Assembly: GCA_016235665.1 (NCBI GenBank)
Contig: JACRJI010000016.1
Coordinates: 310,001 to 374,000 of the forward strand
Reading direction: 5' to 3'
Length of the DNA stretch: 64,000 bases
From: a candidate division TA06 bacterium
GTDB taxonomy: Bacteria > Edwardsbacteria > AC1 > EtOH8
The notes under the pieces were generated by a model. It was given only the letters and a program-made list of their open reading frames with translations, had not been told where the DNA came from and searched no databases. The position numbers and the translations under genes were made by a program. Of this stretch, positions 1-64,000 are shown one piece after another. Each line of letters opens with the position of its first letter. The first letter of the stretch is position 1.

Positions 1-217
1 ATGGATTACTTCCGCCTTCTACCTGACATAACTGACCGAAATTGGTTATGCCTGCCATGATGTTGTTTTTATACAGCCCCTTCCAGTTGTATACTTTTCC
101 TGAATTTTGGCCGCTGTTTTCAACCGAGGGCCGGGCATAAGCACTGCCCGCAACCAAGGCAAATACTGCAATAAGCAGCAGGCTTAGGCACAGGGCACGA
201 TTTAATAGGGTTTTCAT
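1..217 (-). CDS. Exported protein, N-terminal fragment (runs off left edge)
   Basis: Only the first 72 codons are in the window. They start with MKTLLNRALC followed by a hydrophobic stretch (LSLLLIAVFALVAGSAYA), a clear signal peptide with likely cleavage after AYA, so the product is exported. A GGAGG lies about 10 nt before the ATG. The gene begins 51 nt past the stop of the TonB-dependent receptor on the same strand and is probably co-transcribed with it. The visible mature part (RPSVENSGQNSGKVYNWKG) matches nothing I recognise, so no function is given. Confidence 0.75.
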   Translation of the reverse strand, partial: MKTLLNRALCLSLLLIAVFALVAGSAYARPSVENSGQNSGKVYNWKGLYKNNIMAGITNFGQLCQVEGGSNP

Positions 218-268
218 ATTTGCCGTTAACCTCCTAAAAGTATTTTGTTGCAACGTTGCCTTTAATCG

Positions 269-3145
269 TTAAAAGTTTACGCTGACGAAGAGCCTCAGTT
301 CACGCCCAACTCCATAGGGGAATCCGTTAGCGCCATGCTTGGAAAGTTCCTCGTTGGATTTAAGCGCGGCGTAATAATGTTCCTCGGCCGAAACATAGTC
401 GTCGTGGTTCAAGTCAGCCCGGTAATTATAGTACGGATTTGGGCTGCGGGGATCATTGTCTAGGTACCGTGTAATGGGCTGTCTATATTGTTCTAAAAGG
501 CCTCCCGCTAAGGCACCGTTATCAATCGGGTCGCCGGTATTGGAATAGACGGTATTTACATTTTTGTTGTTGAATAAATTCTCGATTTCCGCCACCAGAT
601 TATAATTCAGGCGCCAGATGGAAAAAGACCGGCTCAACCGCAGATTGGTGCTAGTAGTCCAAGGCATACGTGAACTGTTGGTGATTTCAAGCTTTTTTCC
701 CTTGGAAGTGGTCCGGGTGTAGGGCAGGCCGCTGGCCAAAGTTGAAGACAGGTTAACACTGAAATTTTCCAATGGCCTGACACCAAACAACTTGGGTCCG
801 TCGCCTTTTTCGGTATTAAGCGAAATATCGGCCATAAGGTTATGTCTCTGATCGAATTCCAAATAATAATCCTGGACCGGCACCCAATCGGTACCGGAAA
901 AATACTGGTAATTGGACAGCTCGCCTACCCATGAACTGCTGCCCTTGGCCACCGATAGGCCGTAAGAAGCGTTACCCGACAACATTCTTGTGAACTGCAT
1001 GTTCAGTTGAATCTCTGCTCCCTTGACATTTCCGTATTCGGTATCCTTGTACAGATAATAGTTGCCCGAAGGAAGCACAATGTTTTCCTGACCCAGCAGG
1101 TGGTAGATATCCTTGTAATATGAAGTCAGGTTCATCAAGAATGATTGTGAGAATTGATGCTGTAAGCCGATCTCGAAAGCCACCGTCTGTTGAGCGTTCA
1201 AGTCTGGATTGCCTAATCTGGTGACAGCCTGCGAAGCAGTATTATTGATGTCGGCATACAGGTACTGCAGATCAGGACTCTGGAAGAAATGTCCGTAGGA
1301 AAACCGGAAGGCGGTCTTTTCGGAGATTGGGAAGGAAATTCCTAGGCGGGGAGATATCTTATATTTTGCCTTGGAATCCACAAATTCAATATGGGCCGCA
1401 TTCGGATCCAACGGATCCATGGGGGTCAATACCTCATAATCAACCGGGCGCTTGGCATGGGCCGACAGCAGGTCCATCCGCACGCCGACATTGACGATCA
1501 TACCCTTGAATTCCATTTTATCCTGAACATAACCGTTGGCTTGGAACGGATAATAGGTGTAATCGTCAGGAGAGAAAAGATAATAAACGGTTCCGTCTTC
1601 TCTGATGTCGCTGCTGGCAGGATAGCTAACGCTGTGGAATTTTATCTTATTGAATTTAGTCTCTGCACCAGCTTTCAACTGATGCAATTTGTTAAGCTGG
1701 GTGGTAAAATCGACCTTGCCCAGCGCATATTCCGACTGGCGCTGTGACGGGAACGGAAAGTCTCCTCCCACAAAGAAACCGTTTATGCCGTAGGGATTCA
1801 ATGTGGGGTCGCTGGTATAATATGTGGCATATCCATCCGTAGTGTCTCCGTTGTATAACGGACTGTTGGGATTGGTGAAAAATTTCCTGGCATAAAACTC
1901 TTTGAACTCGTAATCGGAAAACCAACCCTCATACCCTTCTTTGTTGTATTTCCGTACGCCATTGGTGGTCTTGGTCATGAAATAAGCCAAGTTGGCCGTA
2001 TAAAAAGCATCCTTGCTGAGCATATGGGTTATGGTGGCCTGGAATTGCTGACTTTTCTGCAAAGTTGAACGTTTGTGGGCACTGTTATAATCAAAATCAT
2101 GATTGACCGACCATCCTTCATTGCGGCCTCTCTGGGTCCGGGAAACAAAACCACCCAGGGTCACCTTAAAGAAGCTTTTGTCCATGGTCAGCTTGGCCTG
2201 TCCAGAGTAGAATTCGCGCTGGGTGTTGGGATAAAAATACATTTCCCTGTCATACGCATAGCGGTTGATTTCGCCTGAGACAAAGTACTTGAAGTCTTTG
2301 AGCAACGGAACCGGGCCGCCAACATTGGCTTCTATCCCATGATATCCCCGGTTGAGCACATCCTCTTTTGGCAATATACCGTTGGTTGCATACCTGAGCA
2401 TGCCCTCGTGTTTGCTGCTGCCGCTCTTGGTGACAACGTTGACCACGCCGGACATGGCCTGGCCGTATTCGGCGTTAAAGCCGCCGGTGATGACCATGAC
2501 CTCTTGAATAGCATTGGTATTAATTTGGGCTCCGCTTCCCCCGACAACCTGATCCTGGGTGGAAAGCCCATCCACAAAATAGGCAATCTCGTTTGAGCGT
2601 CCGCCACGGATGTGAGCGCCGCTGGTGGCTCCGGAACTTCCGCCCTCGGAACTGACCACGCCCGACTGTTTTGATACCACATCGGCGTAGCTGCGGACAC
2701 CGGCCATATTCTCAATTTCCTTGGTGGATACTGTTTTTGTGGTGCTGGTGATGTCGGCCCGGACCTGCATGGCGTCTCTCTGCCCAGTAACCACGGTGCC
2801 TTCCATCTCAATGATGGTGGGTTTCAGCCGGAAGTTCACGGTGGTGGTCAGGTCCATGATGGCCTTTAGACCGGTTATCGTCTGCGGTTCGTACCCCATC
2901 ATGTTGGCTTTGACCGAATAGGTGCCGACAGCGATATTGATGATGGAGTATCTCCCGTCGATATCGGTATTGGCGCCCATGGGAGTACCTAATATTGTGA
3001 TCATTGCCCCGGGCAATGGTTCTTTTGTCTCAGCGTCTACGACAACGCCGGAAATTTTCCCCGTAGTGCCGCCTAACGCTACGCCGCTGACGATCAATGA
3101 AACCATCATCGCCGCCAACAGAACTTTTAAGGATTTCACCTTCAT
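269..3145 (-). CDS. TonB-dependent outer-membrane receptor with carboxypeptidase-regulatory N-domain
   Basis: A 958-residue outer-membrane receptor that would import a ligand using TonB energy; the substrate cannot be told. The start chosen is the ATG of MKVKSLKVLL, which has GGAGG about 10 nt upstream; the frame stays open for 40 more codons upstream without a better start. In order: signal peptide (1-27); carboxypeptidase-regulatory-like beta domain (about 30-110, GKISGVVVDAETKEPLPGAM); plug domain (about 120-235, with HIRGGRSNEIAYFVDG and GVVNVVTKSG); a long beta barrel ending in the terminal phenylalanine LFVSVNF typical of outer-membrane proteins. Residues 911-922 (DLNHDDYVSAEE) form an EF-hand-like calcium loop in a late extracellular loop, which is unusual. 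No SusD-like partner is nearby. Confidence 0.92.
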   Translation of the reverse strand: MKVKSLKVLLAAMMVSLIVSGVALGGTTGKISGVVVDAETKEPLPGAMITILGTPMGANTDIDGRYSIINIAVGTYSVKANMMGYEPQTITGLKAIMDLTTTVNFRLKPTIIEMEGTVVTGQRDAMQVRADITSTTKTVSTKEIENMAGVRSYADVVSKQSGVVSSEGGSSGATSGAHIRGGRSNEIAYFVDGLSTQDQVVGGSGAQINTNAIQEVMVITGGFNAEYGQAMSGVVNVVTKSGSSKHEGMLRYATNGILPKEDVLNRGYHGIEANVGGPVPLLKDFKYFVSGEINRYAYDREMYFYPNTQREFYSGQAKLTMDKSFFKVTLGGFVSRTQRGRNEGWSVNHDFDYNSAHKRSTLQKSQQFQATITHMLSKDAFYTANLAYFMTKTTNGVRKYNKEGYEGWFSDYEFKEFYARKFFTNPNSPLYNGDTTDGYATYYTSDPTLNPYGINGFFVGGDFPFPSQRQSEYALGKVDFTTQLNKLHQLKAGAETKFNKIKFHSVSYPASSDIREDGTVYYLFSPDDYTYYPFQANGYVQDKMEFKGMIVNVGVRMDLLSAHAKRPVDYEVLTPMDPLDPNAAHIEFVDSKAKYKISPRLGISFPISEKTAFRFSYGHFFQSPDLQYLYADINNTASQAVTRLGNPDLNAQQTVAFEIGLQHQFSQSFLMNLTSYYKDIYHLLGQENIVLPSGNYYLYKDTEYGNVKGAEIQLNMQFTRMLSGNASYGLSVAKGSSSWVGELSNYQYFSGTDWVPVQDYYLEFDQRHNLMADISLNTEKGDGPKLFGVRPLENFSVNLSSTLASGLPYTRTTSKGKKLEITNSSRMPWTTSTNLRLSRSFSIWRLNYNLVAEIENLFNNKNVNTVYSNTGDPIDNGALAGGLLEQYRQPITRYLDNDPRSPNPYYNYRADLNHDDYVSAEEHYYAALKSNEELSKHGANGFPYGVGRELRLFVSVNF

Positions 3146-3211
3146 GGTTCCTTTTCCCTCCTTAAATAATATTTGTTTATTTTTCTTTAATTTCAAAGCA
3201 ACCCGTATCTT

Positions 3212-3217
3212 ATTATA
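3212..3217 (-). promoter_or_regulatory. Possible -10 box upstream of the TonB receptor
   Basis: A perfect TATAAT reads on the minus strand in an AT-rich stretch about 67 nt before the chosen receptor start. No convincing -35 hexamer sits 16-18 nt upstream, so this is a weak call based on one box. Confidence 0.3.
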
Positions 3218-3327
3218 ATCTTTTTTGCAATGTGTTATGCATTCCAAAAAAGCAATCGCATTCAATTTCAGTATTTTTTCTGGGGATTGTATGTCCGCTG
3301 TTTTTACTGGTTTATGTATGTGGGACC

Positions 3328-3360
3328 GATATGGTGGGGTTTTTTAAACCCCACCATATC
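3328..3360 (-). terminator. Perfect 15-bp hairpin after the Asp-box protein gene
   Basis: Arms 3328-3342 and 3346-3360 are perfectly complementary (15 bp, 3-nt loop, core GGTGGGGTTT). It lies 34 nt past the stop of the minus-strand gene ending at 3394. There is no U-run directly after the stem on either strand, so it is either a weak terminator or an mRNA 3'-end stabiliser. Confidence 0.55.
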
Positions 3361-3393
3361 TTATCTGAAAAATTAAGCAGCTATTTAACGAAC

Positions 3394-5460
3394 TTACCTG
3401 ACCACCACTAACTTCTTGGTAGCGGTGTTGCCCAGAGATTTCAGGGTGTACAGATATACGCCGTTGGAAACCTTCTGGCCGTTCTTGTCACAGCTGTTCC
3501 AGCTTACCTTGTTGGCTCCGGCATTGCCCCGGCCTTCCAGGACGTTGACCGGCTGGCCCAGGATGTTGTAGATAGTGATAGAGTAGCTGCCAGCCTTGGG
3601 CAGGTTGAACGCGATCTCGGCGCTCCCCTTGACCGGGTTGGGTCGGGACTGGTTGAGGGCGAAGCTATGCACCGGCTTGGACTGGGTCTGGCCTTCTACG
3701 CCAAAGAGTGAGTCAATGCTTGTGCCGCCATAGGTAAAGGTATACACGTCGCTCCAAGCTGAGGTGGTGCCGAGGGTAGCGTTGACCCTCCAGAACCATT
3801 TGCCGGTGGCAGGCATGCCGACGGATGTGAATTCATTGTCTTTGGTAAAATACTTGCCAACTCCGGTTGCGAAGGTGCTGTCCTGGCTGGCTTGGGCTTC
3901 GTAGATTCCGCCGTAGCCGAAACCGGTGCTCCAGGAGAAATACAGGCTGTCGCCGGCCGGGGCCAGGGTGGTGTCGCCGGTGCCCATGGGCTTGCCCACG
4001 CTGTAGATCAACGGGGTGTTGACCAGCGGACCTACGCCGGTGGCCAGTATCTCGGTAACCGGTACCGAGAAGTGATACAGCGGGCCAAGGCCGCCGGCAT
4101 CCGGAGTCTGAATTCCGTCGCAGGCTATGATGTGAACCGCAGTGCCGACCTCGCGGGACATTTCCTGGGGATACATGTCATAGGTTTCCAAAGTGTCGTA
4201 TTCAACAACCGTATAAGGCAAGGTCCAGTGGTCGCCGCCGTCGGTGGATGCCGCCACTAGGATTCCATTGGTAGCCGTAGAGTGGCCGTTATCGCACCAG
4301 GAAACGAACAGGTTGCCGGAAGCATCGGCGCCGATCGAGGGATTCCCGGCATAGACGCCGTCTCCGGTGATGGGATCCTCAACTCCGGTGACCCTGGTGA
4401 CCTTCCAGCCCTGGCTATAGTCGCTGGGATCCTTGGGAGTTGCATGAAACATACCCGAGCCGTTGGGACCCATCAAAACGCCTTCATAATCTGTCAGGTC
4501 AAATGCCAGATGCGGTACGCCGTCCACCATGATGGCGTCGTAGTTATACCACCAACAGGCGCCTGCGAACTGGGGAAGCAGGGTCTCGGGAACGATCGGA
4601 ATGGGACCGGTAAAGGTCACACCGCTGTCTGTGGACATCCAATAGACCGGCTGGTTGGCATCGCCGCTGAGGTCGAATGACATCCAAGGCAGCGGCATGA
4701 AGGCAATCACGCTCTCCTGGTGGGCGTAATGCATCAGGATCGGGCCAAAGGCCCAATCCCCGAAGGTGGGATAAGCAACCATCCGGCTGGGATTCCAGGT
4801 AGTGCCCATATCATTGGAGAAAGTGGCCCAGGCTGTTCCCAGTGTGCCGTTGTCAAACCCGGAAACGGACATGCAGCTGCCATTGCGGTTCAGGTTGGGA
4901 ATCCAAAGGTTGGCGTCAGAGCTGTTGGATATCTGGTAGGATGTAAACAAACCATCGCCCAAACTTCCTTCCTCGCGGCAATAATACATCTGCATTTCGT
5001 TCTGCCGGTGATAGGCCATGTGAAGGGGCCGGTATATCCCGTTGCCCTCGTCGTTGTCGCCCACCACAGCTGCAGGATAACGGGGACGGGCGGTGTTATC
5101 AACCAGATTGTTGGTCCAGGTGGCGCCGCCATCCAGGGAATAGGCATGCCACAGAGCATAGGTAGCAGCAACGCCGCGCAGGTAGGCAATCTGGATGGTG
5201 TCGTTATCCAGGGTGGCGCCGGGGCTGCATACCATGTTGCGGGCCGAGGCTGACATAATGGTGCGGATGTTCTGGATGGTGTCGACCACGGAGGTGAGGA
5301 CCGCTTTGTTTCCAACCACATTGATCTTAGCCGGACCCATTCTTGGGGCAGTTGAAGTATTGTCCTCTATGGTATTCATCGCTTTGGGTGCTGCCTGGGC
5401 CTGGTAGGCAAAGCCCAGCATCAAAGCCACAGCCAATACCAAAATCAAACTTTTTTTCAT
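3394..5460 (-). CDS. Exported Asp-box (BNR/sialidase-like) repeat protein with FlgD-like C-terminal domain
   Basis: A 688-residue exported protein of unknown substrate. A signal peptide (MKKSLILVLAVALMLGFAYQAQA) is followed by a beta-propeller-like body with at least four Asp-box motifs of the S-x-D-x-G-x-x-W type (SLDGGATWTN, SNDMGTTWNP, STDSGVTFTG, STDGGDHWTL). The last 85 residues are a FlgD-Ig/Por-type C-terminal domain (SITIYNILGQPV ... SNGVYLYTLKS ... KKLVVVR) of the kind used for surface sorting or attachment in FCB bacteria. The start has GGGAG about 9 nt upstream and a good promoter 150 nt away. Asp boxes alone do not prove sialidase activity, and I see no catalytic Arg triad I could defend. 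The same C-terminal domain ends the gene at 16.3-18.4 kb. Confidence 0.82.
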   Translation of the reverse strand: MKKSLILVLAVALMLGFAYQAQAAPKAMNTIEDNTSTAPRMGPAKINVVGNKAVLTSVVDTIQNIRTIMSASARNMVCSPGATLDNDTIQIAYLRGVAATYALWHAYSLDGGATWTNNLVDNTARPRYPAAVVGDNDEGNGIYRPLHMAYHRQNEMQMYYCREEGSLGDGLFTSYQISNSSDANLWIPNLNRNGSCMSVSGFDNGTLGTAWATFSNDMGTTWNPSRMVAYPTFGDWAFGPILMHYAHQESVIAFMPLPWMSFDLSGDANQPVYWMSTDSGVTFTGPIPIVPETLLPQFAGACWWYNYDAIMVDGVPHLAFDLTDYEGVLMGPNGSGMFHATPKDPSDYSQGWKVTRVTGVEDPITGDGVYAGNPSIGADASGNLFVSWCDNGHSTATNGILVAASTDGGDHWTLPYTVVEYDTLETYDMYPQEMSREVGTAVHIIACDGIQTPDAGGLGPLYHFSVPVTEILATGVGPLVNTPLIYSVGKPMGTGDTTLAPAGDSLYFSWSTGFGYGGIYEAQASQDSTFATGVGKYFTKDNEFTSVGMPATGKWFWRVNATLGTTSAWSDVYTFTYGGTSIDSLFGVEGQTQSKPVHSFALNQSRPNPVKGSAEIAFNLPKAGSYSITIYNILGQPVNVLEGRGNAGANKVSWNSCDKNGQKVSNGVYLYTLKSLGNTATKKLVVVR

Positions 5461-5815
5461 GTTTTGGTCTCCCTTTTTAAGTTGAAAATTAGTTTTTTAC
5501 CGGCGTGTTTTTTTAGCCGGTTTTACCGTATTTTTGTCTGGCTTAAAACAGGATTCTTTGCCGTCACCTCCTTTCCTAATCTCTTGTCAAATATATTTTT
5601 CTGCAATTTTTAAAAGGTTATCACTTTTTAACCAAATTGTCAATAGCTTACAAAAAATATTTAAAATATTTTTTTATTGGAACGGAAAATCAGGGGATAC
5701 CTCCCATTGCCGGCTGGCCCTGCTCAGGAAGGATCTGAATTACATCCGTTTTCCTCCCCTGAAATTGGCTGTTGGAAACATTTTCGGTTGGCCTGCCGTA
5801 GTGTTGGCAGTCTGT
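5461..5815. other. 355-bp intergenic region with leader of the Asp-box gene
   Basis: Holds the promoter and long leader of the minus-strand gene ending at 3394. Within the leader, at 5566-5573, a perfect anti-16S match (GGAGGTGA, minus strand) is followed by only a 14-codon frame starting at the GTG, so it may be a leader peptide or a chance match. I see no riboswitch motif I recognise. Confidence 0.5.
5615..5643 (-). promoter_or_regulatory. Predicted sigma-70-type promoter
   Basis: On the minus strand TTGACA (5638-5643) is followed after 17 nt by TAACCT (5615-5620). The -35 is perfect; the -10 keeps the key T1, A2 and T6. It would give a leader of about 145 nt for the Asp-box protein gene. 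Confidence 0.5.
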
Positions 5816-6154
5816 CTACCGGCTGGTCCATCGGGTGTACACCAGACCGGCAATGATGGAGATGAAACCGGCCAGAAAGATTCCCACCGCTTCCATGCTT
5901 CGGCTCTGGCAGAGCTGCATCAGCTGGTCGGTGCGGGAGGGATCAAGCCGGGGATAGATGGCCAGCGGCAGAAAATGGAACAGTGCGCCCAGGCCCAGGA
6001 AAATGGCGCCCGCCAACGGCAGCACCCAGATGACCGAGGGGCGACGGATGATGGCCAGCAGCCGTTTTAATATCCGGGAATAATATAGGAACGAAAGTCC
6101 GAACAAGGCCACAGCCACGGCAAAAAGCAGTTCGGCTGGTATAGAGACTTCCAT
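5816..6154 (-). CDS. Small membrane protein, unknown
   Basis: A 112-residue protein with three predicted membrane helices (about 8-26, 41-62 and 90-107) and a positively charged loop RILKRLLAIIRRP after the first. AAGGAGG sits about 9 nt before the ATG, which supports it as a real gene and not a shadow. It lies between the Asp-box gene and another small membrane protein, all on the minus strand, with more than 150 nt of spacing on each side. I recognise no family. Confidence 0.65.
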   Translation of the reverse strand: MEVSIPAELLFAVAVALFGLSFLYYSRILKRLLAIIRRPSVIWVLPLAGAIFLGLGALFHFLPLAIYPRLDPSRTDQLMQLCQSRSMEAVGIFLAGFISIIAGLVYTRWTSR

Positions 6155-6326
6155 TTGACGACCTCCTTGGCTTGTGATTTAAAAAATAGTGCGATTTGAA
6201 AAAACTAATCCAAGCTATTCGGTATCTATAGGGAATGCAGCACGCACACCGGAGCATGAGCGAAGGAGTGGAAAATATAAAAATATTCCTGGTTTCCTGG
6301 TAAAAAACCCGTGCCCTCCGCAGCGA

Positions 6327-6728
6327 TTACTTGGCCGCGACGGCGGGCTTAGCAGCAACGCCTGGAGTAACGGCCGGGGCTGGCTTCTTTACCGGAGTGA
6401 CCACCTTCTTGAATTTGAGCGCGCCCAGGAATGACAACACCCCGGACAGCAGGAAGAACGCGTAAGCGATCCATGACTGGATGACGTTGAGCTTGACCTG
6501 GCTGGCAAAGGCTATGATCTGGATCACCGCGTAGACCAGCACCCCCGAAGGAGCGAAGATCATGTACTGCCAGTTGGTCTTCTTGCGCAGTACGGTCTCG
6601 TACTTCCGGGCGATCAGCCCGAACAGCACGCAGGCCACCCACAGCAGGATGCTTCCCGAGATGGTGACCAGGTTGGTGACCGTTACATACCACAGGTATT
6701 CGCCGGGATACAGCAGTTGTTTGAACAT
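6327..6728 (-). CDS. Small membrane protein with Ala/Pro/Lys tail, unknown
   Basis: A 133-residue protein with about four hydrophobic segments (about 17-40, 52-75, 83-100, plus a weaker one) and a low-complexity tail (KKVVTPVKKPAPAVTP, then GVAAKPAVAAK). AAGGG precedes the start. It ends the run of genes below the roadblock/DUF4388 cluster, 41 nt from the previous gene, so it may belong to the same transcript. The Ala/Pro/Lys tail resembles the linker in the neighbouring roadblock protein, which could reflect a shared surface or a compositional habit of the genome. No family recognised. Confidence 0.65.
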   Translation of the reverse strand: MFKQLLYPGEYLWYVTVTNLVTISGSILLWVACVLFGLIARKYETVLRKKTNWQYMIFAPSGVLVYAVIQIIAFASQVKLNVIQSWIAYAFFLLSGVLSFLGALKFKKVVTPVKKPAPAVTPGVAAKPAVAAK

Positions 6729-6769
6729 CTGTTGACCCTTTCGTTAATAGCTTGTAGCTCTCAGCTTTT

Positions 6770-7573
6770 TTATTTAAGCAGTATCATCATTTTATCCGCC
6801 ATCTGTTTGGCGGCCGAAGGCCCGATGATCATGGCGGCGTCCTTCTGCATCCCGTAACAGAATTTCATCACCGGATCGCGCTGGAGTTTTTCCTTGTTGA
6901 CCTTGTGGTCCGTCATTTGATTCTGGAAGATATCCGGACCCAGCTCTCCCAGGAACTCTTCGGCTATCACCAATATTTTATCCAGCACCTCAGGCTCCAG
7001 CGGTGCTGCCGGAACAGGGGCGGGCTTGGAAGGTGCCGCCGGCTTTGCAGCAGGAGGGGGAGCGGACTTTGGCGGGGCCGCTGGAACCGGAGCAGCGGAA
7101 GCTTGCGCAGGGACCGGGACAGCAGGAACCGGCGCTGAAGCCTGTACCGGAGCCGCGCTTACGGGAGCTGGTTTGGGTGGAGAGGCCAATGGGGCTGCCG
7201 AAGCGGAAACGGACGGGGCTGGCGCGGACGGAACCGCAGAAAGGTTTTTGATCTCGATCAGGGCGCCGTCCAGGGCGGCGTCTATCACCGCGGCGTCGGC
7301 GGTGGCGTCGGTCAGAAGATTCAGGTAACCCTTGTCGGTGCGGCGGATGAACAGCCGGATGCCCCGGGAGTTGACCATCATCTTGGCTATCTGAAACTGG
7401 GCCACCTGATTTAGCGCGTCAAAGGTCTGGGCCAGCACCATCACCGCCCTCTGGGCATTCTCCTTGACGAAACTTTTGGAAAGGGTCTGGGAAACGAAAC
7501 TGTTGTCGTCGCCCACAAAGAAACTTCCGGTCACGCCCTGCTGGCTGGAAAGTCGTATGAGGATCTCTTCCAT
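6770..7573 (-). CDS. Roadblock/LC7-like protein with Ala/Pro linker and C-terminal helical module
   Basis: About 267 residues. The N-terminal 105 residues fit a roadblock/LC7 fold (GVTGSFFVGDDNSFVSQTLS ... VMVLAQTFDALNQV ... RGIRLFIRRTDKGYLNLLTD), a fold that binds and regulates small GTPases or shares their scaffold. A 75-residue Ala/Pro linker follows, then a helical C-terminal module (EVLDKILVIAEEFLGELGPD ...) that resembles the C-termini of the two upstream genes. The ATG chosen has TGAGG 8 nt upstream; a GTG two codons earlier (7579) is the alternative. It is 10 nt from the previous gene, so translation is probably coupled. No MglA-type GTPase is present in the window. The family call rests on fold-like pattern reading and is moderate. 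Confidence 0.65.
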   Translation of the reverse strand: MEEILIRLSSQQGVTGSFFVGDDNSFVSQTLSKSFVKENAQRAVMVLAQTFDALNQVAQFQIAKMMVNSRGIRLFIRRTDKGYLNLLTDATADAAVIDAALDGALIEIKNLSAVPSAPAPSVSASAAPLASPPKPAPVSAAPVQASAPVPAVPVPAQASAAPVPAAPPKSAPPPAAKPAAPSKPAPVPAAPLEPEVLDKILVIAEEFLGELGPDIFQNQMTDHKVNKEKLQRDPVMKFCYGMQKDAAMIIGPSAAKQMADKMMILLK

Positions 7574-7583
7574 ATTCACTGCC

Positions 7584-8279
7584 TCACCTCTTTTCCGTTG
7601 CCAGCCGCGAAATCACGGTCTGAAATTTTTGTTTGACCTCCACGAAACCCAATGAAGCAATGGCCTTCTTGCAGGTCAGGTTGACCAGCTTTTCAAAGGC
7701 ATCGCCCACTTCTTTTTTGGATATGTCTGTCTTTACCCCCTCGTTATAAGTGATATGGCCCGGACCGGCGGCCACCATTCTGGCCAGCCGTCCTGGTGGA
7801 TCCACGTTCTTGAGCTCGCGGGTCAGCATCTCCTGCCAATCGGCGGCCTTATCTCCCTTGGCCCCGAACTCCTCCAGCAGCAGGTTGACCAAAATCATCT
7901 TTTGCTTCAGCAGTTCCTCGGCCTCGGAGATCTCGGCCATCTTGCTTTCCGACAGCAGGTCCAACGGACTGGGCTGCAGCACCCACCAAGGTGACAGGGC
8001 CGGATCCAGATCCACTCCCAGGTAGACCGTCTCGTGGGGCAGGATCAGCATTTTATGATCTTTGCCCTCGGCCAGCACCGAGCTGAGCTCGCCCAATTCC
8101 AAATTGGAGGAAATGACCTCGGCCGCCGAGCCCAAAAAGGCCACCACGTCGCCCAGATTGGACGGCGCGCCGGCGGAAGCCTTGACCATGGTTCCGTCCT
8201 CCTTGGCCACCGCCACGGAGTGCCGGACAGCCTCCATCTTTAAAACACTTTCCACTAACTCGGCCGGGTCTTTAGCCAT
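7584..8279 (-). CDS. Roadblock/LC7-like regulator with shared C-terminal module
   Basis: A 231-residue protein. The first 110 residues look like a second roadblock/LC7 domain (VRHSVAVAKEDGTMVKAS ... VVAFLGSAAEVISSNLELGE ... KMLILPHETVYLGVDLD). Residues about 125-215 (KMILVNLLLEEFGAKGDKAA ... KKEVGDAFEKLVNLTCKKA) align by eye with the C-terminal part of the next upstream protein (KVNFVNLLLDEFGVKG ... KEEMIEIWERLSDAV), so the two share a module. GGAG sits upstream of the ATG. It is the middle gene of a three-gene minus-strand set and ends 10 nt before the next start. Confidence 0.68.
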   Translation of the reverse strand: MAKDPAELVESVLKMEAVRHSVAVAKEDGTMVKASAGAPSNLGDVVAFLGSAAEVISSNLELGELSSVLAEGKDHKMLILPHETVYLGVDLDPALSPWWVLQPSPLDLLSESKMAEISEAEELLKQKMILVNLLLEEFGAKGDKAADWQEMLTRELKNVDPPGRLARMVAAGPGHITYNEGVKTDISKKEVGDAFEKLVNLTCKKAIASLGFVEVKQKFQTVISRLATEKR

Positions 8280-8361
8280 AGGGGCTCCTGCATTAATTAA
8301 GTATGCTGGGAATAATGACAGATCCGGTAACGGAGCAGAGCAACAATTACTCCCTGGTATT

Positions 8362-9228
8362 CTATTTAAGCGAGCGGGCCTGGGCGGTCTGGTGCTTATG
8401 CTTGCCCAGCATCGGTCCGTATTCCTTCAATCCTTTTTTATGAACGGCGTCGGACAGCCGTTCCCAGATCTCTATCATCTCTTCTTTGGTGACGTCGGAA
8501 AGCGGCCCTGGCACTATGTTCAGCCGGTCAGCCCCGAATTCCAGATGCCGCGCCATCCGCCCGCCCTTGTCCAATTCGGTCAGGGTGGCGGTTAACAGTT
8601 CCAGGTATGGGGCCACCCCGGTGCCTTTGACGCCAAATTCGTCCAGCAGCAGGTTGACGAAATTCACCTTGTCTTTAAACAGGCGCTCCATCTCCTTGGG
8701 ATCCATCACCAGGTTCTTGGCCAGCAGCCAGGCCACGGTCTTGACAACTTCGAACATCCCCAGTTTGCTGTCGGTCACGATCTGCCGGATATCCCGCTTG
8801 CCGTTGACCAGGGCCATGATGGTCCAGTCGCTGCGGCGGATAGTGACGGCCGATTCTTCGGGTGCCTGGGCGGTGCGGGCCAGCACGGTGTCCAGCGGCG
8901 GCAGGGATTTAAGGATCTCGGCCATTTCGATGCGGCGGCGTTCTCCCTCTTCCAGGATCTTCCCGGCCCCGTCCTTAATGGTGACCTCGGGGGATTTGGG
9001 ACCGCTGGTGTATTTGGCCTCGCCCAAAGTTTCCAGACACAGGTTGAACACCGCCTCCGGACCTTTGATGTCTCCCAAAATGGCATGGACGGTGTCGCCC
9101 TTGTCAAAGTAGACCTCGCCGAAATTGCTGCCGGCTTTGACCGTCAGCACCCCGGTCTTTTTAAAGTGGGATAAAAAGTAAATTATCTCCGAAAGAGAAA
9201 AATCGGAGAGGTCGGCCTGCAAGCCCAT
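8362..9228 (-). CDS. DUF4388 (PATAN) domain protein, first gene of the roadblock cluster
   Basis: A 288-residue protein whose first 110 residues are a DUF4388/PATAN domain (MGLQADLSDFSLSEIIYFLS, then GVLTVKAGSNFGEVYFDKGD, HAILGDIKGPEAVFNLCLET), found in proteins of Myxococcus and other bacteria that work with MglA-type GTPases and response regulators. A helical middle part (SDWTIMALVNGKRDIRQIVT) resembles the usual DUF4388-linked winged region. The C-terminal 100 residues share a module with the next gene. The start lacks a good ribosome site; the promoter 72 nt upstream is strong. It is probably cytoplasmic and a scaffold or regulator and not an enzyme. Confidence 0.78.
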   Translation of the reverse strand: MGLQADLSDFSLSEIIYFLSHFKKTGVLTVKAGSNFGEVYFDKGDTVHAILGDIKGPEAVFNLCLETLGEAKYTSGPKSPEVTIKDGAGKILEEGERRRIEMAEILKSLPPLDTVLARTAQAPEESAVTIRRSDWTIMALVNGKRDIRQIVTDSKLGMFEVVKTVAWLLAKNLVMDPKEMERLFKDKVNFVNLLLDEFGVKGTGVAPYLELLTATLTELDKGGRMARHLEFGADRLNIVPGPLSDVTKEEMIEIWERLSDAVHKKGLKEYGPMLGKHKHQTAQARSLK

Positions 9229-9299
9229 AATGCGGTTTGTCTTAAAATTTGATGGCTTTTGTTTAAATAAATCTCGTCTTTTTAACCTGATAACCTATT

Positions 9300-9328
9300 A
9301 GTGTAAACCAAAATAATAAATCTGTCAA
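9300..9328 (-). promoter_or_regulatory. Strong sigma-70-type promoter for the DUF4388/roadblock cluster
   Basis: Minus strand: perfect TTGACA (9323-9328), 17-nt spacer, TACACT (9300-9305). It lies 72 nt before the DUF4388 gene start and separates this cluster from the lipoate-ligase-family gene, which ends at 9345. Confidence 0.65.
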
Positions 9329-9344
9329 TAAAAAAATTGCGTTT

Positions 9345-10100
9345 TTATAAAATATTCACTTGGAACAGATACTTCTCTGTTTCCCCCTGCTCGGCGGAAG
9401 TAACGATATCCTGGACAAATTCCGCCGCCCAGGCCGATTTAAATCCCTGCAGCATACAGCCTGCCGCCTGTTCAAAGCCCACTTTCCGGCCCAGCAATTC
9501 TTCCGCCGTGGTGGCGTTAGCTTCGGCCCCCTGGCAGCAGAACGGCGCCAGGTTCTGGTCCTGGGCCAATAGTAGCGATCCCTGCTGCAGAATGACGCCC
9601 TGGATCCGGCGCTGGGCGCTGCCCAGTATCTTTTTGCCCGCGGCCGTGATCTCGTAGCGTCCGGCGGCGGCAAAGCACAGCGGCGAATCCTTGACGCTGT
9701 TTCCGGCGCTATGGGAGCGCTGCAGTTCAGAATCAATTCCCATCTGCGACAACCCGGCCACCAGGGCCTGGGCGATGATGCGATAGGTGTTAAGGACCGG
9801 GCCGCCTAAGAGAGGATCATCCTGCAGGGCTATGACGCTGTATGTAAATTCATTGAAATGAAAAACCGCCCTACCGCCGGTGGGCCGCCTCACCACTTTG
9901 ACCCCGGCTTGGCGGCAGGCCTCCAGGTCCAGCTGCCCGGCATCCTGATTGTATCCCAGTGAAATGGTGGGCTGCTCCCAGTCGTAAAAGCGGAGCACCG
10001 GCCCCGAGCTTTTGCTTCGGACCGACTCGGCCAGAGCCAGATCCAGAGCCATGTTATATGCCCCGTCAGCTCGGCCGGTATTTATATGACGCCAGTTCAT
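9345..10100 (-). CDS. Lipoate-protein ligase A / octanoyltransferase (LipM-like) family enzyme
   Basis: A 251-residue enzyme that would attach octanoate or lipoate to the lipoyl domains of proteins such as GcvH or 2-oxoacid dehydrogenase E2. Seen: the N-terminal NMALDLALAE, the RRPTGGRAVFH box, PLCFAAAGRYEITAAGKKIL with the Cys typical of LipM octanoyltransferases and the conserved Lys, and SAQRR followed by LQQGSLLL. The Cys favours the LipM side over LplA. The glycine-cleavage gene gcvPB at 18.5-20 kb is a plausible consumer of the cofactor. The ATG overlaps the stop of the upstream gene by 4 nt, with GGGGGA upstream, so the two are translated together. Confidence 0.85.
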   Translation of the reverse strand: MNWRHINTGRADGAYNMALDLALAESVRSKSSGPVLRFYDWEQPTISLGYNQDAGQLDLEACRQAGVKVVRRPTGGRAVFHFNEFTYSVIALQDDPLLGGPVLNTYRIIAQALVAGLSQMGIDSELQRSHSAGNSVKDSPLCFAAAGRYEITAAGKKILGSAQRRIQGVILQQGSLLLAQDQNLAPFCCQGAEANATTAEELLGRKVGFEQAAGCMLQGFKSAWAAEFVQDIVTSAEQGETEKYLFQVNIL

Positions 10101-12043
10101 CTGTTTTTCCCCCGCTGAGCCGCCAACGCCTTTTGATATTCTTCAAAAAGCACTTCTTCTTGGACCCCTGCATCAATGGCATTTTTCAGATACTCGGCGG
10201 CCTCAGGATACTGCTTAAGATTTAATTTGACTTCACCCCAGTAATAATAGAGCCAGGCGTCGGAGTAACCGGTCAGCCTGGTTAGGGTAAAAAAACTGTC
10301 GGCCGCAGACCAATTTCCGGCCATTGAATAGGCCACCCCAAGATTATAAAGCGCCTGGTCGTTTCCGGGATCAGCCACCAGGGCCTGGTTTAAGGCGGCA
10401 ATGGCCGGGCCGGGTTCCTGGCAGTTTATCAAGGCAGCGCCATAGTCGTTCCAGCGTTTGGCGCTGCGGGTATCCAACTCCAGGGATCTCTGAAACCAGG
10501 GCAGTGACTGCCGGTATTTCCCGTTCTTGGAAAGTGACAGGGCGTAGTTGTAAATGTGGCGGGGGTTAAGGCTGTCGTTGTCCACAGCCATCCGGTAGGC
10601 CCATTCCTCTTTTTCTGGGTGATGGTGGTCCCGGTAGTAGATGGCCAGGTTCTCGTAGCCGTAGGCCGAGGATCTGTTGTCCCGGGCCAGCAGGCTGGTA
10701 TAACGGGCCAGCGACCTTTCTGACGAAGCGTTGACCAGCACCCAGGGTAAAAATAGCCAGAGGGAAACAACTGCCGCCGCCGCCCAGCTCCGCCATTCCA
10801 GTTTCCTGGCCAAGGCCCGGTGAACGGCCAGGAACAGCAGGGCCGTGAACGGCCAGGCCAAAAGGTCCCAGTCCCGGGCCGTGCCCAGCTTGGGGTCAAC
10901 GATAAATATGAAGAACAACCCGGCGGCCGCCGCCAAAACCAATATCTTTTCGGCCGGTCCTTCTATTGTTCCCTTCACCGGTTTGGCCCAAAGCAACAAT
11001 AACAATGCAGCCGGAGAGACCAACAAAAACTGATTGAACATATCCAGCCAGTGCCCGGGGCTTAAGATTCCGTAGCCCCATAAGCCTCCCCACAACGGGA
11101 GCAGCGAGCTTTTGGGAAGCTCGGAAAGTGCCGTGTTCATCTCCGGACGGGAGACTAAAAGAAAACCTGTGGCCAGGGCCGCTGCCGGGATGGCGGAAAA
11201 ACAAAGCAATTCCAGCGCCGTTCTTTTTAGCCCGGCCTTGGTGCTGAAATATGATCTTATCTTCCAGTAATAAACCAGCGAGGGAAACAAAAATATCCCG
11301 GAACCGTGCAGGGCCGCGGCCAGACCGGCCAGAACGGCCGGGATGAATGACGGTTTGGTTTCCGCGATTTTTTCCCGGACCAGAAACAGGTACCAGCCCA
11401 CCGCCGCCAGGAAAAGGCCGTAACTCTCCACATAACCATAGAAGATCAGATTGAAACCGGCCCCGGCCAAAATGATGATCAAAGGCCAGAAGCTGCGGCC
11501 ATCGCGATTCTTTTTGGCGAAAAAGATGTATAGGGTCAGGGTCGTTATTCCGGCCGTCATGCTGGTGATCCGGTAGGCCAGTTCGGCCAGGTTGGCCTGA
11601 AAGCCGAGGACCGACAGGAGCCGGTACAACAAGCCGTGGATCAGGGTGGTCAGGGGTTCGGTAAGGGAGAACAGCCGGCCGGCTGAGATCTCCTGGCTGC
11701 GCAGGATGCCATCACCCAATAACGGTATTTTGACCCTCAACAATAGATACAGGGCCAGTCCGGCCGGAAGCAGAACAAGCAAAATATTTGCTGACTTGGA
11801 AGGTCTGCCTTCAAGGGATCCCGGTTCCGGAATAAAATGCAGGGCCGAAATCATGGCCATCCCGCTTAAGAACCAGGCCAGCCGGAAACCCTGGGAATAA
11901 TGGTTTAAGAGGTCGAATCCCCAGGTAAAACGCCCCGGAAAAAAAGAAGCCACGAACCACCACAAAAGAAAGCCGCCGGGCAGAGCCAAAGAAATGATGT
12001 TCTTTTTTATTGACACGGCGATAACTTTGTGAATGTGGTTCAT
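10097..12043 (-). CDS. Multi-pass membrane protein with C-terminal TPR repeats
   Basis: A 648-residue inner-membrane protein. Residues about 15-440 hold ten or more hydrophobic helices in a pattern like GT-C glycosyltransferases or TMTC-type proteins; the rest holds about four TPR units (NYALSLSKNGKYRQSLPWFQ, DYGAALINCQEPGPAIAALN, YNLGVAYSMAGNWSAADSFF). The same architecture, membrane part then TPRs, recurs in the gene at 59990-61666, though the sequences are not clearly alignable by eye. An enzymatic role in glycan or lipid-linked sugar transfer is only a guess; an acidic loop motif as clear as the YDDD of the other protein is not visible. Overlaps the following lipoate-ligase gene by 4 nt. 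Confidence 0.7.
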   Translation of the reverse strand: MNHIHKVIAVSIKKNIISLALPGGFLLWWFVASFFPGRFTWGFDLLNHYSQGFRLAWFLSGMAMISALHFIPEPGSLEGRPSKSANILLVLLPAGLALYLLLRVKIPLLGDGILRSQEISAGRLFSLTEPLTTLIHGLLYRLLSVLGFQANLAELAYRITSMTAGITTLTLYIFFAKKNRDGRSFWPLIIILAGAGFNLIFYGYVESYGLFLAAVGWYLFLVREKIAETKPSFIPAVLAGLAAALHGSGIFLFPSLVYYWKIRSYFSTKAGLKRTALELLCFSAIPAAALATGFLLVSRPEMNTALSELPKSSLLPLWGGLWGYGILSPGHWLDMFNQFLLVSPAALLLLLWAKPVKGTIEGPAEKILVLAAAAGLFFIFIVDPKLGTARDWDLLAWPFTALLFLAVHRALARKLEWRSWAAAAVVSLWLFLPWVLVNASSERSLARYTSLLARDNRSSAYGYENLAIYYRDHHHPEKEEWAYRMAVDNDSLNPRHIYNYALSLSKNGKYRQSLPWFQRSLELDTRSAKRWNDYGAALINCQEPGPAIAALNQALVADPGNDQALYNLGVAYSMAGNWSAADSFFTLTRLTGYSDAWLYYYWGEVKLNLKQYPEAAEYLKNAIDAGVQEEVLFEEYQKALAAQRGKNR

Positions 12044-12158
12044 GGCCGGAAATGAATGACATCCTGCCAGGTTTGCGGATTTTCCAGAGGACCTCGTTGA
12101 TCTGCCTGAATAAAAGGCTCCAGCCCTTTACCGGCCGTTCTATGGCCAGGGCAGCACT

Positions 12159-12542
12159 TCACTTCTCCCGGATGCCGGATATCACTGCCGCCGCCGCTTC
12201 CTCACGGGTCTGGTAAACTGCGGTTTCAAACTCCGCCTTCTTGCCCATGAACTTGGCGTTCATCCGGCCGATGGCGGTGCTGCCGTAACGGGCAAAGTTA
12301 AGGCACCAGTGCTGGGACACCGGCCGCGACCGGTTCCCGTAATATGCCCGGACCGAATCGTTGATGTACAGCCCGTCAACCCGGGCCACGATGTTGACCG
12401 GCCGGCCTATCTTCTCGAACTGCTCCCGGTAAAGATCCACGAAAAGATCAGCATCCTCCGGGGTGTTGACCTCGAAATCATCCTCGGCAAAAAGCAAATT
12501 CCGCTCCGGATCGTACTCGAATTTGATTGTCTGTGTCGCCAT
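12159..12542 (-). CDS. Conserved-looking small protein (SpoIIAA/STAS-like), unknown
   Basis: A 127-residue soluble protein, beta-alpha in pattern (TIKFEYDPERNLLFAEDDFE ... DADLFVDLYREQFEKIGRP ... IVARVDGLYINDSVR), reminiscent of SpoIIAA/STAS-like domains but with no motif that proves it. It starts 20 nt after the stop of the upstream double-hammerhead protein and is likely the last gene of the GlmL operon. No ribosome site is evident, so it probably depends on coupling. Function not assigned. Confidence 0.68.
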   Translation of the reverse strand: MATQTIKFEYDPERNLLFAEDDFEVNTPEDADLFVDLYREQFEKIGRPVNIVARVDGLYINDSVRAYYGNRSRPVSQHWCLNFARYGSTAIGRMNAKFMGKKAEFETAVYQTREEAAAAVISGIREK

Positions 12543-12562
12543 GTTTTCGTCTGCCGCAGTTC

Positions 12563-13684
12563 TCAGTCCTCTATCAATTCCACGTTGGCCCGGGGTACTA
12601 TTGCCTTAGTGCCGTCATCAAACGTCACCTCCAGCACCCGGGCGTGGCTTTCCGATTCCAGTTTCTGCAGTTCGGCCGGCAGCCCCGAAACCTTGCCGAT
12701 CAGCCCAAAGTAGGGCTGGCGGATGCAGCGGATGGCCATGCCGATGTCCATCCCTCCCTGCTGCTTCTGAGCCTCGTCGGCCTGGCCTCCGTCCGTAAGC
12801 GGGATGATGACCTCGGGCCTCATCACTCCGGCCCGGATCTGGGTGGCGCCGTTGACCGAGGCCTTCAGGCCTTCCTTGGACTTTAAAAGATTGAAGGTCT
12901 TCTTGGCCATATTCATCTGGCCAAAACCCTCGGTGACCATCAGGGTGAAGCCCTTTTCCTCGGTGCCGGTGATGGCCACGCCGATGTCGTAGCCCAGCAG
13001 GGCCTTCAGGTCGGCGTCGTTGATGCCGCCCACCACCACCGCGCTGACCCCGACCTCTGCCGCCTTCTTCATTCCGGCGATCCGGATCAGCGATCCGCCC
13101 ACCACCACCTTGCCCTTGCATTCGGGGGTGATAAGTTCTGGGGTCAATTCCTTGGAGGGATCGCCCACCGCCATCTTGATCTGGCCGTGGACCTCGCCCC
13201 CGATGCCGAAGATGCCCTGGACGAAAGTGCCGAAGGTCTCCACCACCACCCCCTCGCCCGGATTCTCCTGCACCACCTGGCCGTCCACGTAGGCCCTCAC
13301 CTGGACCGGCAGGGGCGGCTCGCGCAGGATCACCTGGCCGGTGATGGGCGAGATGGATTCGATGGTCCCGGTCACCGGTGAATTGCAGGTGGACTTGAAC
13401 AGCCCGAAGAAACCCTTGCTGATGGCCACGGCCTCGTCCTTCTGGACGGAGTCGCCCGGTTTTTTGATCATGTGCCCGGCCACATCCTCGGGCAGGATGC
13501 CTAAGAGCCCGGCCACGTTAAGGGTCTGGACGTTGCCCGGCAGCTCGGTCTTGGCCACCACCTGGTCGGCGGTGACCTTGTCGCCAACTTTGACCAGCAC
13601 CTGGCCCTTTAGGGGAAGCCGGCGGTCCTTTTTGATCACCGCTTTTTCGGTTACTTTAAGTCCCGGAGTATATGCATGTGCCAT
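12563..13684 (-). CDS. GlmL-associated protein with two biotinyl/lipoyl-like hammerhead segments
   Basis: A 373-residue cytoplasmic protein. Residues about 15-60 (LPLKGQVLVKVGDKVTADQV) and 95-135 (STCNSPVTGTIESISPITGQ) look like two barrel-sandwich hybrid (lipoyl-like) units, but no attachment Lys in an MKM/EDK context is visible, so they are probably structural. The rest is Gly-rich alpha/beta (KVVVGGSLIRIAGMKKAAE, AVVVGGINDADLKALLGYD). It directly follows the GlmL-family ATPase, separated by 92 nt holding two small palindromes, and is presumably its functional partner. I know of no characterised member. The start has AGGAT about 10 nt upstream. Confidence 0.72.
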   Translation of the reverse strand: MAHAYTPGLKVTEKAVIKKDRRLPLKGQVLVKVGDKVTADQVVAKTELPGNVQTLNVAGLLGILPEDVAGHMIKKPGDSVQKDEAVAISKGFFGLFKSTCNSPVTGTIESISPITGQVILREPPLPVQVRAYVDGQVVQENPGEGVVVETFGTFVQGIFGIGGEVHGQIKMAVGDPSKELTPELITPECKGKVVVGGSLIRIAGMKKAAEVGVSAVVVGGINDADLKALLGYDIGVAITGTEEKGFTLMVTEGFGQMNMAKKTFNLLKSKEGLKASVNGATQIRAGVMRPEVIIPLTDGGQADEAQKQQGGMDIGMAIRCIRQPYFGLIGKVSGLPAELQKLESESHARVLEVTFDDGTKAIVPRANVELIED

Positions 13685-13712
13685 TCTTCTGTATATCCTT
13701 TTTCTTCAGTTG

Positions 13713-13775
13713 GGGCAATTCATGAATTGCCCTTACAGTTATTCTGGTTGGGGCAGGTTTCAAACCTGCCCTTAC
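13713..13775. repeat. Two palindromic elements between the GlmL gene and its partner
   Basis: First element 13713-13732: a perfect 20-nt palindrome with arms GGGCAATTCA and TGAATTGCCC, then TTACAG. Second element 13751-13771: arms GGGCAGGTTT and AAACCTGCCC with a 1-nt loop, then TTAC. The GGGC ends are shared but the inner arm sequences differ while staying complementary. They belong with the arrays at 15.7 kb and 52.1-52.5 kb. Confidence 0.85.
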
Positions 13776-13776
13776 T

Positions 13777-15609
13777 TTATTTCGTTGGGTAGATATCCAG
13801 CGCCTTGTTCCACTCGTTGAGCTTTCTGATCCGCTCCTTCTTGTCGGTTGGCAGCAGCAGGGTCCGTCCCCGGCCGTCAATGATCACGCCCACCGTTCCG
13901 CCTTCCAGGGTGACTTCCATTTCCTTGCCCTTGCCGGCCCCGATGTCGAACTGCTTGGCCGGGATGATCTGAGCCTTGACCTTTTCCACCCCCAGCGGGA
14001 TCAGTTTCATCTCGCCCACCTTGATGTTCTCGTCCACCTTGGTTCCGTCGGCCCGGGTGAAGCGCACGGTGACGCAGGGCTGGCCTTCCTTGCCCTGCCC
14101 GGAGGGACAGATGGACGAGCCCAGCCTCACCAGGCAGTCCTTGAGGAACACTTCGTTGGCGGCCGGGGCGTTGACGGTGGAAAGCACCCCCAGGTGCGGG
14201 GCCATGAAGATGGAATCCACCGCCATGGTGGTGATGCCGGAGGGCTCAAAGGCGTCGATCATCATCAGGGCCGATTGGGCCCGGCGCGGGGCGTGGGAAA
14301 GCACGCCGCCGGAGCCGATCAGGATGTTGAGGTCCATCATGTTTATCAAAGTGTCGCCGGAGCCGGTCTGCTCGAAGGCGTCGGAGATGGTGCGCTCCTG
14401 CTGCACGCCCTTTAGGCCCACCGCCATTTCCTTGTGCTGTTTAAAGGCCAGGCGCAAAGCCTCGCGGCTGATGGCCTGCTCGATCTGCAGTTCCTCCAGG
14501 CTCTGGGGAATAGTGGTGGGACGGATCATCTTGTTGCGGATCCGGTTGCGCAGGTCTGCCTCGTCCAGCTCAAACGGCACCCAGCGCATGATGTTCTCCA
14601 GACCGGCTTCGGCCAGCACGTTGGAGATGGAGTAGCTCATGCCCAGGTTGGCGCTGACGGTGCGGTTGAAGGTGGCCTCGCGCTCCTTCTTTTCGTTGAG
14701 CCCGTAGAAGACCGAGAAGACGTCGGTGGTGGCCCCGCCGATGTCGACCCCCACCGCCGCGATGTCGTCGGCCTTGGCTAAAGACTGGATCATCAGCCCC
14801 ACCGCGCCCGGGGTGGGCATGATGGGAACCTCGTGGGCCATGGCCATCAGTTTCTTGTATCCCGGAGCGTGGGCCATCACGTGCTCCATGAAGACGTCAT
14901 GGATGGCGTCCCGGGCGGGCTTAAGATTTTCCCGCTCCAGCACCGGACGCAGGTTGTCCTTGATCAGCAGGGCTGTCTTTTCGCCCAAGGTCTTGGTGAC
15001 GATCTCACGGGCGTCCTTGTTCCCGGCGTAAATGACTGGGAGCATGTAGCTGGTGCCGAACCGGGGTTTGGGGTCGGCCGCCCCTATCAGCTCGGCCATC
15101 TCGGCCACGTGGGTCACGGTGCCGCCGTCGATGCCGCCGGATAAAAGGATCATGTCGGGGCGCAGGTGGCGGATCCGCTCGATCCGCTGGTGGGGCAGGC
15201 GCCCGTCGTTGGAGGCCAGCACGTCCATCACGATGGCCCCGGCGCCCAGGGCGGCCCGGGCGGCGCTCTCGCCGGTCATGGTTTTGACCACTCCGGCCAC
15301 CATCATCTGCAGGCCGCCGCCGGCCGAGCTGGTGGACATGTAAATGTCCACCCCGTTCATGCCTTCGGCCGGGGTCATGATATCATCGCCTTTCAGGATC
15401 TTGCGGCCGGAAAGCTCCTCCACCTCGCGCACCGCATTGAGCACGCCCTTGGTGACGTCCTCGAACGGCTTCTCCACCGTGGTGGGGGCCTCGCCCCGGG
15501 TGGTCTGGCGGTACTCGCCGTTCTTGTACTCGATGAGGATGGCCTTGGTGGTGGTGCTGCCGCAGTCGGTGACCAGGATTACCTTCAGCTTGTTGGGATC
15601 AACTGCCAT
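13777..15609 (-). CDS. GlmL/MutL-type ASKHA-fold ATPase (glutamate mutase accessory family)
   Basis: A 610-residue protein of the GlmL/MutL family, whose members accompany B12-dependent glutamate mutase or ornithine aminomutase and have an actin/Hsp70-like ATPase fold. Visible: phosphate-1 loop TDCGSTTTKAILIEYKNGEY near the start, phosphate-2-like GVDIGGATTDVFSVFYG in the middle, the Gly-rich MILLSGGIDGGTVTHVAEM, and ILIGSGGVLSHAPRRAQSAL near residue 440. Length is close to other members. GGAG lies 8 nt before the ATG. No mutase subunits (MutS/MutE, OraS/OraE) are in the window, so its client is unknown. Flanked on both sides by palindromic elements. Confidence 0.88.
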   Translation of the reverse strand: MAVDPNKLKVILVTDCGSTTTKAILIEYKNGEYRQTTRGEAPTTVEKPFEDVTKGVLNAVREVEELSGRKILKGDDIMTPAEGMNGVDIYMSTSSAGGGLQMMVAGVVKTMTGESAARAALGAGAIVMDVLASNDGRLPHQRIERIRHLRPDMILLSGGIDGGTVTHVAEMAELIGAADPKPRFGTSYMLPVIYAGNKDAREIVTKTLGEKTALLIKDNLRPVLERENLKPARDAIHDVFMEHVMAHAPGYKKLMAMAHEVPIMPTPGAVGLMIQSLAKADDIAAVGVDIGGATTDVFSVFYGLNEKKEREATFNRTVSANLGMSYSISNVLAEAGLENIMRWVPFELDEADLRNRIRNKMIRPTTIPQSLEELQIEQAISREALRLAFKQHKEMAVGLKGVQQERTISDAFEQTGSGDTLINMMDLNILIGSGGVLSHAPRRAQSALMMIDAFEPSGITTMAVDSIFMAPHLGVLSTVNAPAANEVFLKDCLVRLGSSICPSGQGKEGQPCVTVRFTRADGTKVDENIKVGEMKLIPLGVEKVKAQIIPAKQFDIGAGKGKEMEVTLEGGTVGVIIDGRGRTLLLPTDKKERIRKLNEWNKALDIYPTK

Positions 15610-15666
15610 TATGAGTCTCCTGATGGTTTATGTGATCTATTGATTTTTTTCTTTGGGGTCTTCGTC

Positions 15667-15820
15667 AGGGGCGAAGGGACCTTCGCCCCTACAGGGTTTA
15701 CCCTCTTCCTTCCTTTGGGCAAATCGTGATTTGCCCCTACGGGTTTGCCCCTCTCCCATTGCGGGTATACTGGGCGAATTACAATTCGCCCAACAGGGTT
15801 TGATGAATCAAACCCCTACC
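15667..15820. repeat. Four tandem palindromic elements
   Basis: Four hairpins with different but self-complementary arms: 15667-15690 (arms AGGGGCGAAGG/CCTTCGCCCCT, tail ACAGG), 15717-15736 (GGGCAAATC/GATTTGCCC, tail CTACGG), 15771-15792 (TGGGCGAATT/AATTCGCCCA, tail ACAGG) and 15796-15815 (GGGTTTGA/TCAAACCC, tail CTACC). Spacing between the first three is 50-55 nt; the last two nearly abut. The tail of the last one supplies the stop codon of the gene at 15816-16214. Confidence 0.88.
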
Positions 15821-16214
15821 GGATGCCTATGAAACTTTTGAACCTCTGGAACCAGGTCATCTTGCCTTCCAAACTTCTCAACTTCTTGGCTTCCTGTTTC
15901 TCGGCCTGCTCCCGCTGCTGCCACTGGGCCTCCTGGTTCTCTATCTCCAGCAGCAGCTTCTCCACGTTCTCCCGCTCCTCCATCATCAGCACGATCTCAT
16001 CGTACTCCCGGCGGTTGAGGAAGGCCTGGATGATGGGCTGCAGAAAGACCAGGGCCTGGCTGCCCACGAAGGACAGCGGCTTGACCGACTCGAAGAACAG
16101 GATGGCCGGGGTGGTCATCTTGCGCTTGACGATCTGGTCGGCGATCTTGGCCAGCAGTTCCTTCTGCCGCTCGGGCGAGGGCATCTGGCCGTCTATGTAG
16201 ATGGAATCACGCAA
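15816..16214 (-). CDS. Coiled-coil protein upstream of the GlmL gene, unknown
   Basis: A 132-residue soluble protein; the second half is helical and strongly charged (MMEERENVEKLLLEIENQEA, then QWQQREQAEKQEAKKL), likely a coiled coil. The first half (SPERQKELLAKIADQIVKRK) looks like a small helical domain. The longest frame opens with TTG (16214) and no convincing ribosome site; the ATG of MPSPERQ (16184) is the alternative. The stop codon lies inside the tail of a palindromic element, so the original 3' end of the gene may have been changed by its insertion. It precedes the GlmL gene on the same strand with the repeat array in between. Function unknown. Confidence 0.65.
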   Translation of the reverse strand: MRDSIYIDGQMPSPERQKELLAKIADQIVKRKMTTPAILFFESVKPLSFVGSQALVFLQPIIQAFLNRREYDEIVLMMEERENVEKLLLEIENQEAQWQQREQAEKQEAKKLRSLEGKMTWFQRFKSFIGIR

Positions 16215-16298
16215 CGAAATGATTTAAACGTGTTAAAGGTTATAAAAGTTGTAAATGTTTACCGCATGAATTTATCCTGAGCACGGCATCTTGATTGG

Positions 16299-18428
16299 CT
16301 ACCGAAGGACTAACATCTTCCCGGTTACCGCCTGGCCATTGGCCTCCAACCGGACCAGGTACACCCCGCTGGAAACCCTGCGGCCACTGTCTTCCCGGCC
16401 GTCCCAGTTGATCTTATAGCTCCCAGCAGTTTTGTTCCCCCGAACCAGACCGCACACTTCCTGGCCCAACAGGTTGTAGACCTTTAAAGAAGCAGTGCCG
16501 CTTTGGGGAATAGAATATTCAATGGTGTTTCCGTAAACCCGTAACCGTAAATTTTGAATTCTGAATTCTGCATTCGTAATTTGTCCGTCCGTTACTCCCG
16601 CAGGCCCATAGCCCTGAAAGATCCGTAGACCATTGTTTTTATTTGCTAAAAAAATATATCCATCTTTTACGGCAATATTTATAGCATTATTGTCAGTTGT
16701 ATAAAAGCCTACTTCGACTGGTTTTATTGGGTCACTAATATCAATAATCCGTATAGAATTAATATCTGCTATATAAGCATATTTGCCCCAAACGGCTAAA
16801 GCTTCTGCATAACCAGGTGTATCACAAATAGAAATTTGTTTTGGGCTTGTTGGTTCGCTAATATCAATAATTCTAAGACCCGAATCACCCTCGGCCGTAA
16901 ATGCATAATTGCCTAACACCTCAACAGCTAATGTATAATCTAATGTTGAACAAAAACTCACTTCTACTGGGCTCGTTGGTTCACTTATGTCAATTATTCT
17001 AAGTCCTGCAGTACCATCCGCCAAATAAACATAGTTCCCCAAAAGATCAATATTCCATGCAGTGCCTGGTGTGTCAATATTACCAATTTCTATTGGATTT
17101 GATGGATCGATAATACTAATAATTCTAAGACCCGCAGTTTCATCGGCAACATATGCACAATTATTTGAACAAACAACATCCCATGCTCTGCCAGGGGTAT
17201 CATAACTACTTAACTCAGATGGCCGCATTGGATCAGCAATATTGATAATCCGAAGCCCACTATAATCGTTGGTTACAAATGCATAGCTACCCAAAACATT
17301 TAAACCATTAATATAATCAGGAGTAGCATAAAACCCTACTTCTGTTGGCAATTCAGGATTCGCAATATTTAAAACTCGTAAAATACGACTGTCTGATATA
17401 TAGGCATAATTACCATCAATTGTTATATTCCAGACATACTTGGGAGTTAAATACGAACAAACCTCCACTGGATTTGCAGGTACATTTACATTAATAATCC
17501 TTAAACCCCCATTACAATCAGCTAAATATACATTATCACTATCAACCACAATATCATTTGCAAAATCAGGAGCGATACAGGAACCAACTTCTTGCGGATT
17601 AGATGAATCACTGATATCAACTACTTTTAATCCACCATTCGCCACATATGCGTAATTTCCAGATATTTTTACACTTTCACATGCGCCAGCAGATAAATAA
17701 CATCTGCCTGTTTCATGAATATTATTTGGGATACTGACATCAGCTATTAATAAATTATTATAATCTGCTATGTATGCTAATTGTCCTGAAATTACAACAT
17801 CTCTGGCATCCATCGGTATATTATAATTACTAACAAACACTGGCGCTGATGGAATGCTAATATCAATCACTATAAGCCCATTTTCGTAACCATCGGCTAT
17901 ATAAGCATAATTCCCCGAAACATCAACACCCTTGGCATACCCCGTGGTATTATAATGGCCGACCTCTATTGGGTTTGCAGGATTGCTTATATCAACGATA
18001 CAAAGACCATATGTATTATCTGCAATATACGCATAGTCACCAGAAACAACTATGTCCTCAGCGTAACCTGGCGTATCATATTGCCCTATTTTCACTATAT
18101 TCGTTGGGTCACTGATTTCAAAAATATGTAGGCCAGAGCCACCGCACGCTAAATAAGCAAATACTCCATCAATAGTTATACCATGTATTTGCTCAAATAT
18201 ATTTTTTTCTGCTATTTTTAACGGTGTTGATGGATTCTCCACATTTAAAACCCACAAACCACTATCTGCCCCCATTATGGCATAATGCTTACCCCCAATA
18301 TTTACACGAGCTACTGCCCAACATGGACCATAATGCCAATAACCAACTGTCCTCACATTTAAACTATCCTGGGCCAGCGCCTGCCCGGCAAAACACAGTG
18401 CAGCCGCAAGAAACAACTTACTCTTCAT
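16299..18428 (-). CDS. Exported LVIVD-repeat beta-propeller protein with FlgD-like C-terminal domain
   Basis: A 709-residue exported protein. Signal peptide (MKSKLFLAAALCFAGQALA), then about fourteen repeats of roughly 42 residues of the LVIVD type (GLCIVDISNPANPIEVGHYN, GNYAYIADG), which build beta-propellers, then a FlgD-Ig/Por-type domain (SLKVYNLLGQEV ... SSGVYLVRLEANGQ ... KMLVLR). GGAG sits 8 nt before the ATG. The repeat part is clearly more AT-rich than its neighbours, while the C-terminal domain is GC-rich, suggesting the propeller was gained or expanded separately. At the junction a 7-nt unit repeated three times (16554-16575) encodes NAEFRIQN. Likely surface-attached; ligand unknown. 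Confidence 0.85.
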   Translation of the reverse strand: MKSKLFLAAALCFAGQALAQDSLNVRTVGYWHYGPCWAVARVNIGGKHYAIMGADSGLWVLNVENPSTPLKIAEKNIFEQIHGITIDGVFAYLACGGSGLHIFEISDPTNIVKIGQYDTPGYAEDIVVSGDYAYIADNTYGLCIVDISNPANPIEVGHYNTTGYAKGVDVSGNYAYIADGYENGLIVIDISIPSAPVFVSNYNIPMDARDVVISGQLAYIADYNNLLIADVSIPNNIHETGRCYLSAGACESVKISGNYAYVANGGLKVVDISDSSNPQEVGSCIAPDFANDIVVDSDNVYLADCNGGLRIINVNVPANPVEVCSYLTPKYVWNITIDGNYAYISDSRILRVLNIANPELPTEVGFYATPDYINGLNVLGSYAFVTNDYSGLRIINIADPMRPSELSSYDTPGRAWDVVCSNNCAYVADETAGLRIISIIDPSNPIEIGNIDTPGTAWNIDLLGNYVYLADGTAGLRIIDISEPTSPVEVSFCSTLDYTLAVEVLGNYAFTAEGDSGLRIIDISEPTSPKQISICDTPGYAEALAVWGKYAYIADINSIRIIDISDPIKPVEVGFYTTDNNAINIAVKDGYIFLANKNNGLRIFQGYGPAGVTDGQITNAEFRIQNLRLRVYGNTIEYSIPQSGTASLKVYNLLGQEVCGLVRGNKTAGSYKINWDGREDSGRRVSSGVYLVRLEANGQAVTGKMLVLR
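16554..16575 (-). repeat. In-frame 7-nt tandem repeat in the LVIVD-repeat gene
   Basis: On the minus strand GAATGCA, GAATTCA, GAATTCA follow one another and keep the frame (21 nt, 7 codons). It lies exactly between the propeller and the C-terminal sorting-like domain. Confidence 0.6.
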
Positions 18429-18454
18429 GCCCGCATCTCCGCTATTTACAGTTG

Positions 18455-18500
18455 GAAACTGCTTGAACTGTTTGAAACAGTTTCAAACGGTTCAAACGTT
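18455..18500. repeat. GTTTGAAAC-type palindromic repeat abutting gcvPB
   Basis: Contains the palindrome 18470-18488 (arms GTTTGAAAC and GTTTCAAAC around one A) and further GTTCAAACGTTT-like units, ending at the gcvPB stop codon (18501). The same units occur inside gcvPB at 19046-19086. Confidence 0.7.
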
Positions 18501-19994
18501 TTATTGACACTCCCCGCGGTAGCACAGCTTCTGGTCCTTGGCCGCCTTGGCATCATCCAGCCGCCCGATGGGCGTGTTGTTAGGCGCGCTCTTAACCAGC
18601 TCCGGAGTCTTCTCTATCTCTTCGGCGATCTTCTTCATGGCCGTGATGAACTCGTCCAGCGTCTCCTGGCTCTCGGTCTCGGTGGGCTCGATCATGATGG
18701 CCTCGGGCACGATCAGCGGGAAGTAGACGGTGGGCGCGTGGTAGCCGTAGTCCAGCAGGCGCTTGGCGATGTCCAGGGTCTTGATCCCCTTGTCACGGAA
18801 CTTGAGGCCGGAGAACACGCACTCGTGCTTGCAGTGGGCCTTGAAGGGCAGGTCGTATATTCCCTCCAGCGACCGCATGATGTAATTGGCGTTGATGATG
18901 GCGTTCTCCGAGACCCGGCGCAGGCCTTTTGCCCCCAGCATCCGGATGTAGGCGTAAGCCTTGACCATCACCCCAAAATTGCCGAAGAAGCTGTGGACCT
19001 TGCCGATGCTGTCCGGCCGGTCATAGTCGAGATAATACTCGACCTGTTTCAAATTGTTTGAAACGTTCGAACTGTTTGAAACGTTCCGCGTGGCAATAGT
19101 TGGAAGAGGCAGGAACGGCTCCAGCGCCTTGGTGCAGGCCACTCCGCCGCCTCCCGGCCCGCCGCCGCCGTGGGGGGTGGCGAAGGTCTTGTGGAGATTG
19201 AAGTGCATGGCGTCGATCCCGAAATCCCCGGGACGGACGATGCCCATCATGGCGTTGAGGTTGGCCCCGTCCATGAACACCAGCCCGCCGATGTCGTGCA
19301 CCATCTTGGTGATCTGGACGATGTTCTTTTCAAACAGCCCCACGGTGTTGGGGTTGGTCAGCATCAGGCCGGCCACTTCGTCGTCTAAGTGAGCTTTAAG
19401 ATCTTCGGGATCCACCAACCCGTCGGCATTGGATTTTATGGTGATGGCCTGGTAACCGGAAAGGGTGGTGGTGGCCGGGTTGGTGCCGTGGGCCGAATCG
19501 GGGACCAGTATCTTGCTGCGGACCCTGCCCTTCTTAAGATGGTAGGCCCGGATCATCATGATGGCGGTGTATTCGCCGTGGGCCCCGGCCACCGGCTGCA
19601 GGGTGACGGCGTCCAGGCCGGAGATCTGGCAGAGCGAGTCGCCCAGTTCCTTCATCAGCCGCAGGCCGCCCTGCAGGTCAGTCGGGTCCTGGAGCGGGTG
19701 GGTCCCGGTGAAGCCCGGCAGGCGGGACAGATCCTCGTTGACCTTGGGATTGTACTTCATGGTACAGGACCCCAGCGGGTAAAAGCCCTTGTCCACGTGA
19801 TGGTTCAACGTGGACAGCCGGACGAAGTGCCGGAAGGCGTCGATCTCCGCCACCTGGGGCAGTCCGGGTTCCTGGGCCCGCAGAAGATTTTTGGGGATCA
19901 GGGTGTCGGTGGGTTTCTCCGGCACGTCGCACTGGGGCAAAGCGTGGCCCTGCCGGCCGGCTGAAGACAGTTCAAAGATTGTTTTTTCTAACAT
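18501..19994 (-). CDS. gcvPB: Glycine dehydrogenase (decarboxylating), subunit 2
   Basis: A 497-residue PLP enzyme subunit of the glycine cleavage system P-protein: with GcvPA it decarboxylates glycine and passes the aminomethyl group to lipoylated GcvH. The PLP lysine lies in NLHKTFATPHGGGGPGGGGV; other conserved parts are GSCTMKYNPK, GAHGEYTAIMMIRAYH, DSAHGTNPATT and the DGANLNAMMG region. Length is near the usual 480-490. About residues 302-317 (RNVSNSSNVSNNLKQ) do not belong to the normal family sequence and are encoded by an in-frame palindromic repeat, placed in a surface loop before YYLDYDRP. GcvPA, GcvH and GcvT are not in the window. Ribosome site weak. Confidence 0.93.
   Translation of the reverse strand: MLEKTIFELSSAGRQGHALPQCDVPEKPTDTLIPKNLLRAQEPGLPQVAEIDAFRHFVRLSTLNHHVDKGFYPLGSCTMKYNPKVNEDLSRLPGFTGTHPLQDPTDLQGGLRLMKELGDSLCQISGLDAVTLQPVAGAHGEYTAIMMIRAYHLKKGRVRSKILVPDSAHGTNPATTTLSGYQAITIKSNADGLVDPEDLKAHLDDEVAGLMLTNPNTVGLFEKNIVQITKMVHDIGGLVFMDGANLNAMMGIVRPGDFGIDAMHFNLHKTFATPHGGGGPGGGGVACTKALEPFLPLPTIATRNVSNSSNVSNNLKQVEYYLDYDRPDSIGKVHSFFGNFGVMVKAYAYIRMLGAKGLRRVSENAIINANYIMRSLEGIYDLPFKAHCKHECVFSGLKFRDKGIKTLDIAKRLLDYGYHAPTVYFPLIVPEAIMIEPTETESQETLDEFITAMKKIAEEIEKTPELVKSAPNNTPIGRLDDAKAAKDQKLCYRGECQ
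19045..19089. repeat. In-frame palindromic repeat inside gcvPB
   Basis: Contains two copies of GTTTGAAACGTTC (19056-19068 and 19074-19086), the palindrome GTTCGAAC between them, and an inverted GTTTCAAA at 19046-19053. The block is a multiple of three and keeps the gcvPB frame. The same sequence type lies at 18455-18500, just past the gene's end. Confidence 0.8.
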
Positions 19995-20520
19995 TGGCCG
20001 CCATCTATATGTTAAAGTTATTTAGTGATCATTTTGCCACAAAAACAGGTCCTTAGCCTGCCGAAGGAACACAGAAAGTTCAAAAACAACAGGACTTTCT
20101 GTACGGTCACCCCATACTTTATGGTTTCTGTGCTTTCTGTGGCCAATCCCGGGGAAAGGCAATCCAAAACAACAGATTAGGATACCATTAAAGGGCCCCT
20201 AAAGTCAAGCAAAAAAAGCAATTTGCGCCCCTTTCGCAGCAGGCGCTGATCTTATGTTTTTCCCTGGCAGTGGAAAATATTTCTCTTTCATTTTGTCTGA
20301 CTCATACTAAAGGCCGCTCTCCCTTGTTCGGAACTTTTGGGGCTTTTCCGGTCTGTTCTTTATCTTCCGTGGTTGGTTTTTAGACGGTGGGCTGGCCGCC
20401 CCTTGGTTGATTTTACTTGACTTTTAGCCTTAATATGTTGTATTATGATATGTTTATCCCTGAAACAATCAACCTTTTAACAATAAAATTCAATAAGCCC
20501 ACGAAGGAAGAAGAGGAGTA
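19995..20520. other. Divergent intergenic region between gcvPB and rpmH
   Basis: About 525 bp between divergently transcribed genes. A loose inverted repeat (ACAGAAAGT at 20071-20079 with ACTTTCTGT near 20093-20101) and nearby CTGTGCTTTCTGTGG form a repeat-like block close to gcvPB; the CCTGCCGAAGG at 20057-20067 resembles a common dispersed repeat. The rpmH promoter is at 20417-20446. I found no TTATCCACA-type DnaA boxes and no glycine riboswitch motif. Confidence 0.5.
20417..20446 (+). promoter_or_regulatory. Predicted promoter of the rpmH operon
   Basis: TTGACT (20417-20422), 18-nt spacer, TATTAT (20441-20446). Both boxes match five of six consensus bases, and the site lies 75 nt before rpmH. 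Confidence 0.6.
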
Positions 20521-20676
20521 ATGAAGAGGACCTATCAGCCCAGCCGGGTCAAACGCGCCCGCACCCACGGATTCCGCAAACGGATGTCCACCGCCGACGG
20601 CCGCAAAGTGCTGGCCCGCCGCAGAGCCAAAGGCCGCAAGAAGCTGACCGTGGCCGACGAGCGCCATTTGATCTAA
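20521..20676 (+). CDS. rpmH: 50S ribosomal protein L34
   Basis: A 51-residue very basic protein of the large ribosomal subunit, beginning [20 protein letters not shown] and containing the family core [26 protein letters not shown] stands a few nt before the ATG. It opens the conserved plus-strand order rpmH-rnpA-yidD-yidC-jag; 27 nt separate it from rnpA. The length is slightly above the usual 44-46 because of a short C-terminal extension (TVADERHLI). Confidence 0.96.
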
Positions 20677-20703
20677 CGGCCTGAAGGTTCGGACCCTAAG
20701 GCG

Positions 20704-21093
20704 GTGAGTGAATTGGATAAGATCAGACAGACTTTTAAAAAAGAGGAACGGCTGAAATCCGAAGGCGATATCTCCGGGCTTTTTGAGCACGGCTTGCGGG
20801 TCCGCCATCAGGGATTGAATCTGATCTACCGGCCAGCTCCCGAAAGGACGGGATGCCGGGCCGGCTTTGCCACCAAGCGCCAGCAGGGCTTCGGATCGGT
20901 GGAACGCAATCTTAACAAGCGCCGGATGCGCGAAGCTTACCGCCGGACCAAGCACCTGATAAAACCGGGATTTGATCTGTTCCTGGTGGCCCAGCGGCCC
21001 CTGACCTATGCCCAGATAGAATCGTGCCTGCCCCAGCTTTTGGAAAAAGCCGGGCTTTTAAGGGTGCCAGCCGGCCCGGACCAGCCATGCTGA
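20704..21093 (+). CDS. rnpA: Ribonuclease P protein component
   Basis: A 129-residue basic protein that binds the RNase P RNA (encoded at 46.2-46.7 kb in this window) and matures tRNA 5' ends. Conserved features: TFKKEERLKSEGDISGLFEH near the N-terminus, GFATKRQQGFGSVERN in the middle and the basic helix NLNKRRMREAYRRTK, a variant of the RNR motif. Start is GTG in a GCGGTGAGTG context. Its stop overlaps the yidD start (ATGCTGA), so translation is coupled. Confidence 0.92.
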   Translation: MSELDKIRQTFKKEERLKSEGDISGLFEHGLRVRHQGLNLIYRPAPERTGCRAGFATKRQQGFGSVERNLNKRRMREAYRRTKHLIKPGFDLFLVAQRPLTYAQIESCLPQLLEKAGLLRVPAGPDQPC

Positions 21094-21335
21094 ACCGGGC
21101 GCTGACCAAGGCGGTCCTGTTTTTCATCCGGGCCTATCAGCTGACCCTGGGCGCCGTTCTTCCCAAATCGTGCCGCTTTCACCCGACCTGCTCGCAGTAT
21201 GCCCTGGAGGCGGTGACCATTCACGGGCCGGGCCAGGGAACGCTTCTGGCTGTAAAAAGGATACTGCGCTGCCACCCCTTCAATCCCGGAGGGTACGACC
21301 CGGTGCCAGACTGCCCCAAAGTTAAAAGACCTTAA
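21087..21335 (+). CDS. yidD: Membrane protein insertion efficiency factor YidD
   Basis: An 82-residue protein of the YidD family, thought to help YidC-dependent membrane insertion. The start is the ATG overlapping the rnpA stop (MLNRALTKAVLFFIRAYQLT); an upstream frame extension is not conserved-looking. The signature CRFHPTCSQYALEAVTIHGP and CHPFNPGGYDPVP are intact. It lies between rnpA and yidC as in most bacteria. Confidence 0.93.
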   Translation: MLNRALTKAVLFFIRAYQLTLGAVLPKSCRFHPTCSQYALEAVTIHGPGQGTLLAVKRILRCHPFNPGGYDPVPDCPKVKRP

Positions 21336-21447
21336 CGAAATCAACCACGGAACCACGGAAAACTTGAAAGCTTTAAATGTTATTTCAGTGTTTTCCTTTT
21401 GGCTTCAGTGTTTCAGTGGTAAAAGATTAGGGAATGTAGAAAGTTAT

Positions 21448-23076
21448 ATGGATTCCAATAAAAGGTTATTGCTGGCCATCATCCTGATCCTGGCGGTGTT
21501 CCTGGGTTTCCAGTTCCTGATGCCCAAACCGGCCCCCCAGCCTGCTGTCCAGCAGACTGCTCCGGCCGCCTCAGAACCGGCAGACGTTCAGGCCGTTATG
21601 GCCCAGCCCGCGGCCGCTCCGGCCAAAAGCCCCAAACTAAAGACCCCCGGACTGCCCGTCACCCAAAAGATCCTTAAGGGAAAAGGCTTTGAAGCCGTGC
21701 TGACCAGCCAGGGAGCCGCCCTGTCCGGTTACCGGCTTTTGGATTATATGGGACCCGGCGGCCAGCCGGTGCAGCTGATCCCCGACAGCGGCCGGGCCCT
21801 GACTATGAACCTGTCCGTGGCCGGGCAGCCGGTTGACCTTTCGGAAGTGGTGTTCGAGACGGGCCAGGAATTCGACGGCAGCATCACCTATCAGGCCAGG
21901 CTGGCCGATGGAGTGGTGATCCAAAAGACCTATGGGTTGCTGGAGAACGCCCCCGGCCTCAGCCTGAAGATCAAGATCACCGCCCCTGAAAATGTTTACT
22001 TAAGTTCCAAATATAACCTGGCCTGGAACTGCGGACTGAACACCACCGAAAAGAACAAGGACCTGGACCATAGGGAATTCGCCGCCTTAAGCCTGCTGGG
22101 CAAGGACCTGGTATCGGATAATCTGACCAAGCTGGCCAAGAACAAGGAACTGCCGGCCATCGAAGGCGACATCGCCTACTGCGGGGTGCGCACCAAGTAT
22201 TTCGTGGCCGCCCTGGTCCCCAAAAGCAGAAAAGGCGCCTCGGTCCAGCAGGGACTAAAGGGCCAGGACCGCCTGACCACCTCGCTGGGCCTGCCCCTTA
22301 CCGCCGATACCGGGGACGAGATCACGGTCTACCTGGGCCCCATCGACCACGGCATGCTGGCCAAGGTGGACCCGTCGCTGGACAAGATCGCTGACACCGG
22401 CTGGAAGTGGATCCAGCCAATATCCCGGGGCATCCTTTGGTTCCTTCGCTCCCTGCATAATTTCATACCCAACTACGGGGTGGTGATCATCATCTTCTCG
22501 GTGCTGATGAAACTGGTCTTCTTTCCCCTGACCTACACCGGCATGAAATCCATGAAGAAGATGCAGCACCTTCAGCCCCATCTTAAAAAGGTCCAGGACC
22601 AGCACAAGAACGACCCCGGCAAGCTGAACCAGGAGACCATGGCCCTTTACAAGAAGCACGGGGTCAACCCCTTCTCCGGCTGCATTCCCCTGGTGCTGCA
22701 GATGCCGGTGTTCTTTGCCCTGTACAGCGTGCTGATCAACACCATCGAACTGCGCCAGGCCCCCTTTGTGCTGTGGATCACCGACCTGAGCCTGCCCGAC
22801 AGCATCGTCAGTTTCGGCGGTAAACTGCCCATGGTGGGCTGGGAATCGCTGAGCCTGCTGCCCATACTGATGGGGGTGGCCATATTCTTCCAGCAGAAGA
22901 TGACCACGGTGGACCCCAAGCAGAAGATGATGGTCTACATGATGCCGGTGTTCATGGTGTTCATCTTCATGAGCCTGCCGGCCGGCCTGAACCTTTACTG
23001 GCTGATCAACAACATCCTGTCCATCGGCGAGCAGTACCTGATCCAGATCAGGACCCAGCCCCCGGCCGAAGCCTGA
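21448..23076 (+). CDS. yidC: Membrane protein insertase YidC/Oxa1
   Basis: A 542-residue inner-membrane insertase. Start chosen at MDSNKRLLLAIILILAVFLG, the typical first membrane helix; the frame is open for 28 codons upstream. Order: helix 1 (7-25), Ala/Pro linker, large periplasmic domain (about 65-330), then the conserved Oxa1 part with the cytoplasmic hairpin (KSMKKMQHLQPHLKKVQDQH) and NPFSGCIPLVLQMPVFFALY. The big periplasmic domain is the Gram-negative form, which supports a diderm. The gap to yidD holds a CCACGGAACCACGGAAAAC-type repeat. Confidence 0.95.
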   Translation: MDSNKRLLLAIILILAVFLGFQFLMPKPAPQPAVQQTAPAASEPADVQAVMAQPAAAPAKSPKLKTPGLPVTQKILKGKGFEAVLTSQGAALSGYRLLDYMGPGGQPVQLIPDSGRALTMNLSVAGQPVDLSEVVFETGQEFDGSITYQARLADGVVIQKTYGLLENAPGLSLKIKITAPENVYLSSKYNLAWNCGLNTTEKNKDLDHREFAALSLLGKDLVSDNLTKLAKNKELPAIEGDIAYCGVRTKYFVAALVPKSRKGASVQQGLKGQDRLTTSLGLPLTADTGDEITVYLGPIDHGMLAKVDPSLDKIADTGWKWIQPISRGILWFLRSLHNFIPNYGVVIIIFSVLMKLVFFPLTYTGMKSMKKMQHLQPHLKKVQDQHKNDPGKLNQETMALYKKHGVNPFSGCIPLVLQMPVFFALYSVLINTIELRQAPFVLWITDLSLPDSIVSFGGKLPMVGWESLSLLPILMGVAIFFQQKMTTVDPKQKMMVYMMPVFMVFIFMSLPAGLNLYWLINNILSIGEQYLIQIRTQPPAEA

Positions 23077-23187
23077 AAATGACCAACCCACGAAAAAGCA
23101 CTGAATATTCGAAAAGTTGTTTCGTGTCTTTAGTGGGGAACTTGCGGTAAAATTTTAAGCGACAACCAAACATCGGATGAGATCAAA

Positions 23188-24237
23188 ATGAGCCTAATCA
23201 TCGAAAAAGAGGGAAAGACGGTAGAGCAGGCCCTGGAAAAAGGCCTGCTGGAACTGGGAGTGCGCCGCGAAGACACCGAAGTGGAGATCGTCTCGCTTGG
23301 CTCCTCCGGATTCCTGGGGATCTTCGGAGCCAAACCGGCCAAGATCCGCATCAAACTGATGCCCCGGCCCAAGGTCAAGAACATGGTGGAAACCCTGTTG
23401 GAAAAGATGGGCATGCCCGGCGAAGTAAAGAGCTTTAGGGAAGAGGGCAATCTGCTGATCGCCAGTATTGACTGCCCCACCGGCGACAAATATCTGAAAG
23501 CCAACCGGGGCGCGGCCATTGAGGCCATGGATTACCTGATCAACAAGATATTCCGGGAATCGGAGTACGACATCCGGCTGGACATCGGCGGTTTCCTGGA
23601 ATCGCAGAACGACGACCTTAAGACCCGGGCCCTGGAACTGGCCGAAAAAGTGAAGCAGAGCGGCAAAGAATACGAGATGGAGCCGATGCCGCCCCACAAG
23701 CGCAAGCTGGTGCACCAGGCCCTGGAGAAACACGCCGATGTCAAGACACTGGCGGTGGGCAACGGAGACCGGCGCCGGGTGATCATCTCCCTTAAGGGCG
23801 CCCCCGGAGTACCGGCAACCACCAGACGGCCGGACCGCAACGACCGCCGCCCGGCAGATCAGCAACGCGGACCGCGCCGCGACGGACCAAGGCCCGGCGG
23901 CAAACCTGCGGCCCAGGCTCCGGCCAGACCGGCCCCACGGCCCGCTCCCAAACCAGCCGCCCCGATGGCCCCCAAGCCCGCCCCCAAACCTGCTCCGGCA
24001 GCTCCCAAACCGGCGGCGCCGATGGCTCCCAAACCGGCCTCCCCCAGACCAGCCGCTCCGATGGCCCCCAAGCAGTCCCCGGCCGAAAGGAATTTCCAGG
24101 ACCGCAGCCGCAGGCCGGCTCCCAAGACTCTTCCACCCCGCCCGGCATCGGAGACCAGGCCCGAAGCAACCAGACCTCAAGCCCCGGTGGATATGTCCTC
24201 CTTCGCCCCCCGGTCCAAGAAAAGAAATACCAGGTAA
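23188..24237 (+). CDS. jag: Jag/KhpB RNA-binding protein with long Pro/Ala/Lys-rich tail
   Basis: A 349-residue protein following yidC, as usual. N-terminal Jag domain (1-52, VEQALEKGLLELGV ... SSGFLGIFGAKPAKI), KH domain (about 60-140) and R3H domain (about 145-205, RALELAEKVKQSGKEYEMEP, MPPHKRKLVHQALEKH). The last 140 residues are an unusual low-complexity tail of repeated PAAPMAPKPAPKP-type units and Arg-rich stretches, likely disordered and RNA- or membrane-interacting. The R3H motif HKRKLVHQAL is intact. A rho-independent terminator follows 20 nt after the stop and ends the operon. Confidence 0.92.
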   Translation: MSLIIEKEGKTVEQALEKGLLELGVRREDTEVEIVSLGSSGFLGIFGAKPAKIRIKLMPRPKVKNMVETLLEKMGMPGEVKSFREEGNLLIASIDCPTGDKYLKANRGAAIEAMDYLINKIFRESEYDIRLDIGGFLESQNDDLKTRALELAEKVKQSGKEYEMEPMPPHKRKLVHQALEKHADVKTLAVGNGDRRRVIISLKGAPGVPATTRRPDRNDRRPADQQRGPRRDGPRPGGKPAAQAPARPAPRPAPKPAAPMAPKPAPKPAPAAPKPAAPMAPKPASPRPAAPMAPKQSPAERNFQDRSRRPAPKTLPPRPASETRPEATRPQAPVDMSSFAPRSKKRNTR

Positions 24238-24256
24238 TGTCAGAATCTTTTAAAAT

Positions 24257-24289
24257 AAAAAGGCTCTCTAAAACTGGGAGAGCCTTTTT
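24257..24289 (+). terminator. Rho-independent terminator after jag
   Basis: Arms AAAAAGGCTCTC (24257-24268) and GAGAGCCTTTTT (24278-24289) pair perfectly around a 9-nt loop, and the second arm ends in a T-run. It closes the rpmH-rnpA-yidD-yidC-jag operon. Confidence 0.9.
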
Positions 24290-24343
24290 ATTTTGCCTTG
24301 ATTTTAGCTGTTTTTTGTAGTATTCTTTTGTTTTATATTGAAA

Positions 24344-24361
24344 CCGGTTCAGCTGAGCCGG
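24344..24361. promoter_or_regulatory. Dyad upstream of the response regulator gene
   Basis: CCGGTTCAGCTGAGCCGG is an 18-nt palindrome with one G-T deviation, lying about 50 nt before the response regulator start. It could be an operator; no other copy seen in the window. Confidence 0.3.
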
Positions 24362-24411
24362 ACTGGGGCCCGCTAATGAAAAGTCTATAATGATAATACA
24401 AGGCGTCCTTA

Positions 24412-25050
24412 ATGAAACCGATTACTGTTCTGGTAGCCGACGATGAGATCAACATTGCCAGAATCATCGAATATGAGTTGAAGAAGGAAGGCTATCAGGT
24501 GTTGAAGGCCCACAACGGCCAGGATGCCCTGGAGGCCGTCCGCCAGCACCGCCCCCAGCTTATTCTGACCGATGTCATGATGCCCATCATGGACGGCTAT
24601 GAATTCTGCCGTCAGGTGAAAGGAGATCCCGAGCTCAAGCAGATACCATTTATCTTCCTGACTGCCAAGACCGACGAGGATAGCCGGATTTACGGTTATT
24701 CCATAGGGGCCACCAAGTATCTGACCAAGCCGGTCAACAAAACCGACCTGCTGAAAGCGATCAATCTAAGGCTGAAGCAAGCCGAGCAGGCCAAAAAGCT
24801 TTTTTCCCAGAAAGCCAAGAAATTCGAAAACCAGCTGTCGGTGGTCTCCATCTTCAGCCTGTTGGACATGTACTCCATCGGAGGCTGGACCGGTGTCATT
24901 GAACTGAATTCGCCTCAAGGATGCAGCGGGAAGATCGAGATCAAAGACGGCGAACTCAAACATTGCACTATCAACGGCCGGGATGACCAGGATGCCTGGA
25001 TTCAGGCCCTGAATTGCAAGGAAGGCACCTTTGTGGCCGTGCACGAGTGA
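24412..25050 (+). CDS. Response regulator: receiver domain plus DUF4388/PATAN-like output
   Basis: A 212-residue cytoplasmic regulator. Residues 1-120 are a CheY-type receiver: acidic pair ADDE, phospho-acceptor Asp in ILTDVMMPIMDGYEF, Thr in FLTAKT and Lys in YLTKPVN. A short helix (LRLKQAEQAKKLFSQKAKKF) leads to a small C-terminal domain (SVVSIFSLLDMYSIGGWTGV, KIEIKDGELKHCTINGRDDQ) that matches the DUF4388/PATAN pattern. No DNA-binding domain is present, so it probably acts by protein contact, possibly in the same kind of pathway as the 6.8-9.2 kb cluster. No sensor kinase is adjacent. AAGG lies about 10 nt before the ATG. Confidence 0.87.
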   Translation: MKPITVLVADDEINIARIIEYELKKEGYQVLKAHNGQDALEAVRQHRPQLILTDVMMPIMDGYEFCRQVKGDPELKQIPFIFLTAKTDEDSRIYGYSIGATKYLTKPVNKTDLLKAINLRLKQAEQAKKLFSQKAKKFENQLSVVSIFSLLDMYSIGGWTGVIELNSPQGCSGKIEIKDGELKHCTINGRDDQDAWIQALNCKEGTFVAVHE

Positions 25051-25106
25051 GGCCCGCCCATCATCGTCATTTTTTGTTTTTCATTTTTTATTTTTTTTGA
25101 TCTTCG

Positions 25107-26459
25107 ATGTCCCAGCAAGAAACCATAACCGCCATCTCCACCGCCAGCGGCCCGGCCGCCTTGAGCATGGTCCGGATCTCCGGGCCCAGGTCGCTGGAGA
25201 TCGCTGATGCCATCTTTAAAGGCAAATTGCTCCCCAGTCAAATGCCCTCACATACCCTGCATCTGGGAAAGATCTCCGGAGATCAATACTTGTCCGCCGA
25301 TCAGGTCATGCTGGCCGTAATGAAGGCTCCCCATTCATTCACCGGCCAGGACATGGTGGAGATCACCTGCCACGGCGGCGCGGCCGCTCCCCAGGCCGTA
25401 TTGCAGGCCTGCCTGGAGGCCGGGGCCCGCCAGGCCCAGCCCGGGGAGTTCACCCTTAGGGCTTACTTGAACGGCAGGCTGGACCTGGCCCAGGCCGAGG
25501 CGGTCTGCGACATAATCAACGCCAGGACCCAGACCGCGGCCCAGGCCGCGCTGGAACGCTTGGAGGGCGGCCTTTCCCGCAAGGTAAGCGATATCAGGGA
25601 AAAACTTGTCTCCCTGCTGGTCCTGCTGGAAGCCTGGGTGGATTTTCCCGAAGAGGACATTCCTGCCGCCGAATTCAAACAGATAAAAGACGACATAGAC
25701 CAAGCCTTGAAAAAGACCCAGCGCCTGCTGGACGACAGCCGGGCCTCGCTGATACTGAAGGACGGCGCCCGGGTGGTGATCGCCGGCCGGCCCAACGCCG
25801 GAAAGTCCAGCCTGTTCAATATGCTGCTGAAGGAAGAGCGGGCCATAGTCACCCCCTCGCCCGGCACCACCCGCGACGTGCTGGAGGGCTGGATAGAGAT
25901 CGGGGGCATACCGCTGAGGCTGTTCGACACCGCCGGCCTGCGGGAGACCAGCGACGCCATAGAGCTGATAGGGGTGGAACGGGCCAAAGGCAAGATGGAA
26001 CAGGCCGACCTGGTGCTGCTGGTGCTGGACGCCGGATGCGCCTTGACTTCCGAGGATAAAAGGCTTTTGGAGCTGACCTCCGGGTTCAACCGGATCGTGC
26101 TGGCCAACAAATGCGACCTGCCGGTAAAGCTTGAAATAGAAAATAACTGGCTGAGGATATCCTCCATCACCGAGGACGGCCTTAAGGAACTTGAGAAAAC
26201 CATTGTGAACACCCTGACCGGCGGCCATAACTGGGAAGCCGGGGCGGCCGGGGCCTCCAACAACCGGCAGATGGAGGCTTTGAAGCAAGCCGCCCAATTC
26301 CTGAACAATGCCAGCGATGGTTTGGAGAAAAAAGCCTCCTGGGAATTTTTGGCCCAGGACATCAAGGAAGCCGTCAACAGCCTGGGACAGATAACCGGGC
26401 AGACCATCGGCGACGAGGTGCTGAATAGGATCTTCGAACAATTCTGTATCGGAAAGTAA
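25107..26459 (+). CDS. mnmE: tRNA modification GTPase MnmE
   Basis: A 450-residue K+-dependent GTPase that, with MnmG, modifies the wobble uridine (cmnm5U) of certain tRNAs. N-terminal tetrahydrofolate-binding domain (1-118, with AVMKAPHSFTGQDMVEITCH), helical domain, inserted G domain (G1 AGRPNAGKSS, G2 GTTRD, G3 DTAGL, G4 ANKCD) and the invariant C-terminal FCIGK. No mnmG follows, in contrast to the usual oriC-proximal order. No ribosome site is visible. Confidence 0.95.
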   Translation: MSQQETITAISTASGPAALSMVRISGPRSLEIADAIFKGKLLPSQMPSHTLHLGKISGDQYLSADQVMLAVMKAPHSFTGQDMVEITCHGGAAAPQAVLQACLEAGARQAQPGEFTLRAYLNGRLDLAQAEAVCDIINARTQTAAQAALERLEGGLSRKVSDIREKLVSLLVLLEAWVDFPEEDIPAAEFKQIKDDIDQALKKTQRLLDDSRASLILKDGARVVIAGRPNAGKSSLFNMLLKEERAIVTPSPGTTRDVLEGWIEIGGIPLRLFDTAGLRETSDAIELIGVERAKGKMEQADLVLLVLDAGCALTSEDKRLLELTSGFNRIVLANKCDLPVKLEIENNWLRISSITEDGLKELEKTIVNTLTGGHNWEAGAAGASNNRQMEALKQAAQFLNNASDGLEKKASWEFLAQDIKEAVNSLGQITGQTIGDEVLNRIFEQFCIGK

Positions 26460-26621
26460 TCGGGATTTACCATCCGCAGATTTTATAGATTAACACAGAT
26501 TACTAAATTATATATTACAAATAAAACCCGTTAATCATGTTAATCCGCTTACGCTTCAATGCCGGACTTCTTCAAGCGCCAAAGCTTCAGCGGAGGAGCT
26601 CCTGTCTGCCCCGAAAAGTAT

Positions 26622-27443
26622 ATGAGCAATAAGTATCTTGATACTAACAAAGCCCTGTGGGAGGAGCTGACCGAGATCAATGTCGGCTCGGCCATGTACG
26701 ACCTGGAAGGCTTCAAGCAAGGCGCCGAGACCCTGGATCCGATAGAGATTGAGGAACTGGGCGACGTAAAAGGCAAATCCATCCTTCATCTGCAGTGCCA
26801 GTTCGGGCAGGACGCCATTTCCCTGGCCCGCAAGGGGGCGGTCGTGACCGGCGTGGATTTTTCGGAGAAGGCCGTCGCCCTGGCCAAGGGCTTGAGCACC
26901 GAGCTGAAGGTGCCGGCCGAGTTCGTCTGCTGTAACATATACGACCTGCCGCAGCACTTGGACAAAAGGTTCGACATCGTCTTCACCTCCGGCGGGGTGC
27001 TGTGCTGGCTGCCGGACCTGACAAAGTGGGCACAATTGATCAACCAATATCTCAAACCCGGCGGTTTCTTTTACATCCGCGAGTTCCACCCCGTGGCCAC
27101 GGTATTCAGCAACGACTCCGAGGATAAAGAGCTCAAGGCCCGGTATTCTTACTTTCACCAGGACCAGCCCCAAAAGTGGGATGACGGCTATGCCTACGCC
27201 GACCACAGCAAGAGAACAACGAATCCTTCTTATGAGTGGCAGCATTCATTGGCAGACGTAGTGAGTTCTTTGACATCCCAAGGAATCAGGATCGAGTTCC
27301 TGCACGAGTTCCCCTATTGCAGCTACGACTGCTTTCCGTTTCTGGAAAAAGGAAAGGACGGGCGCTGGCGGTTCCCCGGCGGAAAAGACCTGATACCGCT
27401 GATGTTCTCGTTGAAAGCAGTAAAGCCAAAAGATGTCAATTGA
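26622..27443 (+). CDS. Class I SAM-dependent methyltransferase
   Basis: About 273 residues. The SAM-binding motif I is ILHLQCQFGQDAISLARKGA, with VTGVDFSEKAVALAKGL as motif II and the post-core YDLPQHLDKRFDIVFTSGGV. Substrate is unknown. Start taken at MSNKYLDTNKALWEEL because relatives begin in this manner; the frame is open 21 codons further upstream to 26559. It overlaps the next gene by 11 nt, suggesting one transcript. Preceded by a repeat-like intergenic stretch (CAGATTNNNNAGATTAACACAGATT). Confidence 0.85.
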   Translation: MSNKYLDTNKALWEELTEINVGSAMYDLEGFKQGAETLDPIEIEELGDVKGKSILHLQCQFGQDAISLARKGAVVTGVDFSEKAVALAKGLSTELKVPAEFVCCNIYDLPQHLDKRFDIVFTSGGVLCWLPDLTKWAQLINQYLKPGGFFYIREFHPVATVFSNDSEDKELKARYSYFHQDQPQKWDDGYAYADHSKRTTNPSYEWQHSLADVVSSLTSQGIRIEFLHEFPYCSYDCFPFLEKGKDGRWRFPGGKDLIPLMFSLKAVKPKDVN

Positions 27444-27996
27444 ACAAACCATGACCATTATACCAACATTAACCACCGAGCGCCTGGTCCTCCGCCCCTT
27501 CACTTTGGCCGACGCCCCCGTGGTCCAAAAGCTGGCCGGCAGCTTCGAGATCGCCGACACCACCCTGAACCTGCCCCACCCCTACCCCGACGGGGCGGCG
27601 GAATCCTGGATAGGCACCCACCAGAAGACCTGGGAGCTGGGCTCGGGCCTGACCCTGGCCATCACCCTGAAGGACCCGGGACAGTTGATCGGGGCCATCG
27701 GCCTGACCATCAGCAAGGACCACCACCGGGCCGAGATGGGTTACTGGGTGGCCGTGCCTTATTGGAAAAAGGGATACTGCACCGAGGCCGCCCGGGCCCT
27801 GCTGGATTACGGGTTCACCGGACTGAAGCTCAATAAGATCTACGCCACCCACCTTACCCGCAACCCGGCCTCGGGAAAAGTGATGCAAAAGATCGGAATG
27901 AAGTACGAAGGCTGTCTGCGCCAGCACGTCAAGAAGTGGGACAAGTTCGAGGACCTGGCCTATTACGGAACACTACGAAGTGAGTACGAAATTTAA
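27433..27996 (+). CDS. GNAT-family N-acetyltransferase (RimJ/RimL-like)
   Basis: A 187-residue acetyl-CoA-dependent acetyltransferase of the RimJ/RimL type. Seen: LTTERLVLRPFTLADAPVVQ, IGAIGLTISKDHHRAEMGYW, acetyl-CoA loop WKKGYCTEAARALLDYGFTG and NPASGKVMQKIGMKYEG. The substrate (ribosomal protein or small molecule) cannot be told. Starts within the end of the methyltransferase gene (11-nt overlap). Confidence 0.88.
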   Translation: MSIEQTMTIIPTLTTERLVLRPFTLADAPVVQKLAGSFEIADTTLNLPHPYPDGAAESWIGTHQKTWELGSGLTLAITLKDPGQLIGAIGLTISKDHHRAEMGYWVAVPYWKKGYCTEAARALLDYGFTGLKLNKIYATHLTRNPASGKVMQKIGMKYEGCLRQHVKKWDKFEDLAYYGTLRSEYEI

Positions 27997-28106
27997 CCAT
28001 AGAAAGTAAAAAATAAATCGTTATAACGTTACTACGTATTAACGTTAAACGTAAAAGATAAACTGTGAGTACGGCAGATAGCAGAAATAATGAAAGGTCC
28101 TTGTCT

Positions 28107-28508
28107 ATGCCCAAAAACAAATTCGGCCTGACCCTTTTGGGCCGCAAGGTGCTCAAGCCCTCGGGAAAGTTGGAAGCCTTCCCCAACCGGAACCGCGGGC
28201 GCGATTACCGGGTGATCCTGGAGACCGAAGAATTCACCTCCCTCTGCCCCATCACCGGGCAGCCGGACTTCGGCGCCATCACCGTCAGCTACATCCCGGA
28301 CCGGCTGGTGGTGGAATCCAAATCGCTCAAACTTTACCTGTGGACCTACCGCAACAAGGGCGTATTCCACGAGACGGTGGTCAACCAGATCCTGGACGAC
28401 CTGGTGAAGGCCGTCCAGCCCCGTCAAATGCTGGTGACGGGAAATTTCAGAGTGCGGGGCGGCATAGCCATAACCGTGGCGGCCGAATACCCAGGAAAAA
28501 ACAATTAA
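28107..28508 (+). CDS. queF: NADPH-dependent preQ0 reductase QueF
   Basis: A 133-residue type I (unimodular) QueF that reduces 7-cyano-7-deazaguanine (preQ0) to preQ1. The catalytic Cys and Asp are in LCPITGQPDFGAI; the family motif ESKSLKLYLWTYRNKGVFHE is intact. The ATG of MPKNKFGLTL has GAAAGG about 10 nt upstream; a GTG at 28065 without ribosome site is the alternative. First gene of a queuosine-precursor operon running to queE. Confidence 0.93.
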   Translation: MPKNKFGLTLLGRKVLKPSGKLEAFPNRNRGRDYRVILETEEFTSLCPITGQPDFGAITVSYIPDRLVVESKSLKLYLWTYRNKGVFHETVVNQILDDLVKAVQPRQMLVTGNFRVRGGIAITVAAEYPGKNN

Positions 28509-28572
28509 CCATTAGCAATCAACCACGGACTGGTCATTGATCATTGTTCATCGTTGATTGGAGAGAGAGATT

Positions 28573-30222
28573 ATGCCATTACGCAAACTTTTAAGCCTTT
28601 TCAAACGCAAGAAGAAGACCCCGGCCCAGCCGGTTCAACACCATGCTGCGGCCCCGGCCAGACACCAGGCCGAACCCCACCGGAAACCGGTGGCAACTGC
28701 GGCTCATGCCCCGGTCAGGACCCAGAATCATCAAACCGCCCGCCCGGCCCGGCCCCAGGGAGCCCCGGCTCAGGGACAAAGGCCACAGCCGCACCAGCCT
28801 AACAGGCCGCCCCAAGCGCAACGGCCTGCCTCCAAACCCGGAGGGCCTTTGGGACAGCCGGGACGGCAGCATCCCCAGCACCAGTCAGCCAGGCCCATGA
28901 CCCAGCAAACACCTCGGACGGTCCAGCATTTTCCGGTCCGCCCCCAACATGTCCCCCCAGTCCAAACACCGCTGCCCCGGGCCCCCAAGGCCGTTTCCAC
29001 CGAACCCACCCTGCGCTTCGACCAGCTGGGACTGAACCCAAACCTGCTGGAAGCATTGAAGACAGAGGGATACACCGAACCCACTCCCATTCAGCAGCAG
29101 GCCATCCCGGTGGCCCTGGCCGGCAAGGACATTTTGGGCTGCGCCCAGACCGGAACCGGCAAGACCGCGGCCTTTGCCCTGCCGATACTGCAGCGGCTGG
29201 ACCGGCCGGAGATCACCAGGGAACAGTACCGGACAATAAGAGCATTGATCGTCACCCCCACCCGGGAGCTGGCGGCCCAGGTGGGACAGAGCTTCGCGGC
29301 CTACGGCCGGAACATCAACCTACGCTCGGCCGTGGTCTACGGCGGCGTTTACCAGGGCACCCAGGCCAAGGCCATGCGGGGCGGAGTGGATATTTTGGTG
29401 GCCACCCCCGGGCGGCTGCTGGACCTGATGGACCAGAAAATGGTACTGCTTCATAAAGTGGAGATCCTGGTGCTGGACGAGGCCGACCGGATGCTGGACA
29501 TGGGCTTCATCAATGACATCAAAAAGATAGTGGCCAAGGTCCCCAGCCGTCGCCAGACCCTGTTCTTCTCTGCCACAATGCCCCCCGAGATCCGAACGCT
29601 GGCCGGGGGCATTTTGGACCAGCCGGTCTCCATCTCCATCATGGCTGAATATGCTGCCGCCGATACGGTGGAGCAATCGGTCTATTTTGTGGAAAAGGAC
29701 GACAAGCCAGATTTGCTGCGCCACCTGCTTTCCCAGAAAGGCATGGAGCGGACCCTGGTCTTTACCCGCACCAAGGTTCGGGCCGACCGCCTGTCCCGGC
29801 GACTGACCACCTGGGGCATCCCGGCCCAGGCCATCCACGGCGACAAATCCCAGAACACCAGGGAACGTGTGCTGCATGGCTTCAAGACCGGCGCCATCAG
29901 AGTGCTGGTGGCCTCGGACGTGGTCTCCCGGGGAATCGACATCGACAACATCTCCCACGTGGTGAACTTTGACATACCGCACGAAGCGGAAGCCTATGTT
30001 CACCGCATCGGCCGCACCGGACGGGCCGGCGCCTTGGGAACAGCCGTCTCCTTCTGCGACAGCGAGGAGCGCCAGGACCTGGCCCAGGTGGAACGTCTGC
30101 TGGGCCGCTCGATCCCGGTGGCCGCCGACCACCCCTATAAATCAACCGTTCCGGCCCGGACCCACAGCGCGCCGGCCCGGCAGAGCCGCGGTTCCGGATC
30201 AAAGCCCTACCGCCGCCGTTAG
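28573..30222 (+). CDS. DEAD-box ATP-dependent RNA helicase (RhlE-like) with long Pro/Gln-rich N-tail
   Basis: A 549-residue RNA helicase. After a basic start ([14 protein letters not shown]) come about 140 low-complexity residues rich in Pro, Gln, Ala and Arg, then the core: Q motif, [40 protein letters not shown] and [10 protein letters not shown]. The long tail is N-terminal, which is unusual since RhlE/CsdA proteins usually carry theirs at the C-terminus. GGAGAG stands about 8 nt before the ATG; a TTG five codons upstream is the alternative. It sits inside the que operon between queF and queD; a link to tRNA or rRNA handling is possible but unproven. Confidence 0.92.
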
Positions 30223-30243
30223 TATTTTGTTAAAGGAGATATC

Positions 30244-30615
30244 ATGTATTACGTTTCGGTTTACAAAAATTTCTCGGCCGCCCACCACTTACGGGACTAT
30301 GCCGGGAAATGCGAGAAGGTCCACGGCCACAATTATCAGGTGGAGGTGGAGCTAAAGGCCAAGGCGCTTAACAAAACCGGGATGGTGGCCGATTTCAACG
30401 ATATCCGTGAAGCCCTGCTGAACCTGCTGACACGGTTTGACCACCAGGACCTGAACGAGGTCAAGCCCTTCGACAAGATCAACCCCACCGCCGAGAACAT
30501 CGCCCGGGTGGTGTTTGAGGAGATGGCTATGAAGTTCAATTCGCCCAAGGTCAAGATCAACAAGGTCTCCGTTTGGGAGACCGAGCATGCCAAGGCCACC
30601 TATGGCCCGTTCTAA
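30244..30615 (+). CDS. queD: 6-carboxy-5,6,7,8-tetrahydropterin synthase QueD
   Basis: A 123-residue enzyme that makes 6-carboxytetrahydropterin from dihydroneopterin triphosphate, the first dedicated step after GTP cyclohydrolase. Zinc ligands: a His at 14/15 and His27, His29 in CEKVHGHNY; catalytic Cys23. Classic AAAGGAGATATC site before the ATG. Overlaps queC by 14 nt. Confidence 0.93.
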   Translation: MYYVSVYKNFSAAHHLRDYAGKCEKVHGHNYQVEVELKAKALNKTGMVADFNDIREALLNLLTRFDHQDLNEVKPFDKINPTAENIARVVFEEMAMKFNSPKVKINKVSVWETEHAKATYGPF

Positions 30616-31276
30616 AAAGGCCGTGGTGCTTCTTTCCGGCGGGCTGGATTCTGCCACCGTGCTTTACTGGGCCCTGGCCCAGGGCTGGCAGCTTAAGGCC
30701 CTGATCTTCGACTACGGACAAAGGCACGGCCGGGAGATAGCTTCGGCCAGGGCATTATGCAAAAAGACCGGGGTGGCGTATGACGTCATCCCGGTAAAAC
30801 TACCCTGGCGGGGCAGCAGCCTGCTGGACAAGGCCTCCGCTCTTCCCAGCGCCAAAAGCGCCAGGGATATCGGCGCGCAGATACCGTCCACTTATGTGCC
30901 GGGCCGCAACACCCTGTTCCTCAGCTACGGGCTGTCCAGTGCCGAGGCCATCGGCGCCGAAGCGGTGATGATCGGGGCCAACGCCCTGGACTATTCGGGC
31001 TATCCCGACTGCCGGCCGGATTTCATATCTGCCATGTCAAAAGTTTATAAACTGGGAACCAAGGCCGGACGCCAGGGAAAACCTATCAAAATCATTGCCC
31101 CATTGTTAAAACTGTCCAAATCCCAGATCGTAAAATTGGGGATCCGGTTGGGAGTGCCCCATCAGATGACCTGGTCCTGCTACCGGGGGGGGAAGAAACC
31201 CTGCGGCACCTGTGATTCCTGCCTTTTGCGGGCCAAGGGATTCAAGGAAGCGGGAAAACCGGACCCTACGATATAA
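30602..31276 (+). CDS. queC: 7-cyano-7-deazaguanine synthase QueC
   Basis: A 224-residue ATP-dependent ligase converting 7-carboxy-7-deazaguanine and ammonia to preQ0. PP-loop VVLLSGGLDSATVL at residues 8-21 and the zinc-binding Cys cluster (SCYRGGKKPCGTCDSCLLR) near the C-terminus are complete. Start chosen at ATG 30602 because AAGG stands 7 nt upstream. It overlaps queD, so translation is coupled. Confidence 0.94.
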   Translation: MARSKKAVVLLSGGLDSATVLYWALAQGWQLKALIFDYGQRHGREIASARALCKKTGVAYDVIPVKLPWRGSSLLDKASALPSAKSARDIGAQIPSTYVPGRNTLFLSYGLSSAEAIGAEAVMIGANALDYSGYPDCRPDFISAMSKVYKLGTKAGRQGKPIKIIAPLLKLSKSQIVKLGIRLGVPHQMTWSCYRGGKKPCGTCDSCLLRAKGFKEAGKPDPTI

Positions 31277-31287
31277 GAGGTCCCGAT

Positions 31288-31926
31288 ATGCGTCATTTTC
31301 TCACTATTTTAATGATAACCATTTCCCAGCTATCAGCAGTTGCTCAAGACTCCGTGCTCAGCGAGGTTCAGAAGCAACTTGACCGGCAGAAGGAGCTCAA
31401 GAAGAACCTGGTTTACAGCTTCACCACCCTCAGCTATGTCCACAAACTCGACAAACAGGGGCTGGTAGAGAAGACCGACACTGTTGAGACCTGGCAGAAG
31501 TTTTTGGGGGACTCCCTGCTGGACCGTCAAATAGTACACACCAGCGACAAGAAGCAGAAAAAACGGGAAGACGGCAGGGGTCGCAGCCAAAGCATGGAAC
31601 TTCCCAAGCTGAACGACCCCAAATACGAGTTCCTGGTAGACCGGTCCGGAGCCAGCATATCATTCAAGCCCAAAAACCCCAAAGGCGGAGACCTGGCCGG
31701 GACCATAACCTACGACCCCCAGGACCTGTCGCTGGAAAAGATGGACATCACCATGCCCAAGCTGAGCTGGCCGGTGAACGAGTTTTCCATGAAGGCCGAG
31801 TTCATCATGGTGGAGGAGGTTTTATTCCCCTCCAAGCTGTGGATGCAGGCCGGCTGGAATGCCCTGATCAGCAAGGGACGGATCCGGGTGGAGAGCAGCA
31901 ATTCAGATTACAAGATATATAAATGA
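31288..31926 (+). CDS. Exported protein inside the queuosine operon, unknown
   Basis: A 212-residue protein with a signal peptide (MRHFLTILMITISQLSAVAQ). The mature part has a charged helical start (SEVQKQLDRQKELKKNLVYS) and beta-rich segments; the shape, with a predicted lipocalin- or outer-membrane-like beta part (LDRQIVHTSDKKQKKREDGR ... ISFKPKNPKGGDLAGTITYD), matches no family I know. It starts 11 nt after queC with a GAGG site and overlaps the queE start by 4 nt, so it is truly embedded in the operon. A role in queuosine synthesis is unlikely because it is exported; see findings. Confidence 0.72.
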   Translation: MRHFLTILMITISQLSAVAQDSVLSEVQKQLDRQKELKKNLVYSFTTLSYVHKLDKQGLVEKTDTVETWQKFLGDSLLDRQIVHTSDKKQKKREDGRGRSQSMELPKLNDPKYEFLVDRSGASISFKPKNPKGGDLAGTITYDPQDLSLEKMDITMPKLSWPVNEFSMKAEFIMVEEVLFPSKLWMQAGWNALISKGRIRVESSNSDYKIYK

Positions 31927-32603
31927 CCGTGAACGCCAGGATCATCGAAATATTCCACTCCCTGCAGGGCGAAGGCATGTACCTGGGCGAACCCACCACC
32001 TTTGTCCGCTTTGCCGGGTGCAACCTGGACTGCAGTTACTGCGACACTCCGCTGGCCAAAGCCGGGGACAAGGTGACCGAGATGGATATCCCGGAAGCAT
32101 TGGACAAGATCCAGGCCATTACAAATCCTGACGCTTTCGTTTCCTTCACCGGGGGCGAGCCCCTGCTGCAGGCTGGCTTAATCGCGGCTCTGATCCCGGG
32201 GTTGAAAGAACGCGGTTACCGGTTATACCTTGAGACCAATGGCACATTGTTCAAAGAACTGGCAGCCATCATCTCCAGTCTGGACGTGGTGGCCATGGAT
32301 ATCAAACCGCCATCGGCCTGCGGAAAGGACATCTGGAGTACGCAGCAACGGTTCTTGGAGACCGCCCGGGACAGGGTTTTCGTCAAGATGGTGATATGCG
32401 ACAAGACCACCGCAGAAGAAGTTGATCGGGCCGCCCGCATCATCGCGGTTGTTGACCGTAAAATAGTTTTGATCCTCCAGCCGGCCGAAGGGTCAAGCGC
32501 CCCCGAAATGCAGACGGTCCGGAGATATCAGGCCCTGGCCGGAGAGCATTTGGACCATGTCAGCATCATCCGGCAGATGCACAAGGTATGGAACATTCGC
32601 TAA
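31923..32603 (+). CDS. queE: 7-carboxy-7-deazaguanine synthase QueE (radical SAM)
   Basis: A 226-residue radical SAM enzyme that rearranges 6-carboxytetrahydropterin to 7-carboxy-7-deazaguanine. The cluster-binding cysteines C33, C37 and C40 (GCNLDCSYCDT) show the short CX3CX2C spacing; FTGGEPLLQ is the SAM-contacting motif. It starts in an ATGA overlap with the preceding exported-protein gene. Confidence 0.94.
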   Translation: MTVNARIIEIFHSLQGEGMYLGEPTTFVRFAGCNLDCSYCDTPLAKAGDKVTEMDIPEALDKIQAITNPDAFVSFTGGEPLLQAGLIAALIPGLKERGYRLYLETNGTLFKELAAIISSLDVVAMDIKPPSACGKDIWSTQQRFLETARDRVFVKMVICDKTTAEEVDRAARIIAVVDRKIVLILQPAEGSSAPEMQTVRRYQALAGEHLDHVSIIRQMHKVWNIR

Positions 32604-32631
32604 TAATCTTGAAACAATCATTAAATTGAAA

Positions 32632-33402
32632 ATGTTCGACAAAGAATTTAAAACTGCGGTCTCCGCCGCTAATAAAGCCGGGCACCTTCTCAAGGCCATG
32701 TCCCAGGGCAACCTGAAGGTGGAATACAAGGGCGAGATCGACCTGGTGACCCAGGCTGACCGGGCAGCCGAAGCCCTGGTAGTTAAAATGCTTCGCCGGA
32801 ATTTCCCCGGCGACGATATTCTGACCGAAGAAACAACCCGGGACCGCACCATGTCTGACCGGCGCTGGATCATAGACCCCCTGGACGGCACCACCAACTA
32901 CGCCCACCGCTTCCCCTTCTGGTGCGTATCCATCGCTTTTGAATTTAAGGGACAAGTTGTGCTGGGCGCCATATACAATCCGAATCTGAACGAACTGTTC
33001 ACCGCCCGGAAAGGCCTGGGCGCCTGGATGAACGGAAATAAGATCCAGGTGTCGCAGCAGAAATCTTTAAAGAAAAGCCTCCTGGCGACCGGGTTCCCGT
33101 ATGATGTCCATTATTCCAAGCAGGACAATCTGGATAATTTCCGAAAGTTCATCAAGCGGGCCCAGGCGGTGCGCCGCCCCGGCTCGGCGGCTTTGGACCT
33201 GGCCTATGTGGCCTGCGGCCGGTTCGACGGGTTCTGGGAGATGAAGCTGAAGACCTGGGACATGGCGGCCGCTTCTTTGATGGTGACCGAAGCCGGGGGA
33301 AAGCTGAGCGGTTTCAAGGGACAGAAGTTCAGCATCTATGTGCCGGAATGTTTGGCCTCCAATGGAAGGATTCACCAACAAATGACCGATGTTCTAAAAT
33401 AG
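32632..33402 (+). CDS. Inositol-monophosphatase family phosphatase (SuhB-like)
   Basis: A 256-residue Mg/Li-sensitive phosphatase family member. Metal site motifs: DLVTQADRAAE, LTEETT, IDPLDGTTNYAHRFPF and KTWDMAAASLMVTEAGGKLS. Substrate could be inositol-1-phosphate, another sugar phosphate or PAP; not decidable here. Start at ATG 32632 (MFDKEFKTAV); an upstream frame extension into queE is ignored. Separated by a strong two-way terminator from the convergent HD-GYP gene. Confidence 0.9.
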   Translation: MFDKEFKTAVSAANKAGHLLKAMSQGNLKVEYKGEIDLVTQADRAAEALVVKMLRRNFPGDDILTEETTRDRTMSDRRWIIDPLDGTTNYAHRFPFWCVSIAFEFKGQVVLGAIYNPNLNELFTARKGLGAWMNGNKIQVSQQKSLKKSLLATGFPYDVHYSKQDNLDNFRKFIKRAQAVRRPGSAALDLAYVACGRFDGFWEMKLKTWDMAAASLMVTEAGGKLSGFKGQKFSIYVPECLASNGRIHQQMTDVLK

Positions 33403-33414
33403 GTTTTATGGCAT

Positions 33415-33459
33415 AATAACAAACGAGCTGGAAGCACTGCTTCCAGCTCGTTTGTTATT
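33415..33459. terminator. Perfect 20-bp bidirectional terminator
   Basis: Arms 33415-33434 and 33440-33459 pair perfectly over 20 bp (core AACGAGCTGGAAG) with a 5-nt loop; flanking A/T runs suit both directions. It lies between the convergent phosphatase and HD-GYP genes. Confidence 0.88.
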
Positions 33460-33468
33460 GTTTGTGAT

Positions 33469-35844
33469 TCACTCCACTTCCAGCAGTATCTCCACTATCC
33501 GGGGATCAAACTGGGTGCCGGCCCCTTGTCGCAGCCTTTGTTGGGCTTCGCTTTTGCTGAAAGCTTTGCGATATGGCCGGTCCACCGTCATGGCCTCGTA
33601 GGCATCCGCTACCGCTATGATCCTGGATTCAATGGGTATGGATTCGCCCTTAAGCCCTTTGGGATATCCGCTGCCGTCGTAGTTCTCATGATGGGCATGG
33701 ATTATGGGCCCGGCTTCCTTTAGCAGCTCCACTTGTTCCAGCAGTTTTCCCCCGATCTGTGGATGGAGCTTCACTTCTTCAAACTCAAATTCGGTCAGGG
33801 CGGTGCCTTTGGTCAAAAGCTGTTCGCTGACTCCGATCTTTCCAATATCATGCAACAGGGCCGCATATTCCAAAAGCCTCAGCGATCCCGGGGGCAGGCT
33901 GATCTTTTGTCCGATCACCAAGGCGATCCTTTTTACTTCCTCGGAATGGCCCCGGGTGTAGCTGTCCTTGGCATCCATGGCCGCTGTGATGGCCCGGATG
34001 GTATCGTCGTAGCTTTGTTTCAATAACCGGTTGGCCTCGGCCAATTCCCTGGTGCGTTCCTCCACTCTTTGTTCCAGGTCTTCCTTGGCATGCCACAGGG
34101 CGTCCTCACCCTGCTTGCGCTCGGTGATGTCCTCGGCGATAGCCAGTATCCCCCAGGGAGTGCGGTAAATATCGGAATGGATGAACCTGTCCCGATGTTT
34201 CCCTTCCGATTCCTGGCTCAGTCCGGTTCTCAATGCTTTCTGGTACATCTGATAGGTCTTGGTCTTCTCCAGCCGGGGGAACAGTTGCAGCAGGTTTTTC
34301 CCTTCCAATTGGTCCAATCCCAGATTAACGAAGCGGGCATAGGCTTGGTTGCAGTAAAGGATGGTCATATCCTCCTTTAATGCCAGCACCGGCAGGCTGA
34401 TGCTATCCAGCAAAAGACGGTGTTTGATCTCGCTTTCCTGAATTGCCGCTTCGGCCAGTTTTCGTTCCGTGATATTGCTGATCACTCCGTAAACAGTGAT
34501 CTCCCCTGTCTGTTTGTTCCGCTCGGCCCGGCCCGAATCCCGCACCCAGATTACGCTGCCGTCCTTTTTAGTGATCCGGTATTCCAGTTCGCTGTTCAGG
34601 GCTTGTTTGAATTTATCCGCCTGTTGCCGGGCCGCCTCCCGGTCCTGCGGCAGGATCAGATTCTCCGCCCAAAAATTCCAGTCCTCGACGAACATTTGCA
34701 GGGGATATCCCGTCAAGGCGGTCACATTGGGCGAAATGTAATCGTTCTCCGGGGTTCCTTCCGTCCCAAACCGGGTGACATAGATATGGGCGCTGATGGA
34801 ACCGATCACCTGCCGGAAGCGCTCTTCGCTCTGTTTCAAAGCCCTTTCAGCCTGCTTCTGCCTGGTGATATCGGCATGAACGGCCACCAAACCCACCATC
34901 CCACCCTCGGACCCTTTGATGGCGTCTGCCCGGAGAACGATCGTCAGGAGCCTGCCTTCCTTGTTTTGCATCTCCACCTCGCCGGAGAAACCCTGTCCCT
35001 TCCTGAGGCTTTCGATCAGACGGAGGCCCGTCCGGGGCTCGCGGAACAGGAATCCCGTTCCTCCGGCCTGGTTGATTTCTTCCAGGCTGTAACCGAACAT
35101 CCTGGAAAAAGCCGGATTGTGAAATATGTGCCGGCCGGCCGGATCCGCTATGACTACTGCGTCTCCCAAGCTATTTACCGCCTGCCTTATCCGCAACAGC
35201 TCCTGCTCAGCCTGACGCCGGTGAACCATCTCCTTTTCCAGGGCCCGGTTGGCCTGCTCCAGGTTCTGGTTGTGACGGCCTATCTGCTCCTCGTCCCTTT
35301 CCGTAATGCTGGCATAATAGTAGACCATGGCCGCCTCCACCAGCAGGCTGGCAATGACCTGCAGCCCCATAGTAAAAGGATAGTAGGGGGATATCAGCCT
35401 TAAATACTGCAGCAGGTAAAGCCCAAACATCGACAGAAACATGATCCCCATCCACTTTACCCCGCCCCGCCGGCCGCACAGGAAGAAGGCTGTCACCGGG
35501 AAAAAGTACAGCCAGGACAAGCCCAGGCCGTTGGCTCCTCCGGTGGCGAACAGGAACATCAAAAAAAAGAACAACCCTGTTAATCCTATGGGAATATAAA
35601 ATGCCGGACGGCCGCTGCGTCGCATCAAGTTTAGAGTGGTCAGCAGGTAGGCAGCCAGAATGATGTCGGCGGCCGCAAACATCCAGCGCCCCTGCCATAG
35701 ACGAAGCAGGCTGAAACCCAGTTGGGCCAAGGATCCAATCAGGGTAAAGGCCACGGCAAACTTTATCCTGCGGCCAATGGAAGGATCGTCCGCCTCCCTG
35801 AAAAAATCCCGTAAATAACGGGACCACATCCCTGGAATATTCAT
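33469..35844 (-). CDS. Membrane PAS sensor with HD-GYP c-di-GMP phosphodiesterase domain
   Basis: A 791-residue membrane-bound signalling protein. N-terminal membrane part with about six helices (about 25-190), a coiled region (RDEEQIGRHNQNLEQANRAL), three PAS/PAC domains (about 210-330, 335-465, 470-590), a coiled linker (LEQRVEERTRELAEANRLLK) and a C-terminal HD-GYP domain (about 615-790) with LLHDIGKIGVSE, the ligand His pair AHHENYDGSGYPKGL and ADAYEAMTVDRPY. All metal residues look intact, so active degradation of c-di-GMP is expected. AAGGA is about 9 nt before the ATG. A 142-aa unknown and a 50-aa basic protein lie just upstream on the same strand. Confidence 0.92.
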   Translation of the reverse strand: MNIPGMWSRYLRDFFREADDPSIGRRIKFAVAFTLIGSLAQLGFSLLRLWQGRWMFAAADIILAAYLLTTLNLMRRSGRPAFYIPIGLTGLFFFLMFLFATGGANGLGLSWLYFFPVTAFFLCGRRGGVKWMGIMFLSMFGLYLLQYLRLISPYYPFTMGLQVIASLLVEAAMVYYYASITERDEEQIGRHNQNLEQANRALEKEMVHRRQAEQELLRIRQAVNSLGDAVVIADPAGRHIFHNPAFSRMFGYSLEEINQAGGTGFLFREPRTGLRLIESLRKGQGFSGEVEMQNKEGRLLTIVLRADAIKGSEGGMVGLVAVHADITRQKQAERALKQSEERFRQVIGSISAHIYVTRFGTEGTPENDYISPNVTALTGYPLQMFVEDWNFWAENLILPQDREAARQQADKFKQALNSELEYRITKKDGSVIWVRDSGRAERNKQTGEITVYGVISNITERKLAEAAIQESEIKHRLLLDSISLPVLALKEDMTILYCNQAYARFVNLGLDQLEGKNLLQLFPRLEKTKTYQMYQKALRTGLSQESEGKHRDRFIHSDIYRTPWGILAIAEDITERKQGEDALWHAKEDLEQRVEERTRELAEANRLLKQSYDDTIRAITAAMDAKDSYTRGHSEEVKRIALVIGQKISLPPGSLRLLEYAALLHDIGKIGVSEQLLTKGTALTEFEFEEVKLHPQIGGKLLEQVELLKEAGPIIHAHHENYDGSGYPKGLKGESIPIESRIIAVADAYEAMTVDRPYRKAFSKSEAQQRLRQGAGTQFDPRIVEILLEVE

Positions 35845-35856
35845 CGGCGGTCATCC

Positions 35857-36285
35857 TTAAAGGAATTTCACTTCCTTGACTGAAGCGTTGACCACGAATA
35901 CTTTTTCGGTGTTGGATTTGGGATCGGGCGGAAATAGTATGAAACCGATCCGGTTTGGCATATATATTTCGGCTATTCCTGTCAGCATCTCCCCGTCCAG
36001 GAAGGTCACCTGCATTTTCTTACCCATCACCTTCTGGCTGCCGTCGAACTCCTTGCGCTCGTCGTACTCCCGGTTGCCCATGAAGTCCTTTACGAAGAAG
36101 ACCGCTTTGATCTGGTTGAAGCGCACCTCCTGCGATGCCCCGGCTTCATCGTCCGGGATCAGGTGAAATCCTTCCTTGGTGGAGGAAAAGTCTAGCGTGT
36201 GGCCCTTCACCACCCGGCCGTTCAGATAGCGGACCACCAGCTTGTTTTCTTTCTTATGACGGATGACCAAAGTGCTTTCCTTCAT
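35857..36285 (-). CDS. Small beta-rich protein upstream of the HD-GYP sensor, unknown
   Basis: A 142-residue soluble protein with two similar halves, each with a beta-strand followed by an F-L-N/D-G-x-turn: VVRYLNGRVVKGHTLDFSST and VTFLDGEMLTGIAEIYMPNR. The FxxGxxxxG pattern recalls Sm-like or PilZ-like small barrels. It starts with GGAGG in the tail of the 50-aa gene and ends 12 nt before the HD-GYP sensor, so all three form one operon. Its place suggests a c-di-GMP-related or RNA-binding role, but no motif proves either. Confidence 0.72.
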   Translation of the reverse strand: MKESTLVIRHKKENKLVVRYLNGRVVKGHTLDFSSTKEGFHLIPDDEAGASQEVRFNQIKAVFFVKDFMGNREYDERKEFDGSQKVMGKKMQVTFLDGEMLTGIAEIYMPNRIGFILFPPDPKSNTEKVFVVNASVKEVKFL

Positions 36286-36296
36286 GACAGGTCCTC

Positions 36297-36449
36297 CTAT
36301 TTTTGGTCGTAGTCCTTTCGCCTGGACCGTTCCCGCCTGTTTTTCCTCCGGCGGCCGTTTCCGTTCTCCGGTCCATTTTCCATCTGCCTTTCCCGGCGCC
36401 GGTCGGCCCGGCGGCGTTCCTCCGTTCGGCGTTCGTTCAATTTTGACAT
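36297..36449 (-). CDS. 50-residue very basic small protein
   Basis: An open frame of 50 codons with a strong GGAGGAGG site about 6 nt before its ATG: MSKLNERRTEERRRADRRRE at the start and GNGRRRKNRRERSRRKDY near the end. About half the residues are Arg, Lys, Glu or Asp, so it is either disordered or a helical RNA/protein-binding peptide. Its TAG stop leads into the ribosome site of the next gene, 11 nt before that ATG. The NERRTEERRRADRR start resembles the RRxxR arm of PilZ proteins, but without the barrel. Family unknown; real by its signals, unproven by homology. Confidence 0.6.
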   Translation of the reverse strand: MSKLNERRTEERRRADRRRERQMENGPENGNGRRRKNRRERSRRKDYDQK

Positions 36450-36607
36450 CTGGCCTCCTCCCGATAAACGTTTCTGATTTCTGTTTACCCTGGATGATCT
36501 TCAGCCAACAAATAATGTCATCAAAATATCCCAGTATCTATAAACCTGAGATATCTTATTATTATGTCCCTCAGTGTCAATCATTGTCCTGAAATATTTC
36601 CCCGGGA

Positions 36608-37504
36608 TCACCCCAGCTTCTGCCTCTTATGCAGGTATTTAAGCAGGGCCTGATCAAACGGCTGGTCGGTCACGATGGCCTGGTAGTCTATCAGGTGGCG
36701 GCGGCATTCCCGGGCCAGATGATCCGTTCTCTTTTTTAAGGCCGTCAGATATTTTTGTTTGATGTCGGCCGGATTTATCTGCAGCTCCTGTCCGGTCTCC
36801 ATGTCGGCGAATACCGCTTCGGAACTGAAGGGGAAGGAGGCTTCGTCCGGATCCAGCAGGTGGAATACCAGCACCTCGTGCTTAAGGTGGCGGAGATTTT
36901 TCAGGGAATTGATTATTTCGTCATCGTCGCCCCACAGGTCGGAGATCAGCACCAGCAGGCCCCGGCGCTTGAGATGCCCGGCCAGTTCCTGAAAGATCTT
37001 TTTATAGCCGGTCTGGCCATATGGTTTGGACTGGTTCAGTTCTTGCAAAATGGCGTGCCAGTGGCTGCGCCTGGAGCGGGGCGGCAGGTATCTCTGCAGC
37101 CGGTTGTTGAACAGGGCCAGGCCCGCCGCGTCGTTCTGGGACAGCAGCAAAAACGAAAGGGCCGCCGACAGGGAAGATCCGTATTCCAGTTTGCTTTCCA
37201 CCCCCTTGCTATGGTAACCCATGGAGGCCGAACTGTCAAGCAGTATATAAGCCTTGAGGTTGGTCTCCTCCTCGAATTCTTTGACGAAATACCTGTCGCT
37301 CCGGGCCAGCACCTTCCAGTCTATCCGCTTGAACTCGTCGCCCGGCAGGTAGGGCCGGTACTCGGCGAACTCCACCGAGAACCCGTGGTAGGGGCTCTTG
37401 TGCAGTCCGGTCAAAAAGCCTTCCACCACCATCCGGGCTTTCAGGTCAAGACGCTTGATCTGGGCCAGCAGCCGGGGGGACAGATTTAATTTGATGTCAG
37501 ACAT
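36608..37504 (-). CDS. DUF58-family protein (vWA-like)
   Basis: A 298-residue cytoplasmic protein of the DUF58 family, usually found with MoxR-type AAA+ ATPases. Seen: RPYLPGDEFKRIDWKVLARS (the RxYxxGDxxRxIDW family signature), the vWA metal-site-like LLDSSASMGY and LVLISDLWGDDDEI. No MoxR ATPase is in the window. The start overlaps the stop of the MFS gene by 8 nt. It is the last of a five-gene overlapping operon and is followed by a 150-nt gap. Confidence 0.9.
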   Translation of the reverse strand: MSDIKLNLSPRLLAQIKRLDLKARMVVEGFLTGLHKSPYHGFSVEFAEYRPYLPGDEFKRIDWKVLARSDRYFVKEFEEETNLKAYILLDSSASMGYHSKGVESKLEYGSSLSAALSFLLLSQNDAAGLALFNNRLQRYLPPRSRRSHWHAILQELNQSKPYGQTGYKKIFQELAGHLKRRGLLVLISDLWGDDDEIINSLKNLRHLKHEVLVFHLLDPDEASFPFSSEAVFADMETGQELQINPADIKQKYLTALKKRTDHLARECRRHLIDYQAIVTDQPFDQALLKYLHKRQKLG

Positions 37505-38837
37505 CTGATCCAGCCTTGGAATTACTGCGTTCGGTCTTCTTCTGCCGGTACACTATCCGGAATCCCGCAAGTGTCAGGAAGGCCAGGGAAGCTCCGCACC
37601 AAAAGAGGGCTGTCCGTTCCTGGTTCACCGAGCCGAAGGCAGGCAGCACCAGCTGGGCCAGGAACCCCAGGGTCAGGGCGCTGGCCACGAACCCGGCATC
37701 CAGGATGATATCCCGGGCCGAGAAGATCCGCCCCCAGATGGAGCGGTCCACCGACTCGTGGAACAGTGTGTTCTGGGCGGTCATCACCGGCTGCAGGAAC
37801 ACTCCCCCCAGGAAGGTAATGGCCAGCAGATGCCAGTAACTGGAGCTTTTGGCGAACAGCATCACCATCAGGCTTAAACCGAACAGCCCGCCGATGATGA
37901 TGTGGCGGCGCGACAGTCGGTGCAGCAGGAACCCGGAGAGCAGGGCTCCGGTCATCATCCCCCCGCCCAGCAGGCCGCCCAGAAAGCCGACCCCGCTGGT
38001 CCCGGCCCCCACCCTCAGGTCCTTTTGGGCGATCACGATCACCAGGGGATACAGGCTGCCGCCGAAGATGGACACTAAAAACAGGGAAAAGGTTACGAAA
38101 CGCACCTTGTGGTTTAAAAGATAGAGGTGCTTCAGTTCCGCCAGGTCGGTCTTGATGTTGCTCCAGCGCCTCTGCCACATCTTCATGAAACCTTCTTCCC
38201 TGGTGCGTTCCGGCAGGGTCTCGTGGGATTTGATCAGGGCCAGCGTCAGTAATGATGCCGCGAAGGACAGGCTGTCAAGGTAGAACCCTGCCTCCCATGG
38301 TTCGATGTGCAGGTGCTTCCAGAACTGCCCCACCACCAAGAGCCCCCCGCCCACGAATCCCAGCACCCCGGCCAGCTTGTTGATGAAGTCCATCACCGCA
38401 TTAGCGGCGAATATCTTCTCCGGCGGCACCAGGTAGGGAATGTAGGAGACCCGGGCCGAGTTGGCGAACAGCACGAACAGGTAGTTCAGGCAGACCAGGG
38501 GAAAGAGCACGATCACCGTTCCGGTCAGCTTGATCAGCACCGGTATGGCCAGGATGATCAAGGCCCGGGCCCCGTCGGCCAGCATCAGCATGCGGCGCTT
38601 GGAGCGGCGGTCTATCAGCACCCCGATGAAAGGCCCGAACAGCAGGGCCGGCAGAGCGATGGCCACCGGGATCTGGGAATAGGCCAGAGGCGCCCGGGTG
38701 GTGAACTCGCCCACCGCCGCGATCAGGGCGATCTGGGCCAGGAAGTCTCCGAACTGGGAGATGAACTGCCCGGCAGAGAACAGGGCGAACTTGGGCTCGG
38801 CCAGGGCCGAAGCGAAATGTTTGGAGTGTTCAGGCAT
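37497..38837 (-). CDS. Major facilitator superfamily transporter (EntS-like exporter type)
   Basis: A 446-residue 12-helix permease. FAGQFISQFGD at the start, PFIGVLIDRRSKRRMLMLAD as motif A between helices 2 and 3, and a second-half repeat LLSGFLLHRLSRRHIIIGG place it in the MFS_3/EntS-like exporter group. A charged central loop (about 195-225) splits the halves. Substrate unknown; exporters of this group move siderophores or drugs. It begins 15 nt after the stop of the ANT(6)-like gene, so they share a transcript. Confidence 0.87.
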   Translation of the reverse strand: MPEHSKHFASALAEPKFALFSAGQFISQFGDFLAQIALIAAVGEFTTRAPLAYSQIPVAIALPALLFGPFIGVLIDRRSKRRMLMLADGARALIILAIPVLIKLTGTVIVLFPLVCLNYLFVLFANSARVSYIPYLVPPEKIFAANAVMDFINKLAGVLGFVGGGLLVVGQFWKHLHIEPWEAGFYLDSLSFAASLLTLALIKSHETLPERTREEGFMKMWQRRWSNIKTDLAELKHLYLLNHKVRFVTFSLFLVSIFGGSLYPLVIVIAQKDLRVGAGTSGVGFLGGLLGGGMMTGALLSGFLLHRLSRRHIIIGGLFGLSLMVMLFAKSSSYWHLLAITFLGGVFLQPVMTAQNTLFHESVDRSIWGRIFSARDIILDAGFVASALTLGFLAQLVLPAFGSVNQERTALFWCGASLAFLTLAGFRIVYRQKKTERSNSKAGSDV

Positions 38838-38852
38838 TTAATTTAGACGGGA

Positions 38853-39722
38853 TTAATAGATAGTTTTGGCCTTTTTTGATAAAGCCTTAACATGATACAG
38901 ATGAGCAGTGACCTTTTTATCGTCTTCAGAAGGATATTTATAGTCAAAATGCCCAGCCACCTGGGTGGATACTGTTCTGAAGAGGGTGCAAATGTTGAAT
39001 AGCGATCGCCAAATATCCTCGAAGTCAGAACCGGAATAAGTTCTTGTCAATTGCTGCCACATCTCAGGTTCCAAATAATTTTTAAAATACTTCCCCATTT
39101 TGCCGGGATTTTTAGAAAATCCTGTTTTTATCCCGATATGCCATTCCAACATCTTCACCAGTTTCTCCCTGACCACATTGTCGAGCATATGCTTGGCATA
39201 TACCAATTCATCCCGCCACAAGCCCTTGGCCACATATGGGCAGACCCACCAAAATTCATTGCAGCAATCAGCAAACTGTTTTTCCGATGGCGGCCGTGGC
39301 AGATAGTCAGCATCGCTTGGCAGGGGCAGAGTCTCAACGATTCCGTCCTTGTCTAGCAGTGAAATGCTTTGACTGTCTTTAGTAACCTTGTTGACCTGCG
39401 TAACATGACGAATACTGAGATCGATCCGGTTACCGTCAGCAAATTGCATCAGGTAAGTGTAATTCCCGTCACCAGCCGGTTGGGGATCTTCCATATCTTC
39501 GGGTGTCTGCAGAATCATCAGTTCGCCAAACCGCTTGATCCAATCATAATTTCGTCTGAACGGCATAACATCCGTAACAAGATAAACAATGTCATAATCC
39601 TGAAATATATCTTTGAGAGCATTGGGATTGGCGCGCGAACCATTCAGAATTACTGCACGAATACGGTCATCCTCATTAGCAGTATTTAGAATGAGGTCAA
39701 GTATTTCCTTTTCTGTTCTCAT
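38853..39722 (-). CDS. ANT(6)/AadK-like aminoglycoside 6-adenylyltransferase family protein
   Basis: A 289-residue nucleotidyltransferase of the streptomycin 6-adenylyltransferase family. The catalytic motif is [20 protein letters not shown], with GSR and the D-x-D metal pair DYD intact, and the [10 protein letters not shown] strand adds the third acidic residue; [15 protein letters not shown] and the C-terminal helical domain fit. Members at this distance from AadK are often chromosomal and of unproven activity, so resistance is not assured. It looks more AT-rich than its neighbours. The start is in an ATGA overlap with dut, so it is well integrated into the operon. Confidence 0.88.
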
Positions 39723-40174
39723 TTCTTGCCATTTATACCTGTATGTCCAAAGCCCCCAACCCCCCTCTTGGTTTTCTTTAGTGCCTTGGACTCAGTTAGC
39801 TTGGCCCTGACTACCGGGGATATGACCAGCTGGGCTATCCTGTCCCCGGGATTAACGGTGAAGGCCTTTGTCCCCATGTTTATCAGTATCACCCCCACCT
39901 CGCCCCGGTAGTCGGCGTCGATCGTCCCCGGCGCGTTGACGATGGAGATGCCGTGCTTCAGCGCCAGGCCGCTGCGGGGCCGCACCTGGCCTTCGTATCC
40001 CCCGGGTATTTCCAGGGCCAGCCCGGTGGGAACCAGTTTGATCTGGCGGGGCTTCAGGGATATAGGTTTTTCCAGCGCTGCGCACAGGTCCATCCCAGCG
40101 GCATGGGCGGTGGAATATTCCGGCAGGCGGGCCAGTCTGCTGAGCTTGACCAACTTAATTTGGGGTTTGATCAT
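39719..40174 (-). CDS. dut: Deoxyuridine 5'-triphosphate nucleotidohydrolase
   Basis: A 151-residue trimeric dUTPase that removes dUTP and supplies dUMP for thymidylate. All five motifs are present: [39 protein letters not shown] and [10 protein letters not shown]. Overlaps the upstream TPR gene and the downstream ANT(6)-like gene by 4 nt each, with GGAGA before the ATG. Confidence 0.96.
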
Positions 40175-41589
40175 GAAGCGATGTCTCCTGGTTGTCCGGC
40201 GGCTGGGCCGGCGATCTCGTTTATCCGGTTTCGGTATTTCTGGTCCGGAGTATTTTTCACTAATACACCATATATCTTCAAAAGTTTTTCCTTCAGTTCT
40301 CCGGTAGGCTCTATCTGGTAAAGATGATACAGAGCCTCGGCCCGCTGCTCGTCATCAGGACATTCGCTTTCCAGTTTTTTAAGTTCATCGACCGCCTGTT
40401 CCTTGTTCTCGTATGATAACAGGCGGGCCTGCAGTATCCTGCAGCTCAGCGCCATGTCCTTGCGCCCCGCTTTCTCGGCGGAGGCCCGGGCCAGGCCGGC
40501 CAGTTCCGATGATTCCCGGGGATCGTTCTCTTTCAGGGCCAGCAGCGCGAAGTTGAGCAGCATGTCGCACAGGTAGTAATCTATGCCCAGCTGTCCGGCC
40601 TGCTCAACGGCGTCCCGGTAACTTTGCCGGGCCAGTTCTCGCCTGCCGGTGGCGAAATAGAGGTCGGCCAGCTTGCCGGTGGTGATCGCGACCGCCCGGC
40701 GGTCGCCCAGTTCGGTCATCACCCGAAGGCTTTCGAGGTAAAGCGCTTCCGCCTGGCTATAGCATCCCCGCTGTTTTTCCAACAGGCCCATGTTGATGCG
40801 GGTATAGGCCGCGCTCTGCCGGTCGCCCAGCTGCACGGTCAGCTCCAGCCGGCGTTGGTACATCTCCAGGGCCCGGCTGAAATCCCCCCGGTCGTGGTGG
40901 ACCGTTCCCATGTTACCATAGCTGTAGCTGGCGGTGGAGCGGTCGCCGATCCTGGCCGCAATCTGCAGGGCCTTCTCGAAATGCTCCAGTGCCTCCTCAT
41001 ACCTCCGCATTTCCTTGTAACACAAGCCCTGGTTATTGAAGGCCGAGGCCAGATTCATAAGGTCCCCTGTTTCCTCGGAGATGGTCATCTCCTGCCGGTA
41101 GCATTCCAGGGCCTTGGAGTAATTGCCCTGGCTTTTGTAGGCGATGCCCAGATTACCCAGGGCGTGGCTGAACTCTGCCCGGTCCCTGTTCCGCCTGGCC
41201 AAAGCGGCGGCGGCGGCAAAGAACCTCTGGGCCCGTTTGAAGTTTCCCTGGTACGCATATACCACGCCGTGGACCCTCAGCACCGGGGCCAGCCGGGCCC
41301 GGTCACCCAGGTCCAAGAAGATGCTCTGGGCGCTCTCGACCAGGTCGTTGGCTTCTTTTATTTTTCCCCGGTTGACTATCAGCTTGGCCAGGTCGGCCCG
41401 GGCCTCGGCCGAGAGCGCCGGGTCCCCGGCGGACATCTCCATATTGTTCCGGTAAAGAGCCTCAGATCTTTCCCAGCCGCCGCTGGCGTAAAGCACTTCA
41501 GCCTTGCGCCTGATCAGGGAATAAGGCCAGTATAGCGGAGCGCTGCCGCGCCTTGTCCAGACGGCCTGTCTTTTATATCTTTTCGGCAA
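40171..41589 (-). CDS. TPR-repeat protein (paralogue of the 57.4 kb gene)
   Basis: A 472-residue protein made of about ten tetratricopeptide-like repeats of the Gly-rich, NB-ARC/LGN type ([60 protein letters not shown]). The first 35 residues ([10 protein letters not shown] ... [20 protein letters not shown]) match the start of the gene at 57366-58661. The start is TTG (41589) with no clear ribosome site, just past the upstream terminator; no ATG fits. Such TPR arrays often form the C-terminus of larger adenylate cyclase or kinase proteins; here only the TPR part exists. A protein-binding role is likely. Confidence 0.78.
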
Positions 41590-41640
41590 AACGTGCGGTT
41601 TTTTAAGATTCGTGCTGTGCTGTTCCCGGAATTTTGTAAA

Positions 41641-41672
41641 AAATAAGGGCCGGGATTTTACTCCCGACCTTT
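41641..41672 (-). terminator. Rho-independent terminator after the aminotransferase gene
   Basis: On the minus strand AAGGTCGGGAG pairs, with two small imperfections, with ATCCCGGCCCTT, followed by ATTTTTT. It lies 16 nt past the aminotransferase stop and separates it from the TPR-dut operon. Confidence 0.8.
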
Positions 41673-41687
41673 TTCATTGTTAAAGTT

Positions 41688-42914
41688 TTACCTTCTCCCG
41701 TTGTAGGCCTTGACCCCCAGGGCCAGTAGCTGCATGGCTTTCTTGAGGTCGGCCTCTTTTAGGACATAGGCGATCCGGATCTCCTGCTTGCCCTTGGCCG
41801 GGTCGGCGTAAAAGCCATCGCCCGGGGCCACCATGGTGGTGGCTCCCTGGTGGGAAAAGTCGGTAAGCATCCACTGGGCGAACTTGTTGGAATCGTCTAT
41901 CGGCAGCTGGGGCATAATGTAGAATGCCCCCTTGGGCTTGGTGAACACCGCCCCCTCGATCCTGGCCAGCTCGTCGCAGACGATGTCCCGGCGGTGCTGG
42001 TATTCGTTCACCATCTTCTTCAGGTATTTGTGGATGTTCTTGTATCCGGCGATGGCCCCCACCTGCTCGATGGTGGGCGGGCAGAGCCGGGCCTGGCCCA
42101 GCTTAAGCGCGGCCTGCATGATGTGGGGATTGCGGCTGACCAGGCAGCCCACCCTGGCCCCGCAGGCCGAGAAGCGCTTGGAGACGGAGTCCAGCATGAT
42201 GGCCCGGTCCTCGGCCCCCTTGATGTGCAGGATGCTGGTGTGGTAGCCCCCGTCGTAGATGAACTCCCGGTAGACCTCGTCGGCCAGCAACCAGAGGTTC
42301 TTCTCTTTGGCCAGTCCGGCCAGCATCTCCAGGTCGGAACGGGAAAAGACAGCACCGGTGGGGTTGTTGGGCGAGCAGAACAGGATGGCCTTGGTCTTCT
42401 TGGTGATCCGTTTGGCGAATTCGGCCTTGCTGGGCATGCCGAAACCATCCTCCACGTCGGTGGGCACCGCCACCAGCTTGATGTCGGCCATGCTGGCAAA
42501 GCCGTTGTAATTGGTGTAAAAGGGCTCGGGCACCAGCACCTCGTCGCCGGGGTCGCCCACCGCCATCAGGGCGAACACTATGGCCTCGGACCCGGCGGTG
42601 GTCACCATGATGTCGTCGACCGAGAGCATGACATCCAGCTTTTCGAAATAGCGCTTGATCTCCTGACGCAGCTCCGGCAGGCCCAGGCTGGGCCCGTAGG
42701 CCAGCACTTCCTCCCGGAAGTTGCGGACCGCGTCCATGATCTCCCTGGGAGTGACGATGTCGGGCTGGCCGATGTTCAGGTGGTAGACCTTTGTTCCCCT
42801 GGCCTTGGCCTGGTCGGCCAGCGGCACCAGCCGGCGGATGGGCGAAGCCTGCATGGCCGCCGAGCGTTTGGACGGCATCAGCTCGGCCTTCTTGGCTTTT
42901 GACTTGGCAGACAT
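41688..42914 (-). CDS. Class I/II PLP aminotransferase (aspartate-aminotransferase-like)
   Basis: A 408-residue PLP enzyme of the AspC/aspartate-aminotransferase superfamily. PLP Lys in DSVSKRFSACGARVG, substrate-binding Arg in QEIRIAYVLKEADL, PNNPTGAVFSR and the N-terminal SPIRRLVPLADQAKARG. The exact amino donor is uncertain (aspartate, alanine or aromatic). A short basic N-terminal extension (MSAKSKAKKAELMPSKR) precedes the usual start. GGGGAA upstream. Followed by a terminator; preceded by recJ and the M16 peptidase. Confidence 0.9.
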   Translation of the reverse strand: MSAKSKAKKAELMPSKRSAAMQASPIRRLVPLADQAKARGTKVYHLNIGQPDIVTPREIMDAVRNFREEVLAYGPSLGLPELRQEIKRYFEKLDVMLSVDDIMVTTAGSEAIVFALMAVGDPGDEVLVPEPFYTNYNGFASMADIKLVAVPTDVEDGFGMPSKAEFAKRITKKTKAILFCSPNNPTGAVFSRSDLEMLAGLAKEKNLWLLADEVYREFIYDGGYHTSILHIKGAEDRAIMLDSVSKRFSACGARVGCLVSRNPHIMQAALKLGQARLCPPTIEQVGAIAGYKNIHKYLKKMVNEYQHRRDIVCDELARIEGAVFTKPKGAFYIMPQLPIDDSNKFAQWMLTDFSHQGATTMVAPGDGFYADPAKGKQEIRIAYVLKEADLKKAMQLLALGVKAYNGRR

Positions 42915-42992
42915 GATGTTTCCCCTATATATATATTTACAGTTTACAGTTATCCGTTTGCCGTTGACCGTTCGTTGTTCAATATTAATTGT

Positions 42993-44276
42993 TTAAAGTT
43001 GTTCCTGCAGCCGAGCCAGGGAATATTTCTTCTGGTTCAACGGCCCCAGGATGGCCGCCCCCAGTTTCTGCGGCTGGAGCAGATCCCGAGCCATTTGGCG
43101 CACCTGGTCTACCGTTACCCGGTCTATCAGGACCGCTGTCTCCTCCGGGGTCAGATAGGGCTCGTGGTGCAGGGCCATCTTGGCCAAACGCATCATCCGG
43201 TTGGAGGTGCTCTCCATCCCCAGGAACAGGCCGCCCTTGAGCTGCTCCCTGGCGTTGTCCAGTTCGGCCCGGGAAACGGGATTCCTGGACATCTGCCGGA
43301 TCTCTTTGAGCGCCATGGCCAGGGCCTGGTCCGTCTTGTCGGGAGACACCCCCAGATAGACCCCCAGCACCCCGGTATCCCGGTAAAGATCGGTGAAGGA
43401 GAAGACCGAGTAGGCCAGCCCGCTTTGTTCCCGGATTTTCTGGAACAGCCGGGAGCTCATGCCCCCGCCCAGGATGGTATTAAGGACCAGAAGGACATAG
43501 CGCCGGGGATCGCTGGTGGCCAGGGCCGGCACCCCCAGGCAGATGTGGGCCTGGGATATCTTGCGGGACAGCATCTTTAAAGAAGGCTTGAAATCCGGGA
43601 CAAAGGGCTTGACCGCCAGCTGCTGCCTTTGGGCCGGGCCGGGGAAATATTTTTCCAGCATCCGGCAAAAACCACGGTGATCCACCTGGCCGGCCAGGGA
43701 CACCATCATGTGGGGCGGCCGGTAGCATTCCCGCCAAAAGTTTTTAACCCTGAGGGCGGTGAACTCCCGGCAATTTTCCCGGGAGCCGAGGATGGGAAAG
43801 CTCAAGGGGTGCCCGTCGAACATGGCCTCGGCAAAAAGCTCGTACACCAGGTCGTCCGGGGTGTCTTCCACGCTCTTGATCTCCTCGGCGATCACCATCT
43901 TCTCCCGGGCCACGTCCCGGGGATCGAACTTCAGGTTGGTGACTATGTCGGCTATCAGCTCCAGGGCTAGGGCCTGGTGGCGCTGCTGGACCCGGGCGTA
44001 AAAACAGGTCTCCTCCTTGGAGGTGAAGGCGTCCAGGTGCCCGCCCACCGATTCCAAGCATAGGGCGATGTCCCGGGCGCTCCGGGTCTTGGTGCCCTTG
44101 AAGGCCATGTGTTCTATGAAGTGGCACATCCCCCGGGAGGCTGGGAACTCGTCGCGCGAGCCCCGGGACAGCCACAGCCCCACCGCGATGGAGGCGGCCC
44201 CGGGAATGTTCTCGCTGACCGCGGTCAGTCCGGAAGAGAGGATGGTTTTATGGTGCTGGGTTTTGATCTTCTGCAT
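42993..44276 (-). CDS. M16-family zinc metallopeptidase (insulinase/MPP-like)
   Basis: A 427-residue single-repeat M16 peptidase. The inverted zinc motif HFIEH is at residues 52-56, with the distal Glu in MVIAEEIKSVEDTPDDL around residue 135; the C-terminal half carries GGGMSSRLFQKIREQSGLAY, the conserved R/Y region. Length matches the 410-430 single-module bacterial type (YmxG/PepR-like), which often sits near polynucleotide phosphorylase; not here. The ATG overlaps the end of recJ (TAGGATG). An earlier start in the frame is not supported. Confidence 0.93.
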   Translation of the reverse strand: MQKIKTQHHKTILSSGLTAVSENIPGAASIAVGLWLSRGSRDEFPASRGMCHFIEHMAFKGTKTRSARDIALCLESVGGHLDAFTSKEETCFYARVQQRHQALALELIADIVTNLKFDPRDVAREKMVIAEEIKSVEDTPDDLVYELFAEAMFDGHPLSFPILGSRENCREFTALRVKNFWRECYRPPHMMVSLAGQVDHRGFCRMLEKYFPGPAQRQQLAVKPFVPDFKPSLKMLSRKISQAHICLGVPALATSDPRRYVLLVLNTILGGGMSSRLFQKIREQSGLAYSVFSFTDLYRDTGVLGVYLGVSPDKTDQALAMALKEIRQMSRNPVSRAELDNAREQLKGGLFLGMESTSNRMMRLAKMALHHEPYLTPEETAVLIDRVTVDQVRQMARDLLQPQKLGAAILGPLNQKKYSLARLQEQL

Positions 44277-44277
44277 C

Positions 44278-45981
44278 CTACCGCACCTTGATGTCCTTGA
44301 CCCGCAGCTGCAGCTTCTTGCGGCCCTGCCACTCGTTCTCCTCCAGCACAAAGGCCAGATCCAGGCTGCAGTCCCGGTCCTCCAACTCGTCCAGAAGGTC
44401 GCCGAAGGAAAAACCGATGGTGTCGAATATCTTCTGGTTCTGCTTGACCTTGAATTTCAAATGATTCTTGCCCACGATGTAGGGCGTGCCCACCACCCTC
44501 AGTTGGTCCGAGACCAGCACCGGATGGCGGTTGCCCGGGCCGAAGGGGGCGAACAGGGAAAAGCTCTGGGCCGTTTCCAGGTCTATGGAGTCCAGGTCAA
44601 CCTCGGCATCCAGGGTCTGGCTGGGGATCATATCCTCTGGGCTCAATACCTCATCGGCATACTTGTTGATGTCGGTCCGGAACTGGGGGATGCTCCCGGC
44701 ATCGATCGACAGGCCGGCCGCATATTTGTGCCCCCCGAATCCCAACAGGTGCTGCTGGCATTCCTTGAGGGCCTGGTGCAGGTGAAAGGCGGTGATGGAG
44801 CGGGCCGAGCCCTTGCCCTTGTCGCCGTCCACCGCGATCAGGATGGTGGGCCGGTAAAAGGCCTCCACCAGCCTTGAGGCCACTATCCCGATCACCCCCT
44901 GGTGCCAGGTGTCGGAAGACAGCACTATCACCCGCTCCTTGTTGAGATTGACCTGCTGCTCCACCATTTCCATGGCTTCGTTCAGGATCAGCTCGTCTAT
45001 CTCCTTGCGCTTGCGGTTCTCCTCGTCCAGCGATCTGGCGATGGTAAAGGCCTCATCCTGGTTTTCGGTCACTAAAAGTTTTAAGGCCAGGTCGGCCGTG
45101 CCTATCCGGCCGGCGGCATTTATCCGGGGAGCCACCACGAAGACTATCTGGCCGGAATCCATCGGTTTGCCGGACAACCCGGTCACCTCCAGCAGGGCCC
45201 TGATGCCCGGCTTGCTGCTGTTCTTGATCCGCTCTATCCCGAACTTGGCCAGCACCCGGTTCTCGCCGGTCAGGGGGACGATGTCGGCGATGGTGCCCAG
45301 GGCCACCAGGTCCAGGTGCTGCTCCAGCGAAGCATCCTCCATTCCCAGACGGTGGTACAGGGCCTGCATCAGCTTGTAGGCCACCCCCACCCCGGCCAGT
45401 TCCTGGTAGGGATAGGTGCTGTCATTCCGCTTGGGATCCAGCACGGAGACCGCTTCCGGCAGGCGGTCCTTGGTCTCGTGGTGGTCGGTGATGATGCAGT
45501 CTATCCCCAAGCTTTTGGCCAAACGCACCTCCGGGTGGGCGGTGATGCCGCAGTCCACCGAGATGATCAGTTTTACCCCCCGGCGCTGTGCCTCCTCCAC
45601 CCCCGAAGCCGAGATGCCGTAGCCCTCCTGGATCCGGTTGGGGAGATACCAGGAGACCTCGGCCCCCAGAGAAAACAGACTGCGCCACAGCAGGGCCGTG
45701 CCGGTGATCCCGTCCACATCATAGTCGCCGTAGATCATTATCTTCTGCCGGGCGGCCAGAGCCTCTTCTATCCGGGCCACTGTCTTTTCCATGCCGTTCA
45801 TCAGATACGGGTCATGGAGATCCTTCAAGGTGGGGCGCAGGAACTGCCGGGCCTCGGGCCCGGTGGTGATCCCCCGGGCCACCAGCAGCCGGGCTATGAT
45901 GGCCGGCACTTCCAGCGAAGCGGCAATTTTATTGACCAGTCCGGTCTCCACCGGCTGGGGATAGATCCAGTTTTTTTCCAT
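44278..45981 (-). CDS. recJ: Single-stranded-DNA-specific exonuclease RecJ
   Basis: A 567-residue 5'-3' exonuclease of the DHH family, used in recombination and mismatch repair. Motifs: IYGDYDVDGITGTALL (motif I), SVDCGITAH (II), CIITDHHETKDRLP (DHH, III) and ALGTIADIVPL (IV); DHHA1 domain with GFGGHKYAAGLSI near residue 430; then the OB fold (FAPFGPGNRHPVLV). The frame begins at ATG 45981. Its stop and the M16 start are adjacent, so translation is coupled. Confidence 0.95.
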   Translation of the reverse strand: MEKNWIYPQPVETGLVNKIAASLEVPAIIARLLVARGITTGPEARQFLRPTLKDLHDPYLMNGMEKTVARIEEALAARQKIMIYGDYDVDGITGTALLWRSLFSLGAEVSWYLPNRIQEGYGISASGVEEAQRRGVKLIISVDCGITAHPEVRLAKSLGIDCIITDHHETKDRLPEAVSVLDPKRNDSTYPYQELAGVGVAYKLMQALYHRLGMEDASLEQHLDLVALGTIADIVPLTGENRVLAKFGIERIKNSSKPGIRALLEVTGLSGKPMDSGQIVFVVAPRINAAGRIGTADLALKLLVTENQDEAFTIARSLDEENRKRKEIDELILNEAMEMVEQQVNLNKERVIVLSSDTWHQGVIGIVASRLVEAFYRPTILIAVDGDKGKGSARSITAFHLHQALKECQQHLLGFGGHKYAAGLSIDAGSIPQFRTDINKYADEVLSPEDMIPSQTLDAEVDLDSIDLETAQSFSLFAPFGPGNRHPVLVSDQLRVVGTPYIVGKNHLKFKVKQNQKIFDTIGFSFGDLLDELEDRDCSLDLAFVLEENEWQGRKKLQLRVKDIKVR

Positions 45982-46168
45982 TAAGCAAAATACTTTTTTG
46001 AAATTACAGTTTATGGTAACCGTTTAGACTGTTGCCCTCAGTTACCATTATTGGCCACATAAAGCATGCCCTGAGTGAAATCGAATGGGCACATAAATCA
46101 CAAAAAAAATATGCTTCATGAATTATATTATTTTTTGTGCCGTTTTCCGCCACCGCAAGCAAGTTCAT

Positions 46169-46186
46169 ATAGGCGGATCCGCCTGT
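46169..46186. repeat. Short GGCGGATCCGCC palindrome between recJ and rnpB
   Basis: A perfect 14-nt palindrome AGGCGGATCCGCCT. It lies in the 260-bp spacer of recJ and rnpB, which also has GCCCTGAGTGAAATCGAATGG (46070-46090), a known type of dispersed repeat. Nothing else in the spacer can be interpreted. Confidence 0.4.
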
Positions 46187-46240
46187 GGCGTGAGTGGCTA
46201 AATTATAAGAGTTCGAATGATAACCCTAAGCTAGGACAAA

Positions 46241-46660
46241 AACGGACAGGATCTGTAAGCCGAGTTCTGTATCCACCCTCCCGAAGGAGTGAGGACGATG
46301 ATCATCTGTCTGCCCCCCGCCAAAGGCTGGGGGATCAAGCGACCTACCCTTCCGCTTTACGGCCGGACCGGCCTTCTTAAAGCCCTGCCACAAGGACAAG
46401 GCTTTGGCGGCGGAATCTATTTGGTCTTGCTCCGGCAGGGGTTTGCCTGGCCCCGGACATTGCTGACCGGGCGGTGAGCTCTTACCTCGCCATTTCACCC
46501 TTACCCCGCCAATGGCGGGGCGGTATATTTTCTGTGGCACTTTCCGTCCCCGCCGCATTACCGGCGAAGCCCCCGGTATTCCCGGGGCTGCCTGTCCTCC
46601 GGAGCTCGGACTTTCCTCCCCCCGCCAAAGGCGGGGAGCGATCACCCGATCCTGCCCGTT
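46241..46660 (-). ncRNA. rnpB: RNase P RNA
   Basis: The catalytic RNA of RNase P, about 420 nt, minus strand. Universal segments are visible: GAGGAAAGTCCGAGCTCC near the 5' end, GTAAGGGTGAAATGGCGAGG, AGAGCTCACCGC, GAGCAAGACCAAATAGA, AGGTCGCTTGA, and ACAGAACTCGGCTTACAG near the 3' end. P1 is formed by AACGGGCAGGATC (46648-46660) with GATCCTGTCCGTT (46241-46253), perfectly paired with one G-U; a U-run follows. Three variable hairpins carry the same CCCGCC/GGCGGG-type stem (see findings). The protein partner RnpA is encoded at 20.7 kb. Confidence 0.95.
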
Positions 46661-46760
46661 TTCCTCCTGTATATTGTGATTTCTTAGGATCTCTCTGGCT
46701 ACTGGCGACGAACTACAGTGTACCCATATGGGCTTCCATGCAGAGATGCCCAACCTTTAA

Positions 46761-47342
46761 TTATAAGTCTTCCTTTGCGACTTTGTCAATGGCGATATTG
46801 GACAGCCGGTCGGCCAGTCGGTTCTCGGCCCGGGGCACGGCCTTGATCTCCCATTTCTGGAACTTTTCCAGCAGTGCGTGGGCTTGGGTGAAATACTTTT
46901 TCAGGCGGGGTTCCTTTATCTTGTACTCCCCGGTGATCTGTTTGGCCATCAGTTCGCTGTCGGTCTGGATCAGGATCCGGAGATGTTCCCGTTCCAGGGC
47001 CAGGGTCAAGCCCATCACCAGCGCCTGGTACTCGGCTTCGTTGTTGGTGGCCTTACCCAGGTACATGGTCTTTTCGGCCAAGGAACGCCCCTGGCTGTCC
47101 AACAGGGCTGCGCCGGCCCCGGCCGGTCCGGGGTTGCCCCGGGCCGCCCCGTCCACCGCCAGGGTCACAATGTCCACCCCGGTCTCTTGTTCTATCTTGT
47201 CGGCCAGGGCCACCAGTGCTTCTTTCAGGTCTGTGCGGCTGCAGCCCTCATCCTCGGCCACCTGCGAAAGGTGGTGGTCGTTGGCTATCTTGCGCAGTAC
47301 CACTGAAAGCCTGGCCGACATCTTGTTCTGTTTTTTGACCAT
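46761..47342 (-). CDS. Ribonuclease HI-family protein with N-terminal helical extension
   Basis: A 193-residue RNase H-like nuclease. The catalytic Asp is in TLAVDGAARGNPGPAGAGAA, Glu in NNEAEYQALVMGL, Asp in LIQTDSELM and the last Asp in AENRLADRLSN, so the DEDD set is complete. The first 55 residues (LSVVLRKIANDHHLSQVAED, GCSRTDLKEALVALADKIEQ) form a helical, HTH-like extension that ordinary RnhA lacks. AAGGAGG is before the ATG. The gene lies just upstream of rnpB on the same strand, so the two may share a transcript. Confidence 0.9.
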   Translation of the reverse strand: MVKKQNKMSARLSVVLRKIANDHHLSQVAEDEGCSRTDLKEALVALADKIEQETGVDIVTLAVDGAARGNPGPAGAGAALLDSQGRSLAEKTMYLGKATNNEAEYQALVMGLTLALEREHLRILIQTDSELMAKQITGEYKIKEPRLKKYFTQAHALLEKFQKWEIKAVPRAENRLADRLSNIAIDKVAKEDL

Positions 47343-47551
47343 GTTCCCTCCTTGACCTGATGATAAATATTTTAAAGTTCTGAAGAAAGGTTTTACATCT
47401 ATAAGGAAGCCATTAAAGCAGGATATTTATCTTACACCCATAGGTTTGGATAAAGCCCTGTCAAGTGAATCGGTGTTTTAAGCTGCGGGTATCATTCAAC
47501 TGACGCTCATGACTATGTCTGCGAAGATCGGCGGCCCGTAACGTTCCCCTG

Positions 47552-48265
47552 TCATATACCTTCCTGGGACCACACCAGGATCCGGCCGCAGGTCTCGCAG
47601 GTTATCAGCTTCTCCATTTTCCTGATCTCGTTTATGAACTGGGGAGGCAGGCTGGCAAAGCAGCCTCCGCAGGAGGCCCCGCTGACCGGGACCACCGCGG
47701 TCCCGGGCCGCCCCTGCATGATCCGGTGATAGACCGAGGCGATCTCCGCCGGCATGGTTTTGACCACCGTTTCCCTCTGAGTCAGCAGGCCGGTCAGCCT
47801 GGCTTCCATCATGGCCAGTTCATCCAGCAATGTTTTCCTTTTGCCGTCCAGGGCCTTTTTTAGCAGATCATACTGCCGGGAGAACTCCTTTTCCTGCAGG
47901 GCCAGGGCATCCAAATGCTCCATCTCCAGCAGTATTTTTTCCTCAATTCCGGAAATATTCACCTTGCCCTGCTCTATCTCCTGCTGCATGGCGGTGTATT
48001 CCTTGTTGGTCTTCACCTGAGGCAGTTGAACGTACAGTTTTTTTAATGCGGCTGTGGCGGACTCCAGATCCAGCTCCCCGGCTTTTTTAACCTTGGCGCT
48101 CTCGGCCAGCTTTTGCCCGACCTCCCGCATGGCTCCGGCCCCCTCCTGTTCCCGGAGATTGAGCTCGTTCAGCTCCAGAGGGATGGCCTCCAGCCGCTGT
48201 CTGGCCGCATAGACATCGGAATCCAGCACCTGGATCCGGCAAATGGTCTTAAGCTCTTCTTTCAT
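47552..48265 (-). CDS. Coiled-coil protein with C4 zinc ribbon (DUF164-like)
   Basis: A 237-residue protein: a long antiparallel coiled coil (about 10-180, LEAIPLELNELNLREQEGAG, LEMEHLDALALQEKEFSRQY), then a C-terminal zinc ribbon with CGGCFASLPPQ and CETCGRILV (two C-x-x-C pairs). This matches the zf-RING_7/DUF164 family, thought to bind nucleic acids, whose members often flank rnhA or the Nif3-like gene; the RNase H gene is indeed next door. Ribosome site not evident. Confidence 0.88.
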   Translation of the reverse strand: MKEELKTICRIQVLDSDVYAARQRLEAIPLELNELNLREQEGAGAMREVGQKLAESAKVKKAGELDLESATAALKKLYVQLPQVKTNKEYTAMQQEIEQGKVNISGIEEKILLEMEHLDALALQEKEFSRQYDLLKKALDGKRKTLLDELAMMEARLTGLLTQRETVVKTMPAEIASVYHRIMQGRPGTAVVPVSGASCGGCFASLPPQFINEIRKMEKLITCETCGRILVWSQEGI

Positions 48266-48758
48266 TGTCAGCCGTATGTTTTAAATTAAAAAGGTGCGCC
48301 TGGCAAACTACGCCAAAACGCACCGGTTATAAGGCATCGGCCCCGGTTTTCTGCCTGCCGGAACTGCTTTAAAAGACCTGATTATGTTAAGTTTTATCTG
48401 CATTTTGGATTATTTTATCCTTTCCATTTTAGCACCAACGGCCTGGTTTGTCAATTTAAAAAAGCCGAAAATATACGCAAAACAATTGGCCTATAGGTGA
48501 ACAAAACAAGCCACCGGCGGTATTTTGCTATCGGAGGTTTTTGATTTCTGAAATGGTGGGGGATAAAGGACCCTCTGCCGGCTGCCAGCCGTTTATGCCA
48601 CGCGACGGCAGACACAATCGGCCAAAGCTGCCTATTCAATATGAACCTATGGCGTCGGACGATCCGCCGACGGCGGAACGCTTGCCTCACCATATGCGAT
48701 GGCTCTAACCAAAACAGAAAAGACCGAAGTCTAAAAAGATTTCGGTCTTTTTTCTATA
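48266..48758. other. Intergenic region with tRNA-like fragment and hairpins
   Basis: About 490 bp without a gene. At 48702-48715 the sequence GCTCTAACCAAAAC repeats exactly the D-arm part of the neighbouring tRNA-Val (48810-48823). A GTCGGACGATCCGCCGAC-type dyad lies near 48655. The remainder is featureless to me; short plus-strand frames here are not supported. Confidence 0.5.
48718..48751 (-). terminator. Rho-independent terminator after tRNA-Val
   Basis: Arms AAAAGACCGAA (48718-48728) and TTCGGTCTTTT (48741-48751) pair perfectly with a 12-nt loop. It sits 8 nt past the tRNA 3' end on the minus strand. Confidence 0.75.
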
Positions 48759-48837
48759 TGGTGGGCGATACAGGATTCGAACCTGTGACCTCTTCCATGT
48801 CAAGGAAGCGCTCTAACCAAAACTGAGCTAATCGCCC
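48759..48837 (-). tRNA. tRNA-Val (anticodon GAC)
   Basis: A full cloverleaf with encoded CCA. Acceptor GGGCGAT/ATCGCCC pairs fully, D arm GCTC/GAGC, anticodon stem CTTCC/GGAAG with loop TTGACAT (anticodon GAC, reading GUC/GUU Val codons), variable loop AGGTC, T arm ACAGG TTCGAAC CTGT. Runs on the minus strand and ends in ACCA. Confidence 0.96.
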
Positions 48838-48994
48838 TTATTTTATTATGCCTTCGTCATCCTGAGAAGACCCGCTTGTTTTGCTACCGATTCCCATATT
48901 TTTGACCATTTAGCATGTTTCGCGGGCAATATGTGGTTGGTCCTACCTCTACAAGTAATTATACAATATCTCTTGTAATCTTGTAAAGCAATTT

Positions 48995-49375
48995 TTACAG
49001 CGGCTTTTCTTTTTTTGCCTTCCGCAGAATGAAAGTTTCCAGCGTCTTCAGGTCCTCGGAATAGACCTGCAGGAACTCCACCCCCACGTTGTATCCGGCT
49101 TTGGATTTCTGGCAGCGGGCCACCCGGGCTATGGCCGCCATCTCCACCGGCTTGCCGGAACGGAGGAAATTGATCCGCATCTGCAGCACCTCGTTGGCCG
49201 GCAGTTTCCTGGCCGAGGAGAACAGCACTCCGCCGGTGCTCAAATTCTTGGCCCGGGCCGGTTTCAGACCTTTGACATCCAAAACCCCCTCCTTGAGGGC
49301 CTTGAAATGGACCTTGATCTCCAGCGGCAGGCGCAGGAACCTCCGCCTTTCGGAACTGCTTTGGGCTGCGATCAT
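48995..49375 (-). CDS. PilZ domain protein
   Basis: A 126-residue single-domain PilZ protein, a c-di-GMP receptor. The arm is SERRRFLRLP (RxxxR) and the barrel motif NLSTGGVLFSS fits D/NxSxxG, so binding is expected. It reads out the same second messenger that the HD-GYP sensor at 33.5-35.8 kb would degrade. ATGA overlap with the stop of ogt; GGGAAT upstream. Confidence 0.92.
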   Translation of the reverse strand: MIAAQSSSERRRFLRLPLEIKVHFKALKEGVLDVKGLKPARAKNLSTGGVLFSSARKLPANEVLQMRINFLRSGKPVEMAAIARVARCQKSKAGYNVGVEFLQVYSEDLKTLETFILRKAKKEKPL

Positions 49376-49884
49376 AATTTTATTCCCTCAATGCTTAACA
49401 GTTTTTTCTTCAGGCCGATGCCCCCGGTAAATCCGCCCAGCTTGCCCGAGGAGGAGATCACCCGATGGCAGGGGATGATGATGGGCAGGGGATTGGCCCC
49501 CACCGCCTGGCCCACCGCCCGGGAGGCCTTGGGCCGCTTGACCTCCCTGGCCAAAGACCCGTAGGTGGTCAGCTGGCCCGGCAGCAGTTCGGATAACTTC
49601 CCCCAGACGGCCCTTTGGAATTTAGTGCCGGACCGGATGTCGGCGGTAAAGACAAACTTGACGGGAAGGCCTTTGAAGTAAGCGTCCAACTGTTTTGCGA
49701 TAGGTTTAAATCGCTTCTCAGATCTTTCCGGTCTGGTACCGGCAAAATGCCTTTTCAACATCCCGTCAAAAGACTTTTTGGTAAAGCACAACGCCACCAG
49801 GCCTTTTGAACTGCCCAGCAGATGCAGCGGCCCCAAAGGCGACTGGTAAACTGTATAAAAGTATTCCGGGATGGATTTCTTCAT
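49372..49884 (-). CDS. ogt: Methylated-DNA--protein-cysteine methyltransferase
   Basis: A 170-residue suicide DNA-repair enzyme that takes the methyl group off O6-methylguanine. Acceptor Cys in NPLPIIIPCHRVISSSGKLG; the arginine finger helix TKFQRAVWGKLSELLPGQLT and GSLAREVKRPKASRAVGQAV are intact. Length is typical of Ogt. It overlaps the PilZ gene by 4 nt. Confidence 0.95.
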   Translation of the reverse strand: MKKSIPEYFYTVYQSPLGPLHLLGSSKGLVALCFTKKSFDGMLKRHFAGTRPERSEKRFKPIAKQLDAYFKGLPVKFVFTADIRSGTKFQRAVWGKLSELLPGQLTTYGSLAREVKRPKASRAVGQAVGANPLPIIIPCHRVISSSGKLGGFTGGIGLKKKLLSIEGIKL

Positions 49885-49984
49885 TTTGGATTTCCATTAT
49901 TATTTTACACCGGGGTTTTATTTGGAAATTAAATCCGTGAAATCATGTTAATCCTGTCTGGTCCGTAGAAATAAAACCACTTCC

Positions 49985-50848
49985 TCAAATCCTTTTCAGG
50001 AATATCCGGGCCGCGCCCCAGCTGCCCAAAGCCCCCAGCACCAGCCCGAAACCGAACAACAGGGCCGATTCCCTTAAGGTAAAGAATCTCAGCATCCCGA
50101 ACTGGGAGGACACCAGCCTCCAGCCGGCAAAAAGCATGATCAGCCCGATCAGGCTGCCCAGCGCCCCCTGCAGAAAACCCTCCAGCACAAAGGGCCGGCG
50201 GATGAAGCCGTCGGTGGCCCCCACCAGCCTCATGATCTCGATGGCCGGGCGCCGGGCGTACAGGGTCAGGCGGATGGTGTTGAAGACGACGATCAGCACC
50301 GCGGCGCTGACTATGATCAGCAATGAAAGATCGATGGCCACCAGCAGGCTGCCGATGCGGTACAGCTTGACCAGCCAGGATTTGCCGTATTCCACCTCTT
50401 CCACCCCCGGCAGTTTGGCTATTTCCCCGGAGATCAGGGCGATGGCCTGGGGATTCTGGCGGTCGGGGCTCAGCGACACCTTGAATGACCGGGGCAGGGG
50501 GTTGTTCTCCAGCACCTCCAAAAAATCGCTGGCCGCGCCCATCTCCTGGCGGAACTCGTCCAGGGCGTCCTGTTTGGAGAGGTAGTTGACCTGGCCGATC
50601 CCCTCCATCCCTTCTATCAAACGCTTGGCGGCGTTGATCTCCCGCATCTCCGCGTTGTCGCTGATGAAGGCCTGTATCTGGAACTTGCCCTTCATGCTGC
50701 TGACGGCGCTCATGAAATTGAGGGTCACCAGCAGAAAGGTGCCCAGCAGGAAAAGGGCCGCTGTGATGCTGGAGACGGAGAGCAGGCTTAGCAGCTTGGC
50801 CCGCTGCATGCCAGAGATGGCTTCCCGCCAGTAGTAACGGATATTCAA
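49985..50848 (-). CDS. ftsX: Cell-division permease FtsX
   Basis: A 287-residue inner-membrane protein; with the ATPase FtsE it controls peptidoglycan hydrolases at the division site. Four helices (about 20-42, 165-190, 215-245, 260-280) and an extracytoplasmic domain (SSMKGKFQIQAFISDNAEMR, VNYLSKQDALDEFRQEMGAA) follow the FtsX pattern, as do RRPAIEIMRLVGATDGFIRR and PFVLEGFLQGALGSLIG. The frame starts with TTG (50848), AAGGG about 10 nt upstream. FtsE is not adjacent; upstream there are 278 bp without a gene. Confidence 0.9.
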   Translation of the reverse strand: MNIRYYWREAISGMQRAKLLSLLSVSSITAALFLLGTFLLVTLNFMSAVSSMKGKFQIQAFISDNAEMREINAAKRLIEGMEGIGQVNYLSKQDALDEFRQEMGAASDFLEVLENNPLPRSFKVSLSPDRQNPQAIALISGEIAKLPGVEEVEYGKSWLVKLYRIGSLLVAIDLSLLIIVSAAVLIVVFNTIRLTLYARRPAIEIMRLVGATDGFIRRPFVLEGFLQGALGSLIGLIMLFAGWRLVSSQFGMLRFFTLRESALLFGFGLVLGALGSWGAARIFLKRI

Positions 50849-50929
50849 AGTTTAGAACCCTTTAATTTACTTAACGAAATCACTGAAATTATGAGAGCAC
50901 TGAATTATTTTATTCCGGTATACATTTTA

Positions 50930-51120
50930 AAAATATTTCCCCATTCCGTGTTTCCGTGGTTGGCCAATGTCACAGCATTTTACCGCTTTTTGCTCCTTAA
51001 AGCAATACCAAATTAACCTGGATAAATATGGCTCTTTACGAAAACAATTCTCAGTTATATTGATTGATTTGCCCAGTTTTAAATAATCTGCGTAAATCTG
51101 TGTAATCTGTGGATAGTCCC
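50930..51120. repeat. Intergenic repeat-like stretches (CCGTGTTTCCGTGG and AATCTG types)
   Basis: Contains CCGTGTTTCCGTGGTTGG (50945-50962) and AATCTGCGTAAATCTGTGTA (51087-51106) with a third AATCTGTG directly after. These unit types recur at 21340-21360 (CCACGGAACCACGGAAAAC), 26470-26510 and 23080-23135. Confidence 0.5.
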
Positions 51121-51126
51121 CCTCGT

Positions 51127-51855
51127 TCACTTCATCGGACGGATGCGGAGCTCGATCTGCTTTTCATCCTTCAGCAGTTCCGGCAGGCCCGTAAGGTCCG
51201 TGTCCCCGTAATGGTAGGGGTAAACGACCTTCGGTTTGAAATCTTTGACCGCCTGGACCAATTGCTCCGGGGTCATGGTGTAGGGTTGGTTCATGGGAAG
51301 GAAAGCGATGTCGATGTCCTTGAGCTGCGCCATCTCCGGCGTGTTCTCGGTGTCCCCGGCCAGGTAGATATTTCTGCCGCCGATAGTCAGCACGTATCCG
51401 TTGTCCCGTCCTTTGGGGTGGAACTTGTCGCGGCCGGCGGTGGTGTTGTAGGCCGGTATCGCTTTGATCTTGATGCCATGGATGATGGCGCTGTCGCCTT
51501 GCTCCAGCGCCTGCCCGGACTTGAGAAGATTGCGGGCGGCATTGTTCAGAACCACCGCCGTGCCCTTCTTGGTGGTGGCAGCAATGGCCTGGGTGTCAAA
51601 ATGGTCGTGGTGTTCGTGGGTGACCAGGATCAGGTCGGCTTTGGGAATCTTCTTGTAATCGGCGAACTCGCTGGTGGGGTCAACGTGGATGACTAGGCTC
51701 TTGTACTTTATCATTATTGTGGCGTGGCCGATGAAGTAGATGGTCAGCGGGCCGTCGCTGGTCTCGATGGTGTCGCTGGGGAACTGGGCCAGCGGATCGG
51801 CGGAGAAGGTGCTTGCCAAAGCTAACAGCAAATAGGATGCGATCGCGGTTTTCAT
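51127..51855 (-). CDS. Exported metallo-beta-lactamase-fold hydrolase (UPF0173-like)
   Basis: A 242-residue protein with a signal peptide (MKTAIASYLLLALASTFSAD) and an MBL-fold core: IYFIGHATIMIKYKSLVIHV, the zinc motif VTHEHHDHFD, GDTENTPEM and VVYPYHYGDT with the last His. The group is like UPF0173/YcfI, of unknown substrate. AAGGAGG stands about 8 nt before the ATG. The end of the RAYT gene is 13 nt away, on the same strand. Confidence 0.88.
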   Translation of the reverse strand: MKTAIASYLLLALASTFSADPLAQFPSDTIETSDGPLTIYFIGHATIMIKYKSLVIHVDPTSEFADYKKIPKADLILVTHEHHDHFDTQAIAATTKKGTAVVLNNAARNLLKSGQALEQGDSAIIHGIKIKAIPAYNTTAGRDKFHPKGRDNGYVLTIGGRNIYLAGDTENTPEMAQLKDIDIAFLPMNQPYTMTPEQLVQAVKDFKPKVVYPYHYGDTDLTGLPELLKDEKQIELRIRPMK

Positions 51856-51867
51856 GATGGCCTCCTT

Positions 51868-52434
51868 TTATCTTTTAATTTCACGGATCATTAAGCGGTT
51901 GGGATTTTCATCATCTTGTGGCCAACATAGGGGGTTATCAACGATATAACGTCTTATTTTATTGTATGATTTATCATTGCGGATGACGTGCTCGTAAAAC
52001 CGGCTCTGCCAAATGGCTGGTTCGTTTTTTGCCCGAACAACATTAATTTGTCTGGTTACCGCAGATTTATAGGATCGAACAATTGTTGACAATGACCCTG
52101 CCTGAGGTTTTCCAAACGATGCGCCTGATGGTAGGGACACGGCATGCCGTGTCTCTGAAGGGGGTTCGATAATTATAATAGTGCCATGAATGTGATTTGG
52201 CATTATGATATATTCGCCCAATAGAACATTTGTAAAATGTTGTGGTATTTCTCGCCAGGATTTGTCCGCGATCTCTCCATGTCCGTTCAATTCCATCCGG
52301 CTGTTAACGATTTTACCGAAAAGGCATGATCTGCCGTGGGTGCAGATTGTTATGAAATATGCGCCTTCCTGGGAATAATCATATTCCGGCAGGCGGATGG
52401 ATTTTCTGTGGAATTTAGGGTTGTTAATAGACAT
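51868..52434 (-). CDS. REP-associated tyrosine transposase (RAYT, Y1/HUH type)
   Basis: A 188-residue single-strand DNA transposase of the RAYT/TnpA_REP family, which is linked to the spread of short palindromic REP elements. HUH motif in IMPNHIHGTIIII, catalytic Tyr in QSRFYEHVIRN, and the N-terminal IRLPEYDYSQEGAYFITICT are intact. The start chosen is the ATG of MSINNPKFHR; the frame is open upstream but crosses a palindrome and is not conserved-looking. Palindromic copies lie at 52133-52156, inside the gene (residues about 93-101, TRHAVSLP), and at 52461-52480, 27 nt upstream of the start, so the gene carries its own substrates. Confidence 0.93.
   Translation of the reverse strand: MSINNPKFHRKSIRLPEYDYSQEGAYFITICTHGRSCLFGKIVNSRMELNGHGEIADKSWREIPQHFTNVLLGEYIIMPNHIHGTIIIIEPPSETRHAVSLPSGASFGKPQAGSLSTIVRSYKSAVTRQINVVRAKNEPAIWQSRFYEHVIRNDKSYNKIRRYIVDNPLCWPQDDENPNRLMIREIKR
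52133..52156. repeat. REP-like palindrome inside the RAYT gene
   Basis: AGGGACACGGCA/TGCCGTGTCTCT, self-complementary over 24 nt with a single G-T deviation, preceded by GT (a CCCTAC tail when read on the minus strand). Same core as the copy at 52461-52480 but in the opposite orientation. Confidence 0.85.
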
Positions 52435-52460
52435 ATCGTTGTAATTGGCAATTCCCCATA

Positions 52461-52480
52461 GGACACGGCATGCCGTGTCC
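52461..52480. repeat. REP-like palindrome upstream of the RAYT gene
   Basis: A perfect 20-nt palindrome with arms GGACACGGCA and TGCCGTGTCC and tail CTACAG, on the plus strand. It lies between the RAYT start and the stop of the sulfatase gene. Confidence 0.88.
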
Positions 52481-52486
52481 CTACAG

Positions 52487-54439
52487 TTATCTGACGTCCT
52501 CCTCCCTACATATCCTGTCCCGGGCAATGGCATACGAGGCCTGCTGGATATAAGCCCGCAGATACTCAAACATTTTCCCGGCTTCTTCCGGCTTCGCTGT
52601 TTGCAGGTCATTCTTAAATGCACCGTCGTTCCTGTGATTATACAAGCCGTTGATCTTCTCCAGGTCGCTGACCAAAACCAGCCGGTCGTCGAAAACGGCG
52701 AACTCCGCCCCGTGGCGCACCACCGCGTAATGCTCCTTTTTGCCGGAGATCAGCGAACTGCCCATGGAGGCGTGGGTGGTAGAGAGGTTCAGCAGGTCCA
52801 GAAACGTGGGCATAATGTCCACCTGCGAACCGATGCCGTCCTCCCGGGCCGGCGCCAGGCCTTGAGGCCGGTAGATCAACAACGGCACCTGGAAGATGGA
52901 GGCAAAGTCGTTGCGCATGGAATGGTAGGGATGGTCGCCGGTTATTATGAATACTGTGTTTTCATACCAATCCTGGTTCCGGGCTTGTTCAAAAAACCTT
53001 TTAAGACTGTAGTCGGAATATCGCAAAGCCCGCCGGAACCTGTCATCATCCTTGAACTTTGAAAACAAAGCTTCGCGGTAACTTGGTATCTTGAGGGGAT
53101 CATGCGGCGACAGAGAGAAGATCACCGAGGCGAATGGTTTCTTGAAACTGTTCATCCGCGACAGGGCGTCCAAAAAGAACTCCTCGTCGTAAACCCCCCA
53201 GGTGCCGTCCTGCAGGGAGTCGGCCAGTCCGGGAAAGTCCTCCTTGCCGTAGTATTTCTGGAACCCGGCGGTGCGGGCGTAGGCGTCAAAGCCCATGGAG
53301 CCCACCTTGGCCCCGTGATGGAACGAGGTGGTGTAGCCCCGCTTTAACAGGATGTGCCCCAGCCCCAGCACCCGGTTCATCTCGGCCCGTGAGCCGATGA
53401 AAGAGTTGTTGTTGTAGAAGGCCGGGATGGATGTCAAAATGGCCGGCACCGCCTCCAGCGAACGCTGAGAGTTGGCCATGAAGTTGGTGAACAGCAGACC
53501 TTGGACGGCCAGACTGTCGAAGAAGGGCGTGGCGCTTGGCCTGCCCGGGGCCGAGCCCACCTGCCCGGCCGACCAGCTTTCCATGATGAAGATCACCAGG
53601 TTCAGCTTCTTCTCAGGACTCGGGAATTGCTTTTGTCTTAAGAAGGGATACTCCCGGTCCGCCATTGTTTCATTGGGGTCGCGGAGCATCGTCTCCACCA
53701 GTTCCTGAGCCTGCTCCCGGGGCATGAACTGGAATTCCGCCAGCTTGGGCTGGCTAAGGCTGCGCAGCACGGTGAAGGTGGAGTTGAGGGCCAGGTAACC
53801 CGCCGCCCGGCTCTCGCTAAAGAAGGCGTGATTCTGCCGGATGGGCTTGGACTGCAGGCCGCCCCGGATCCCCAGCACCGCCAGCCCGACGATCAGGACC
53901 AGGCTTAGGGATTCGGTGAATGGGTTGAATTTATAAACTATCTTTTTATCCAGCCGGGTAAAGAATTTAAGGCTGGAGTATATGAACAAACCAGAGAGCA
54001 CTGCTAAAAGCAGGAACAGCGGCCAGTAACCCCGGACCAGGCTGGGAACCATGTCCATCGTTTCGCGGGGCATGGCAAACAGCTCGAACATCAGGCGGCG
54101 CTGGGTGAAGGCGTAATAGCCGTAATCGGTCAGGTTGACGATGAAGCCCGGCATGTTCACCAGCCAGAAAAGCGCCAGCATTGTTTTGGAATACCATTGA
54201 TACCTCCCGGGGAACCCCGGCAGGTTGTACAACAGCAAAATGACCCCGTTCAGCATCAGCAGGGCCGAGAGGTCGAAGCGCAGGCCGTAGACAAAGGCCC
54301 ACAACACCTGCCCGGCCGGCACGCCGGCAAAGTACTGGCGGTTGGCGACCAGGAACCCCAGCCGCAGGAGTTCATAGCAGACTAACAGGTATATGAACCC
54401 AGCCAGGCTGATTTTAAGCGGCTTTGGGATAATCTTCAT
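52487..54439 (-). CDS. LtaS/sulfatase-family membrane phosphotransferase
   Basis: A 650-residue protein: five membrane helices (about 8-30, 45-70, 85-105, 130-160, 180-195), then an extracytoplasmic alkaline-phosphatase/sulfatase-like domain (about 280-610). Seen: LNLVIFIMESWSAGQVG with the metal Glu, NSQRSLEAVPAILTSIP where the nucleophile is expected (Ser here), IFSLSPHDPL, FIITGDHPYH and the metal Asp/His pair. The family includes LtaS and OpgB-like enzymes that transfer glycerophosphate or phosphoethanolamine to envelope glycans. In a presumed diderm, an envelope-glycan role is likelier than lipoteichoic acid. It ends next to a RAYT palindrome. Confidence 0.88.
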   Translation of the reverse strand: MKIIPKPLKISLAGFIYLLVCYELLRLGFLVANRQYFAGVPAGQVLWAFVYGLRFDLSALLMLNGVILLLYNLPGFPGRYQWYSKTMLALFWLVNMPGFIVNLTDYGYYAFTQRRLMFELFAMPRETMDMVPSLVRGYWPLFLLLAVLSGLFIYSSLKFFTRLDKKIVYKFNPFTESLSLVLIVGLAVLGIRGGLQSKPIRQNHAFFSESRAAGYLALNSTFTVLRSLSQPKLAEFQFMPREQAQELVETMLRDPNETMADREYPFLRQKQFPSPEKKLNLVIFIMESWSAGQVGSAPGRPSATPFFDSLAVQGLLFTNFMANSQRSLEAVPAILTSIPAFYNNNSFIGSRAEMNRVLGLGHILLKRGYTTSFHHGAKVGSMGFDAYARTAGFQKYYGKEDFPGLADSLQDGTWGVYDEEFFLDALSRMNSFKKPFASVIFSLSPHDPLKIPSYREALFSKFKDDDRFRRALRYSDYSLKRFFEQARNQDWYENTVFIITGDHPYHSMRNDFASIFQVPLLIYRPQGLAPAREDGIGSQVDIMPTFLDLLNLSTTHASMGSSLISGKKEHYAVVRHGAEFAVFDDRLVLVSDLEKINGLYNHRNDGAFKNDLQTAKPEEAGKMFEYLRAYIQQASYAIARDRICREEDVR

Positions 54440-54440
54440 T

Positions 54441-55286
54441 TCAATCTGTAAAAGCTTTTTTTGCTGCTTTGGTCTTAAATAGTTTTACTTTTTGAGAGCT
54501 GGACTCTAAAAATCTGAATAGCTTATTAGCTATTTGGGGAACTTGTGTACCACTTGTGCATATACTATCATTTTGCATATAAACCTTCAAATTATAAAAT
54601 GGGCCAGAACTAAAAACCATGATCTCATCAACCTTCTTGCCTGTGTTGTCGTAGTAGCTATAGGCTGGATTTAAATTAACCTTTCGTAAAGCACTATGTT
54701 TCAAGCATATTTTAAGAGCTTCAAAAAGCGAATCCTCCATTATGCCTTGATAATACCCTTTTTGTGCCTTGTTATCTACACTATGATAATAGTAATTTCT
54801 GTTTTTATCTATTATCATTTGAAAATGAATATCATACCAATCTGAGTAATCCTTTGAAAAATATATTTTATCAAACGCAACAATAGACGAATCGTAATAG
54901 TGGTCGGATTTATAATATGTAAATGATTCCGTGCTGTCGATCAAATATTTGTCAAGAATTGTTGTCCCCCATTCAATGCCAACTGGCCGGAAAGGCTTAA
55001 GGACAATAGAATCAGCATTTTGTGATTGGATTATGAAGCCGTAGCCACGCGTATGATTCAATGTATCGGCCGTTGTTAAATAATGTTCATATATTAGCAG
55101 GCTATCGTTGCTTGTTGAATATTTATAGTCAGATTCATCTGACAGAATACTGTAAGACGCTAATGTATCATTAAACGATAAACATTCAAGATGATTACCA
55201 ACCCATGTCGTTCCTTTCAACTCAAAAGCAGTAATCAACGCAAACGATCTAACGAGAAGTAATATGACAACAAAATATTTTTTCAT
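54441..55286 (-). CDS. Exported protein, unknown, AT-rich
   Basis: A 281-residue exported protein (signal peptide MKKYFVVILLLVRSFALITA), clearly AT-rich and rich in Tyr, Asp, Ser and Lys (SDHYYDSSIVAFDKIYFSKD, NYYYHSVDNKAQKGYYQGIM). Both base use and composition differ from neighbouring genes, pointing to transfer from an AT-rich, perhaps Bacteroidota, source. I recognise no domain. It starts 13 nt after the carbonic-anhydrase-like gene and directly precedes the sulfatase gene. Confidence 0.7.
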   Translation of the reverse strand: MKKYFVVILLLVRSFALITAFELKGTTWVGNHLECLSFNDTLASYSILSDESDYKYSTSNDSLLIYEHYLTTADTLNHTRGYGFIIQSQNADSIVLKPFRPVGIEWGTTILDKYLIDSTESFTYYKSDHYYDSSIVAFDKIYFSKDYSDWYDIHFQMIIDKNRNYYYHSVDNKAQKGYYQGIMEDSLFEALKICLKHSALRKVNLNPAYSYYDNTGKKVDEIMVFSSGPFYNLKVYMQNDSICTSGTQVPQIANKLFRFLESSSQKVKLFKTKAAKKAFTD

Positions 55287-55298
55287 GATAGTACCTGT

Positions 55299-55841
55299 TT
55301 AATTATTATTCTTTGCTTCCGATGATTTATATTCTTCCGCCAGCTCCACATAGTGCCTGGCGCTGGCCCTGATCTTCTCCACCGCCTCTTCCGGCAGCTG
55401 CCGCTTGACCTCGGCCGGCATGCCCATCACCATGGAGCGGGGCGGGATCTGCTGGCCTTCCTTGACCAGGGCCCCGGCCGCGACCACCGAACCGGCCCCG
55501 ATCCTGGCCCCGGACAGCACCGTGGCCCCCATGCCTATCAGGCAGTCGTCCTCTATCTTGCAGCCGTGCAGGATGGCCCCGTGCCCCACCGTCACCCGGT
55601 CGCCGATGATGGTGGCGCAATCGCCCAACCCCCGGTCGTTAAGGTCCACGTGGATCACCGTGTTCTCCTGGATGTTGGTCTCCTTGCCGATGCGGATGTG
55701 GTTGATGTCCGCCCGGATGGCCACCCCGTACCAGATGCTGGCTCTTTCACCGATCTCCACATCGCCGATTATGACCGCGGTTTCAGCCACGAAGGCGGCG
55801 GGGCTGATCTTGGGAGTTTTAGCTTTGTAGGGTTTTATCAT
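55299..55841 (-). CDS. Gamma carbonic anhydrase-like (PaaY/YrdA) hexapeptide protein
   Basis: A 180-residue left-handed beta-helix protein. Hexapeptide repeats run through VIIGDVEIGERASIWYGVAI and CKIEDDCLIGMGATVLSGAR. The zinc His residues of gamma carbonic anhydrases are seen in NTVIHVD and TVGHGAILHGC. Members often lack proven carbonic anhydrase activity, and it is not known whether this one has it. A long run with neighbours on the same strand is suggestive of an operon. Confidence 0.9.
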   Translation of the reverse strand: MIKPYKAKTPKISPAAFVAETAVIIGDVEIGERASIWYGVAIRADINHIRIGKETNIQENTVIHVDLNDRGLGDCATIIGDRVTVGHGAILHGCKIEDDCLIGMGATVLSGARIGAGSVVAAGALVKEGQQIPPRSMVMGMPAEVKRQLPEEAVEKIRASARHYVELAEEYKSSEAKNNN

Positions 55842-55913
55842 TGCTTTATCGCTTTATTATTCTGTTTCTCTTACGTTTATAACTTTTAAACCTTTTGAAT
55901 ATTTCAAACCTAT

Positions 55914-56459
55914 TTATAGTCCCAACTCTTCAGATATCCCTTGCATCGCCTTTAAGCACTTCTCCACAAATTCCTCCAAACTCAGCCCCAGCCTGTCGCA
56001 GGTCTGGATCTGCTCCCGGTTAGCCCCGGCAGCAAAACGCTTTTCCTTGTAGCGCTTCATGATGAACGGCACGTCCACATTGGCCAGTTTCTTGCTGGGG
56101 TGCATCAGGGCCGCGGCCACTATCAGCCCGGTCAGGGAGTCCGCCGCGTACAGGGCGTAATCCATTTTCGACTTGGTCTCCACGTGCCCGGGGTGGGCCC
56201 GGATGCAATAAATGACCTCGTTCGGGATGCCCCTGCCCTCCAGCATTTGGGCGGTGACCTTGCCGTGGTTGGGGAAATCGTTCACCGTCTGGTCGTAATC
56301 AAGGTCGTGCAGCAGGCCGGCCAGGCCCCACTGGTCTGCGTCCTCGTTGAAATGCGCGGCCAGCTCCCGCATGCAGGCCTCGGCCGCCAGCATGTGTTTC
56401 TGCAGGTTTTTGTTGGGGATGGTCTGCTCCAGCAGGGCTTTTGCTTCATCGCGTTGCAT
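55914..56459 (-). CDS. HD-domain hydrolase, HDIG type
   Basis: A 181-residue predicted metal-dependent phosphohydrolase. The HD motif is LAGLLHDLDYDQTVND, with supporting His in NHGKVTAQMLEG and RAHPGHVET and Asp in YAADSLTGLIVAAA. The family is the YedJ-like small HD proteins, substrate unknown. GGAGAA is about 8 nt before the ATG. Divergent from mtgA, with a 156-nt spacer that includes a GTGCATTTTGTGG-type repeat. Confidence 0.87.
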   Translation of the reverse strand: MQRDEAKALLEQTIPNKNLQKHMLAAEACMRELAAHFNEDADQWGLAGLLHDLDYDQTVNDFPNHGKVTAQMLEGRGIPNEVIYCIRAHPGHVETKSKMDYALYAADSLTGLIVAAALMHPSKKLANVDVPFIMKRYKEKRFAAGANREQIQTCDRLGLSLEEFVEKCLKAMQGISEELGL

Positions 56460-56615
56460 GATGTTCTCCGTGAATTTGTTTTTATTTTACTACAGAAGGC
56501 ACAAAAGACTAAAAAAGATTGTTTTCAGCATACAGAGATTATGCGCTTTTTGTGCATTTTGTGGTTAATTGAATCCCTGCTTGACTTCTTTGTCCCGATG
56601 TAAGATAATTCACCC

Positions 56616-57362
56616 ATGCGCAGACTGACCAACAAAATAAAACGCCTGATCATCTGGGGTCTGTTCCTGCTGGCGGCCTATGTGCTGGCCTCGGTGGCCT
56701 GGGACATGCTGCATCTGCCGCAGATAGACGGGCTAAAGACCAGGAACCCAAAGACCACCGCCCTGATGGAACAGCGGAGAAGAGAGGCCCGGGCCAAGGG
56801 GCAGTCTTTTTCGCCCAACCAGGAGTTCGTGCCCTACGGCCAGATCTCGCCTTATCTGAAGAACGCTGTGCTGGTAGCCGAGGACGCCGGCTTTTTCTCC
56901 CATCAGGGGATAGACTACGCCGAGGTCAGGGAGGCCATCAAGGCCGACTGGAAGAAGAAGCGCTGGGCCAGGGGGGCTTCCACCATCACCATGCAGCTGG
57001 CCAAGAACCTGTATCTATCAACCTCCAAGAGCCTGACCAGGAAGATCTCCGAGGCGGTGCTGGCCAGCAGAATGGACGGCTGCCTGAGCAAGGTCAGGAT
57101 TTTTGAGCTGTACCTGAATTACATCGAATGGGGTCCGGGATTGTTTGGGTGCCAGGCGGCTTCGCGCTTTTACTTCGGCTGTGAGGTTTCGCAACTGACG
57201 CCGGAGCAGGCCGTCAGAATGGCTTCGATCATCATCAATCCCCGGAGATACGGGCCCTTTGCCGACAGCAAGCGGATGACCACCCGCCGTAAATGGATCG
57301 CCCGGAAGATGCTGGAATACGGGCATTTGACCCAGGCGGAACACGATGCCTTGGGTTTTTAG
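56616..57362 (+). CDS. mtgA: Monofunctional peptidoglycan glycosyltransferase
   Basis: A 248-residue GT51 enzyme that polymerises lipid II into glycan strands. One N-terminal helix (RLIIWGLFLLAAYVLASVAW) anchors it; catalytic Glu in VLVAEDAGFFSHQGID, then RGASTITMQLAKNLYLS and the second Glu region RIFELYLNYIEWG. No transpeptidase domain, so it is monofunctional. It is convergent with the TPR gene, with only 3 nt between the stops. Confidence 0.95.
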   Translation: MRRLTNKIKRLIIWGLFLLAAYVLASVAWDMLHLPQIDGLKTRNPKTTALMEQRRREARAKGQSFSPNQEFVPYGQISPYLKNAVLVAEDAGFFSHQGIDYAEVREAIKADWKKKRWARGASTITMQLAKNLYLSTSKSLTRKISEAVLASRMDGCLSKVRIFELYLNYIEWGPGLFGCQAASRFYFGCEVSQLTPEQAVRMASIIINPRRYGPFADSKRMTTRRKWIARKMLEYGHLTQAEHDALGF

Positions 57363-57365
57363 AAT

Positions 57366-58661
57366 TCACCGACGGAGCTTCTCCAGTTCTTTCTCCAACT
57401 CATCGGCCCTTTCCCGGAACTCGGCCTTGGGAATGCTTTCATAGGCCTTCCGGTACAGCTCCCTCCCCCTGATCCCGTGGTCAGGGTTTTTTGTTATCTT
57501 GAATAGCTCGTAGTAGATGGCGGCCTGTTCGCTTTCACCGGGTGTCTTCGACAACAATTCCCGGAGGGCTTGGGCAGAAGCATCGGGGCTGGGCCGGGTG
57601 GCCGCGTCCAGCAAAGCAGCGGAAAAGACATAATCAGGGCTCCCCAGTTCACCGGCCAACTGCCGTCCCTCTTCCAGCAAAGTCCTGCAAGACGCTTTAT
57701 CATTCTGCCTTCGCCGCAGTTCGGCGAACGACAGCAGCGATTCGCAAAGCTGCCCCAGGGCGGATATCTCGCTGCTGATCTCTATCGACTGCCGGTAAAA
57801 CGCCGCCGCCTTCTCCCATTCACCCTGATCCCGGTAGATGTCGGCCGTGTTGCCCAGGGAAAGGCACAGGATGGGCTTGTTCCCCAGCTTCCGGGCGATA
57901 TCGGTCTGGACGGCATAGTCTTTAAGGGCGTTTTGCCTGTCACCCATCAGGGCAAAGGTCACTCCCCTGTTGCCTTCGGGATTGCTCAATCCGCTGATGT
58001 CGCCCAACTCGCGGAAGATCCCTGAGGAGGCCTGAAAATCGCTGATGGCCTGCTGGTATTTGCCCAGCAGATTGTAGATAATTCCCCGGTTATTCAGCAC
58101 CCGGGCCAGCCCCAATCTGTCACCGTTTTGGTGGCAGAGGGCCTCCTGCTGGCGGTAACAGTCCAATGCCCCGTCTATCGCCCCCAGGCACCAATATATC
58201 ACCCCCTGGTCGCCCAGAGCGTCGCCGATGCATTCTTTGTCGTCCAGCCTTTGGGATATCTCAAGCCTTTGCTGATTGTAATCCAGCGCTTTTTGATACT
58301 GCCCCTGCATGCGATATACCCATCCCAGATTTCCCAGCACCATGGCCAGCCCTTTAAGGTTTCCGGCCGTTTCATTAAGGCTTCGGGCCGACATAAGGGA
58401 ATCCCTGGCTTCGTCGTACCGGCCGCGGTTGCCAAACAATACTCCCAGCCGGGACCGGCTCTCGGCTTCGAGCTGCGGCCGGACGGCCTTAGCAGCGGCC
58501 AGAGAGTTCTCCCGGTATAATTCCTCGGCCCGGTTCCACTCTCCGGTCAGGTCCAGCAGTTCAGCCTTGCGGTGGATAAGGTGATAGGGATAAAATTCCT
58601 CCGTCGGCTTTGGTATGACTATCCATACCAATTGCTTCCTATGTCTGACGGCCGGATTCAT
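57366..58661 (-). CDS. TPR-repeat protein (paralogue of the 40.2 kb gene)
   Basis: A 431-residue protein of about nine tetratricopeptide-like repeats (MVLGNLGWVYRMQGQYQKAL, LNNRGIIYNLLGKYQQAISD, SLGNTADIYRDQGEWEKAAA). Its first 35 residues (RKQLVW ... YPYHLIHRKAELLDLTGEWN) match the start of the gene at 40171-41589, so the two are paralogues including the non-TPR N-terminus. ATG lies 2 nt past the stop of the upstream gene, coupled, with no ribosome site of its own. Last gene of the long minus-strand operon starting beyond the right edge. Confidence 0.8.
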   Translation of the reverse strand: MNPAVRHRKQLVWIVIPKPTEEFYPYHLIHRKAELLDLTGEWNRAEELYRENSLAAAKAVRPQLEAESRSRLGVLFGNRGRYDEARDSLMSARSLNETAGNLKGLAMVLGNLGWVYRMQGQYQKALDYNQQRLEISQRLDDKECIGDALGDQGVIYWCLGAIDGALDCYRQQEALCHQNGDRLGLARVLNNRGIIYNLLGKYQQAISDFQASSGIFRELGDISGLSNPEGNRGVTFALMGDRQNALKDYAVQTDIARKLGNKPILCLSLGNTADIYRDQGEWEKAAAFYRQSIEISSEISALGQLCESLLSFAELRRRQNDKASCRTLLEEGRQLAGELGSPDYVFSAALLDAATRPSPDASAQALRELLSKTPGESEQAAIYYELFKITKNPDHGIRGRELYRKAYESIPKAEFRERADELEKELEKLRR

Positions 58662-58663
58662 TG

Positions 58664-59008
58664 TCAGCAGGTCAAATGCAGGCAGGCAACGACCTTCTCC
58701 TTTTTGCCGGATGAATTATTGTATTCTTCCACGGCTTTTTCAGTGGGCATCACTAAAAGCCGGATGCCGTTACCCCGGCAATATTCCTCCACCTTCTGGT
58801 CCACCTGCATCAGACCCGGCAGGCCCTGGCCTACGATCAGGACTTCTGGCTTGAGTGCTAAGATGTCCGTCAGGTCCTCCATCTGCAGCAGGTGGCCTTC
58901 CTTGCGCCACCACTTGTCGTTGACATGGCCGGGATAGATGGTCAAGTCGGACTTAAATTCCTGGCCTCCGATCTTGATCAACCCGAAGGAATAGCTTTCG
59001 ATCTTCAT
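58664..59008 (-). CDS. MTH938/NDUFAF3-like domain protein (DUF498)
   Basis: A 114-residue single-domain protein of the MTH938 family. Seen: SYSFGLIKIGGQEFKSDLTI at the start, KPEVLIVGQGLPGLM and IRLLVMPTEKAVEEYNN. In mitochondria the homologue NDUFAF3 assists complex I assembly; in bacteria the role is not settled. It starts within 2 nt of the preceding stop codon. No complex I genes are in the window. Confidence 0.85.
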   Translation of the reverse strand: MKIESYSFGLIKIGGQEFKSDLTIYPGHVNDKWWRKEGHLLQMEDLTDILALKPEVLIVGQGLPGLMQVDQKVEEYCRGNGIRLLVMPTEKAVEEYNNSSGKKEKVVACLHLTC

Positions 59009-59009
59009 G

Positions 59010-59993
59010 CTAAAACCATTTTAGTTTTTCTTTTTCATACCGGTAAAATTTTCCCAACAGATGCAGGCTGCAAGCCCAGCAATACAGCCCCGTGAATACG
59101 GCCACTGCCGGGCCGATAAAAGGGATCTCCCACAAAAGCAGGGCCGGCATGGAGGGCAGCAGCAGCGCCCAGAACAGAAGGCAGAGTTTAAGGTAATTCC
59201 GGCCGCTTTTGGCCATGGAATCCAGCACCTGCGAGGGCAGCAAAGAGGGCCACAGTTTTTGGGACATCACCATCATCAAATATGACATGGGAAAATACAG
59301 CATTCCCAGCAGCAGGGTGAAAACTGTCAGGGAAACGGAAGGGCTTATTTTTTTCTGGGCGGTGGCCATGATCGTCATGATCAATGGCATGAAGGACCAC
59401 AAACCCACCGCCAGCGCCTTAAGGGCCGGGCCCAGCAGGTTGGCAAAAACATCCCCAAACCCCGGCCAGTCGGGAAAACCCGATTTTCCCGCGGCTGCCC
59501 TTCGGGTGATCGAAGTATACAATCCCGGCAGCATCAGAATAATTACCAGCCCCAAGATCCCTCCCAACGCAAAAAAGACTATGGAGAATATCCTCAGCAG
59601 GGGCATGGCCTCCAGCAGGGACTCGAATATTTTCCCGGAAGCAAAGAACAGCGACGCCAGGCCCAACATCATCAATCCTTCCCTCTGGGCAGGGTAAAGC
59701 AGGATGCTTTTCATGTCCCTCCAGAAAGGGATCTCCTTTTTATGGGTTTCCCGCCACTGCCCGAATTCATCGGGGCCCAATTCTACCGCTAGCGCTTCTG
59801 TTACCAAAGGATTTTCAGGTTCCAGCTCCCCGGCTGTCAAAAGATTGTGCCTGGCTTCTTTGGGCAGGCCTGCCTCCCTTGCGGCCCGGGACAGTTCCAA
59901 TAGGTCCTGAACCTGCGGCTTTTTGTCTTTCAACGAATCCTGGAGCCGGTTGAACTCATCCAGTTTGGCCGGACTGATGTCATCCTGGTTCAT
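59010..59993 (-). CDS. Multi-pass membrane protein with TPR-like N-terminus, unknown
   Basis: A 327-residue protein. A short helical N-terminus (LLELSRAAREAGLPKEARHN, LTAGELEPENPLVTEALAVE) resembles one TPR pair, then four to six membrane helices (about 105-125, 135-160, 185-215, 225-250, 270-310), like DUF4013 or YIP1-type proteins. The ATGA overlap with the upstream TMTC-like gene and an AAGGAGG site support the start. Function unknown; context suggests an envelope role. Confidence 0.7.
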   Translation of the reverse strand: MNQDDISPAKLDEFNRLQDSLKDKKPQVQDLLELSRAAREAGLPKEARHNLLTAGELEPENPLVTEALAVELGPDEFGQWRETHKKEIPFWRDMKSILLYPAQREGLMMLGLASLFFASGKIFESLLEAMPLLRIFSIVFFALGGILGLVIILMLPGLYTSITRRAAAGKSGFPDWPGFGDVFANLLGPALKALAVGLWSFMPLIMTIMATAQKKISPSVSLTVFTLLLGMLYFPMSYLMMVMSQKLWPSLLPSQVLDSMAKSGRNYLKLCLLFWALLLPSMPALLLWEIPFIGPAVAVFTGLYCWACSLHLLGKFYRYEKEKLKWF

Positions 59994-61666
59994 CGGACCT
60001 CCTTATTAATGTAGGGAGCAAGTATTTTCATTATCCGGGGGTCCGGTTTTATCCCGGCCTTGACGGCCCGGTCATAAAATCCTGCAGCTTCGGCAAACTT
60101 GTCCTGGAGGTAGCAGGCCAGGGCCAGGCGGTCCAAGGTCTCGGGATCATTTGAATTCAGGGCCAGGGCAGCGCGGTACTGAATTTCGGCCCCGGGCCAG
60201 TCGCCCAGTTTGGTATAGACCAAACCCAGGTTCTTGCGCAGGCCGGGGTCATCCGGGAGATTTCGGACGGCGCTGATGAAGGCTTTTTCTGCCCCGGTCC
60301 ACTTGCCCTGTTCCATCAGGACCAAGCCCAGGTCACTCTCTATCAGCGGATCGCCGGGCCTTAAGACCAGGGATTTTTGGAATTCCCTTTCTGCCAGATC
60401 CGCATGGCCTTGGGCGTAGTAGCGCTGGCCCAGCACCGTATGGGCAAAATACGAATGGGGCGAATGCTCAATGGCGTTTTCCCAAAAAGAGATATCGTTG
60501 CGGTACACAGCGGAGTGTTTCGTGGTTGTTGCAGAGAACAATAACAGTACAGTAACCGCCGGGAGCAGTGACCATTTTTTTTCGGACAGTTTTTGAACCG
60601 GAACCAGCTCCATCGTCATCATCATAAAACCCATCAAGGGCAGGTAGAGGCGCTGTTCCAGCAGATAAGCAAAGTTCAGGGTCCTCAGCGCCGTCGGCAG
60701 CAGAAAGACCAGGAACCAGGCGGCTCCGAAAAGAAAGTATCTTTTCCGGGTTATCCCCCCCAGCAGGGCCAGGAGCAACAGGAGGACCAGGGTGGCCAGG
60801 CCCCAAACCGGCTGAGAGTCGGCCGGGATGGGCATCACAGAAAGGTTGACGGGAAAGACGATCTTTCCCAGATAACTGAATAACCCGATGACATTCTCAT
60901 ATTGCGTGTTGAACTGGGGAGTGACATCTTTTGCCACCTGCCATCTCATAATCATAAAAACAGCCAGCACTGCAAACCATACCGCACCCGGCGGCCAAAG
61001 GTTTTTATACTGCCATTTGCGTTTTGATGGCAAGACTAAGATCAGGCTGCAGATCACCGGGACGATCACCGCCGTTTCCTTGGCAAACAAGGCTCCGGCA
61101 AAAAAAAGCCCATGCAGCCACAGCCAGCGGGGTTTATAAAGATATTTTATAAAGGTCATCACCGAACCCAGCACCATTATAGCCAGCACCGTTTCGTAAC
61201 GGCCGGGGATGAAGGCCACGGCATGGGTAAGCACCGGATGGCAGGCAAACAGCAGACCAAAGAACAATGAAGTTTTCCGGGGATATCCCAAAAGCAGCAG
61301 AAGCTTGAAAAACAGCTCGGAAGCTAAAAGGTGAAAAAAAATGTTGGACAAATGATAGCCCATCGGATCCTTCCCGGTCCACAGGGCGTCGGCCATGAAT
61401 GTTAGCGTCACCAGCGGCCGGTAATAGACGCCGGGAGACTGCCAGTTCATGTCGGTCTTGAAGGCGGTGAATATATTATGCCAGGATGAGATGTTCCCGA
61501 AATTTTGCAGTATCAGGTGATCGTCGTCATAATTGGCGAACCCGAAGAAGACCGCCCTGAAATAGACCGCCAGCCCCAGCAGGGCGATGCCAAGGTATGG
61601 CCGCCAGCCCTCGGTCAGCCGGTCAAAGACCAAAGAAGGTCCTTTGATGCTCATGTCCTTCAACAC
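59990..61666 (-). CDS. TMTC-like membrane protein with C-terminal TPR repeats
   Basis: A 558-residue protein with ten or more membrane helices (about 20-420) and about four TPR units (about 430-540, SYFAHTVLGQRYYAQGHADL, LGLVYTKLGDWPGAEIQYRA). The first periplasmic loop has NYDDDHLILQNFGNISS with the paired acidic residues of GT-C glycosyltransferases, as in TMTC O-mannosyltransferases and their bacterial relatives. A polyprenyl-sugar donor is thus likely; the acceptor is unknown. The frame begins at GTG 61666, 2 nt after the upstream stop; ATG 61654 is the alternative. Confidence 0.8.
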   Translation of the reverse strand: MLKDMSIKGPSLVFDRLTEGWRPYLGIALLGLAVYFRAVFFGFANYDDDHLILQNFGNISSWHNIFTAFKTDMNWQSPGVYYRPLVTLTFMADALWTGKDPMGYHLSNIFFHLLASELFFKLLLLLGYPRKTSLFFGLLFACHPVLTHAVAFIPGRYETVLAIMVLGSVMTFIKYLYKPRWLWLHGLFFAGALFAKETAVIVPVICSLILVLPSKRKWQYKNLWPPGAVWFAVLAVFMIMRWQVAKDVTPQFNTQYENVIGLFSYLGKIVFPVNLSVMPIPADSQPVWGLATLVLLLLLALLGGITRKRYFLFGAAWFLVFLLPTALRTLNFAYLLEQRLYLPLMGFMMMTMELVPVQKLSEKKWSLLPAVTVLLLFSATTTKHSAVYRNDISFWENAIEHSPHSYFAHTVLGQRYYAQGHADLAEREFQKSLVLRPGDPLIESDLGLVLMEQGKWTGAEKAFISAVRNLPDDPGLRKNLGLVYTKLGDWPGAEIQYRAALALNSNDPETLDRLALACYLQDKFAEAAGFYDRAVKAGIKPDPRIMKILAPYINKEVR

Positions 61667-61668
61667 TG

Positions 61669-62229
61669 TTACGACAGGCGCGGTTTACAGATGATCTCGT
61701 GGACCTTCAGGTCAAAGAAATCCTGGGCGTTGACCGGGGTCAGCACCACCGCGGTGTCGGCCCCGCTGCCGGTGCCCCCGATGCAGACCGCCTCCTCCCT
61801 GACCGAGACCAGTCCGGCGTCGGCCGCCATCAACGCTATTTCCAGACAGACCTTAAACCCCTGGCCCATGGTGCGCAGGGTGTAGGCGATGATCTCGTCC
61901 AGCTGGTAGGTCTTCAGCTTGAAGCGCACCGCCCGGTTGACCCCGCCCAAAGCGTGCTGGCAGGTAAGGACCTTGGCCCCCAGTTTTTCCAGACCGTCCT
62001 TGTTCTCTTTGGACAGTTCCTGGATGTCCTTGGCCGAGAAGCCTGTGGAATGCGTCACCGCCACAACAGTGAAGTCTTTGAACAGTCTGGCGGCCTCCAG
62101 GGCCGTGGCTCCGGAAGTGGTGGCAATTATGATATTCTTGATCCCCAGCTCTTTTGCCCTTTGTCCGGCCAGCTCAAAAGTCTTTACGGTGTTGCCTGGT
62201 CCGGTCTTCTCAAAATAAACCTGGTTCAT
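61669..62229 (-). CDS. Pyruvate-kinase C-terminal-domain-like protein
   Basis: A 186-residue protein resembling the alpha/beta C-terminal domain of pyruvate kinase, free-standing, a known bacterial family of unknown function. Seen: FELAGQRAKELGIKNIIIAT, SGATALEAARLFKDFTVVAV and the glycine-rich AVCIGGTGSGADTAVVL. No catalytic pyruvate kinase domain is present. It overlaps the oxidoreductase gene by 4 nt (ATGA). Confidence 0.87.
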   Translation of the reverse strand: MNQVYFEKTGPGNTVKTFELAGQRAKELGIKNIIIATTSGATALEAARLFKDFTVVAVTHSTGFSAKDIQELSKENKDGLEKLGAKVLTCQHALGGVNRAVRFKLKTYQLDEIIAYTLRTMGQGFKVCLEIALMAADAGLVSVREEAVCIGGTGSGADTAVVLTPVNAQDFFDLKVHEIICKPRLS

Positions 62230-63194
62230 GTTTTCCCCTTCAGCCTTTGATTTCTTTTTTCGATCTCTTCCATGATCTCCTCGGCCACCTGCAGCGCCCT
62301 CAGGCCGTCCCGGCCGCTTACCAATGGGATCGTGTCATTGATGATGCAATCGGCAAAGGATCCCAGTTCGGCCTTCAGCTGCTCGACCTGGTCGATCTCC
62401 GGTTCGATGAGTTCCATTACTTGTGAAAGATCGGACACCCCGCCGGGATCACCCTTCAGCTTGTGGACCCTGACCCCGTGATTCAAAAAGTCCACGGCGA
62501 CGTAGGAATCCTTCTGGAAGAACCGCATTTTGCGCTCTTTTTTGCCGGAGATGCGGGAGGCGGTAAGGTTGGCCACGCACCCGTTCTTGAACTCCAGCCG
62601 GGCGTTGGCGATGTCCTCCCGGCCGCTGACCAGGCTGCAGCCGATGGCCGAGACCCGCTCCAGCTCGGAGTTGACAAGGCTGAGGACGATGTCGATGTCG
62701 TGGATCATCAGGTCCAGCACCACCGGCACGTCGGTGTTGCGTCCTCCAAAGGGTGAGATCCGCAGACATTCGATAAATTTCGGGTCGTGGATATGGGGGG
62801 ACGCAGCCAGCAGCGCCGGATTGAAGCGCTCGATGTGCCCCACCTGCAGTTTGAGGTTATTGGAACCAGCCAGTTTTAACAGCTCTTCGGCCTGCTCCAC
62901 CGTGGCGGTGATTGGCTTTTCCACCAGTACGTGTTTTCCTGCCTCCAGGGAGTCCCTGGCTACTTGATGGTGCATGGTAGTGGGAACAACTATGCTGACC
63001 GCATCCACCTGTTTCAGCAATTCCCGGTGATCGGCAAAGAACGGCACCTGGTGCCTCCCGGCGATCTCCCGCCCCCGGGTTTCATTGAGGTCGGCCACTC
63101 CGGCCAGTTCGGCATTGGTAAGTTCGGCGCAAACCCGGGCATGGTGCTGGCCCAGGCTGCCCACGCCGATGACGCCGATTTTAAGCTTAGCCAA
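62226..63194 (-). CDS. Gfo/Idh/MocA-family oxidoreductase, GnnA-like
   Basis: A 322-residue NAD(P)-dependent dehydrogenase. Rossmann motif GVIGVGSLGQHHARV, VVPTTMHHQVARDSLEAGKH, VLVEKPITATVEQAEELLKL (EKP motif) and VGHIERFNPA. In LPS-making bacteria the closest group in context is GnnA, which oxidises the 3-hydroxyl of UDP-GlcNAc in the lipid A pathway; the neighbouring genes here do not show lpx genes, so this is an inference. The start is TTG with AAGGA 7 nt upstream. Confidence 0.85.
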   Translation of the reverse strand: MAKLKIGVIGVGSLGQHHARVCAELTNAELAGVADLNETRGREIAGRHQVPFFADHRELLKQVDAVSIVVPTTMHHQVARDSLEAGKHVLVEKPITATVEQAEELLKLAGSNNLKLQVGHIERFNPALLAASPHIHDPKFIECLRISPFGGRNTDVPVVLDLMIHDIDIVLSLVNSELERVSAIGCSLVSGREDIANARLEFKNGCVANLTASRISGKKERKMRFFQKDSYVAVDFLNHGVRVHKLKGDPGGVSDLSQVMELIEPEIDQVEQLKAELGSFADCIINDTIPLVSGRDGLRALQVAEEIMEEIEKRNQRLKGKT

Positions 63195-63244
63195 ATGTCA
63201 TTCCTTCCTGTCAAAGATTTTGGATATATCCGGTAGCTGGCCTG

Positions 63245-64000
63245 TCAGTTCTCCCACTTTGCGGCCTTAAGTTTTTTTGCTTTCTCCTGTTCCACCTTCT
63301 GCTCGATGGCGATTTCCGGGATCGAGCCGGCATCTCCGGCCAGCACCTCGTCCAGCGCCCGGTCGTACCCGGCCCGGTCTTTCACCTCCGGGTAATAGTT
63401 CTCGGCCATCAGCACCTTGGTGGCCAGGTAGGCCGGCGCTATCGCGATGGCCTCTTCATAGTATTGCTTCGACTTCTTCATGTCGCCGCCCGCTATGCCC
63501 GGGGCTATCGCGTAAAAGGCCCCCAGCCAGCGGGCCGGTCCGCCGTAATAAAAGGCCTTGTCTATGGAATACAGGTAGGTGATCATCTTGCGGGCCTGCT
63601 TGGCGGGACCCAGCTGCTTGAGGATGTTGCGCATCTTTCCCCACTTGCCGTAGCAGGTGGCGGCCCAGAAGATGCCGCCGGCGAATTCTTTGGGCACCCC
63701 GTTGATGGCGTCGCCCATGCCTTTCTTTTCGGCCTGATAGCGCTGTTTGAACCCCGGGTCGTAGCACAGCGCCTTGATCCCCCACTCGTAGCCGGTGTAA
63801 TAGTCCCTGGATTTCTGCTCCCCCTGCTCGAAGGCATCGGCCAGGAAATAGTAGGCGTAGGACAGCCTTTCGGCCAGGGCGTAGCTGGGCTCAGACTCGT
63901 AGGCTTTCTGGTAGATCTCTATGGCCTTTTTCAGCGAGGCCGGTTCCCCTCGTTTTTCCCAATATTGTTTGGCCTCGTCAAAGCCAGGCTGGGCTTGCAG
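63245..64000 (-). CDS. TatT-like TRAP-associated protein, C-terminal part (cut by right edge)
   Basis: The frame stays open to the right edge, so the true start is outside. The 251 visible residues, starting LQAQPGFDEAKQYWEKRGEP, contain helical TPR-like repeats (SLKKAIEIYQKAYESEPSYA) and the sequence AFYYGGPARWLGAFYAIAPG that is typical of the TatT (TRAP transporter-associated lipoprotein) family. Such proteins form helical trimers in the periplasm. No TRAP transporter genes are in the window. Ends 50 nt before the oxidoreductase start. Confidence 0.82.
   Translation of the reverse strand: MQAQPGFDEAKQYWEKRGEPASLKKAIEIYQKAYESEPSYALAERLSYAYYFLADAFEQGEQKSRDYYTGYEWGIKALCYDPGFKQRYQAEKKGMGDAINGVPKEFAGGIFWAATCYGKWGKMRNILKQLGPAKQARKMITYLYSIDKAFYYGGPARWLGAFYAIAPGIAGGDMKKSKQYYEEAIAIAPAYLATKVLMAENYYPEVKDRAGYDRALDEVLAGDAGSIPEIAIEQKVEQEKAKKLKAAKWEN

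Follow-up and report, generated by a model that had tools for sequence, protein, structure and literature searches.

A palindrome of REP type inside a RAYT gene assigned by its motifs to TnpA-REP subclass 2.4, and its association with helix αC of the predicted protein

A RAYT gene of the window (the whole stretch of 64,000 nucleotides that was analysed) carries one palindrome within its reading frame and a second one just upstream of its start. The locus raises the question of whether the hairpin in the gene is the one handled by the enzyme that the gene encodes, and whether it is maintained as DNA. Such an in-gene hairpin bears on how RAYT proteins recognise their REP families and on why single-copy RAYT nucleases persist. 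The features discussed here are the following:

51868..52434, minus strand: RAYT / TnpA-REP (subclass 2.4-like) coding sequence, ATG to stop, 188 amino acids
52186..52200, minus strand: HUH motif PNHIH, residues 79-83, with H81 and H83 invariant
52132..52155, minus strand: codons 94-101 (ETRHAVSL), which the in-gene palindrome encodes; modelled as a disordered loop
52036..52092, minus strand: helix αC/α3, residues 115-133, whose sequence tracks the hairpin across homologues
51946..51948, minus strand: Tyr163 in YIVDNP, putative catalytic tyrosine, invariant; assigned by the YIxNNP motif given in the available text of PMC6006769
52131..52156, plus strand: in-gene REP palindrome GTAGGGACACGGCATGCCGTGTCTCT, with the GTAG foot intact on the plus strand
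52461..52484, minus strand: upstream REP palindrome GTAGGGACACGGCATGCCGTGTCC (minus-strand reading), with the GTAG foot on the minus strand

The open reading frame yields a product that starts with MSINN and ends with KR. The initial annotation took it for a RAYT transposase, and this identity is upheld: the protein matches REP_Tyr_transpos (NCBIfam) with E 3e-18 and 66 bits, under the curated 80-bit cut-off, and Pfam Y1_Tnp slightly below its cut-off. The interval proposed at that time, which extended to 52490, takes in the gene plus the upstream palindrome, the gene alone being 51868-52434. An AlphaFold2 model (pLDDT 83.8, pTM 0.80) has as its closest PDB fold 4ER8 (E 2e-7, probability 1.00), the E. 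coli TnpA-REP in complex with REP hairpin DNA. NHIH (residues 80-83) lies inside an invariant block and fits the HUH motif NH[IFV]H of TnpA-REP subclass 2.4; the WQ motif of the subclass is present as the invariant W142 and Q143; and in YIVDNP the Y, I, N and P agree with YIxNNP while one N is replaced by D, Y163 being invariant in A2. The variable insertion between β3 and αC corresponds in the model to a disordered stretch, residues 95-106, located between the strand 81-88 and the helix 115-133. It is the sole internal segment of low confidence (pLDDT < 50) and takes in the hairpin-encoded peptide. The other two traits of the subclass, a gene flanked by a GT[AG]G-footed REP and a REP inserted in frame, are also found. 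Motifs and predicted anatomy hence support assignment of the gene to subclass 2.4.

In-frame insertions of REPs in tnpA-REP, between HuH and Y, were described by Quentin et al. 2018 for this subclass (PMC6006769, available text), together with "double foot" GTAG...CTAC REPs and the suggestion that the insertion has little effect on activity. Our locus shares with that description NHIH, WQ, the variable β3-αC insertion, the in-frame REP and double-foot hairpins, and both families are scattered over many phyla; the window differs by its YIVDNP and by the loss of one foot of the in-gene copy. An in-gene hairpin is therefore already a published hallmark of the subclass, and not the individual oddity for which it was initially taken. 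In the available part of the same article we found no report of DNA-level maintenance of the hairpin nor of its association with αC; these two points may be new additions. A coevolution of RAYTs and REPs, seen at the level of whole trees, had been put forward earlier (Nunvar et al. 2010, PMC2817692).

Both palindromes reported at the outset, one in the reading frame and one upstream, were recovered. The sequence GGACACGGCATGCCGTGTCC matches at 52135-52154, inside the reading frame, with one mismatch, and exactly at 52461-52480, upstream, while 100 dinucleotide-preserving shuffles gave an expectation of 0 matches; these shuffles, together with the synonymous shuffles of homologues described below, rule out a chance palindrome. 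Together with its foot, each copy is one half of a perfect inverted repeat of 23 nt (52131-52153 and 52462-52484, 308 nt between), the in-gene GTAG being on the plus strand and the upstream GTAG on the minus strand, in keeping with the opposite orientations already noted. The in-gene copy does encode residues 94-101 (E-TRHAVSL) as had been read, and its opposite foot is decayed, with CTGA for CTAC. The upstream copy precedes the ATG, as stated, the gap being 26 nt where 27 had been counted. Folded as single-stranded DNA, both hairpins did better than 200 of 200 shuffles. A transcription terminator at the palindromes was considered and rejected, the sole terminator-like match in the region being elsewhere and no more than shuffles yield. 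The hairpins matched no family in a search of Rfam, and a known RNA family was likewise rejected.

The frame of the gene is also open upstream of the ATG (window 52435-52623), through the second palindrome, with a GTG start at 52623. The orthologue L011 has a similarly open frame (L011:1414-1500), where the upstream palindrome would encode VGTRHAVSLLRG. If used, the distal start could place both hairpins in one frame in the window and in L011.

The in-gene hairpin recurs throughout the family. The genome has five RAYT paralogues; the same loop holds an in-frame palindrome in every one of them, each time of a different type (CACGGCATGCCGTG, CACGATGCATCGTG, CGACCGGCCGGTCG, ATGGTTTGAAACCAT and a repeated CGAGGTCACCTCG). 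An in-frame palindrome was found in this loop in 145 of 174 homologous genes, which rules out a one-off self-insertion in this genome. These genes comprise a first set of 111, from relatives and from GTDB species of many phyla, and an independent set of 63. In the first set 93 of the 111 genes carried it, versus 7.8 expected from synonymous shuffles, in which these loop peptides were re-encoded with the codon usage of each gene, and 13 had a palindrome elsewhere in the reading frame; with arms of at least 12 the figures were 49 in the loop versus 3. The independent set gave 52 of 63, with 4 elsewhere in the frame. The E. coli rayT reading frame had no palindrome of this kind. The remaining 29 of the 174 genes have none in the gene, so the hairpin is not essential, and insert-free genes such as L065, L199 and L203 have a shorter loop and look intact. 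In one paralogue (G000:C8, L009:1048-1815) repeated GGGCGAGGTCACCTCGCCC hairpins have lengthened the loop to about 90 codons, and the hairpin directly upstream of that gene is of another type, GGGGTAATTCATGAATTACCCC.

The palindrome could have been retained only because it does not break the frame, as first suggested, or because the peptide that it encodes is selected. At identical residues, codon identity was 85-98% inside hairpins versus 45-78% outside, according to protein identity (172 pairs of genes that share five or more identical residues within both hairpins), a contrast that partly follows from demanding a palindrome in both genes. In the orthologue trio L005, L011 and L012, third positions were changed in 0 of 8 cases in the hairpin and in 17-41% elsewhere, which on its own is modest evidence. 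As judged from these codon comparisons, the palindrome itself persists, beyond peptide and frame alone; being in frame is thus insufficient as an explanation. The one fact in favour of peptide selection with an incidental palindrome is that TRHAVSL is kept in the three orthologues. Between lineages and frames, however, the hairpin-encoded peptides differ completely, they are disordered in the model, and the synonymous shuffles reject the idea, which makes it barely conceivable. Homologues with the same residues written in non-palindromic DNA, which would have spoken against the first reading of the locus, were not found; the two closest, 90% and 78% identical, have these residues written in the same palindromic DNA.

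The GTAG foot lies in frame 0 in 55 genes and in frame 1 in 37; the frame that gives a TAG stop is used in none. One and the same hairpin core is read in frame 0 in some lineages and in frame 1 in others, and hence the loop has been entered more than once. That the in-gene copy arose by self-targeting is plausible from such sequence comparisons, since what is inserted is a hairpin of the type that belongs to the gene, and since the same hairpin sits in the same loop in two frames; this part of the initial proposal stands as a plausible origin, no insertion event having been observed.

The in-gene hairpin is particular to each RAYT lineage and tends to resemble the ones that flank the same gene. 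Similarity of at least 85% between in-gene and flanking hairpins (no more than about 350 nt from the gene) was found in 37 of 67 cases, the permutation mean being 1.8 and the maximum 8 in 5000 permutations. With the match at the locus far above permutation and the same pair present in the orthologues L011 and L012, the earlier proposal that the two palindromes are the REP family of this RAYT holds. Some flanking hairpins are unlike the in-gene one; for instance, a GTAG hairpin GTAGGGATATGGTGAGCCATGTCCCTAC about 40 nt upstream of the C10 RAYT (G000:C10:114726-114753) differs from the one internal to that gene.

Copies are few. The window palindrome has 4 exact copies in the 2.7 Mb genome, 2 of them at this gene, whereas usual REP abundance is > 100 copies per genome (PMC2817692, available text); the hairpin of a second RAYT has two and that of a third, the C11 RAYT, one, the in-gene copy. 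Strict symmetric GTAG hairpins number 7 in the genome, which rules out a genome saturated with REPs, and three of the 7 are within RAYT reading frames. In a hand count over ten genomes of the family, RAYT reading frames held about 17 of the 87 symmetric GTAG hairpins. Near the dispersed copy of the window palindrome, on G000:C3, there are two GGGCGGGTTTCAAACCCGCCC palindromes, identical to each other and 1.8 kb apart (L002:952-972 and 2785-2805); this hairpin type is that of another RAYT lineage.

Similarity of helix αC was associated with hairpin similarity when N- and C-terminal similarity was accounted for (partial r 0.42, against a permutation maximum of 0.11); the same association was 0.07 for the N-terminal part and 0.09 for the C-terminal part. 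When genes were held out, choosing the most similar gene by the 19-residue helix gave a hairpin at least 0.8 similar in 44% of cases, with a ceiling of 67%, and other regions reached 8-10% (paired p 1.7e-6 versus the helix). Sliding windows gave a single peak, at αC; the HUH strand, near the other side of the hairpin, gave no signal, its strong conservation limiting the signal possible. The top covarying helix positions (0, 4, 8, 11 and 12) lie on one face. In a group of 23 genes that lack an in-gene hairpin, the flanking hairpins were still predicted by the helix (0.635 versus 0.484, permutation maximum 0.572). When pairs were masked by identity outside the helix, the helix gave 0.668 versus 0.529 for the best other window with pairs above 50% masked, 0.530 versus 0.484 with pairs above 45% masked, within the permutation range (maximum 0.547), and no useful signal was left with pairs above 40% masked. 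The lead of the helix shrinks with divergence, and therefore phylogeny and recognition are incompletely separated. In E. coli TnpA-REP, αC/α3 contacts the REP through K82 (PMC8266576).

We consider that the gene is probably a subclass 2.4 REPtron, a HUH/Y1 single-strand nuclease gene that carries its own cognate REP hairpin, with an inverted second copy upstream. To its identity and anatomy we add, as what we infer, a scheme of recognition, self-insertion and selection. By analogy with E. coli TnpA-REP, the enzyme would recognise the hairpin as folded single-stranded DNA by means of the GTAG foot and helix αC. Copies in and near the gene would have been placed by the enzyme's own cut-and-join activity. 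The disordered loop between the HUH strand (β3) and the putative hairpin-reading helix αC would have accepted them, the survivors being those in the frames without a TAG stop. The gene would then always travel with a working substrate copy, so that enzyme and hairpin may stay matched after transfer or after drift of the helix specificity. E. coli TnpA-REP and its REPtron (4ER8; PMC8266576) have in common with the present system the fold, GTAG-footed hairpins near the gene and an αC/α3 that adjoins the HUH strand, but differ by having no such in-gene palindrome, a short loop after the HUH motif and REPs that are bulged and numerous. A further step, that RAYT genes of subclass 2.4 are self-labelled, each with its own recognised hairpin, functionally kept and read by one face of αC, is one to which we give slightly less than even credence. 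Several points weigh against the REPtron reading: cleavage and binding are predicted from sequence and model, the lead of the helix narrows once the comparison is restricted to pairs that share less than 45% identity outside it, the in-gene copy of the window is decaying at one foot and, as stated, flanking hairpins may differ from the in-gene one.

A tolerated passenger would be one alternative: REPs would insert widely, the loop would accept them without effect, and copies would be intact because they are recent or often replaced. This is near the published view of little impact on activity (PMC6006769, available text) and agrees with the disorder of the loop, with the intact look of the insert-free genes and with the repeated insertion implied by the two frames; REPs within reading frames of other genes are also known (PMC3733652). 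Those elements, which like the Rickettsia palindromic elements are in-frame palindromes in coding sequences, sit in unrelated genes, whereas here they occupy one fixed loop in a gene whose own product is probably the enzyme that acts on them. There are far too few copies for chance insertion, the C11 hairpin occurs nowhere in its genome but in the RAYT gene, about a fifth of the hand-counted hairpins fall in RAYT reading frames, and codon conservation holds among same-frame homologues. We regard the passenger as unlikely. An equally unlikely explanation, which concerns the recognition claim only and is compatible with the other readings, is linkage: about 15-25 codons separate hairpin and helix, and inheritance or gene conversion of both as one block could give part of an association that weakens with divergence. 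On the opposite side of the hairpin, the nearby HUH strand has no signal, subject to the limit set by its conservation; the single face of the covarying positions and the prediction of hairpins outside the gene, where none is inside, also argue against linkage. An RNA-level element, in which the hairpin would fold in the RAYT mRNA and limit translation or stability, or be bound by the protein for autoregulation, is quite improbable. The palindrome in the transcript would fold as RNA too (the computed fold being that of DNA), the second hairpin is just upstream of the ATG, and mRNA structure regulates some transposases (PMC8450116, available text). Yet these are perfect DNA palindromes with GTAG/CTAC feet that match REPs outside the gene, Rfam has no match, and RNA function alone leaves the tracking between hairpin and αC unexplained.

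If the in-gene hairpin is the target of the enzyme, as the REPtron reading holds, many public genes would carry their own specificity written inside, and a natural set of hairpin-specific single-strand nucleases would be at hand for study. If the genes are self-labelled, the RAYT-REP recognition code could be learnt from gene sequences alone. The association of helix and hairpin makes RAYT specificity testable by helix swaps.

A natural deletion was seen in a genome of the same genus, with the same neighbour genes (G001), which holds a RAYT remnant at L024 (G001:C99:9844-13146, around 1780-1815). Homology runs in from the 3' side as far as the in-gene palindrome, a single chimeric palindrome remains, and about 326 bp between the in-gene and upstream palindromes are deleted, with about 50 nt of unmatched sequence ahead of the next gene. 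Recombination between the palindromes, replication slippage or action of the enzyme could have produced it. In another genome (G049, L031:1297-1899) a gene that resembles a RAYT gene but belongs to a clearly different class has two hairpins of TGCGCCTGAGGTCAGGCGCA type in its reading frame and similar ones flanking it; in-gene hairpins may thus not be confined to subclass 2.4.
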